From IMG/VR virus record IMGVR_UViG_3300042320_002093, positions 1 to 30,411 of that record: 30,411 nucleotides of DNA. One strand, given 5' to 3'. Positions 1 through 30,411 of this stretch are shown one piece after another. This stretch comes from a virus. Position 1 is the first letter of the stretch; each line of letters starts with the position of its first letter. The position numbers and the translations under genes are program-made. The notes beneath the pieces were generated by a model. It was not told where the DNA came from. It searched no databases and saw only the letters and a program-made list of their open reading frames with translations.

Positions 1-464
1 ATCAGGCCCAGGCCGCGAGCGGTCTGCCAGGCACTCAGGAACACCCTACTGTCGCCATCGGCGGCCTTCCCGAGGCCCACGCCCAGCGCCAGCGCCAGAC
101 GTGGCGAGGCCGCCTGCGCAGTGGCCAGCAACTGATCCACCTCCACCGGCAGGGCATTGTTGAACTCGATCCACCGAGGCGGGTGCGTGGCCCTGTAATA
201 CGCCTCTCGCTCAGCGTCCGTCAGCTCTACCAGCTCCCACTGCTGCAGCCACTGGCCATCGGCCTCCACGGGCTCGGCCTCCACCACGCGATGAGTGGCG
301 GGGCTGTGGCTGGGCCGGGGCTGCGGCACCACGCGGAACACGTCGTAATGCTCCAGCTCGCGGCTGCTCGGGCTGCTGCTGAACGACCGGGTCGGCTCAT
401 CGGCGCGGAGCTGGCCCAGAGAGTACGGCCAGCGGATTGGGTTCAGGCGGATTAGATCACTCAT
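1..464 (-). CDS. Phage tail-region protein, 3' end outside window
   Basis: An open frame starts at ATG 464 and runs off the left edge, giving at least 154 residues without a stop. Its start overlaps the stop of the upstream minus-strand gene as ATGA, which supports translational coupling and this start. The protein starts MSDLIRLNPIRWPYS. It has a Ser/Pro-rich stretch, then a Trp/Glu-rich segment (QWELVELTDAEREAYYRA) and a helical part containing PPRWIEFNNALP. I recall similar short proteins next to tail fibres in phages and prophages of freshwater Synechococcus-like hosts, but I cannot name a family. Base composition is GC-rich, as in the next gene and unlike the core of the window. A function in host adhesion or fibre assembly is inferred from position only. 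Confidence 0.6.
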   Translation of the reverse strand, partial: MSDLIRLNPIRWPYSLGQLRADEPTRSFSSSPSSRELEHYDVFRVVPQPRPSHSPATHRVVEAEPVEADGQWLQQWELVELTDAEREAYYRATHPPRWIEFNNALPVEVDQLLATAQAASPRLALALGVGLGKAADGDSRVFLSAWQTARGLGL

Positions 465-1492
465 GGCTGAATAGCGATGGCGGCCACAACGTCCGCGTTA
501 GTAGTGCCGTGGCACTCAATGCTGAGCCGAGCCACTTTGTTGGCCGGGATGCTGGCAGGCTTGGCCGAGACGAACACCCAATCCGTTGGGAAGGTCAGCG
601 TTCTGCTGTTGGCTCCGGGGATCAGCCGCAGGCCGGTGCTGCGCCCGTTCGCCAGGTTGCTGGTGGTCAGCTCCAGGCTGCCGGTGAGTGTGATCGTGGC
701 CACCTGCCCGTCGCTGGCCGCCAGGTCCAGCGCCACGCTGCTGGCGTAGGTGATCGCGCCGAAACCTGTTGCAGGCTGGAGACCCGCACTAGACGTGGAG
801 ACTACTTCGGGCCTCCCGCTTAGATCGCCATAGGCCCCAGTGAAGCCCACCCGGGCCATCGCCGCGCCGGTATTCACCAGAATCGTGCCGGTGTTGACGT
901 TCACCCTCACTACGCTGCCGACCTGCTGCACTTCGCCAGATGCCGGGATCGTCGCCACCAGGGCGCCGCCAGCGCCGACATAGAGCTGATCGCCCAGTTG
1001 ATAGCTGTTGGTATTGAACGGCCTTAGCTCGCCCAGGATCACGGCATCGCCATCGCCGTTGTTGGCAAGGGTGGTCTCCAGCACGCCGATCGCTGGCATT
1101 TTGAGCGGATCGGTCGGGTTGCAGGCCGCCACCGTGATTCGGTCGGTGTCGCCGACGCTGCCAATCGAATAGACCGCTGTGCCTGCTGTTAGCTGACCGC
1201 CGCTGGTGTTTCTGACGTGAACGTAAAGGTTCCCGGCGATGCTGCCGTGGATGTGGGGGATGACGACCGGCGCCGTGCCGGTGATCGTCAGGCCGGTGAA
1301 GGAGGGGGAATCGTCGGCGCCCAACTGATCGATTCGTGTCTTATCCGCTGCGCTTTGCAGGCCCGCCAGAGTGGTAGTGGCCTCAGGCAGCGTCGCGTCG
1401 TCTCCGGTGCTGCTGCGCACCTCTCTCGTTTCCGCGTCATAGCTCAGATTAGTTGGTTCTCCGGCTCCGCCTGGAGTAAGGAAAATTGCCAT
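461..1492 (-). CDS. Tail fibre or adhesin-like structural protein
   Basis: This gene encodes 343 residues. The start at 1492 is chosen because ATG overlaps the stop of the upstream gene (TGATG) and gives the phage-typical N-terminus MAIFLTPGGAGEPTN. A further in-frame ATG at 1567 would force a 75-base overlap. The N-terminal 60 residues resemble fibre collar segments (TLPEATTTLAGLQSAADK). A Gly/Val/Thr-rich beta region follows, with LTAGTAVY, AIGVLE and YQLGDQLYVGAGG, a pattern seen in phage beta-structured surface proteins. The last third (SLELTTSNLANGRSTGLRL, then a WVFVSAKP segment) looks like a compact receptor-binding beta domain. There are no catalytic motifs. It forms a coupled minus-strand operon with its neighbours. 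The assignment as an adhesion protein is inference from composition and position. Confidence 0.6.
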   Translation of the reverse strand: MAIFLTPGGAGEPTNLSYDAETREVRSSTGDDATLPEATTTLAGLQSAADKTRIDQLGADDSPSFTGLTITGTAPVVIPHIHGSIAGNLYVHVRNTSGGQLTAGTAVYSIGSVGDTDRITVAACNPTDPLKMPAIGVLETTLANNGDGDAVILGELRPFNTNSYQLGDQLYVGAGGALVATIPASGEVQQVGSVVRVNVNTGTILVNTGAAMARVGFTGAYGDLSGRPEVVSTSSAGLQPATGFGAITYASSVALDLAASDGQVATITLTGSLELTTSNLANGRSTGLRLIPGANSRTLTFPTDWVFVSAKPASIPANKVARLSIECHGTTNADVVAAIAIQP

Positions 1493-2484
1493 CAGACGTA
1501 CTCCGTAACTTGAGCAGCGCCATTGGCACTGGCCCAGATGCCGTAGATGGCATTCGGAACAATGCACTGCTGATCGAGCAGCAGAAATGCCCCTGGCGGA
1601 ACCTCAATAAAGCAGTTTGCGGTTGTTGCCGGATTGGTAAAGCTCAAATACAGCTTGCTGGTGCTGATATTGCTGATTGAGAAACCTTTGCGACTGGCGT
1701 TTGCTGCAAGGATCGTTACGCTGCTGGCACTGCTGGCCACACTGGTTGTGGTGGGAGTGCGAACAGGTACGGCGGTCTCGATTGGACCTTCTGTCTCTTC
1801 GACCGAAACCTTGAGATTCCCGCCTGCCGTGCAGTGAATATCGGTAAAATCACCATTCGGCTTCATTGCGGCCAAGACCGCCTTCACCAGTTCCGCATCT
1901 TTCTCCGCGCTGATTACATCGCCGATCCGATGACTAGAGGACTTGGTATATCCCTGTCGATAGAGTGTCTGTACTCTCGTGAAAGTAGAGGCGACAGCAC
2001 CGTTGACAAACCGAACGCGGAAATAACGCCCACTAGGGGGCATGGAAAAGCTTTCCAGTCCTTCAGCCACCTTGTAGGAGTAAGACTCCATGGCCTGCCA
2101 GTTCGTCCCGTCTAACGACGCTTCAAACACAAGCCCGCCAGTGGCGGAATTCCGGTCCGAGAATACACACACCGTTACCGTGCCATATTCAAGGATTTCG
2201 TCTCCGGCTCCGCTGGCGTTCCAGTTCTCGTTGGGTGAGAGACCGCCCGACGTCTTACTGTTGTTAACACTTACGAAATATGGGAGTTGGACAGGAACTG
2301 GGTTATCTTGCTCGTTACTTATTTCTATCGCTGAACCGATTTCTATGCTAACCCCGTCTCCCGTCAACGGGTCGACCACATTTCCTTCGCTGTCAGCGAG
2401 CTGAATGACTTGGAACGTCCTCCCGCCAGCAATATTCAGCGCTTCGTCGTTAATCTGGCCTGGATTATTATAATTAGGGACCAT
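1492..2484 (-). CDS. Virion surface/tail protein with beta-sandwich C-terminus
   Basis: This gene encodes 330 residues and ends in the ATGA-type overlap with the next gene. Residues 100-180 contain a segment of the form FEASLDGTNWQAMESYSY followed by GRYFRVRF, typical of carbohydrate-binding-like beta-sandwich modules in phage tail proteins. The C-terminal 90 residues (ASRKGFSISNISTSKLYLSF, then FIEVPPGAFLLL) match a common phage pattern of a small beta domain ending in a proline-glycine strand. There is no signal peptide or membrane segment. I cannot assign a named family. As part of the coupled minus-strand cluster it is probably a host-recognition or baseplate-associated protein. Confidence 0.6.
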   Translation of the reverse strand: MVPNYNNPGQINDEALNIAGGRTFQVIQLADSEGNVVDPLTGDGVSIEIGSAIEISNEQDNPVPVQLPYFVSVNNSKTSGGLSPNENWNASGAGDEILEYGTVTVCVFSDRNSATGGLVFEASLDGTNWQAMESYSYKVAEGLESFSMPPSGRYFRVRFVNGAVASTFTRVQTLYRQGYTKSSSHRIGDVISAEKDAELVKAVLAAMKPNGDFTDIHCTAGGNLKVSVEETEGPIETAVPVRTPTTTSVASSASSVTILAANASRKGFSISNISTSKLYLSFTNPATTANCFIEVPPGAFLLLDQQCIVPNAIYGIWASANGAAQVTEYV

Positions 2485-2509
2485 TAACTCGTAATTTCGT
2501 AAATACTAC

Positions 2510-2848
2510 TTAGCTTTCACCGCACCCGGGAATATCTTTTAAATTCTGGCGTTCAAGCAGATTAGTTGCCAGATCAGTAGGGAGTAAATACTCGCCTTCT
2601 TCCGTCCATTTCTGCCATCCCCATACATCTTCGTTGCATGTGCCGTGCGGGATTTGTTGTGCTGAGTCAGCCTCATTAGCACGCAGATTCCTTAAGGGGC
2701 CGGGATTTACTCTGTTCCGATTGCGTAGATATTCCGCCTGACTCAGCATCTGCCTTGTCAGACTCGAGGCTTGCGTCTCCCTCGAGCGATAATCAGAGTT
2801 TTGACGTACCTCAACCCACCTCAGGTACGGATTTATTTCAACCGCCAT
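2510..2848 (-). CDS. Small virion-cluster protein, unknown
   Basis: This gene encodes 112 residues starting MAVEINPYLRWVEVRQ. It is hydrophilic, Asn/Arg/Gln-rich in the middle and ends in LKDIPGCGES. No family is recognised. It is the first gene of the minus-strand adhesion cluster, and the next gene starts 25 bases after its stop. Its start is 29 bases downstream of a GTTGAAAGC element read on the minus strand (2878-2886), the same arrangement seen before other structural genes here, which supports the start. No convincing Shine-Dalgarno is visible. It diverges from the plus-strand block that starts at 2941. Confidence 0.55.
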   Translation of the reverse strand: MAVEINPYLRWVEVRQNSDYRSRETQASSLTRQMLSQAEYLRNRNRVNPGPLRNLRANEADSAQQIPHGTCNEDVWGWQKWTEEGEYLLPTDLATNLLERQNLKDIPGCGES

Positions 2849-2877
2849 TTGACAACGACAAGCTTACCCTACGCAAA

Positions 2878-2886
2878 GCTTTCAAC
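2878..2886 (-). promoter_or_regulatory. GTTGAAAGC element upstream of the 2848 gene
   Basis: Exact 9-mer GTTGAAAGC on the minus strand, 29 bases before the ATG at 2848. It is one of seven exact copies in the window that precede start codons in matching orientation. A promoter or leader role is inferred. Confidence 0.5.
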
Positions 2887-2940
2887 TTTTTACAGTTGGC
2901 GAAAAAACCGTTTAAAGACTTTTAGCCCGCACTTGTAAAA

Positions 2941-3315
2941 ATGGCTTTGAGTTCTAAGACAATTAGAGAGATCGAGACGTCGGTTAATGACGGTCTTGAC
3001 GAATTTGACTTCGGTCCTGCTGAAATCATCTCGGTGGAAATCGCGCCGGGTAAATTCCTGTCCCTGCACGAGCCGTCCGCCGAAGACTTGATTGAAATTA
3101 CTTCCATCTCGAATGATGAGAAACTTGATGAGATCCAGGCGACGCTGAAAACGATTTGCATCTTGCATAGTCCGGAGAACGGGGGTAGAAAGCTCACCCT
3201 TAAGGATGCGAAACGTCTTCGCGCAAAACAAATCCGTCTCCTGGGCGAGGCGATTAACCAGCTTCTGGGGACGGATGACAAAGATATGAAAAGTGACGGT
3301 ACAGGAGAGTTATGA
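2941..3315 (+). CDS. Putative tail assembly chaperone, Mu gp41-like
   Basis: This gene encodes 124 residues. The pattern of an N-terminal beta segment (ISVEIAPGKFLSLHEPSAED) followed by helices resembles the small tail assembly chaperones of Mu-like phages (gp41 type), where the phrase L-x-E-P-x-x-x-D-L is common. It is encoded immediately before another small gene that it overlaps in a different frame, as expected for the G/GT-type pair that helps tape-measure and tube assembly. The match is by pattern memory and remains tentative. The start ATG 2941 has an A-rich leader (TTGTAAAAATGG) and no clear Shine-Dalgarno. It is the first gene of the plus-strand structural block. Confidence 0.45.
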   Translation: MALSSKTIREIETSVNDGLDEFDFGPAEIISVEIAPGKFLSLHEPSAEDLIEITSISNDEKLDEIQATLKTICILHSPENGGRKLTLKDAKRLRAKQIRLLGEAINQLLGTDDKDMKSDGTGEL

Positions 3316-3745
3316 TTATACCGTTACTTGTTTAGACGAGGTGGGTAACGGGATAGTGTTTCGCGATGCGACAGGCGCGGACATCGAATTCTTTGACTAT
3401 TTGTTATCGGATGACGGCAAAACTTTAAGCGCGGATTCCCTGGTCAAAGTGCTCAACCTTCTCAAGGTGTCAGAGTCTCCGACACGTATATCGCAACTTA
3501 CCCCCCGCGCTATCCGCGCCTTGTACAAGGCGATATCAAATACCATTCTAGTTAACTACTTGGACAAAGAGTCCTGGCTCAGGCAATGCTATTCCATTCA
3601 AAACGGCTCGTTTCAAAATGTATCGGAAATGGAGAAAATCCCCCTGTCCAAGTTTGCCGCCATGTGCCTTATCCATAAAGAGGCGATGGATCAAATGAAT
3701 AATCCACAAGGAAATGCAGAAGAACCCGTCAGTCCACAAGTTTAG
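3293..3745 (+). CDS. Tail-region protein; possible frameshift extension of the preceding gene
   Basis: This frame encodes up to 150 residues from a GTG at 3293 and overlaps the preceding gene by 23 bases. The frame is closed upstream by a TGA at 3287-3289, so it can only be entered at this GTG or by frameshift between about 3290 and 3315. The frame change is +1, or equivalently -2; -2 is the shift reported for the Mu tail chaperone pair. No ATG and no well-placed Shine-Dalgarno serve this frame. An AGGAG at 3303-3307 precedes an out-of-frame ATG (3313) that stops after seven codons. The protein is mostly helical (SADSLVKVLNLLKVSES, SKFAAMCLIHKEAMDQ). The family is unknown. Confidence 0.5.
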   Translation: MTVQESYDYTVTCLDEVGNGIVFRDATGADIEFFDYLLSDDGKTLSADSLVKVLNLLKVSESPTRISQLTPRAIRALYKAISNTILVNYLDKESWLRQCYSIQNGSFQNVSEMEKIPLSKFAAMCLIHKEAMDQMNNPQGNAEEPVSPQV

Positions 3746-4004
3746 CGCAGATGCTACGCCCGAAGAATTCTTGCACATGGCGTTAATATTATACGCGGTG
3801 TGTTTGAAGGCTGATATTACTGAACTTAACCGGTTTGTGGTATCCACTTCTAAGGTGATTGATTCAGAAGATTTTAATAAACTTGTACGCAGAGTGAGCA
3901 AGATGTTAGGCAAGAAACAGATCTTGAATGGTGAAGTTTTTTGTTCGGACTGGCTTGTAAACTCGTTATACGAATTATATCAGGGCATGGGAGTTGCAAA
4001 TTAA
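3714..4004 (+). CDS. Small tail-region protein, unknown
   Basis: This gene encodes 96 residues and starts at ATG 3714 inside the end of the previous gene, preceded by AAGG. It is helical and amphipathic (EEFLHMALILYAVCLKAD, FNKLVRRVSKMLGKKQ), with no cysteine-rich or membrane motif that would identify it. Position between the putative chaperone pair and the sheath suggests a tail-assembly role. That is inference from synteny only. Confidence 0.5.
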   Translation: MQKNPSVHKFSADATPEEFLHMALILYAVCLKADITELNRFVVSTSKVIDSEDFNKLVRRVSKMLGKKQILNGEVFCSDWLVNSLYELYQGMGVAN

Positions 4005-4013
4005 GTGCAGGTA

Positions 4014-4022
4014 GTTGAAAGC
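4014..4022 (+). promoter_or_regulatory. GTTGAAAGC element upstream of the tail sheath gene
   Basis: Exact GTTGAAAGC followed by TTAGTGATAAG. It ends 35 bases before TTG 4058, or 29 before TTG 4052. It lies between the stop of the previous gene and the sheath gene and is probably a transcription or leader signal (inferred). Confidence 0.5.
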
Positions 4023-4057
4023 TTAGTGATAAGTCTGTCAAAACGGAGAATTTGACC

Positions 4058-6880
4058 TTGGCAACTTCGATTACAGTCAATGCGGCTAACCTTAACCGGC
4101 CAGGGGTTTTTATCGCCCAGTCGGTGACCGGAGGTCTTCCGCAACCCATTGCGACCCATGCGGTCGGTTATTTGTTCGGTACGACCCCGGCCGAAGAGTA
4201 TTACGGCGACAATGCAGAGGGAATCTACTCGTCCTTCCTGCCTTACACCCCGACTCAAGTCGCGTCGGCACAGGACTTTTTGAATCAGATTGGTGGATCG
4301 GCTCCTACCGGCAGTCGCGGCGCACTCACTACCTACGACTCGGTCAAAGCGTACTTCGACAACGTAGGTGTTAATGGAATTCTTTACTTTACACGAGTAA
4401 CCCCGACGCCCGAGACGGTTATCGACCTGCAACCGAGTAGCGCTGGTGCGGGGTATAACGCCTTCGCGTTGAAGGTGAATGGCCGTTATTTCGGTACGCC
4501 TATTGGTGTTCCGGACGACGATGGTGATGAAATCAAAGTCATTACCACGACCGGTATTGACAAACTGGATAATGCTCGCGATCTGTACGAGTATTTGTCT
4601 AGTGGTAACTCGGACAGCTTCTCCGACTTCTATCGGGTCGAGCAGACTGCGGACGAAGCGCTGTTGGGCAGATTCCGCATTTTCGCCCGGGACAACTCAA
4701 TGTTGCCGGAAATCGATGATTTCTTTGCCTATAACATCAGTGATACGCAATATGCGACTAAGCTTTCTCTGAATACCGCAGATATTATTAAAATTTACAC
4801 CTCGGTGAAAGAGGTTAATTTCCGTTGTAACAGCCGCGACATCGCCACTGGCGAACCTGTTCTTTATGTGGACGGGTCGGCCCTGAGCTTGTTTGTTGCC
4901 GCCGCGAATAGCGACACCCCCGGCACTTATGATATGACCGATGCGGATGACAAGTCCTCCGCGCTTAAGGATTTCCTGGCCGATCAGGGTATTTATGCCA
5001 GTGTACCTAACGGCAAAATCGTTGCCATTAGCAAGGACTTTACGTCCGGTGTAGGGTCAGGTAATAAATGGCCCGATGCCGATGCCGCGTACTGGACTTA
5101 CTCCACCTCAACCAGTAAGTTCACTAAGCTTGTGTCCGGCCTGAATGCTGTTGTTCCGACAGGCGCGATCAGTGCCGGTGTGCGAAGCGGTTATATGCCC
5201 GACTCGGTGCAAGTATTTTATATCCGCGTGGCGGGTGAGAATCGCGCACTGATTGTGAACGGTGCGGATCCGGATGAACTTGCAGAAAATCTCCGCGACG
5301 AGATTATCTCTATTCTGCAGGAGAAAGACCTTGACCAGTATTATAATGTCGAAGCGGTTTCTACCGGCTCTGAGTACTCGACAGGTGTCTACGCACCGAA
5401 CAACGGATATCGAGTAATTAATAATCTCGTCTCGAGTCACGGCTCGCCCTTTATCCGTCCGGATATCAATGATATCGAACTGACGGGGACTGTTGCCGTT
5501 GCCGGTGGCAATGTCACTGGTGTCGGAACTTTGTTCACGCAAGAACTCGGTGTGGGGAGTGTGTTTGTGGCTGGTGGAACTCGGTTCACCGTAACCACGC
5601 TTACTAGCAACACCGCAATGGTGGTGACTCCGGCCACCATAACCGTGACCGCCGGTACCAAAGCCTTTGTTGATAAATCGTTTGCCAACGGCTTCTTCTC
5701 GCACGACTACATTCTTAAGGTAAAAATTACCTCCAAAAATGGGATTGTAAGTCCGGTACTTTCGGGAACTAATCGCCAAGGGCTTATTGACGAGAATGTG
5801 GTCAAGCTGACGTCTATTGATGAGAATGTAGGCTACGCGTCTTACAAAATGTCCGCCCAAGCCAAAGCTCAAGACTTTGTATATGCCATTGAAAAAGGTA
5901 TGGGCGATGAGTACTACGCTCCCGGGTTCTTGTTTGCCCCTGAGGCATATAGAGAGCTTGCGTATGGGGCAGGCTCGGACCTCGCATCCAAGAGCGATGC
6001 GGCTGGCGAACGCCTGAAGGTCACACAGACGCTTGTGGCGGCTGCCGAAGGGCGTTTTGGTACCACCGAAGGTATTACGAACACCCAGCACATGGCGTTG
6101 ATCGATTGCGGTGGGGACATTGAAAACGTGTCCGAAGCGCAAGATGAACTCAGCCTTATTAAGCGTGTCGTGGGCGTTCCCTTCGGGCATGCCGCTTACT
6201 TTGCACCGTACCTTCGTAATACGGACGATCGCTTCGTGCCCGCAAGCGGTTACGTGGCCGGTATCGCCTCCAGCCGTTACATCAACGAGGGATTCCAGCA
6301 GCCCCCTGCCGGTTCTCGTTACCCGCTGCGCGGCGTAAACGATGTCAAATTCAAAATCAGTGCTCAGCAGCAAGAAGTTACTTACGCCTTGGGTCTTAAT
6401 CCAATCCGTTCGCTTCCTAACCGTGGAATTGTGGTCTGGGGTTCTCGAACTCTGTCCAGTTCTCCGCTGTTCCGCTTCGTCAATACCCGCGTAATCCTCA
6501 ACGCGTTGATTGATGTTATGAATCGCAGCTTTGATGACATTCTCTTCGAAAGTATTGACTCTGCCGGTACGGTGTACAGCAAAGTAAGTTCGATTGCGAC
6601 ACAAGTCCTAAACCAGTTCTATAACCAAGGTGCGCTGTTTGGCTCTGTACCCGAGCAAGCTTATCTCGTGGTTTGTGGCGATTCTAATAACTCTCCCGAA
6701 CTTCTCGAGCAGGGTACTGTTCGAATGGATGCTTATGTCGCGACAAGCCCGACCCTTGAACGGCTTGCTATTACGATTGTTCGCACGCCGCTTGGTCAGG
6801 TATCTCTCCTGAGCGATTCGTTCAGCCGGAACGGTGAAAGGTTCGACGCCTTCTTACGGGCGACCAACCTAGGCGTGTAA
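4058..6880 (+). CDS. Tail sheath protein, long form
   Basis: About 940 residues, longer than the roughly 400-700 usual for contractile sheath proteins. The N-terminus (MATSITVNAANLNRPGVFI) is the typical sheath start, with the PGV/Y-type handshake strand. The C-terminal third carries the conserved sheath fold, including GIASSRYINEGFQQPPAG, an RGVNDVKF segment, a WGSRTLSS segment and a closing strand with FSRNGERFDAFLR. A GGAGA at 4045-4049 is 8-9 bases before TTG 4058 but only about 3 before the alternative TTG 4052, so 4058 is preferred. Residues about 473-540 form an inserted Gly/Val/Thr-rich beta module that recurs in the decoration protein. The sheath contracts around the tail tube to drive DNA delivery. 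No tube gene is visible next to it. Confidence 0.88.
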   Translation: MATSITVNAANLNRPGVFIAQSVTGGLPQPIATHAVGYLFGTTPAEEYYGDNAEGIYSSFLPYTPTQVASAQDFLNQIGGSAPTGSRGALTTYDSVKAYFDNVGVNGILYFTRVTPTPETVIDLQPSSAGAGYNAFALKVNGRYFGTPIGVPDDDGDEIKVITTTGIDKLDNARDLYEYLSSGNSDSFSDFYRVEQTADEALLGRFRIFARDNSMLPEIDDFFAYNISDTQYATKLSLNTADIIKIYTSVKEVNFRCNSRDIATGEPVLYVDGSALSLFVAAANSDTPGTYDMTDADDKSSALKDFLADQGIYASVPNGKIVAISKDFTSGVGSGNKWPDADAAYWTYSTSTSKFTKLVSGLNAVVPTGAISAGVRSGYMPDSVQVFYIRVAGENRALIVNGADPDELAENLRDEIISILQEKDLDQYYNVEAVSTGSEYSTGVYAPNNGYRVINNLVSSHGSPFIRPDINDIELTGTVAVAGGNVTGVGTLFTQELGVGSVFVAGGTRFTVTTLTSNTAMVVTPATITVTAGTKAFVDKSFANGFFSHDYILKVKITSKNGIVSPVLSGTNRQGLIDENVVKLTSIDENVGYASYKMSAQAKAQDFVYAIEKGMGDEYYAPGFLFAPEAYRELAYGAGSDLASKSDAAGERLKVTQTLVAAAEGRFGTTEGITNTQHMALIDCGGDIENVSEAQDELSLIKRVVGVPFGHAAYFAPYLRNTDDRFVPASGYVAGIASSRYINEGFQQPPAGSRYPLRGVNDVKFKISAQQQEVTYALGLNPIRSLPNRGIVVWGSRTLSSSPLFRFVNTRVILNALIDVMNRSFDDILFESIDSAGTVYSKVSSIATQVLNQFYNQGALFGSVPEQAYLVVCGDSNNSPELLEQGTVRMDAYVATSPTLERLAITIVRTPLGQVSLLSDSFSRNGERFDAFLRATNLGV

Positions 6881-6890
6881 AGCAAAGTAT

Positions 6891-8462
6891 ATGGCCAGAC
6901 GTTTTAAAGGTCAGTTAGGGGGTGAAGAGGTTTTAAACGCCTCTTCCCCTTTGACAGAACAACAACCCAAACGGGTTGTTTATGTCGAGCTGTTCAGGTC
7001 CGGACCGCAGATTAGTTCTACGGGCCAGAAAATGGTATTTGAGGAGGGAGATCTTGATCAGGTTGTCACTAGCTACAACCCGAACAAGCACGAAGCTCCT
7101 TTAATTATCGGACATGAGCAAGATGACGCGACCCCGGCCCTTGGCTGGGTTCGTGAAGTCTGGCGCAAAGGTAAGTCGCTTTGGGGCAAGGTCGAACTTA
7201 CCCCCAAAGCTGAAAGGCTTATTCGTGACGGCGTCTTTAAAAAGGTAAGTAGCTCGTTCTATTTGCCCGACGCTGACACCAACCCCGCTCCGGGCAGTCT
7301 ATGCCTGCGCCACCTCGGACTTGTGTCCATCCCAGCGGTAAAAGGTCTTACAGCCTTTTCCGAAACTAACCCCGAAGGCTCGATCACAATAACTCCAAGG
7401 GAGTCTTCTATTTCATTCCAGGAAACTTTTTCTACTATGGCTAAAAGAAAAACCGAAGCCCCCCAACAGCAGGTTGTTGACCACGCCGACGGGAAAGGCA
7501 TGACGATTAATGTGAACATCAATGGGATGGGGCAAGCGGATACCGCGCCCACTGAAGTTGATGACAGCGGTATTGCTACTCAGGCGAGTGGCTCGCCCGC
7601 TCCTTATGACATGGAGTATGCGGACGGTATGCTGCCCGAAACTCCTATGCCCGGTAGTGCGGATCCCAGCCTCCAACGAACAGACATGGTCGAAGGGCCT
7701 GATGGCGAGGAGATGGGCGATGAAGGTGATGGTGAAGGTGAGCCGTTGCCCGAGGATGGCGAAGGCCCGGGTGGCGAGGAAGGCGAGGGTGATATGCCAC
7801 CCGCCGAAGGCGCCGATGTCGAAGACATGTCTGGTGATGATGACGAGCAAGTTGCCTCCGAACTCGCCTCGCAATACACCGAAGAACAACTGATCATGGC
7901 GTTGTATCAGCTTGCTCAGGGCTCGCAAGAGATGGGCGAAGGGATGATGCCTGGGTACTCTGAATCTAAAGATCCAGAGGATAGTGTTGCCGAATTCTCT
8001 GAGACGAAGTCTCAGGATCCGCTCGCCGAGAAAGTCGCCCAACTGGAAGAAGAGCTTGCTGCTCAGAGGCGGCTTATGCGCCAGAAAGAGATTACAGATT
8101 TCTGTGAAAACCTTTACGAAAAAGGACAACTTACCGAGCAAGTCGTGCCGATTAACGACTTGTCCCGGTTCATGGAAACCTTGAATTCCAAGAACAACGT
8201 CAACTTTAGCGAGGCGGGCAAAGCTACTCAATTCGACTTCATGAAGTCGATGCTTGAGAAACTCCCGGCCATGGTCTCGTTCGAAGAAGTGGCGCCTGCC
8301 GCTACAGCGCCTAAAAAGCCTAAGGCACCTCGCCCCAGCGCTGATGGCTATGTGTTCGATCAGCGTAATGCCGAGATCCATGCCAAGGCAGTGGAATACT
8401 CGGAAAAGAATGGCACGGACTACATGTCCGCCATCAAATTCGTCCTCAATAACGAGGACTGA
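6891..8462 (+). CDS. Mu gpI-like prohead protease with fused scaffold region
   Basis: This gene encodes 523 residues. Residues 25-165 match the Mu protease I family: VVYVELFRSGPQ, DLDQVVTSYNPNKHEAPLII, GH (residues 84-85), GWVREVWRKGKSLWGKVELT, VSSSFYLP and LRHLGLVSIPAVKGL. In that family the protein matures the prohead as a serine-type protease. Residues about 235-330 are extremely acidic and Gly-rich, and residues 370-410 are coiled-coil-like, as expected of a capsid scaffold. An in-frame ATG at 7437 (MAKRKTEAPQQQVV) could start a separate scaffold product, as in Mu I/Z. It lies 10 bases after the sheath stop and before the decoration and capsid genes, the usual head-morphogenesis order. 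Confidence 0.82.
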   Translation: MARRFKGQLGGEEVLNASSPLTEQQPKRVVYVELFRSGPQISSTGQKMVFEEGDLDQVVTSYNPNKHEAPLIIGHEQDDATPALGWVREVWRKGKSLWGKVELTPKAERLIRDGVFKKVSSSFYLPDADTNPAPGSLCLRHLGLVSIPAVKGLTAFSETNPEGSITITPRESSISFQETFSTMAKRKTEAPQQQVVDHADGKGMTINVNINGMGQADTAPTEVDDSGIATQASGSPAPYDMEYADGMLPETPMPGSADPSLQRTDMVEGPDGEEMGDEGDGEGEPLPEDGEGPGGEEGEGDMPPAEGADVEDMSGDDDEQVASELASQYTEEQLIMALYQLAQGSQEMGEGMMPGYSESKDPEDSVAEFSETKSQDPLAEKVAQLEEELAAQRRLMRQKEITDFCENLYEKGQLTEQVVPINDLSRFMETLNSKNNVNFSEAGKATQFDFMKSMLEKLPAMVSFEEVAPAATAPKKPKAPRPSADGYVFDQRNAEIHAKAVEYSEKNGTDYMSAIKFVLNNED

Positions 8463-8480
8463 TCACGTATCGGTGTAACA

Positions 8481-8498
8481 CGGGGGCTTACGCCCCCG
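8481..8498 (+). terminator. GC-rich hairpin after the protease/scaffold gene
   Basis: Perfect 7-bp stem CGGGGGC / GCCCCCG with a TTAC loop, 18 bases after the stop codon. No U-run follows directly, but a long AT-rich palindrome does. It could attenuate transcription or protect the 3' end of the upstream message. Confidence 0.55.
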
Positions 8499-8539
8499 AT
8501 AGATATTCAAAAAAGTAAATATATTTACTTAATATCTAT
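8499..8539. repeat. AT-rich 41-base near-perfect palindrome before the decoration gene
   Basis: Outer arms ATAGATATT (8499-8507) and AATATCTAT (8531-8539) enclose a perfect 18-base palindrome centred on 8521/8522 (AAGTAAATA / TATTTACTT). A 5-base CAAAA bulge sits on the left side only. It lies about 65 bases upstream of the decoration start. It could be an operator, an RNA-processing hairpin, or part of a terminator together with the preceding GC hairpin. Confidence 0.7.
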
Positions 8540-8604
8540 ACCCCAGGTTACATAAACCGAAACCAATTGTCTAATAACCCCCTAACTTAAGGAGATTAAA
8601 ATAC

Positions 8605-9330
8605 ATGGCGAAAGATCCTCGCTATATGTCGTTTGATCACCAGTATGTCGAGACCGTGACTGTCACTAACAGTACCGCCCTCACTAATGGTATTGAACGT
8701 TGTCGTTTTGTTAAGCGCGATGGCGCTTACCCCTCTGCTGGTGGCTATGCCGCTGGCGTGAACATCTTTAAGCTTTATGGCCAAGGTGTTCTTTCTGAAA
8801 AAGGCTATCAAGTTGAAGATGCAACTCTTACTCAACTGACTGGTACCCTTGGCATCGCTACCACCGGAGTTATGACCGGTGTTACTACTGAGTTTGAGAC
8901 TGAACTCGAAGTCGGTACCACGATCCAAGTAGGCGGTCAGCTCTTTCGAGTGATGAGCATCGCTAGTGACCTTAGTGCGACTGTGGCTCCTGCCCCGGCA
9001 ACCGCTGTTTCCACTGGCACCAGCGCCTTCATCTGGCCTGGCACCTACGAAGGTCAAAGCAATCCTTCGACTACCCCCCGCAAGCCTGGTGTCTTCCCTT
9101 ATCAGTCCCTGATGAGTGTTGTGACTACCGGTATCGCCATTGTGGAAGTGGATTCGACCTCTACTTTTGCTGTGGATAGTGCGGTGTACTCGACTACTTC
9201 CGGTACTGCTTCTAGCACTGCTGGCGGAAAGGTTGTGCTCGGTCGTTGCCTCGATGTTATCAGCGCCGCTGGTGCTGGTCAATTCATCCGCGTGAAGCTT
9301 GGCAACGAAGCTGGCGCACAAACTAACTGA
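8605..9330 (+). CDS. Capsid decoration (head cement) protein
   Basis: This gene encodes 241 residues with an excellent ribosome binding site (AAGGAG before ATG 8605). It is small, Thr/Val/Gly-rich and beta-structured, and lies directly before the major capsid protein, the standard place for decoration or cement proteins. Opening residues (MAKDPRYMSFDHQYVETVTV) and the closing segment (VLGRCLDVISAAGAGQFIRV) fit the DUF2190-like cement fold, where the last strands pack on the capsid. Residues about 78-147 hold an inserted beta module (LTGTLGIATTGVMTGVTTEF, VGTTIQVGG, FRVMSIAS) that is clearly related to the insertion in the sheath protein. It probably stabilises the mature capsid lattice. Confidence in a structural role is high, in the exact family moderate. 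Confidence 0.72.
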   Translation: MAKDPRYMSFDHQYVETVTVTNSTALTNGIERCRFVKRDGAYPSAGGYAAGVNIFKLYGQGVLSEKGYQVEDATLTQLTGTLGIATTGVMTGVTTEFETELEVGTTIQVGGQLFRVMSIASDLSATVAPAPATAVSTGTSAFIWPGTYEGQSNPSTTPRKPGVFPYQSLMSVVTTGIAIVEVDSTSTFAVDSAVYSTTSGTASSTAGGKVVLGRCLDVISAAGAGQFIRVKLGNEAGAQTN

Positions 9331-9348
9331 TAAGGAGAGTTAACTATC

Positions 9349-10341
9349 ATGATGAATTTAGATCAAGTAAGAGTAATTGACCCTATTCTTACTCAAATCG
9401 CTCAAGGGTATCGTAACACAGAGGGTGTGGCGACCTTCTTTGCTCCTGCAGTTAGCATGTCTGTGAGAGCAGGTAGAACGCTTGTGTTTGGCAAGGAAGC
9501 CTTTGCCGCGCAAAGTTTCTTACGTGCTCCTGGCACCAATATCACGAAAATCAGCAACGAGTTCGGAACTCGTAGCTTCTCGCTTCGTCAAGAAGCGATT
9601 AGCTGGCAGATCGCCGAAGAAGTTGCTGCTGAAGCTAAGAATGGTGCTGCTGCTATTGACCTGCGTGCATATGCAGCTAAAGATGCAGCTAACCGCCTCA
9701 GCCAGAGCTGGGAAATTCAAGTCTCGGAGAAGGTACTTGATATCACCCAGTATGAAAGTGGCAATGTACTTGACCTCGCCACTTATAACAGTGGTGCTGA
9801 TCAGTTCAATAGCCCAACTTCTGATGTTGAAGTGCTAATTGACGAAATGCGTGAACAAGTAAGATCACAAGTGGGGATTTACCCCAACAAAATGGTGATC
9901 TCTCCTGACGCATTCAACGCGCTGAAGCGTAACAAGCGCATTCGTGACTTCATGCAGCGTGGTGTCCTCGTTAACGAGAAGACTCTCGCCGAGATCTTTG
10001 GTCTTGACGAAATCCGTGTTGCACGTCGTCTTAAGCTCAATCAGGATACTAATGCGCTAGAGAATATCTACAACAACGTGGCTATTCTCTTCTATCATCC
10101 TTCTCAAGCGACTGATGGTTTTACTCCGGCTCTGGATGCCAACTATGGCAATCCTGCCTTTGCGTATACCTATACGCTTTCAGGTTATCCCATCTCTACG
10201 CCGGAACGTTTTTCCGTGGACCGGAGGGTCTTTGAAGGTGACATCCTTGTCGAACGCTCTTTTGAGCTTGTTGGCATGGGTGAAACCGGTAGAGTGGGCG
10301 CTGGCGCCGTCTTTCTTAACCCCGTTGGTGAGTCTGCCTGA
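9349..10341 (+). CDS. Major capsid protein, HK97-like fold
   Basis: This gene encodes 330 residues. An AGGAGA about 12 bases before tandem ATGs (9349, 9352) supports the start. Recognisable features are the N-terminal segment GVATFFAPAVSMSVRAGRTL, RAPGTNITKISNEFGTRSFS, the long spine helix region (SWQIAEEVAAEAKNGAAAID) and the KMVISPDAFNALKRNKRIRD segment common to MCPs of Mu-like and related phages. The C-terminus returns to beta strands ending in RVGAGAVFLNPV. It assembles with the decoration protein and is matured by the upstream protease. A strong rho-independent terminator follows 23 bases after the stop, consistent with very high expression of decoration plus MCP as a unit. Confidence 0.88.
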   Translation: MMNLDQVRVIDPILTQIAQGYRNTEGVATFFAPAVSMSVRAGRTLVFGKEAFAAQSFLRAPGTNITKISNEFGTRSFSLRQEAISWQIAEEVAAEAKNGAAAIDLRAYAAKDAANRLSQSWEIQVSEKVLDITQYESGNVLDLATYNSGADQFNSPTSDVEVLIDEMREQVRSQVGIYPNKMVISPDAFNALKRNKRIRDFMQRGVLVNEKTLAEIFGLDEIRVARRLKLNQDTNALENIYNNVAILFYHPSQATDGFTPALDANYGNPAFAYTYTLSGYPISTPERFSVDRRVFEGDILVERSFELVGMGETGRVGAGAVFLNPVGESA

Positions 10342-10353
10342 TTAATTGACTAA

Positions 10354-11466
10354 TCAAATAGCTATCCCGTCAGAAATGACGGGATTTTTTAATATACGCC
10401 AACCTTTATACTGAATTAGTTTTTTATTGGATAATTGAGAAAGAGAACTTATATTTAGCTTTTGTTCGGGGAACATTTTACTCAACTCTGATATAGATTT
10501 TCCCCGGACTTCGCCACAAATGCTGTGAAACCAGTCTATTGGCTTGTATTTAGGATACTTAGATACAAACTTAGGGTTGCCACCCTCTTTGTTATAAATA
10601 CTCCACCCTTTGTGCTGGGAAATTTCCCCTAAGCTTAGTTTGTTTAGAGAAGACCCATTCAAATTTTGGTCAGGGAAAATACTTATAAGCTCTCTGGTAT
10701 TTTTCTGGAGAAAAATTCCGTGCTCCGGATGGTACCAGTCCACGGGTTTGTAGCTTTTGCGCTTTTTACCTTTAGATTCTAATAGTTTCCAACCTTTATG
10801 GGATAAATTCTTTTTATTAGACACGCCGGATAAAGCGCTTACGCTAAGATTTTGATCAGAAAATTTATTGACCAATTCTGTGACAGAGAGATTATAAATC
10901 TCCCCATGGTCTATGTGCCACCAGTTCCTCGAAATGTGATTTTTTCTCCTGTGCTGTTTATTTTTATTCTCCAATTTTTTCCACCCCTTATGGTTAGTTT
11001 TTTCTCCCCTATAAACTGAGTCTAAACATCTAATATTTAAAAACATTTCCGGGAACATTTCGCTCAATTCCCCCGAAGACTTTTGAAAAACCTCGCCTAC
11101 CTTGGGATGATACCAGTCTTTGGGGGTATAATTATAGCTCTTAGAACCCCTGTGAGATTCAGACATTTTTCTTCTAGTTTCATTTGAAACTATAGTTCCG
11201 GAAGAGCCCTCTCCCCCATTAGATCTGTTTAATAGTATTCCGGTTCCCAGGTCTTTCCTCCCGTATTTAAGTATAAGCTTCTCCTCCAACTCAAAGGCAG
11301 TTCTCTCATCGATATTCTGTTTGTATATTGTAATTCTTTCTTTGGGAGGAGTTCCACAGGGTCTCCCTCCATTTCTATAGGGTCGTTCCGGCCGACCCTT
11401 CCCAATATAGTAGGGAGTACCGTCCTCCCTAACATACATGTAAACGACAAAATTCGTGTCTTCCAT
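10354..11466 (-). CDS. GIY-YIG homing endonuclease with four tandem C-terminal repeats
   Basis: About 370 residues from ATG 11466. The frame is open further upstream to 11559, but MEDTNFVVYMYVREDGTPYY is the normal start of this family. The GIY-YIG nuclease core is visible: VVYMYV, PYYIGKG, an Arg (GRPERPYRNG), then FELEEKLILKYG with the catalytic Glu and LLNRSNGGEG. A NUMOD3-type segment follows (SNETRRKMSESHRG). The rest is four repeats of about 60 residues, each with a W-[YFW]-H segment, a helix with F-[PS]-[DE]-Q or a similar core, and a KGW motif. These are probably DNA-recognition modules. It is inserted antisense between the capsid gene and a head-completion gene, a typical intergenic homing site, and is AT-rich compared with its neighbours. 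Confidence 0.85.
   Translation of the reverse strand: MEDTNFVVYMYVREDGTPYYIGKGRPERPYRNGGRPCGTPPKERITIYKQNIDERTAFELEEKLILKYGRKDLGTGILLNRSNGGEGSSGTIVSNETRRKMSESHRGSKSYNYTPKDWYHPKVGEVFQKSSGELSEMFPEMFLNIRCLDSVYRGEKTNHKGWKKLENKNKQHRRKNHISRNWWHIDHGEIYNLSVTELVNKFSDQNLSVSALSGVSNKKNLSHKGWKLLESKGKKRKSYKPVDWYHPEHGIFLQKNTRELISIFPDQNLNGSSLNKLSLGEISQHKGWSIYNKEGGNPKFVSKYPKYKPIDWFHSICGEVRGKSISELSKMFPEQKLNISSLSQLSNKKLIQYKGWRILKNPVISDGIAI
10364..10390 (+). terminator. Rho-independent terminator after the major capsid gene
   Basis: Nine-bp perfect stem ATCCCGTCA / TGACGGGAT with a GAAA loop, running into six T residues. It is one of the clearest terminators in the window. The last codons of the opposing endonuclease gene are encoded over it on the other strand. 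Confidence 0.92.
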
Positions 11467-11545
11467 ACCAAAAAGGCCTTCACCGGCCTGGATTCTAACA
11501 CATTTTTCGTTGAAAGCTCTGTATAAATAGTGTTTTGCGAACTGA

Positions 11546-12337
11546 ATGGCACCGTACACTCCACCCCCAGATTCACACGGTGTAGCTGATCAGTGCAGCC
11601 CAGCTTCAGTCGACTATTTTATAGACATTTTTGGTTACAACGAAGCCCTTGAGTTGTCGCGGCTCGAAGATCCCACCGCGAACACTATTAACTACGAAAA
11701 AATCCAACTCGCGTTGAATGATGCAGCTCTGCTGATACAGAGTTTTAGAGAAACTGCCCCGCCTGCAGGCAAGTTGTTGATTGCCGGGTCGTTTCGGCGT
11801 ACGCAAGCTATTATTGCCCGCTGGTATCTGGATACGCTGCGTCCTAGGCAAGCTGTTGTCGATGCGGCAGAGGCAGCACTCAAGCAGCTTGACATCTGGG
11901 CGAGTAAAGCAAGTCCGTCTACAGGTATTAAATGGCAAGAAGCGTACAGGTATTGGAACAGTCAATGTGCAATGGTTATGTCGAACACGCAAAGAGATCG
12001 GTCTCTTACCGATGTATCTCTGGCTAGGTGGGAAATGCGCTGGGGCACGAACAATCGCTGGAACATATATCGGAGAAAGAACGCCGAAGTTATTAATAGT
12101 GTTACGGACAGAGGCCCTAGCGGCAACTTAAGCCGTAACGATGTCACTATAATCGGCGATAGTACACTAGAAGTTAACAAACTGTTTGATGAATTGGAAA
12201 CAACCCGCGACCTGGCATCGTTCGCCGACACGCAGGAAGCCGTGAATCCACAAGAAGGTGATATTTTAGTGGTCGAAGACAGCGATGGTAATATTACCAC
12301 GTACGACGGCGGTTTACAGGAATCGGATAATTTCTAA
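11546..12337 (+). CDS. Head-tail connector protein, DUF1320/Mu gp36-like
   Basis: This gene encodes 263 residues. Residues 45-105 show the gp36 signature: INYEKIQLALNDAALLIQSF, PPAGKLLIAG and a helix with IIARWYLDTLRP, known from Mu-like phages as a head-completion protein. The N-terminus VDYFIDIFGYNEALELSRLE matches the family start in which an ATEEELI-type motif is replaced. After residue 225 comes an extra tail (TTRDLASFADTQEAVNPQEG, DILVVEDSDGNITTYDGG) that recurs in the next gene. It lies directly after the capsid gene once the inserted endonuclease is discounted. The start region overlaps the possible upstream extension of that endonuclease on the other strand. Confidence 0.68.
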   Translation: MAPYTPPPDSHGVADQCSPASVDYFIDIFGYNEALELSRLEDPTANTINYEKIQLALNDAALLIQSFRETAPPAGKLLIAGSFRRTQAIIARWYLDTLRPRQAVVDAAEAALKQLDIWASKASPSTGIKWQEAYRYWNSQCAMVMSNTQRDRSLTDVSLARWEMRWGTNNRWNIYRRKNAEVINSVTDRGPSGNLSRNDVTIIGDSTLEVNKLFDELETTRDLASFADTQEAVNPQEGDILVVEDSDGNITTYDGGLQESDNF

Positions 12338-12346
12338 GTTGAAAGC
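12338..12346 (+). promoter_or_regulatory. GTTGAAAGC element upstream of the 12373 gene
   Basis: Exact copy overlapping the stop codon of the preceding gene and ending 26 bases before ATG 12373. It is followed by TTAGTAAGTTAG, close to the sequence after the copy at 4014. Confidence 0.5.
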
Positions 12347-12372
12347 TTAGTAAGTTAGTAGGATATTAAAGG

Positions 12373-12723
12373 ATGTCGCAAAACCAAAGTTATGGCTATG
12401 ACCCTTTGAATCCGGCTATGCCGGGTGGGGCGGGTATGCTGACTATCCTGCCCAATCAAGGCACAAGTGACTGTTCATGGAATAGCAGTTCGTTGTATGG
12501 TCTCAACCAATCGGGGTTTGGTGTGTTCCCCGACTCGACACCTTACAAACAATCGGCAAGCGAACTTCGCCAATACATTATCAACCTTGAAGCTACCCGT
12601 AAGTTAAAAGATTTGGCGGATGTGAATTTTACCCGGTCGCCTCAAGCCGATGACATCTTGGCCTACGACTACACGACCGGGTTCTGGGAACTGCTTGATT
12701 ATGTTTCCGGCGGCGAATTCTGA
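12373..12723 (+). CDS. Small structural protein sharing a C-terminal tag domain with its neighbour
   Basis: This gene encodes 116 residues with AAAGG directly before ATG. The N-terminus is Gly/Asn/Ser-rich (YGYDPLNPAMPGGAGML). The C-terminal 45 residues (EATRKLKDLADVNFTRSPQA, DDILAYDYTTGFWELLDY) repeat the end of the upstream gp36-like protein: a TR-x-L-x-x-[LF]-AD segment, then DIL and a DxxTG-type turn. That short module is common in cyanophage virion proteins, from memory. It probably decorates the head-tail junction or mediates virion assembly. The exact role is unknown. Confidence 0.6.
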   Translation: MSQNQSYGYDPLNPAMPGGAGMLTILPNQGTSDCSWNSSSLYGLNQSGFGVFPDSTPYKQSASELRQYIINLEATRKLKDLADVNFTRSPQADDILAYDYTTGFWELLDYVSGGEF

Positions 12724-12724
12724 T

Positions 12725-12943
12725 TCATGGCAGCTTCCTCGCAGCAGCGATACAATACCTCCCCCACCATAGCACATCCTGCGCCTTGAAGTAACGCGAG
12801 ATGGGCACGGCTTTGGTGTAGACCGTCTCACCCGTCCCAATTAATCTCATTGTGAGATAGCCCCAGGTCTCCATGTACTCCTCGACCTGGCACTGGAATT
12901 TGCCGTCCAGTGTATTCTGCCATACAATTTTTGAGTCTGCCAT
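12725..12943 (-). CDS. Small hypothetical protein on the opposite strand
   Basis: About 72 residues from ATG 12943 (MADSKIVWQNTLDGKFQCQV). An extension to 12985 is possible but would overlap the next plus-strand start. It is rich in aromatic residues and charged strands (MRLIGTGETVYTKAVPISRY), ends VLWWGRYCIAAARKLP, and looks like a small beta-rich regulator or modifier. It sits tail-to-tail with the 12373 gene and head-to-head with the 12984 gene, the profile of a moron-like insertion in a structural operon. No family is recognised. Confidence 0.5.
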   Translation of the reverse strand: MADSKIVWQNTLDGKFQCQVEEYMETWGYLTMRLIGTGETVYTKAVPISRYFKAQDVLWWGRYCIAAARKLP

Positions 12944-12951
12944 AAAAAAGT

Positions 12952-12960
12952 GTTGAAAGC
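12952..12960 (+). promoter_or_regulatory. GTTGAAAGC element upstream of the gp37-like gene
   Basis: Exact copy ending 23 bases before ATG 12984. It provides a plausible separate start of transcription after the opposing small gene. Confidence 0.5.
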
Positions 12961-12983
12961 TCTTAGCGACATTATTATAGGCC

Positions 12984-13928
12984 ATGCTTCTCGAAATAGA
13001 AAACGAACTTCACAGAAAAGTTCACGAGACTTTGGGGCAAAGCGCCGTGGTCCTCCGGCTCGCCGAAAGCCTCGATGAGTCTGGCCGCGTGGCAGAACAG
13101 GCAATGATAATTGTGTCGTTCACAGGTGCGGACACCGAAAACCCCCACGAAGGGGCGTATATACCGACAGTCCGTATGAGGAAGATGAACTATACGTTGA
13201 CTCTTGTACAAAAGCAAGCACAGCGTGAAGGACATTCTTTCTGCCTTCCTATTCTCGACCTATTGGCCGATGCGGTTACGGGTTGGGTCCCAGAAATACC
13301 GGGACTCGAATTCCAAACCGGTTTCGAACTCGGGCCGGAGAAATTCGTGCAAGTCACGAAAGAAGGCTCGCAGTTCATCTACGAGCAGACCTACACCATC
13401 AAAGTGTTGATTGCGGATTCGAGATTCTATTCGCAGCCTTGTGCAGCCTTCGACCCTATTAAGGTGGAGGACTTCTTGCCAGTACGTAAATGTCTCGTTA
13501 CTGCTGATAATCGGCAAACGGGCTTAGCGGTCTGGAGGCGGACAGTGGGTGTCGGTCAGGTTCAAAAGTATGTTGTCGAAGACTCGAGATGCGGCAGACT
13601 TATTGGTGACAGATTGCACTGGGAGTGCATTGGGCCTGTGGGTTCTGGAGACGCTGAATACGTGTTTATTCCGTCAACCGCAGTAAGGCCGGACGGCACT
13701 ATTGATAATTCTAAAGTGACGGCGGGCACTTTGAATAACTTTTGGAAATGCACAGCGGAGGGCATTAAGGCAGGAAGCGATTACCCTGATTGGTTTAGGC
13801 TTAAAATCGATGCGGGCCTTTGGAGAAACGAGATTGGCACGATCCCCAACACCGAGCCGGGTAAATCAGCCAGACAACAATTGAACATCGACCTTACAAA
13901 GGTGTATAATGGGGAATCCAGCCCCTGA
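12984..13928 (+). CDS. Tail protein, Mu gp37/DUF1834-like
   Basis: This gene encodes 314 residues. The first 155 residues fit the gp37/DUF1834 family found beside gp36 in Mu-like phages: an N-terminal helix (MLLEIENELHRKVHETLGQ), then AMIIVSFTGADTENP, YTLTLVQKQAQREGHSFCL, PILDLLADAVTG and a closing strand (YEQTYTIKVLIADSRFY). That family probably forms the head-tail or tail terminator. Residues 160-314 are an extra domain with LTADNRQTG-type strands and several aromatic residues that I do not recognise. It follows the gp36-like gene in the expected order. A sigma70-like promoter for the next gene lies inside its last codons. Confidence 0.62.
   Translation: MLLEIENELHRKVHETLGQSAVVLRLAESLDESGRVAEQAMIIVSFTGADTENPHEGAYIPTVRMRKMNYTLTLVQKQAQREGHSFCLPILDLLADAVTGWVPEIPGLEFQTGFELGPEKFVQVTKEGSQFIYEQTYTIKVLIADSRFYSQPCAAFDPIKVEDFLPVRKCLVTADNRQTGLAVWRRTVGVGQVQKYVVEDSRCGRLIGDRLHWECIGPVGSGDAEYVFIPSTAVRPDGTIDNSKVTAGTLNNFWKCTAEGIKAGSDYPDWFRLKIDAGLWRNEIGTIPNTEPGKSARQQLNIDLTKVYNGESSP
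13881..13910 (+). promoter_or_regulatory. Sigma70-type promoter for the Dps-like gene
   Basis: TTGAAC (13881-13886), an 18-base spacer and a consensus TATAAT (13905-13910), 36 bases before the ATG at 13947. It lies inside the 3' end of the upstream structural gene, so the Dps-like gene can be read by the unmodified host polymerase. Confidence 0.65.
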
Positions 13929-13946
13929 TTTCTCGCCCCTCCCACC

Positions 13947-14375
13947 ATGAAAGAACAATTTATCGACTCTCTGACAAAACTTTGCAGTGTGGCTAATGCC
14001 TCACGTTTATGTCACTGGAATATTTCCGGCAAAGGAAATCAGTTTTACAGCATGCATCTACTTTTTGCTAAAATCTACGAGCTAGCAGAAGAGCATGTTG
14101 ACGAGCTTGCTGAACAGGCTCGCGGCAGTGACGTCGAAATTCCCGCCAAAGTTTTTCATGAAGTTCCGGAGATTGAGTGGTCTACTAATGAAGACATGGT
14201 GGAAGAGTTGTACAAAGTTGTTGAAGATCTGTGCGAGTCTTTGGACTCTCTCCACAAAAAGGCAGACTCGGAAGATGAATTCGGGGTGCTAAACGTGGTA
14301 GAAGGTCTGATGACAGTGACCCGTAAAATTAAGTATTTACTTTCTTCTACTATTAGTGAAGATAAAGATAGCTGA
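13947..14375 (+). CDS. Dps/ferritin-like protein
   Basis: This gene encodes 142 residues. The four-helix ferritin-like Dps pattern is visible: SRLCHWNISGKGNQFYSMHL, then FAKIYELAEEHVDELAEQAR. His23 (HWN), His37, Asp52 and Glu56 occupy the positions of the Dps ferroxidase ligands (H-W-N, a second His about 14 residues on, then D-x-x-A-E). The protein is shorter than the 160-170 residues usual for bacterial Dps, with a short acidic C-terminus. Dps proteins oxidise and store iron and protect DNA from peroxide. In a cyanophage this could guard DNA or handle iron released from photosystems, which is inference. No good Shine-Dalgarno is seen, but a sigma70-type promoter precedes it. Confidence 0.75.
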   Translation: MKEQFIDSLTKLCSVANASRLCHWNISGKGNQFYSMHLLFAKIYELAEEHVDELAEQARGSDVEIPAKVFHEVPEIEWSTNEDMVEELYKVVEDLCESLDSLHKKADSEDEFGVLNVVEGLMTVTRKIKYLLSSTISEDKDS

Positions 14376-14382
14376 TATCAAT

Positions 14383-15836
14383 TCAAGAGGGGGAGAATAG
14401 TGATTCTCCCTCATCTTCTAATCTGCATATACATATTTGTTTTTCTTGTTCGCAGGGATTTAAAAAATCCAGTATAAATCTGTAAGGACCAGTACTGTTA
14501 AGTTTTTCGATATAAAATTCAGACATTTTTACAATAAAATCTTCATCACATAAAACGATTTCACTATACCCCGGCCATTTCTTGTCTTTTAATCTTAGAG
14601 GCGGATCTTTTTTCAATAAAATATCGTTTAAGCAAGCTTGCTCGACTAAATAGGCTTCTAACCTGCTACTAAAAAGCCATTGGCTTATTAAATCTCCATA
14701 CTCCGGGTCTTTAGACCTAGTCTCTACTCTGCTGCTGATTCCAATTTTTACTCTCCCCTGATAGTTTGACAAGTAAAAGGCGTAAAAGTATGTCTCTACT
14801 GGTTTATTTTCTATAAGTAAGCTATAAATAGTTTCAAACCCAACATTCCTGCAACAGCTTAAACCTCCCCCGTTTAATATATTGTTAGGGATACCGTAAT
14901 GAATTTCGTCGTGAACAAGACACTTATGTAAAATTTTTGTATAACAATCTATGTATTCCCCTATTCTAATAACTCTTCCAAACTTAGAAATTTTATCGTC
15001 GTAAGTACTCCTCGATACCCTATTTCTTTCACGATATGAATTGCAACAATTCAGTCCTTGGCCTTTAGTAACACACCCAGGAAGGGCTTTATGAAGTTCT
15101 CCGTGCCTCAAGCACAAGTGCAATATTGGTGTGTTTGCGTCTATATACTCTCCTATTCTCCTTACTTTGCCATACTTTTCCAGTTTTTTATCATAAGACT
15201 TTTTGGCCTTGTCTCTTTTACTGATCGAGGATAAACAACACCGTATACTTCCCCCCTTTATTAAAATAGTAGGGACTCCCGGGTGATTTTCCCCGTGGAT
15301 AAGGCATCTGTGTGTTATCTTTGTTGTTCGATTTACATAGTTTTCTACTCTTTTTACCCTGCCGTGAGACTTTAATATTTGATCATATATTTTTTGTTCC
15401 CTTAGTCTTTCCTCTTCGTTAAATATTTTAGTAGGAGTTTTTCTCGAGCTTTCCTCAGCACAGCAGATTAAGACCCCTCCCTTTCTTAATTCGTAGGGTA
15501 GGCCGAAATAATTTTTACTGTGAATCAGGCAAGTATGTAATATTTTTTTTTTTTGTAGTTGCCTTCATAATCTCCTACTCTTTTTACTTTTCCATATTTA
15601 TTTAGCTCTTTATCATATTTGACCTGGGGGTCTCTATTCCCCGGTAGACAGCTCCTACAGCAGGACATACCATGTCCTCTTAATATGTGCCCGGGATTTG
15701 ATAAATGCTCTTCTCCGTGCTTTAAGCACCTGTGCAATATATTAAATTTAGTGCCTCGGAAAGGATCTACTCTAACTGCTTTACCGTGAATTGCTATTCT
15801 TTTGTCGTATTCTTCTTCCGTTAAGGCTTTCCCCAT
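14383..15836 (-). CDS. Repeat-bearing GIY-YIG-type homing endonuclease, frameshifted
   Basis: The gene starts at ATG 15836 with a strong GGGAGG site. The frame breaks at a run of 12 A (minus strand; 15543-15554) and continues in another frame to the stop at 14383, about 480 residues in all. Joining the frames gives five tandem units of about 60-65 residues of the form Y-D-x-x-L-x-K-Y-G-K-V-x-R-[VI], then HxCLxHGExH-x(4)-P and GxG-x-x-CC. Repeat 2 spans the break, so the two frames were one protein. The C-terminus is a degenerate GIY-YIG/T5orf172-like nuclease: YFYAFYLS, VKIGISSRVETR, and YLVEQACL with the putative catalytic Glu. The Cys/His repeats may bind zinc and DNA. A paralogue lies at 29812. 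Confidence 0.75.
14387..14412. terminator. Hairpin between convergent genes
   Basis: Inverted repeat GAGGGGGAGAAT / ATTCTCCCTC around an AGTG loop, located just after the Dps-like stop and over the last codons of the opposing endonuclease. No long U-run follows on either strand, so termination efficiency is uncertain. Confidence 0.5.
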
Positions 15837-15860
15837 AAAATTTTCCTCCCTCTACTTTAT

Positions 15861-15899
15861 AATATACCCGCCGTAAGAGAATTTTGTCAACGTTGACAA
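15861..15899 (-). promoter_or_regulatory. Sigma70 promoter with palindromic operator for the endonuclease gene
   Basis: On the minus strand a consensus -35 TTGACA (15890-15885) is 18 bases from a TATATT -10 (15866-15861), followed by GGGAGG and ATG 15836. The -35 lies inside a perfect 16-base palindrome TTGTCAACGTTGACAA (15884-15899), a likely repressor site. Confidence 0.7.
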
Positions 15900-15934
15900 A
15901 AAAAAAGAGAGAAGGGGGAGGACTGATCCTCCCC
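15897..15934 (-). terminator. Rho-independent terminator of the RlpA-like gene
   Basis: Eight-bp stem GGGGAGGA / TCCTCCCC with a 4-base loop; on the minus strand it runs through a C/T-rich stretch into a T-run. It lies directly after the RlpA-like stop and separates that gene from the endonuclease promoter. Confidence 0.75.
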
Positions 15935-15947
15935 TTATGATCAAAGA

Positions 15948-16316
15948 TCACGCAATAGGGCGGTAGCAGACATTCGCTACGCCTTGACTCGCTGGTGCGA
16001 TCTGTGTAAAGGCGCCGGAGGACAGGTCGAGAACTCGGTCGCCAACAGACGGGCCCCGGTCCGAGACCCTTACCACGACTTGCCTGCCATTGGACTGGTT
16101 AGTGACGAGAAGCCGGGTACCGAATGGGAGGGTTCTGTGCGCGGTTGTCATAGCGCTGGGGCGCATGGTCTCCCCAGAGGCGGTTGTACGGCCAGCGAAG
16201 CCGTCTCCCAGGCCGTAGAACGATGCTCGGCCGCATACACGAGCTAGGGCCTGTGAAGGCAGGGGGAAAGCGGACAGCAAAGCTAGAGAAAGGAGGGGAA
16301 TGGTGAAAAAACGCAT
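15948..16316 (-). CDS. RlpA-like double-psi beta-barrel protein with signal peptide
   Basis: This gene encodes 122 residues. Residues 1-25 (MRFFTIPLLSLALLSAFPLP, then SQALA) form a signal peptide with an AxA-type cleavage site. The rest matches the septal lytic transglycosylase RlpA/DPBB family: CGRASFYG, GRTTASGE, MTTAHRTLPFGTRLLVTN, VVVRVSDRGP (with the conserved Asp) and a DLSSGAF strand. RlpA proteins cleave denuded peptidoglycan glycans in the periplasm, and cyanobacterial homologues are secreted. In a phage it could assist lysis or weaken the wall at septa. The gene is monocistronic, with a terminator behind it. Its leader of about 170 bases contains a 9-bp hairpin. No clear Shine-Dalgarno precedes the ATG. 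Confidence 0.75.
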   Translation of the reverse strand: MRFFTIPLLSLALLSAFPLPSQALARVCGRASFYGLGDGFAGRTTASGETMRPSAMTTAHRTLPFGTRLLVTNQSNGRQVVVRVSDRGPSVGDRVLDLSSGAFTQIAPASQGVANVCYRPIA

Positions 16317-16425
16317 TAGATTAAAGCAAAGGACACCGGATTACGACTCGATTGGCGGGTACGGAAAACCGCGTTACCCCGACAAGGCCGGATCCGGGAC
16401 GCACCTCAAGCACAACGTGTCGTGA
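16300..16425 (+). CDS. Possible 41-residue basic peptide
   Basis: A near-perfect Shine-Dalgarno (AAGGAGGGG) stands just before ATG 16300. The frame of 41 residues (MVKKRIRLKQ, then TPDYDSIGGYGKPRYPDKA) is hydrophilic, basic and rich in Gly/Pro/Tyr. It is antisense to the RlpA leader and overlaps only the first 17 bases of that gene. No promoter is apparent on this strand. It could be a small gene or an accident of the purine-rich antisense of a signal peptide. Confidence 0.3.
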   Translation: MVKKRIRLKQRTPDYDSIGGYGKPRYPDKAGSGTHLKHNVS

Positions 16426-16437
16426 AAGTGGTACGAT

Positions 16438-16460
16438 TCGGGCTTGCGTAGCAAGCCCGG
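16438..16460. repeat. Hairpin in the RlpA leader region
   Basis: Inverted repeat CGGGCTTGC / GCAAGCCCG separated by GTA. On the minus strand it lies between a GTGCTACCAT element (16487-16496) and the RlpA start. There is no U-run, so it is a leader structure or the terminator of the membrane protein gene just upstream. Confidence 0.6.
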
Positions 16461-16484
16461 TGAAGGCGGAAAGTGCCTACCCCC

Positions 16485-16787
16485 CTATGGTAGCACATTA
16501 TTGGTTTCGATGCTTAATACATAACCTGTGTCACTTCTGGTAAAAAAGATGGACGGGATGAATTGCCAAGGGAAAACAATTTTTAACCCTCTCAACATTA
16601 ACTCCCCGTCTGCGTCTAAGTCCGTGTCGAGAGTGACGAATGAAGAAGGAAGCATTGGCCAAGCTAAAATCAAAGTAGCTACGACAGCCAGGCTCCACGG
16701 AATGGCCCAAAAAGGCCAAATAACAATTAGTGCTATTTTGATTATCCAGCCGTAGTTTTCTGAAGACTGGGTGTTGTCGTTTTCCAA
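16485..16787 (-). CDS. Small two-segment membrane protein
   Basis: About 100 residues from a TTG start (MENDNTQSSENYGW). There is no ATG, and the frame is closed by a TAG shortly upstream. Residues 15-50 are strongly hydrophobic (IIKIALIVIWPFWAIPWSLA, then VATLILAWPML), giving one or two membrane spans. The remainder is a soluble domain with DTDLDADGELMLRG. A GTGCTATAAT element ends 25 bases before the start. The family is unknown. It is beside an RlpA-like wall enzyme, so a lysis or envelope role is conceivable, but nothing in the sequence proves it. Confidence 0.5.
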   Translation of the reverse strand: MENDNTQSSENYGWIIKIALIVIWPFWAIPWSLAVVATLILAWPMLPSSFVTLDTDLDADGELMLRGLKIVFPWQFIPSIFFTRSDTGYVLSIETNNVLP

Positions 16788-17006
16788 AACAGGAAGTGAG
16801 GACTACCTCCCCATTATAGCACACAATGAAACGGTAGGGAGCACCTTATTCCTTAAATACCACAAAGCCCTGACCGTAGCCAGGGCCTTGCAGGGTTTCA
16901 TACAAGACGGGGGATTCAGGCCGATCCCCGGCCCCCTTGTTTGTCTTGCAGATCTTTGTATTCTAGCACATGCGGAGGGGGAGGATGCGGTAGTCGAGCC
17001 TGCCTG
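16788..17006. other. Intergenic stretch without a supported gene
   Basis: Apart from the GTGCTATAAT element at 16813-16822 and a GTGCTAGAAT sequence (16960-16969, minus strand), I see only short broken frames, for instance a 32-codon minus-strand frame starting MKPCKALATVRALWYL. It adjoins the GC-rich tape-measure fragment and looks like degraded sequence. Confidence 0.4.
16813..16822 (-). promoter_or_regulatory. GTGCTATAAT extended -10 promoter
   Basis: Consensus TATAAT preceded by GTGC on the minus strand, 25 bases before the TTG start at 16787. It is the best-conserved of the GTGCTANNNT elements. No clear -35 is seen. Confidence 0.5.
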
Positions 17007-17402
17007 TTACCGAGCCGCCAGGCCGGTGGCGAGTTTGCGGCCCAGCGAATCACCGGCAGCGGTGGCCGTGGTGTCGAGCCCCCGCAGCCTCCCTTCAAGC
17101 TTTTGGATCTCGGCGCCGTACCGCTGAAACTCGCGGCTGCCGATCTTGGCCTGCTCCTGCAGCCCACGGAATGCGCCAATGCTGCTGCGGATCCCGGCGA
17201 TCGTGTTGTCGTTGGCGCGGGCGAACTGAAACGTGGCCGCCCGCAAGGTGCTGATCTCGCGTGCCGTGGTTTGGCTGTTCTTACCCAGATCCTGCAGCGA
17301 CTTCTTTACCCGGTCGATATTCCCGCCGCCCTTCACCTCGGCCGACAGCCGGATGGCGGGCAGCAGAAAGCCCCGGTTGTTGCCGGGGCTAGAAGTCTGC
17401 CT
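17007..17402 (-). pseudogene. GC-rich fragment of a tape measure protein gene
   Basis: The open frame gives about 130 residues from the stop near 17400. RLSAEVKGGGNIDRVKKSLQ, then DLGKNSQTTAREISTLRAAT and an amphipathic helix ending GLDTTATAAGDSLGRKLATG resemble the N-terminus of a phage tail tape measure protein, which is normally many hundreds of residues. It stops at 17007 with no continuation, and no convincing start exists except GTG 17336. Its GC content is far above that of the flanking genes. An AGCCCCGG / CCGGGGCT hairpin (17369-17390) lies over its 5' part. It is probably a remnant acquired from another phage or prophage, left in a cluster of unrelated small genes. Confidence 0.55.
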
Positions 17403-17405
17403 TGA

Positions 17406-17814
17406 TCAGGGCTCACCCTCTGGTTCAAGGGCTAGCTTGCGAAGACCAGCAAGCAACTGTTCGTAGTCTTCTTTGAAGTCGCAATCCGAAACTTGAATGT
17501 CAATGTTTTTTGACGCATTAAGAAACTGCCCGCCTCCTGGGTTACCAAGGAATCCCAGATTGTGCCGGTGAACAAGCTCCATTATTTTTTTTTTTGTGAT
17601 AGAGATCGTCCTGTTCATTATTGAAAACCAAGGGCGGGTTTTTATTCACAAATGTAATTGCCTTTCCTTCGCGATCTGCTGCCGCAATCATTTCAAGGGT
17701 ATCGATTGCGGCCATAATTACATCCGCTTTTGATATTTTCATGGTTGTCGATAGCTCTTCCAAGCGATCAACGAAATCGCCGCCGGCCTTAAATTCAATC
17801 CGAAGCATACTCAT
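17406..17814 (-). CDS. Ribbon-helix-helix-like small protein, frameshifted
   Basis: The gene starts at ATG 17814, overlapping the previous stop as ATGA. Frame 1 reads MSMLRIEFKAGGDFVDRLEE, then SKADVIMAAIDTLEMIAAAD and GKAITFVN, the pattern of short CopG-like ribbon-helix-helix proteins. It parallels the preceding gene (SKAEVLRDSLNLYIRAV, GRGITFVP). At a run of 11 A (17585-17595) it passes into a frame ending at 17406; loss of one A would give a continuous protein of about 135 residues with LYHKKKIMELVHRHN at the joint. As written, frame 1 ends near 17542 with an out-of-frame tail. DNA binding is inferred. Confidence 0.5.
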
Positions 17815-18047
17815 TGATCTTCCTCCATAGGCACAAAAGTGATACCTCTTCCCTTGTCCCATTCATCCACGGCCCTGATGTATAAGTTTAGGGAATCCCT
17901 GAGAACCTCAGCTTTGCTTCGGTTAGTCTTTTCTGCAAGGCTATTCAATGCTTTGATATAAGTGTCGTCAGTGTTAAAGGAAACAGGGTACGAGTTCAAC
18001 TTTTCTTTGTCTTGACTTTTGAACAATTTGCGAATGGACTGGATCAT
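17811..18047 (-). CDS. Ribbon-helix-helix-like regulator
   Basis: This gene encodes 78 residues. The segment YPVSFNTDDTYIKALNSLAE, then TNRSKAEVLRDSLNLYIRAV, fits a beta strand followed by two helices of the CopG/Arc type, with the S/T-K-A-E-V-L signature common in cyanobacterial small regulators. It is coupled to the genes on both sides by ATGA overlaps (18047/18044 and 17814/17811). It would bind DNA as a dimer. It and the next gene are sequence relatives, so a heteromeric or duplicated pair is possible. Whether it is an antitoxin is not evident, since no toxin-like partner is recognised. Confidence 0.55.
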   Translation of the reverse strand: MIQSIRKLFKSQDKEKLNSYPVSFNTDDTYIKALNSLAEKTNRSKAEVLRDSLNLYIRAVDEWDKGRGITFVPMEEDQ

Positions 18048-18412
18048 TGGTTCTCCTCTTTGCTTTTATTCAAAAGATAATTCATCTCTTCCTGGTCTTT
18101 CTTCATCCGAGTTTCTAGCAGCCTCAGGCGAGGCTCAATGTCTTGCGGGAATCGCACTTGACCATCCCAGTGGGGAGAAGCGCTGTTGCGCTGATCTTGG
18201 AGGCGTTGGCGGGCTTTTGCCTGGGATCTGTTGAACGCCTCTGTTTTGTGAAATAAAAGCGCACACATAGCAGCAACACCTAGCGAGCACAGTATTAATC
18301 CAGCTCGCGGCGTGGCCCTGATAACAGCTACGCTAGAAATAAAAGCAAATAAGAAAGTACAGTAAAACACTAGATAGTGCCTATCAATAAAATCATACAG
18401 CTTGTCTTTCAT
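18044..18412 (-). CDS. Two-span membrane protein with C-terminal coiled coil
   Basis: This gene encodes 122 residues. Two hydrophobic segments (YLVFYCTFLFAFISSVAVI and AGLILCSLGVAAMCALLF) are joined by a short Arg/Pro turn. A charged helical tail follows (EAFNRSQAKARQRLQDQ, RLRLLETRMKKDQEEMNYLL). It overlaps both neighbours by ATGA-type junctions in a tight operon. No family is recognised. The topology suggests a small inner-membrane or thylakoid protein with a cytoplasmic coiled coil. Confidence 0.55.
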   Translation of the reverse strand: MKDKLYDFIDRHYLVFYCTFLFAFISSVAVIRATPRAGLILCSLGVAAMCALLFHKTEAFNRSQAKARQRLQDQRNSASPHWDGQVRFPQDIEPRLRLLETRMKKDQEEMNYLLNKSKEENQ

Positions 18413-18723
18413 TGGTTTTCCTCGGGTGGAGTAGTAAATTTACCCAGCACGAACGGCGTCAGCCATTCGATTACGCCTTCTTGGCACAGGGCCTTGAAGA
18501 AGTCTGGATTTTTTTGGATGCAGTCAAAGAGATCTGGCGTACAAAAAATAACTGAAGTTTTACCCTTGGCATAGGATTCAGCGTATTTTACAATAAGCCT
18601 TGAGCCCATGTCGTCAACTTCAATCCAGTCATCGACATTTAGTAAAGCTGCAGCTCGCTCTAGTTTTCTTTTTTGCTCATCAGTAACGCCGATCTTGTGA
18701 GGGAACTTGTCTTTACCCATCAC
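18409..18723 (-). CDS. Hypothetical protein
   Basis: This gene encodes 104 residues, starting MMGKDKFPHKIGVTDEQKRK. It is a small alpha/beta protein with VDDWIEVDDMGSRLIVKYAE and VIFCTPDLFDCIQKNPDFFK. There is no membrane segment or catalytic signature. It is translationally coupled with the genes on either side, which supports both ends. The function is unknown. Confidence 0.55.
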   Translation of the reverse strand: MMGKDKFPHKIGVTDEQKRKLERAAALLNVDDWIEVDDMGSRLIVKYAESYAKGKTSVIFCTPDLFDCIQKNPDFFKALCQEGVIEWLTPFVLGKFTTPPEENQ

Positions 18724-18977
18724 TCCTCCTCTACAAAAGACAAGAAGCTATTATCAATCAAAGTAACAGCTTCTTTGTCTGTCATCTGGCCATCCTCGAC
18801 CAACACCTGGTAAAGGAAACGAATGGGCTGGAATTCTTCCGACTCCGGATCGCAGTCCGGCCGATAAGAAAGGATCAAGCCGTAAATGTACGGCACGCCT
18901 GAGTCATCGCAAATTTGAAAGACTTCGGACAAGTCCTCAGTCTCGGTCAATAGCGAGGGGAAGGGGAGGGCGGGCAT
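18720..18977 (-). CDS. Hypothetical acidic protein, first gene of a five-gene operon
   Basis: This gene encodes 85 residues and is strongly acidic (PDCDPESEEFQPIRFLYQVL, then EDGQMTDKEAVTLIDNSF). It overlaps the next gene by four bases. A GTGCTAGAGT element (19005-19014) ends 27 bases before the ATG and is the likely promoter of the operon 18977-17406. The family is unknown. Confidence 0.55.
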   Translation of the reverse strand: MPALPFPSLLTETEDLSEVFQICDDSGVPYIYGLILSYRPDCDPESEEFQPIRFLYQVLVEDGQMTDKEAVTLIDNSFLSFVEEE

Positions 18978-19004
18978 TTGCTTCGTGAGAGGTGCTCAGC
19001 GTCC

Positions 19005-19014
19005 ACTCTAGCAC
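19005..19014 (-). promoter_or_regulatory. GTGCTAGAGT promoter-like element
   Basis: TAGAGT preceded by GTGC, 27 bases before ATG 18977 and overlapping the 3' end of the polymerase gene. It matches the TANNNT form of the cyanobacterial -10. Confidence 0.45.
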
Positions 19015-21761
19015 GTTTCAAGCGAGTTAAGGACGGGGACCAAGGAAGTGATGGTATGGGCGCGTCCAGGGGCTTCTGGGTGGGGCTGAGACACTGTCAC
19101 AGTGCTCGCATTAGCAGATTTGCGGAAAATCTTATCCACCTCGATACTACTAAACCAGGCGTTTGCATGCGGCATTTCACATATTCCGTAATTAAACCGT
19201 AGCCAAGACCATGACCATAAATGGGCGATTTGATACAGCGCTGAGACGAGGTCCGCGTCGCGTTCGTGGCACATAAACAACACGCTGTCGTGTACGGACA
19301 TGCAGAACCTCGCCTTTACATTATACTTTTGCAAAAGGTATTCCATGCCTGTTAGAAAGGCATGCAGCATTGCACTACCCGTGGACTGAATGACCCAGTT
19401 ATTGCGCATTGTGAAGAAGTCTTTGCTTACGTTAATCGGTCTAAAAGCGGTTGACATTTTCGTGCCGGACAACGGGTTTACCGGTATCATTTCGTTGGCG
19501 ATTTCCGCCATTACGTTGTACGCGTAAGAATCACTTCCATTTAAATATTTGCCCGAGCCGCCAGGGGACTTCTCGCCCTTCTTCGCTTTGATAAGTTTTT
19601 GCCCCATCACCGTCGCTTCTTTCATGCCTATGGATTTGTTTCCTTTGCGAATGGTGTTCGCGAGTGTTTTCGCCCCCGAGCCATAAAGCATGCCGTAGTT
19701 GCAGTTTTTAGCGATTGTCCTTGAAATCCCTATTCGCTTTGCGGTCATACTGTGCATATCCGTCCCGTCATCTTTAGAACCTGCAAGCACACTATGGCTG
19801 TACTGTGTACTGCCTGCGATTTTATAGTTCGAGTCGGCAAATATGCTCGCAACCACTGCTTCTTGGCCATCGTAGTCTGAAGAAACGAATGTATAAGGCG
19901 ACTTGACCTGTACTCTCGTCTTAACTTCCGTGCCGATTTTTTCCGGCTTAGGGTCAGGCACTGTTAACCATAAATGTTCTCCCGCCCTATTGCTCACAGT
20001 GTTATGAGGGACAGTTTGAGGTATTATGATTGTGGTTTCTTTGTCGTCATAGGCGGAAACCGGTAACTGCTCAAGTACACGACTTCTTACCGACGTCCAG
20101 TAACTCACTTTAATCGCGAGGCGGATAAGTTCTTGAGCCTGCGGTAAATCGCTTGACAACCTGCCAGATTCAAAATCGTCAAGATAATCCTTGCTGAGTA
20201 CGCCGCCTACGTTCACACCTTCCCCATTCGGATGGGGCAAGCGTTCATACTGCGATTTTTCTCCGTCCCAAAAAACCCATCCTTTGTCATCTGTGTGTTT
20301 AATCGGCTGGCCTTTCCATTTCAACCGAAGCAGGATATGGCTTAATCTGCTCTTGGTTGTGATTGGCTTGAGCACAATTTTCTTCAATTCTTTGCAGTTC
20401 TCGGCGTTTCCTCTGTACCACTTAGGAATGCCGTACCATACCGACTTAGGCTTTCCATCCTTCTTAAGGGCGTAGTTAGCCGACCAGTCGAGCTGTGACA
20501 ACCACGGATCCGACTCGACATCTACATCGTCGTTCTTCCAATCCTCAAGCGCTTGTTCAGCAAGCTCGGTCAGAAGTTCGCTTTGCCGGTTGATCGATTC
20601 GCTCCAGACATCTTCACAGGACTCGACCCAGTCATACCATTTGTCGGTGACGGGCAGGACGGACGAAGTCTGGGCAAAATGCCCACACAACGTTGTAAGT
20701 GACGGATTAGATTGAAGATATTTTAATGATACTATAGAGTAAAGTTCGAAGGTCAAATACGCGTCTCGTAGGGCGTAGGAAACTAATTCGTCTCTGTCGG
20801 GCAAAAAGTCAGCCATACTTCCTGCTTTGACAAACAAATCTCTTGTTTTCTTCGACTCTTTCTCTACCGTTACGTCAGGAGAACAGTGAAAGTTATACGC
20901 ATCAACCAGGTTATTAAGCGAGCCGTATTTTACCCAACCGGGTTCAGTAACCCATTTGAACGACTTATCCTTGGACTGGGTGAACCAGAAACGTTGCTCG
21001 GAGGCAAGTCCGCTGACGTTAATATGAGCGGACATGGTGTCAAACCATAAGTTCCCTGTTGGATTCTGCTTGACATAAGGATTATGTTCAAGAATATACG
21101 CCTCTTGGGTGCGTTGCCGGTCAAACCCCACGTTATGCGCGATTAGTAACGAGTTCTTGGTGCCAAGCTTTACAAGCTTTGGCATATACGGTATTTCCGG
21201 GTCCACAAACGACTCATGCATCCACACATAATACGAGCCGGACATGCCGAGGGCCGTGGCGAGCACCGGATGACCAAAGTGCGAACCTTTGACGAATGTT
21301 TCGCAGTCGAAAATCGCGATCTCCTCGCCTTCCAGTCCCTTATCGTTTAAAATATCAATCTCCCACACCTCATCTTTTAAAGTGTAGCGTACCCAGCCCG
21401 GGGTATACACAATGTACGAGGATGGGGGCGGAGAAACAGCTTCTATCGCAGCAAACTTCTTAAGGAGTTGAGCTTTGTCCTTTACAATCCCTTCGCTTAT
21501 GCTTTTAAAATGCTGTGCAATGTCTTCACCTTCTAGGTTGGGGAGAAAGAACTCTGGCAACGAAGTAAATATTTCCGGGTTTTTGACGGGAAACTCTACG
21601 CCAAACTTCTCCATCTCCTCCATAATCTCGGCGATCTTGGGCTGGCCGCCTTTCCAATCCCCGCACAAGTCTGGGGCATAGTTCTCGACCGCCTTACGCC
21701 CAAACGCCTTGAACGCCATTTCCTCGGGCAGGATGGAATAACCAAGTGAATTAACAGTCAT
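19008..21761 (-). CDS. Family A DNA polymerase resembling mitochondrial DNA polymerase gamma
   Basis: 917 residues. The 3'-5' exonuclease motifs are complete: D152/E154 (IFDCET), H209-N210 with F213-D214 (AHNVGFDR) and D333 (SYALRDAYL). The polymerase palm shows motif A around D629 (FVSSDYDGQE), motif B (R681 to Y693, AKNCNYGMLYGSG) and motif C H824-D825-S826. The linker and palm phrases WLTVPDPKPEKIGTEVK, DGTDMHSMTAKRIGISR, LWFDTMSAHINVSGLASEQR and RLPHPNGEGVNVGG align with animal polymerase gamma as I remember it, far more closely than with E. coli Pol I or T7 polymerase. Motif C has HDS where HDE is usual. It is the replicative polymerase candidate, upstream of a small-gene operon and downstream of a phosphoesterase gene. 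Confidence 0.93.
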   Translation of the reverse strand: MTVNSLGYSILPEEMAFKAFGRKAVENYAPDLCGDWKGGQPKIAEIMEEMEKFGVEFPVKNPEIFTSLPEFFLPNLEGEDIAQHFKSISEGIVKDKAQLLKKFAAIEAVSPPPSSYIVYTPGWVRYTLKDEVWEIDILNDKGLEGEEIAIFDCETFVKGSHFGHPVLATALGMSGSYYVWMHESFVDPEIPYMPKLVKLGTKNSLLIAHNVGFDRQRTQEAYILEHNPYVKQNPTGNLWFDTMSAHINVSGLASEQRFWFTQSKDKSFKWVTEPGWVKYGSLNNLVDAYNFHCSPDVTVEKESKKTRDLFVKAGSMADFLPDRDELVSYALRDAYLTFELYSIVSLKYLQSNPSLTTLCGHFAQTSSVLPVTDKWYDWVESCEDVWSESINRQSELLTELAEQALEDWKNDDVDVESDPWLSQLDWSANYALKKDGKPKSVWYGIPKWYRGNAENCKELKKIVLKPITTKSRLSHILLRLKWKGQPIKHTDDKGWVFWDGEKSQYERLPHPNGEGVNVGGVLSKDYLDDFESGRLSSDLPQAQELIRLAIKVSYWTSVRSRVLEQLPVSAYDDKETTIIIPQTVPHNTVSNRAGEHLWLTVPDPKPEKIGTEVKTRVQVKSPYTFVSSDYDGQEAVVASIFADSNYKIAGSTQYSHSVLAGSKDDGTDMHSMTAKRIGISRTIAKNCNYGMLYGSGAKTLANTIRKGNKSIGMKEATVMGQKLIKAKKGEKSPGGSGKYLNGSDSYAYNVMAEIANEMIPVNPLSGTKMSTAFRPINVSKDFFTMRNNWVIQSTGSAMLHAFLTGMEYLLQKYNVKARFCMSVHDSVLFMCHERDADLVSALYQIAHLWSWSWLRFNYGICEMPHANAWFSSIEVDKIFRKSANASTVTVSQPHPEAPGRAHTITSLVPVLNSLETC

Positions 21762-21767
21762 TTGAGA

Positions 21768-22421
21768 TCAGTAGTAGACAAGAAATTCATCGCGATCGGT
21801 GTAATAAACACCTACCGCTTCAAGAGAAGTCGCATCGATTATCGAGACGTTCTTACGCCGGTAAGGGTACCCGTAATGGCCGAAGAAATACTTGTAATCG
21901 TCTCGGATACCGTGCCTGGCCAGGTCGTTATCCCTGAACCACACGTAACCTGGGCCGTACAATACTGTTTCACGAGTCACCTCCCTCGTGGCATGAGGAT
22001 AATAGGCATGTGCGAGCCGGAATTCGCCACCCAGCTCCAGGCTCAAAGGCGCATTTGACAACAACGAAATGTATTTTACCCGTGTCTGCAGGTCTATCTC
22101 TCTCAACGCTTTTAGAGTGGATTTTACTTCCTTCTTGCGAATATCTTCTACCGGCATTACAAGGCTTTTAAGGATATAATTTTCATTATTACCCAGTATA
22201 AGTGTGGCTTGGCCTTTGTCAACCATTTCACACACTTTTGCAAGCATTTTTACAGGCGAGGTTCTTTTCGTGAACCGAAAAAACGGTTTATGGTGTATAA
22301 TGTCGCCTACAAACACATAATGATAGCGCAGGGACGGGTCTCGGGCCAAAATCCTCTCTAGGACTTCGACCCTGCCGTGCAAATCCCCCACAAAAGCCCA
22401 AGGCCCCTGGTCAGACGTCAT
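21768..22421 (-). CDS. Calcineurin-like metallophosphoesterase
   Basis: This gene encodes 217 residues. The metallophosphatase signature is present: GDLHG (D13, H15), FVGDIIHHKP (D40), LGNNEN (the usual GNHE has Asn in place of His), LAHAYYPH and FGHYGYPY. These motifs coordinate the two metal ions in phosphoprotein phosphatase or diadenosine-tetraphosphatase-like enzymes. The His-to-Asn change removes the usual general acid and could lower activity or shift substrate. The start ATG 22421 overlaps the end of a CP12-like small gene, and the stop lies 6 bases before the polymerase start, so the three are probably co-transcribed. Confidence 0.78.
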   Translation of the reverse strand: MTSDQGPWAFVGDLHGRVEVLERILARDPSLRYHYVFVGDIIHHKPFFRFTKRTSPVKMLAKVCEMVDKGQATLILGNNENYILKSLVMPVEDIRKKEVKSTLKALREIDLQTRVKYISLLSNAPLSLELGGEFRLAHAYYPHATREVTRETVLYGPGYVWFRDNDLARHGIRDDYKYFFGHYGYPYRRKNVSIIDATSLEAVGVYYTDRDEFLVYY

Positions 22422-22563
22422 AAATCCGGGCCTCAGGGCACCACGGATTCAGTTTACAGTAATTTTCGAAGGCGAGGGCGGGGGAGTGACGCTTTAACAG
22501 TTGGAGCAGGAAAAGACGTTGCCAAAAGGTTGAGAAGGCCATGAAAGTTTTTAAGCAGCCCAT
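22411..22563 (-). CDS. Short protein with CP12-like C-terminal motif
   Basis: This gene encodes 50 residues from ATG 22563; a later ATG (codon 8) is possible. A hydrophobic/aromatic N-terminal half (MAFSTFWQRLFLLQLLK) is followed by ENYCKLNPWCPEARIYDV. That ending resembles the C-terminal loop of cyanobacterial CP12 (YC-x3-NP-x-x-x-ECR-x-Y-D), which inhibits GAPDH and phosphoribulokinase. Here the second cysteine is displaced by three residues. Cyanophages are known to carry CP12. Whether this short form binds GAPDH is open. Its stop overlaps the start of the phosphoesterase gene by 11 bases. Confidence 0.5.
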   Translation of the reverse strand: MGCLKTFMAFSTFWQRLFLLQLLKRHSPALAFENYCKLNPWCPEARIYDV

Positions 22564-22569
22564 AGTCTA

Positions 22570-22704
22570 TCACACGTACCGAGAATCGACAACCCTTAAA
22601 GCCCCTTTGTGATCTTTTGCTAACCAGACACAGTAATGGCCGGGGAAATCAACAATTACATGGACTATTGTACACCCGAGGCGACTAAGGTAAAACCCTC
22701 TCAT
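22570..22704 (-). CDS. Short hypothetical protein
   Basis: This gene encodes 44 residues: MRGFYLSRLG, then TIVHVIVDFPGHYCVWLAKD and a short basic end (RVVDSRYV). ATG 22704 lies inside the last codons of the upstream coiled-coil gene. The next gene starts 6 bases after its stop, giving a compact minus-strand series. Composition is that of a small beta-hairpin protein. The family is unknown. Confidence 0.45.
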   Translation of the reverse strand: MRGFYLSRLGCTIVHVIVDFPGHYCVWLAKDHKGALRVVDSRYV

Positions 22705-23116
22705 AAGTGTACAAAGCGTTATTCGGCTCGGTATGAAAAAGTTTCTGTGAAAGATTGAACTGGTTAATGAAGAAAGTTGCAGCGATTACGACTCCGAACC
22801 AGATCCACCTCGTCTTTTTCAAATCTTCAATCGACGTCTCTAGGGTTTGAATCTTATCTTTTAGATCAGACTCCGTCCTTTCGATAATCTTTAAAGTTGC
22901 GCTGTTTGCCTCCGCCGAGCGATCAATCCGCTCTTCGTGCCTGGTCAGGATACGGGAAATGTTTTGATTCGATTCAGAGATCTTGTCTACTGCCTGCTCG
23001 AGTTTTGAAAGCATTTGCCTGCTTAACTCGTCAAAAGCCTGTAGCCTTTCTTCAAGCACAGTTAATCTCGCATCAGGGGAAATTGATGGTTTGGGGATTA
23101 AAGACAAAATAAACAC
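22685..23116 (-). CDS. Membrane-anchored coiled-coil protein, holin-XhlA-like architecture
   Basis: About 143 residues from GTG 23116; a GTG at 23137 would add seven residues. Residues 20-105 form a long coiled coil (LTVLEERLQAFDELSRQMLS, RIDRSAEANSATLKIIERTE, KIQTLETSIEDLKK). A single transmembrane helix follows (WIWFGVVIAATFFINQF). Coiled coil plus one C-terminal membrane span resembles XhlA-like phage haemolysin/holin accessory proteins, but here the protein is longer and sits in a metabolic region. GTG 23116 is preferred because it is 24 bases from the GTTGAAAGC element at 23141-23149. The start lies in an RNA hairpin formed by an 11-base inverted repeat. Confidence 0.55.
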   Translation of the reverse strand: MFILSLIPKPSISPDARLTVLEERLQAFDELSRQMLSKLEQAVDKISESNQNISRILTRHEERIDRSAEANSATLKIIERTESDLKDKIQTLETSIEDLKKTRWIWFGVVIAATFFINQFNLSQKLFHTEPNNALYTYERVLP

Positions 23117-23158
23117 CCTGGTCAAAAACCTATACACATAGCTTTCAACCAGGGTGTT
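23112..23158. repeat. 11-base inverted repeat enclosing a GTTGAAAGC element and a start codon
   Basis: AACACCCTGGT (23112-23122) and ACCAGGGTGTT (23148-23158) are perfect complements, 25 bases apart. On the minus strand the hairpin follows the Hli stop codon directly, overlaps the GTTGAAAGC element at 23141-23149 and contains the probable GTG start of the next gene in its 3' arm. Confidence 0.7.
23141..23149 (-). promoter_or_regulatory. GTTGAAAGC element upstream of the coiled-coil gene
   Basis: Exact copy on the minus strand, 24 bases before GTG 23116 and embedded in the inverted repeat 23112-23158. Confidence 0.5.
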
Positions 23159-23166
23159 GGGTGTTT

Positions 23167-23286
23167 TTACCAGAGGCCCGGAATTACTTGACCGGTGAGG
23201 GCGTAGGCGCCGAGGGAGGCGATAAGGCCGATAAGACCAAGGCGGGAATTCCAGAGTTCGATTTGCTCAGGGCTCGGTTCTTGCAT
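23167..23286 (-). CDS. hli: High-light-inducible protein (Hli/Scp), short phage form
   Basis: This gene encodes 39 residues, MQEPSPEQIELWNSRLGLIG followed by LIASLGAYALTGQVIPGLW. This is the single-helix chlorophyll a/b-binding signature E-x-x-N-[GS]-R-x-x-x-[IL]-G with the closing TGQ-x-[IV]-PG. The Glu and Asn/Arg of the helix bind chlorophyll in this family. Hli proteins dissipate excess light energy in thylakoids and are a hallmark of cyanophages, where they are thought to keep photosystems working during infection. The start is four bases after the stop of an upstream 46-codon gene, so the two are probably translated together. It is among the best evidence for a cyanobacterial host. Confidence 0.88.
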   Translation of the reverse strand: MQEPSPEQIELWNSRLGLIGLIASLGAYALTGQVIPGLW

Positions 23287-23287
23287 T

Positions 23288-23428
23288 TTAAAAATTCTCT
23301 TGCTTACAGGCTTTAACCGGTTTTTTCTCCGAATCGCGGAGCATTGTCAGGAAACGCTGACATTCCTTCGATTCACGATCTCGAATCTGTCTCTGGCCGA
23401 GGTGGTAAGTGAGGAAAGCGGGTTTCAT
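23288..23428 (-). CDS. Small basic protein co-transcribed with Hli
   Basis: This gene encodes 46 residues, MKPAFLTYHLGQRQIRDRES followed by KECQRFLTMLRDSEKKPV. It is basic and helical, with two cysteines. ATG 23428 lies 23 bases after a GTTGAAAGC element. The stop (23288-23290) is one base before the Hli ATG, indicating coupling. No family is recognised. It could be an Hli partner or a regulatory leader peptide. Confidence 0.5.
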   Translation of the reverse strand: MKPAFLTYHLGQRQIRDRESKECQRFLTMLRDSEKKPVKACKQENF

Positions 23429-23451
23429 TGGTCGGAAAGTGTGTTTACAGG

Positions 23452-23460
23452 GCTTTCAAC
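23452..23460 (-). promoter_or_regulatory. GTTGAAAGC element upstream of the Hli operon
   Basis: Exact copy, 23 bases before ATG 23428, located just after the preceding minus-strand gene's end. Confidence 0.5.
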
Positions 23461-23461
23461 T

Positions 23462-23782
23462 CTACCAGTCGCAGTCGTAGGGCTTGTCCTGCTTACCGTT
23501 GTCGAGTTCGTTTAACTTATCATTAAAATCGGCTAGTATCTCACTTAGATTATTAAGAAATTCCGGATCGATAGGTGTGTTTACACCTTTGAGAAGTCGC
23601 TCTTTGAACGGGGCGACTCTTCTTTCTTTGAAGAATTCTTCGTAATATTCGAGGGAAGTAAAGTGAAAAGGTCGGAGGTAGTTTTGTGGGAGATGCTCTT
23701 TCTGGAATTCAGTAAGCTTGTCCCAGACTTTTATTCCAGATCTGGTGAGGTTGGCTGGTCGTTGAGGCGATAAATCGGTCAT
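23462..23782 (-). CDS. Hypothetical protein
   Basis: This gene encodes 106 residues, starting MTDLSPQRPANLTRSGIKVW. It is charged and helical, with KVWDKLTEFQKEHLPQNYLR, YYEEFFKERRVAPFKERLL and an acidic C-terminus (DNGKQDKPYDCDW). There is no membrane segment. It lies between the tRNA cluster and the Hli pair. The function is unknown. No convincing ribosome binding site is seen on this strand. Confidence 0.5.
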   Translation of the reverse strand: MTDLSPQRPANLTRSGIKVWDKLTEFQKEHLPQNYLRPFHFTSLEYYEEFFKERRVAPFKERLLKGVNTPIDPEFLNNLSEILADFNDKLNELDNGKQDKPYDCDW

Positions 23783-23797
23783 GATAAAAAGGAGTAA

Positions 23798-23862
23798 AGC
23801 GAGAGACCGGGATCGAACCGGTGACTAGAGCTTGGAAGGCTCGGATGTTACCTTAGCGATAG
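23798..23862 (-). pseudogene. tRNA-Gly(TCC)-like 3' remnant
   Basis: On the minus strand the anticodon arm (GAGC-CTTCCAA-GCTC), variable loop, T arm (ACCGG-TTCGATC-CCGGT) and the 3' acceptor strand CTCTCGC with discriminator T are intact. The expected 5' acceptor strand GCGAGAG and a proper D arm are missing. In their place is a reading frame starting at 23914. The gene should not give a functional tRNA as written. Confidence 0.55.
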
Positions 23863-23914
23863 CGTACGTAGATTTACCTTCCAGTACAAGCTTTTCAAGA
23901 AGAGTTCTATCCAT
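23825..23914 (-). CDS. N-terminal remnant of an HNH-type homing protein fused into the tRNA-Gly remnant
   Basis: 29 codons from ATG 23914: MDRTLLEKLVLEGKSTYAIA, then KVTSEPSKL and a stop. L-x-x-L-V-x-x-G-K-S-T-Y-x-I-A-K is the helix-turn-helix start of many phage and bacterial HNH endonucleases, where it normally continues LGxSxxTVRYWLK. Here the frame runs into the anticodon arm of the tRNA-Gly sequence and stops. It looks like the deletion product of a homing gene that once lay beside or within the tRNA. Confidence 0.45.
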   Translation of the reverse strand: MDRTLLEKLVLEGKSTYAIAKVTSEPSKL

Positions 23915-23930
23915 AAGAATTAAGATTAAC

Positions 23931-24018
23931 GATCACACGTCGAATCGAACGACTCGCTGCTCCTTCCGGCTAGTTGTTAACGCAGATGGGCTTAGAAGGC
24001 CCATGCCAGTAGTGTGAC
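23931..24018 (-). tRNA. tRNA-Arg(TCT)-like, unusual shape
   Basis: The ends pair over 7 bp (GTCACAC / GTGTGAT, one G-U). The anticodon arm TGGGC-CTTCTAA-GCCCA reads TCT. The T arm GTCG-TTCGATT-CGAC has four clear pairs. Only eight bases separate the acceptor from the anticodon stem, too few for a D arm, and 33 bases follow the anticodon stem before the T arm, including CTGC / GCAG. It is either an aberrant tRNA or a decayed or rearranged one. Confidence 0.5.
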
Positions 24019-24025
24019 CAGGTGG

Positions 24026-24044
24026 GAGTTAGCAATACTAACTC
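24026..24044. repeat. 7-bp hairpin between two tRNAs
   Basis: GAGTTAG-CAATA-CTAACTC forms a perfect hairpin between the tRNA-Leu 3' end and the tRNA-Arg-like 5' end. It may be a processing signal for the polycistronic tRNA transcript. Confidence 0.5.
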
Positions 24045-24046
24045 AA

Positions 24047-24128
24047 TCGGTGAGAGGGGCTACGATCCCCTACGCCTTTCGGCAGCGGTTTTTAAGACCA
24101 CCGTGTCTACCTATTCCACCACTCACCG
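24047..24128 (-). tRNA. tRNA-Leu(TAA)
   Basis: The acceptor stem CGGTGAG / CTCACCG is a perfect 7 bp with discriminator A. The D arm contains GTGGTGGAATAGGTAGACAC, as in bacterial leucine tRNAs. The anticodon arm GTGGT-CTTAAAA-ACCGC reads TAA, the class II variable arm is TGCCGAAAGGCG, and the T arm is AGGGG-ATCGTAG-CCCCT. CCA is not encoded. Confidence 0.85.
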
Positions 24129-24133
24129 CTGTT

Positions 24134-24226
24134 TGGTACGCGCCGATGGGGTCGAACCATCTCAAAGCCGCTAATCTGGCGGAAAAGGTTTATAAGGCCT
24201 CTCTGACTACCGAGTCTGACGCGCAT
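24134..24226 (-). tRNA. Class II-like tRNA, anticodon read as TAT
   Basis: The acceptor ATGCGCG / GGCGCGT pairs except for one G-G, followed by discriminator A and an encoded CCA. The D arm is GAC-TCGGTA-GTC, the anticodon loop CTTATAA (TAT, Ile codon AUA) sits on a stem with a C-A mismatch, and the T arm GATGG-TTCGACC-CCATC is perfect. The long variable arm (CCGC / GCGG stem) is normal for Leu, Ser or Tyr but not Ile, so the identity is uncertain. Confidence 0.6.
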
Positions 24227-24228
24227 GA

Positions 24229-24242
24229 TGGGGCAAAAGCCC
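24229..24242. repeat. GGGGC-AAAA-GCCCC hairpin
   Basis: Perfect 5-bp GC stem directly upstream of the first tRNA on the minus strand and 9 bases after the stop of the small basic gene. It could be a weak terminator or a processing site. Confidence 0.5.
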
Positions 24243-24250
24243 CGTAGTGG

Positions 24251-24316
24251 TTAACTGCCCTGACCTCTATAGCGCTTCTTGGCGCTGAGGGTGGTGGGCG
24301 AGGGCTTTTTGGCCAT
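24251..24316 (-). CDS. 21-residue basic peptide at the head of the tRNA cluster
   Basis: ATG 24316 follows an AAGGA, and the frame reads MAKKPSPTTLSAKKRYRGQG, then S and a stop. The GTGCTATACT promoter element ends 23 bases before it, the same spacing as at other genes. It is rich in Lys/Arg/Ser, with a YRG ending reminiscent of short cyanobacterial DUF4278-like peptides. It is very short, so the call rests on the start signals rather than on homology. Confidence 0.4.
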   Translation of the reverse strand: MAKKPSPTTLSAKKRYRGQGS

Positions 24317-24339
24317 TTCCTTGGAGAAGAGACGATGTC

Positions 24340-24367
24340 AGTATAGCACGGGATCCGGTCAGATCAA
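24340..24367 (-). promoter_or_regulatory. Sigma70-type promoter of the tRNA cluster
   Basis: On the minus strand TTGATC (24367-24362), a 16-base spacer ending in GTGC, and TATACT (24345-24340). It is the only GTGCTANNNT copy with a clear -35. It would transcribe the small basic gene and the tRNAs down to 23798. Confidence 0.65.
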
Positions 24368-24655
24368 CCGTTCGAGGTTGAGGCGAGACGCTTCAATCAA
24401 AATAGCCTCGTCTAACTCTTTCCGGGCTTCCTCCTCCTTGCTCTCAAAATGCTTAGAGGCAAGCCAGCCAGACATTGAGAGTAAGGCGGTTGCAGGAACG
24501 ACGAACTTCCTCGTTGGCTCGCCCAATAGCCCGAAGCAGGCTACTAGAAAGGTGAAGTATAGTGAGAGTTGGGCAGTAGACCTGGACTTTTCCTTTAAAG
24601 AATCAATCTTTTTCATTATCTCTCTCATTTTATCGGAGACGGTGAAAGTGCTCAT
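24359..24655 (-). CDS. Small membrane protein with flanking helices
   Basis: This gene encodes 98 residues: a charged N-terminal helix (SDKMREIMKKIDSLKEKSRS), one or two hydrophobic segments (TAQLSLYFTFLVACFGLLG and FVVPATALLSMSGWLA), then a charged helix (SKEEEARKELDEAILIEASR). A GTGCTAAGGT element ends 23 bases before ATG 24655, in the 3' end of the SpeD gene. The family is unknown. The two-span hairpin with charged tails is compatible with a holin-like or scaffold membrane protein. Confidence 0.55.
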   Translation of the reverse strand: MSTFTVSDKMREIMKKIDSLKEKSRSTAQLSLYFTFLVACFGLLGEPTRKFVVPATALLSMSGWLASKHFESKEEEARKELDEAILIEASRLNLERLI

Positions 24656-24676
24656 GGGGTTTAAGGTAACACCTTA

Positions 24677-25024
24677 TCACCTTAGCACGACAGTGGGCTC
24701 GCTGCGCAATGAGTCAAAATACTCCACCAAACCGTCCACGATCCCTGACGTGTCAACCAGGTCCGAGCAGGTAAACACGTCGATAGCGGCGGATTCCCAC
24801 TCCGGCCAGGTATGGATCGAGCAGTGCGAGGTAGTTAATAGGGCGAGGTGGGTAAATCCGCCATTAAATTGATGCGAACTTGTACTTATTATTTCCGCCC
24901 TACACTTAATGAGTAAATTAGTAATAAACGGTTCGTACTCGTGTAAGTTAACAAGCCTAGAAACATTGCCGCACTCATAAAGGTTAAGCAAGACGTGCTT
25001 GCCCATGCTACAGTCGAGTAACAT
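24677..25024 (-). CDS. speD: S-adenosylmethionine decarboxylase
   Basis: This gene encodes 115 residues with the bacterial SpeD layout: MGKHVLLNLYECGN, HQFNGGFTHLALLTTSHCSI, HTWPEWESAAIDVFTC. Ser66 of TTSH is the expected self-cleavage and pyruvoyl residue; His71 and Cys86 match the conserved processing residues. The proenzyme cleaves itself into beta and alpha chains and decarboxylates S-adenosylmethionine for spermidine synthesis. speD is a recurrent auxiliary gene of cyanophages. The start ATG 25024 is inside the previous gene and 26 bases after a GTTGAAAGC element. Usual length is 115-140 residues, so it appears intact. Confidence 0.88.
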   Translation of the reverse strand: MLLDCSMGKHVLLNLYECGNVSRLVNLHEYEPFITNLLIKCRAEIISTSSHQFNGGFTHLALLTTSHCSIHTWPEWESAAIDVFTCSDLVDTSGIVDGLVEYFDSLRSEPTVVLR

Positions 25025-25808
25025 AAAACGCCTCGCTTTTATCCTCAGAAGCTTTCAACTCATGCATTTTAAATAATTCGGGCGGGAGTATATGAGGTGT
25101 AAAATGTCTCAAGTACCGGCCACGATTCCTGTAAGGGGTGGAAACACAAACTTTATGGCCCATCACCGCCAAAGATACAATCTCTTTGACCATGCTATCA
25201 AATTTCTTTTTCGTCCAAAGGTAGCGACAACCGTACGAACCGTACTGGTAGGGGAAGTTAAAATATATTACAGTGTTATTGTCCACTGCTGTGGTTTTAA
25301 AGGTGTAAATGTCGCGGACTTGAAAGTACACTTGTCTTTGTGAATTGACTTGCGACCATTCTTGTAAAGCGTTGTAGTCTGGTGTAACAGGAGTGTGCTC
25401 CCCGACAAACATCCATTTGTTATAATGGTAGTAAAAACCGCTCATTGACAATATGCAGTAATACCGGGCTGTATCTGTCCAGTTCCTTAGGATTCTGCCC
25501 CTGTCTTTGTTGTTAAACGAGGCAAGTTCTTTGCAGCGTTGGGTCCAATTCTTTCCATTATCGTACTCCTGCTCCCATACCTCTTTAATTAGTTCGTGCG
25601 CGGTGGGGACGAGCAGAAACTTATGCAGCTCGAGCATGTATCGTTCTTTGGTGCAGAGGGTGAGTTTAGGCGAGGGGGAGAAATAGGGCAGATCTGCTTG
25701 CGCTGTGTCAATACACAAGACGTGGTGGTTGTTTAGCTCGGGATAAAGTTCGAGGAATTGGAAATGCGTGTCCGTACTGCGCCCCGGACAGTGTATTACC
25801 TGTTTCAT
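25008..25808 (-). CDS. Putative D12-class adenine methyltransferase-like protein, degenerate motif
   Basis: This gene encodes 266 residues. Around residues 185-215, TVIYFNFPYQYGSYGCRYLW followed by TKKKFDSMVKEIV resembles the motif IV region of D12-type DNA N6-adenine methyltransferases (YxDPPY-x(5)-Y-x(6)-F), but the catalytic DPPY reads NFPY. The following VCVSTPYRNRGRYLRHF would be the next strand. The N-terminal FGGK-type SAM-binding motif is not obvious. It could be an inactive or highly divergent methylase or an unrelated enzyme. It overlaps speD by 17 bases and the upstream gene by 4, so it belongs to one operon from the topoisomerase side. Confidence 0.4.
   Translation of the reverse strand: MKQVIHCPGRSTDTHFQFLELYPELNNHHVLCIDTAQADLPYFSPSPKLTLCTKERYMLELHKFLLVPTAHELIKEVWEQEYDNGKNWTQRCKELASFNNKDRGRILRNWTDTARYYCILSMSGFYYHYNKWMFVGEHTPVTPDYNALQEWSQVNSQRQVYFQVRDIYTFKTTAVDNNTVIYFNFPYQYGSYGCRYLWTKKKFDSMVKEIVSLAVMGHKVCVSTPYRNRGRYLRHFTPHILPPELFKMHELKASEDKSEAFYVTRL
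25051..25059 (-). promoter_or_regulatory. GTTGAAAGC element upstream of speD
   Basis: Exact copy inside the coding sequence of the preceding gene, 26 bases before ATG 25024. The spacing agrees with the intergenic copies. Confidence 0.45.
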
Positions 25809-26191
25809 AGTCCAGGCAAGGAGATTTTATGCCAATCTTTGCCGTTCCAGTAAGAAATTAGCCGTCTTGAGAAGATTCTTACCGTGCCCGGAGGCGGACC
25901 ATAGAAATTCTTACCTTTTTTGTCATTAGAACTGAACAGCTTAAGCATTTTGTACCTTGTATAGGCTTCGCAGCCTTGGCAGAGTTCTTCCGCCTTGTGA
26001 ACAAGGTATTTTACCTCGCCGAAAGTGATTTTTTCATGCGCGAGGTCGAAATACCCATGGTTTAGGTATTCAAACTTTCCATTTGCTAGTGGAGTTACCA
26101 AACTACCATTTAATTTCAAGTGCTTCATGCTATTGTATTGGTTTACATTGGCATGATCAACCGTATCGCCGAACTTTTGCAAATCCGACAA
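25805..26191 (-). CDS. Hypothetical protein following the bilin reductase
   Basis: About 128 residues from TTG 26191, which comes one base after the stop of the upstream gene and follows AAGGA. Longer in-frame starts to 26287 would overlap the bilin reductase by about 95 bases. It is a mixed protein with LNGSLVTPLANGKFEYLNHG, EELCQGCEAYTRYKMLKLF and GPPPGTVRIFSRRLISYWNG. The CxxC near residue 88 could bind a metal. No family is recognised. Tight coupling to the bilin reductase suggests a related role, but this is inference. Confidence 0.5.
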   Translation of the reverse strand: MSDLQKFGDTVDHANVNQYNSMKHLKLNGSLVTPLANGKFEYLNHGYFDLAHEKITFGEVKYLVHKAEELCQGCEAYTRYKMLKLFSSNDKKGKNFYGPPPGTVRIFSRRLISYWNGKDWHKISLPGL

Positions 26192-26192
26192 T

Positions 26193-26852
26193 CTAAAGTC
26201 CTTGTAAGTATCGGACAAAGTCACTAAAATTCGGATTTCTGGGGAACAAGAAGTGCTCGATGTGGTCATCCGCGAACTCAGCACCAAAATACGCCTTCAG
26301 AATACCACGAGCGGGGTCGTGCGTGGCCATGTACTCGCAATAATCGGTTGGGGGCAAGGCTTTAGCCCCTGAAACCCCCTCCAGCATGCTGTAATACAAC
26401 GATAGTGTTGTGTTACAGGCACTGTAAAAGTCAGAATACACCGATTTCTCACCTTTCTTAAGCCAAAGCCAAGGGGAAAAGTACTGCTCAAGGTCGTAAT
26501 GTTTGGATTTTAACCAGTCTCGGGGCAAATCCGGCCCTAAATACGGCTTTATAAGTGTTAAATCTTGGGCTTGGGGGTGAAAATCCACCGCACCAAACGA
26601 TTTTCCCGGCATTTCAATGTATTCACACCCAAATACCGGCGTATTCACCCCGTTCAAAGGGAAAATTACCATAGTCTGGGCGGTAAATTTTCCCGGAACG
26701 TGCAAAATACACTCGCGTCGAAGCGATTTCTCGCTTTCATACGCTTGTGAAACAAGCGTAGCGGCTTTTACTCCCCTTTTCGAGGCGATTCCTCGGCGAT
26801 AATCACCCCTGTGTAAGGGGAATTCTTGTAATTGAGACGGATTTATCGGCAT
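26193..26852 (-). CDS. Ferredoxin-dependent bilin reductase (PebS/PcyA/HY2 family)
   Basis: This gene encodes 219 residues. The HY2-family layout is present: LRRECILHVPGKFTAQTMVI, then FPLNGVNTPVFGCEYIEMP, GAVDFHPQ with Asp90, QYFSPWLWLKKGE, YSDFYSACNTTLSLYYSMLE, YMATHDPARGILKAYFGAEF with Asp179, and EHFLFPRN. Asp90 and Asp179 correspond to the two catalytic aspartates of PebS. These enzymes reduce biliverdin to phycobilins with ferredoxin. Phages encode PebS and PcyX, both giving phycoerythrobilin. Which product this one makes cannot be decided from sequence alone. The ATG at 26852 overlaps the upstream AbrB-like gene by 50 bases. No haem oxygenase gene is in the window. Confidence 0.8.
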   Translation of the reverse strand: MPINPSQLQEFPLHRGDYRRGIASKRGVKAATLVSQAYESEKSLRRECILHVPGKFTAQTMVIFPLNGVNTPVFGCEYIEMPGKSFGAVDFHPQAQDLTLIKPYLGPDLPRDWLKSKHYDLEQYFSPWLWLKKGEKSVYSDFYSACNTTLSLYYSMLEGVSGAKALPPTDYCEYMATHDPARGILKAYFGAEFADDHIEHFLFPRNPNFSDFVRYLQGL

Positions 26853-26964
26853 TCAGCCTCCAAGTAAGCAGATCGCCCTCTTTCCATCCGAGCTGTCCGA
26901 TCACGTCAGGCGGTAAAGTGATCGTGTAATCTTTGCCTATTACGGTGGAAAAGGTGAATTTCAC
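26803..26964 (-). CDS. AbrB/SpoVT-like small regulator
   Basis: This gene encodes 53 residues from GTG 26964: MKFTFSTVIGKDYTITLPPD, then VIGQLGWKEGDLLTWRLNAD. The pattern TLP-x-x-[LV]-x-x-x-L-G-W-[KR]-E-G-D-x-[LV]-x-[WF] is that of the swapped-hairpin AbrB-type DNA-binding proteins; short versions occur widely in cyanophages. Its start lies inside the 3' end of the upstream helical protein and its end inside the bilin reductase start, so translation is coupled. It probably regulates phage or host transcription. Confidence 0.65.
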   Translation of the reverse strand: MKFTFSTVIGKDYTITLPPDVIGQLGWKEGDLLTWRLNADKSVSITRIPLTQG

Positions 26965-27202
26965 CGGAGAAATCCCCTTTTTTTATGTGATTTTCTAAAT
27001 CTTCGCACAAGTCATCCGTCATGGTGTCTACGTACTGAGACAGTCCGATGGCCAAGTTCATTAACTTGTCGTTGTCGCTCGGATCGATCTTCGCGTTGTC
27101 GAGCAGCCGCAACAAAGCGTCCAAATTGCTTTGAACAGAGCCTGTGAATTTAAGAAGTTTTTGCTCGTAATCGTCCAAGTCTTCAGTAAAAGTCGAAGTC
27201 AT
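26906..27202 (-). CDS. Helical hypothetical protein, possible 3' frameshift
   Basis: As written 98 residues: MTSTFTEDLDDYEQKLLKFT, LDALLRLLDNAKIDPSDNDK, QYVDTMTDDLCEDLENHIKK, then a tail GDFSGEIHLFHRNRQRLHDH that overlaps the AbrB-like gene by 59 bases. The overlap starts just after an A7 run (26978-26984). With one extra A the protein would instead end RGFLR and a TGA overlapping the GTG start as GTGA, the junction style used throughout this operon. The long tail is therefore suspect. The function is unknown. Confidence 0.5.
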   Translation of the reverse strand: MTSTFTEDLDDYEQKLLKFTGSVQSNLDALLRLLDNAKIDPSDNDKLMNLAIGLSQYVDTMTDDLCEDLENHIKKGDFSGEIHLFHRNRQRLHDHFTA

Positions 27203-27208
27203 AATGGT

Positions 27209-27391
27209 TTAAGCGGGGCCGAGTCCAAATCTTAGCAGATTATCCCCAGGGCCAAGGCGCTCGCTACTTTCCATAACGCAGGAAATATCGCCTGTAGGCT
27301 GACCATCTCCCGACGCTGGGGCGGATTCCGAGGCTGGCGCAACAGTCGATGTACGAGTTGAACTCGTACCAGGGTGTTGTCTCAGCTTCAC
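27209..27391 (-). CDS. Low-complexity small protein
   Basis: 60 residues from GTG 27391, which overlaps the upstream stop as GTGA. It is rich in Ser/Thr/Pro/Gly/Ala (TSTVAPASESAPASGDGQPT) with no predicted domain. Coupling to the upstream membrane protein and a 6-base gap to the next gene argue that it is translated. It is probably a disordered peptide. Confidence 0.4.
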   Translation of the reverse strand: MKLRQHPGTSSTRTSTVAPASESAPASGDGQPTGDISCVMESSERLGPGDNLLRFGLGPA

Positions 27392-27636
27392 GACTTGTCG
27401 TCTCCTTTTGAGAGTACTTGCTCGACCATTTTAGCATATTTTTTGGGAACATGTCCAATCCGCATTTGAAATCTTTGCCATTTAATCCCCCATAACAAGC
27501 GCCATTTGAACATTGTAACTAGAATCCAAAGCCTGAAGCGGGCAAATATCTGCAAATAAAGATATTCGCTTACGTTTTGGTCTTGAAACATAATCCAGGC
27601 CAAAACTATTAAGGGGAGTAAGTAATAAAAAGTCAA
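27388..27636 (-). CDS. Small membrane protein
   Basis: 82 residues from a TTG that overlaps the previous stop (TTGA). Residues 2-18 (TFYYLLPLIVLAWIMF) are a membrane span or uncleaved signal. A basic aromatic region follows (FRLWILVTMFKWRLLWGIKW), then a soluble end (HVPKKYAKMVEQVLSKGDDK). The family is unknown. It is part of the overlapping minus-strand operon. Confidence 0.5.
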   Translation of the reverse strand: MTFYYLLPLIVLAWIMFQDQNVSEYLYLQIFARFRLWILVTMFKWRLLWGIKWQRFQMRIGHVPKKYAKMVEQVLSKGDDKS

Positions 27637-28136
27637 GTCTTTTGCGCAGTCATAAGATCTTTCAACGTCTCTGCGGAGTTAAGCACTGAGACAGGCACAA
27701 AATAGGCAGCTCGACCTCCGGCCGGGTCCGACCAATACTCCTTTTTCATCACGTCACCTGAAACGCACCAACCTTGTATAAAAATCTCATCCCTTTCAAT
27801 AGTGACAAGGACCATGTTTTTATCCGGGCGTTCATTCCTTTGAACGATTAAGTCATAACAATGCCTGCTTCGGGTTTTAACCTCGATGTCATAGGGGAGA
27901 TCGGAGCTGCCCCACCTCGGCAAAGACTCGTTGAAAACTGCTTCCTCAAGGCCGAGATGCGCCGCTACGGCCATTTCCCCCATCGCCCCCAGCTCGTGCA
28001 TTTTTAGCGACCTTGCTCCTTGAGCTGGGGCCCCGTTTCTTCCCACCAGTCCCTTGGACTCGTTCTCCTTTTGGCGCCTTTCCGCCTCCAGCAGAGCGGC
28101 GTGCTTTAGTCTCGGTTCCAGCTCGATTTTTAACAT
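27633..28136 (-). CDS. PD-(D/E)XK nuclease-like protein
   Basis: This gene encodes 167 residues from ATG 28136; an internal ATG at 28001 (MHELGAMGEMAVAAHLG) would give 122 residues and a shorter overlap. The core motifs GE (MGEMAVAAHLG), D (LPYDIEVKTR) and E-x-K in the same strand are those of restriction-endonuclease-fold nucleases. The following strand DLIVQRNERPDKNMVLVTIE and the GWCVSGDVMKKEYW segment fit the small phage/cyanobacterial members. It could act in host DNA degradation or recombination. The N-terminal 60 residues are encoded over the basic tail of topoisomerase subunit A in another frame. Confidence 0.6.
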   Translation of the reverse strand: MLKIELEPRLKHAALLEAERRQKENESKGLVGRNGAPAQGARSLKMHELGAMGEMAVAAHLGLEEAVFNESLPRWGSSDLPYDIEVKTRSRHCYDLIVQRNERPDKNMVLVTIERDEIFIQGWCVSGDVMKKEYWSDPAGGRAAYFVPVSVLNSAETLKDLMTAQKT

Positions 28137-29808
28137 TTGCCTTAGGGGATTTACTCGATTCTATGAAGTTTTTCCACTTGTTGTCAATATCCCCCTTGCC
28201 CAGGTTCTCCTTTAACCATTTATTGAACTTTCTGGGGGAGATTCCCGCCTTTTCCGCCTCAGCCTTCATAACGTCTTTACGCCCCTGTGGCGCAGGGGGG
28301 GTCTCAGGGATACTCTCAGTCATCCAGACCGACCTTGCAGGCGATTCTAGGCACCGCACAGAGGCGATTTGACCGCATATATAAGCATCTAGATCGCCGC
28401 CCGGGTGGGACAGCCGCTCTAAGTCGGACGCTCTCGACTTGGCTATCTCCAAGTCCTCTCTGACCGAGCTTATCTCTGTCCCAATAAGACTAGAGATTGG
28501 AATACCGATAACATAAGTTGCGAGATCCCGGTCAAGTTTCCATTTCTTCATTACTTTGTCCACCGCTTGCTCTTTGGTAGACGATTTCTTTACAGTGTTT
28601 ATAAACACATCTAAGTCGTTAAGTACTGTTATCACGGCGTTTAATCTCGACTCCTTCGCCTTCCACTCTTGCATTTCCTTGCCGTGCAATTCGCACAAAT
28701 AATCCACCCTGGCTTTATACCAGCATTCAATGGCTTGCCTCACACCTACAGTGACCGGCTTGCCATCAATCCCTACAGCGACACACGACACGTTATAAAC
28801 GTGTTTGAGTCCCGTATTCTTTACAAGAGACGGAATACTTAAATCTCTGTCTTCGGCCGTCTTGAACACAAGCACAATCCTTATACCGTCTCGGCTAGAA
28901 TGGTCGGACGCGTCAACAAGACCAGGCAATTTCTCCGCCTCGGCAAGCTCTCTGACTCGTTCAAGAAATCTTTCTGACGACCCCTGAGCGAGGCGGGTAA
29001 TTACAAGTCCCGGGCGTTTTGACCGCTTGCCCCATACAATATTATCATCTTTTACCCATTGCCCATAGGCTGTAATGGCCCCTTTGCCTGTTAGTAACGC
29101 TTGGACAACGCCTTCATCCTTGACTATTCTGCCTCCTTGGGGCGGTTCGGGAGGCCTGGTAAACCTCCCGGCCAAAGTGCTATCGCGTATTTTCGGTGAT
29201 TTAATCCACGAGACAGTGGCGTTCGCAACATCAGACAAAGGCCAGGAAATGTGCGAGCAAGCATAGCCAGATGCGATACCTTGTGTGCCAGTCAGCAACA
29301 GAGTGGGGAGTAAAGGAATTATACGCACAGGTTCCTGCTTGCTGCCATCATAATTATCGCGCCATTCCCCCACACTTTTAATCACCTGCTCGATGTACAG
29401 TTTCTGCGATATTAATGTCGAGCGTACTTCGAGGTAACGGGCAGCGGCTGGCGAATCGTCCGAAACCATTTGACCGGCGTATACTCCCGTCTGAATCGAT
29501 CCTCCAGCATTGCCGTGCAAATCGGTCAGAGTGTATCGTTGAGAACTTTGCTGCCCAAGGTTTATAATGGTGCCGGAGCAATTACCTTGTGGGTGATACG
29601 TCCCTAGGGTGTGGCCTTCGACCCGGGTTACCTTACAATACGAAGAAGACGGTTTAAGGTCAAGGTCTTTTAACGCGAGGAGTACGCGGCGTTGTGACAC
29701 TTTTAACCCGTCGACTACATCTGGCAGCGAACGGTTAAATATTGCTGTTGAATACGATAGAAAATCGTGCTTAATCTCGTCAACTATAGAGACTGTTGTT
29801 ATCGACAT
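27946..29808 (-). CDS. Type IIA DNA topoisomerase, subunit A (GyrA/ParC/T4 gp52-like)
   Basis: This gene encodes 620 residues. The breakage-reunion domain is clear: IFNRSLPDVVDGLKVSQRRV, then YCKVTRVEGHTLGTYHPQGN, QRYTLTDLHGNAGGS, and AAARYLEVRST with the catalytic Tyr. IGIPISSLIGTEI is in the tower/coiled-coil region near residue 430. The GyrA C-terminal beta-propeller is absent; instead about 60 basic Gly/Lys/Ser-rich residues end the protein (TETKARRSAGGGKAPKGERV), possibly for DNA binding. It resembles the T4-type phage enzyme, which relaxes or decatenates replicating DNA. The ATPase subunit is not in the window and may lie beyond the right edge. Its last 191 bases overlap the nuclease gene. 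Confidence 0.88.
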   Translation of the reverse strand: MSITTVSIVDEIKHDFLSYSTAIFNRSLPDVVDGLKVSQRRVLLALKDLDLKPSSSYCKVTRVEGHTLGTYHPQGNCSGTIINLGQQSSQRYTLTDLHGNAGGSIQTGVYAGQMVSDDSPAAARYLEVRSTLISQKLYIEQVIKSVGEWRDNYDGSKQEPVRIIPLLPTLLLTGTQGIASGYACSHISWPLSDVANATVSWIKSPKIRDSTLAGRFTRPPEPPQGGRIVKDEGVVQALLTGKGAITAYGQWVKDDNIVWGKRSKRPGLVITRLAQGSSERFLERVRELAEAEKLPGLVDASDHSSRDGIRIVLVFKTAEDRDLSIPSLVKNTGLKHVYNVSCVAVGIDGKPVTVGVRQAIECWYKARVDYLCELHGKEMQEWKAKESRLNAVITVLNDLDVFINTVKKSSTKEQAVDKVMKKWKLDRDLATYVIGIPISSLIGTEISSVREDLEIAKSRASDLERLSHPGGDLDAYICGQIASVRCLESPARSVWMTESIPETPPAPQGRKDVMKAEAEKAGISPRKFNKWLKENLGKGDIDNKWKNFIESSKSPKANVKNRAGTETKARRSAGGGKAPKGERVQGTGGKKRGPSSRSKVAKNARAGGDGGNGRSGASRP

Positions 29809-29811
29809 TTT

Positions 29812-30411
29812 TCACAAAGATTTTCTTTTCAATAAAGCTTTCTCGTATGGTGAAGGATTTAAGTATTTCAGGATGAATTCTTTCACCCCTATCGACTCGA
29901 GTTCTTGAACGTAAAAGTTCACACGGGCTAAAGCCATTTCCTTAGAACATTTTCTCACCTCGGTGCGGCCTCTCCATTTATTAAGGTGGAGTTCTTCGGG
30001 GCAGTCTTTTACAAGCTGTGAATCTTTAAGGCAAGCTTGTTCTATGGCAAATGCTTCCAATCTGGTGTTAAATTGCTTGGCGAATATTTCCTCGCCGTAT
30101 TCCAAATCCTTCCTGGACTCTAGTCTTCTCGCTATGCCAAATTTAACATATTTTTTGTACCGGGAGAGAGAGTAAGTATAAAAAACGGTCTGGTAATCAT
30201 TTTCGGCCTTTAAAAGATTTTTAAGCGAACTTCCTAACTTAGGGGCGGCACAGCATGCAAGGCCTTGGCCCCTTAAACAATGATGGGGACTTGCCTGATG
30301 AATTTGATTATGCCTTAAGCACTTAAAGTTTATTTTTGTATGAGAGTCAATATACTTTCCTACTCTCTTGATCAGTGGATTTTTTATACTTAACTTGGAG
30401 TCAAATTCTAG
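29812..30411 (-). CDS. Repeat-bearing GIY-YIG-type endonuclease, 5' end outside window
   Basis: The frame is open from the right edge (30411) to the stop at 29812, 199 residues. It contains one repeat unit of the type seen at 14383-15836 (LIKRVGKYIDSHTKINFKCL, then RHNQIHQASP and RGQGLACC). The degenerate GIY-YIG-like nuclease follows: FYTYSLSRYKKYVKFGIARR, ESRKDLEYG, and FAIEQACLKD with the putative catalytic Glu, ending in FILKYLNPSPYEKALL. It is a paralogue of the 14383 gene; the C-termini align along their length. It stops 3 bases before the topoisomerase ATG, a typical intergenic insertion of a free-standing homing gene. Confidence 0.7.
   Translation of the reverse strand, partial: LEFDSKLSIKNPLIKRVGKYIDSHTKINFKCLRHNQIHQASPHHCLRGQGLACCAAPKLGSSLKNLLKAENDYQTVFYTYSLSRYKKYVKFGIARRLESRKDLEYGEEIFAKQFNTRLEAFAIEQACLKDSQLVKDCPEELHLNKWRGRTEVRKCSKEMALARVNFYVQELESIGVKEFILKYLNPSPYEKALLKRKSL

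What the first reader, a model, noticed from the sequence alone, without database searches (positions are those of the whole stretch)
23798..23914. tRNA-Gly remnant fused to the start of an HNH-like homing frame
The 3' half of a tRNA-Gly(TCC) is intact, but the 5' acceptor strand and D arm are replaced by a frame starting MDRTLLEKLVLEGKSTYAIA, which is the usual N-terminus of HNH homing proteins. The frame stops in the anticodon arm. This looks like a frozen intermediate of homing gene insertion and deletion at a tRNA gene, or a deliberate overlap in which tRNA sequence encodes the peptide end.
Basis: partly seen in the sequence, partly recalled or inferred. Interest (0 to 1): 0.58.

Follow-up and report, generated by a model that had tools for sequence, protein, structure and literature searches.

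The report
Deleted homing gene fused to tRNA-Gly
In this cyanophage fragment a 504-base deletion has fused the first 21 codons of a selfish DNA-cutting gene to the back three quarters of a glycine tRNA gene, most likely breaking both; a close relative still carries both intact, with the end of the selfish gene written inside the tRNA.

Summary
On the minus strand, window 23914-23853 is the first 62 nt of an HNH homing-endonuclease gene, and 23853-23798 is tRNA-Gly(UCC) from its D loop to its 3' end. A close relative (L006, IMGVR_UViG_3300043773_002333; 98.6% identical over the 433 nt up to the junction) carries the undeleted form: a 197-codon HNH ORF whose last codons and TAG stop lie inside an intact, cloverleaf-folding tRNA-Gly. 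The window differs by a 504-nt in-frame deletion with 1 nt of microhomology. So the overlap came first and the deletion then most likely inactivated both genes at once. In an IMG/VR-based survey, 20 of 44 HNH ORFs with a same-strand tRNA downstream end inside that tRNA, 10 of them with the stop codon at tRNA positions 8-10, so the ancestral overlap is a common layout. The window remnant itself is ordinary decay. The recurring HNH/tRNA overlap, and a nearby tRNA-like gene with UAU anticodon and a long variable arm, are the more interesting by-products.

The parts
23853..23914 (-). HNH homing-endonuclease gene remnant: first 62 nt (codons 1-20 and 2 nt of codon 21), helix-turn-helix N-terminus
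   Evidence: 62 of 62 nt identical to L006:4365-4426, start of a 197-codon HNH ORF
23798..23853 (-). tRNA-Gly(UCC) remnant, D loop to discriminator base; 5' acceptor strand and 5' D-stem strand missing
   Evidence: 55 of 55 nt (23853-23799) identical to the L006 tRNA-Gly; matches tRNA-Gly of Synechococcus phages; Rfam tRNA 24.9 bits, below cut-off
23825..23914 (-). residual 29-codon fusion ORF; the last 8 codons and the stop are tRNA sequence
   Evidence: the same last 8 residues end the intact ORF of L006
23853..23853 (-). deletion junction: 504 nt present in L006 are absent; 1 nt (A) shared by both sides
23710..24285 (-). L006-type tRNA/HNH cassette; its ends are approximate. Outside it the window resembles all relatives or L005
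24047..24128 (-). tRNA-Leu(UAA), intact, upstream neighbour in the cassette
   Evidence: ARAGORN, Rfam 43.5 bits
23462..23782 (-). 106-codon neighbour ORF downstream; anchors synteny with L005, L006, L007

Best explanation
The feature is a double pseudogene left by one in-frame 504-nt deletion. In the ancestor, as still seen in L006, a free-standing HNH homing-endonuclease gene sat directly upstream of tRNA-Gly(UCC) and its reading frame ran about 44 nt into the tRNA before meeting TAG. An end joining with 1 nt of microhomology removed HNH codons from 21 on together with nt 1-15 of the tRNA. What is left is a 29-codon frame without the nuclease domain, and a tRNA that cannot form its acceptor or D stem. 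Shown: both sequence halves, the undeleted relative, the length, frame and microhomology of the deletion, the lost fold. Inferred: that L006 has the ancestral state, that neither product works, and that the joining was non-homologous.
For: L006 has the 197-codon HNH ORF 4365-4958 and tRNA-Gly called at 4914-4986. Deletion 504 nt, microhomology 1 nt, 62 and 55 nt of identity on the two sides. 98.6% identity over the 433 nt before the junction. L006 tRNA-Gly folds as a cloverleaf at -24.6 kcal/mol (z -2.06); the window copy does not (-14.6, z -0.14) and drops from 57.8 to 24.9 bits against Rfam tRNA. The HNH nature of the L006 ORF rests on tblastn hits to phage proteins annotated HNH endonuclease and on conserved Cys/His residues in a 7-sequence alignment. 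No 5' half that could complete the tRNA lies in the window: GCGAGAG occurs 3 times against 4.0 expected, the two other copies are not followed by a D arm, and no 16-mer within 4 mismatches of the L006 5' half was found.
Against: The junction is seen in one contig only: an exact 19-mer ending at it recovered only L006 from viral contigs, and the tool says records very near the window may be left out. Reads were not available, so a chimeric read cannot be excluded, although 1 nt of overlap is too short for an assembler to join on by itself. The deletion is in frame (1 in 3 by chance), which would also suit a kept short peptide. Pfam HNH hits of the L006 protein are below their curated cut-offs.
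Confidence: 0.9

Rival explanations
1. Abortive homing: the window lineage had an intact tRNA-Gly and no HNH gene. A break in or near the D loop was being repaired from an L006-like donor, but only the first 62 nt of the HNH gene were copied before the end was joined back to the broken tRNA.
For: It gives the same junction. The L006-like tract ends about 110-140 nt past the junction, beyond which the window is L005-like (88-100% in 60-nt bins against 72-83% to L006 between about 23710 and 23470), as expected near a repaired break. HNH and GIY-YIG homing enzymes act in tRNA clusters: SegB cuts within tRNA genes (PMC13096335, passages).
Against: It needs a cut site in tRNA-Gly and an HNH-free recipient with this tRNA; no such relative was found (L005 and L007 carry other tRNAs and no tRNA-Gly at the site). 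A plain deletion needs one step.
Confidence: 0.12
2. A functional overlap: the 29-residue helix-turn-helix peptide or a D-armless tRNA is still made and used.
For: The frame is kept open across the junction; the Rfam tRNA model can align the stretch with 5 of 7 acceptor pairs and no D arm.
Against: In-frame by chance is 1 in 3; ARAGORN does not call it; free folding is no better than shuffles; the peptide lacks the nuclease domain and hits only a helix-turn-helix model at E 0.093, far below its cut-off; seen in one contig only.
Confidence: 0.05
3. Assembly or library artefact: a chimeric read joined two parts of an L006-like genome.
For: One contig, no reads, no second copy of the junction.
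Against: Only 1 nt is shared at the junction, so overlap-based mis-joining is unlikely. The sequence past the junction diverges gradually from L006 and becomes L005-like, so the contig is a distinct lineage, not a cut-and-paste of L006.
Confidence: 0.06

Closest known systems
Free-standing homing endonuclease genes in phage tRNA clusters (T4 SegB, between tRNA-Arg and tRNA-Ile)
   Same: A homing gene between phage tRNA genes; related phages carry different tRNA cassettes at one site. SegB cuts inside tRNA genes (PMC13096335, passages seen; PMC2988022 table, passages seen).
   Different: SegB is GIY-YIG, the relative's gene is HNH; the window copy is only a 21-codon stub; no cutting was tested.
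Decay of homing genes by in-frame deletion (phage ICP1 gp174, 228 bp)
   Same: In-frame internal deletion in a phage homing gene (PMC10448857, passage seen).
   Different: ICP1's deletion is attributed to internal repeats; here there is 1 nt of microhomology and the deletion takes a tRNA with it.
HNH ORFs that end inside the next tRNA gene, as annotated in Salmonella phage Kenya-K36 and Klebsiella phage DP
   Same: Same order tRNA - HNH - tRNA with the ORF's 3' end in the next tRNA.
   Different: Their overlap is 10 nt; in L006 it is 44-45 nt; in the window most of the ORF and 15 nt of the tRNA are gone.

Membership tests
HNH homing endonuclease gene | HNH nuclease domain with its His and Cys residues | tested here: not met
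   Absent from the 29-codon window frame. Present in relative L006: C107, C110, H122, H123, C155, C158, H159, H163 invariant in 7 sequences, but Pfam HNH models score below their cut-offs (16.9 against 21.4 bits).
HNH homing endonuclease gene | Common descent with such a gene | tested here: met
   62 of 62 nt identical to the start of the L006 gene; the L006 protein matches 416 phage records at E 1e-3 or better, many annotated HNH endonuclease.
HNH homing endonuclease gene | Site-specific cutting and copying into alleles without it | not testable with these tools
   Needs purified protein and phage crosses.
tRNA-Gly(UCC) gene | Anticodon arm with UCC, T arm, 3' acceptor strand | tested here: met
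   23853-23799 identical to L006 tRNA-Gly; Rfam alignment.
tRNA-Gly(UCC) gene | Complete acceptor stem and D arm | tested here: not met
   nt 1-15 missing; no ARAGORN call, 24.9 bits against a cut-off of 29, no cloverleaf on folding.
Split or trans-spliced tRNA | A separate 5' half that pairs with the 3' half | tested here: not met
   No candidate in the 30411-base window; the rest of the genome is not held.

The most novel reading that the evidence does not exclude
HNH homing genes in phage tRNA clusters have a recurrent 3'-end rule: they end inside the following tRNA gene, most often with tRNA nt 8-10 (U8-A9-R10) as stop codon. This ties the two together, so that a deletion reaching the end of the homing gene also damages the tRNA, as in this window, and it may mark the way such genes insert at the 5' end of tRNA genes.
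Probability: 0.35. Interest if true: 0.5.

Novelty: new member of a known kind. Interest (0 to 1): 0.3.

Why it matters
It shows how loss of a selfish homing gene can take a phage tRNA with it when the two overlap, one way in which tRNA repertoires of related cyanophages could come to differ. The window alone is a decayed remnant; the wider point is the frequent HNH/tRNA overlap, which is easy to test on many phage genomes.

Tried and rejected
Rejected: a normal tRNA with alternative folding. A split tRNA with its 5' half elsewhere in the window. Chance resemblance of the short frame to HNH proteins: tblastn of the 29-residue peptide found nothing in the phage collection even at E 10, so the peptide alone proves nothing; the DNA match to L006 does. 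An HNH-free relative with intact tRNA-Gly at the same site, the ideal empty-site control, was not found: of the three syntenic relatives only L006 carries tRNA-Gly, and it carries the HNH gene too. S-TIM5, the nearest named phage by DNA polymerase (56%), shows no annotated tRNA in the 7.5 kb before its polymerase gene apart from one at the far edge of the stretch fetched. Three paper searches for reports of such overlaps or remnants gave nothing relevant in titles, abstracts or counts: 'stop codon' + 'within the tRNA' + 'homing endonuclease' + 'phage' 2 papers, neither listed as being about this; 'homing endonuclease' + 'truncated tRNA' + 'phage' 0; 'HNH' + 'overlaps the tRNA' 1, on Bacteroides proteases. 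That is no proof that it is not in print: the library lacks most subscription journals. My recollection that tRNAs with 8/4 acceptor branches have been described (Mukai and others) is from memory, not from a call.

To them I added L016 and three phage loci (L019, L020, L021) that I had picked because a tRNA was annotated under the match, which favours overlap; L022, picked the same way, has no annotated ORF there and was left out of the count, and L017 was left out as the duplicate of L030 (same contig). L025 is the L006 locus itself. The comparison ORFs come from a mechanical ORF list and may include false ones.

Full report
What is there. The window is a 30411-base virus record from a cyanophage-like myovirus: its DNA polymerase is 56% identical to that of cyanophage S-TIM5 over 99% of its length, and it carries a tail sheath and an S-adenosylmethionine decarboxylase. 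On the minus strand, between the decarboxylase side and a 106-codon ORF, lies a small tRNA cassette: a tRNA-like element with UAU anticodon, tRNA-Leu(UAA), an Arg(UCU)-like element, and the feature in question.

The junction. The 62 nt from the ATG at 23914 to 23853 are identical to the start of a 197-codon ORF in L006, and the 55 nt from 23853 to 23799 are identical to the D-loop-to-3'-end part of the tRNA-Gly(UCC) of L006. One base is shared by both runs. Between them L006 has 504 nt more. 504 is divisible by three, and the last eight codons (VTSEPSKL) and the TAG are the same in both ORFs. So the frame of the window is the frame of the full gene with 168 codons missing. In tRNA terms nt 1-15 are gone: the 5' acceptor strand, nt 8-9 and the 5' strand of the D stem.

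The undeleted relative. The L006 ORF (4365-4958) has an N-terminal helix-turn-helix and a C-terminal HNH domain. Its residues C107, C110, H122, H123, C155, C158, H159 and H163 are invariant in an alignment of 7 HNH proteins, and the others end soon after the last of these, whereas the L006 protein runs on for about 34 residues into the tRNA. Pfam's HNH and helix-turn-helix models match it only below their curated cut-offs; tblastn finds it in 416 of 50,697 phage records at E 1e-3 or better, many annotated as HNH endonuclease. Its tRNA-Gly is called by ARAGORN at 4914-4986, scores 57.8 bits against Rfam tRNA and folds alone as a cloverleaf (-24.6 kcal/mol, z -2.06), while the window's remnant folds no better than shuffles (-14.6, z -0.14).

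The other relatives. Of three syntenic IMG/VR relatives found through the downstream ORF, L005 and L007 have different cassettes at this site: L005 has tRNA-Ile, an HNH-type ORF, tRNA-Leu and tRNA-Arg; L007 has tRNA-Met, tRNA-Leu and tRNA-Arg; neither has tRNA-Gly. The window's cassette is L006-like from about 24285 to about 23710, then L005-like, then similar to all. The flanks are about 90-96% identical throughout. So the cassette is exchanged between close relatives, as expected where homing enzymes act; T4 SegB does this in the T4 tRNA region (PMC2988022 and PMC13096335, passages seen). That this HNH protein does so is inference.

How common the ancestral overlap is. I took 80 IMG/VR loci with relatives of the HNH protein, L016, and three phage loci (L019-L021). 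Of 84 loci, 81 remained after removing near-duplicates, 44 have a same-strand tRNA downstream in the piece held, and in 20 of these 44 the ORF ends inside that tRNA; in 10 of the 20 the overlap is exactly 10 nt, the stop codon being tRNA nt 8-10. As a comparison, among ORFs of 80 codons or more ending between 20 nt before and 75 nt into a tRNA in the same loci, 22 of 31 HNH ORFs overlap the tRNA (11 by exactly 10 nt) against 5 of 20 other ORFs (1 by exactly 10 nt), Fisher p 0.0018, after removal of near-duplicates (51 of 54 kept; first version: 23 of 33 against 5 of 21). Part of the exact-10 excess follows from frame alone, since 166 of 300 tRNAs carry a stop triplet at nt 8-10; any ORF that runs into such a tRNA in the right frame stops there. 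What is less trivial is that HNH ORFs run in so often. The sample is biased as told under Tried and rejected.

Reading. An HNH homing gene overlapped tRNA-Gly; one deletion took most of the gene and the front of the tRNA. This explains every base of the feature, including the frame that stops inside the tRNA. It needs no insertion intermediate. A rival, abortive homing in which only 62 nt of the gene were copied into a broken tRNA-Gly, gives the same junction and is not excluded; it needs an HNH-free recipient that I did not find. A library chimera is not excluded without reads, but 1 nt of overlap and the distinct downstream lineage speak against it.

What is not shown. That the peptide and the tRNA are inactive is inferred from missing parts. 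No second copy of the junction was found: the 19-mer before it recovered only L006 in viral contigs. The rest of this virus's genome is not held, so another tRNA-Gly elsewhere is possible.

Noticed in passing
window 24134-24226 (-); L003 about 1500-1592: tRNA-like element with loop CTTATAA (anticodon UAU), a long variable arm and, in the window, CCA following. Missed by ARAGORN; best Rfam match is tRNA-Sec at 29.5 bits, below its cut-off. A copy stands unannotated in Synechococcus phage S-SRM01: of 27 pairs 20 are the same, 1 differs on one side, 6 on both sides, 0 are broken. Sinorhizobium phage Phosso has a 72% similar gene annotated tRNA-Ile(tat). A UAU tRNA with a long variable arm is odd; which amino acid it carries is open.
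   Followed up: partly
window about 23931-24021 (-): Element with loop CTTCTAA (anticodon UCU, Arg) but without a normal D arm and with about 32 nt between anticodon stem and T arm; by eye an 8-bp acceptor and 4-bp T stem. Identical over the compared stretch in L006, no match in the phage collection, not called by ARAGORN or Rfam; folding does not favour the tRNA shape.
   Followed up: partly
L025-L104 (survey loci): HNH ORFs in phage tRNA clusters often end inside the next tRNA gene, most often with the stop codon at tRNA nt 8-10.
   Followed up: partly
window 23286-23167 (-): 39-codon ORF resembling a high-light-inducible protein of cyanophages (recognised by eye from memory, not searched).
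   Followed up: no
window 15525-15836 (-): A further HNH-like gene (PHROG 559, HNH endonuclease, E 3.7e-6). Nearby 14383-15123 (-) has only a weak, sub-threshold T5orf172 match.
   Followed up: no
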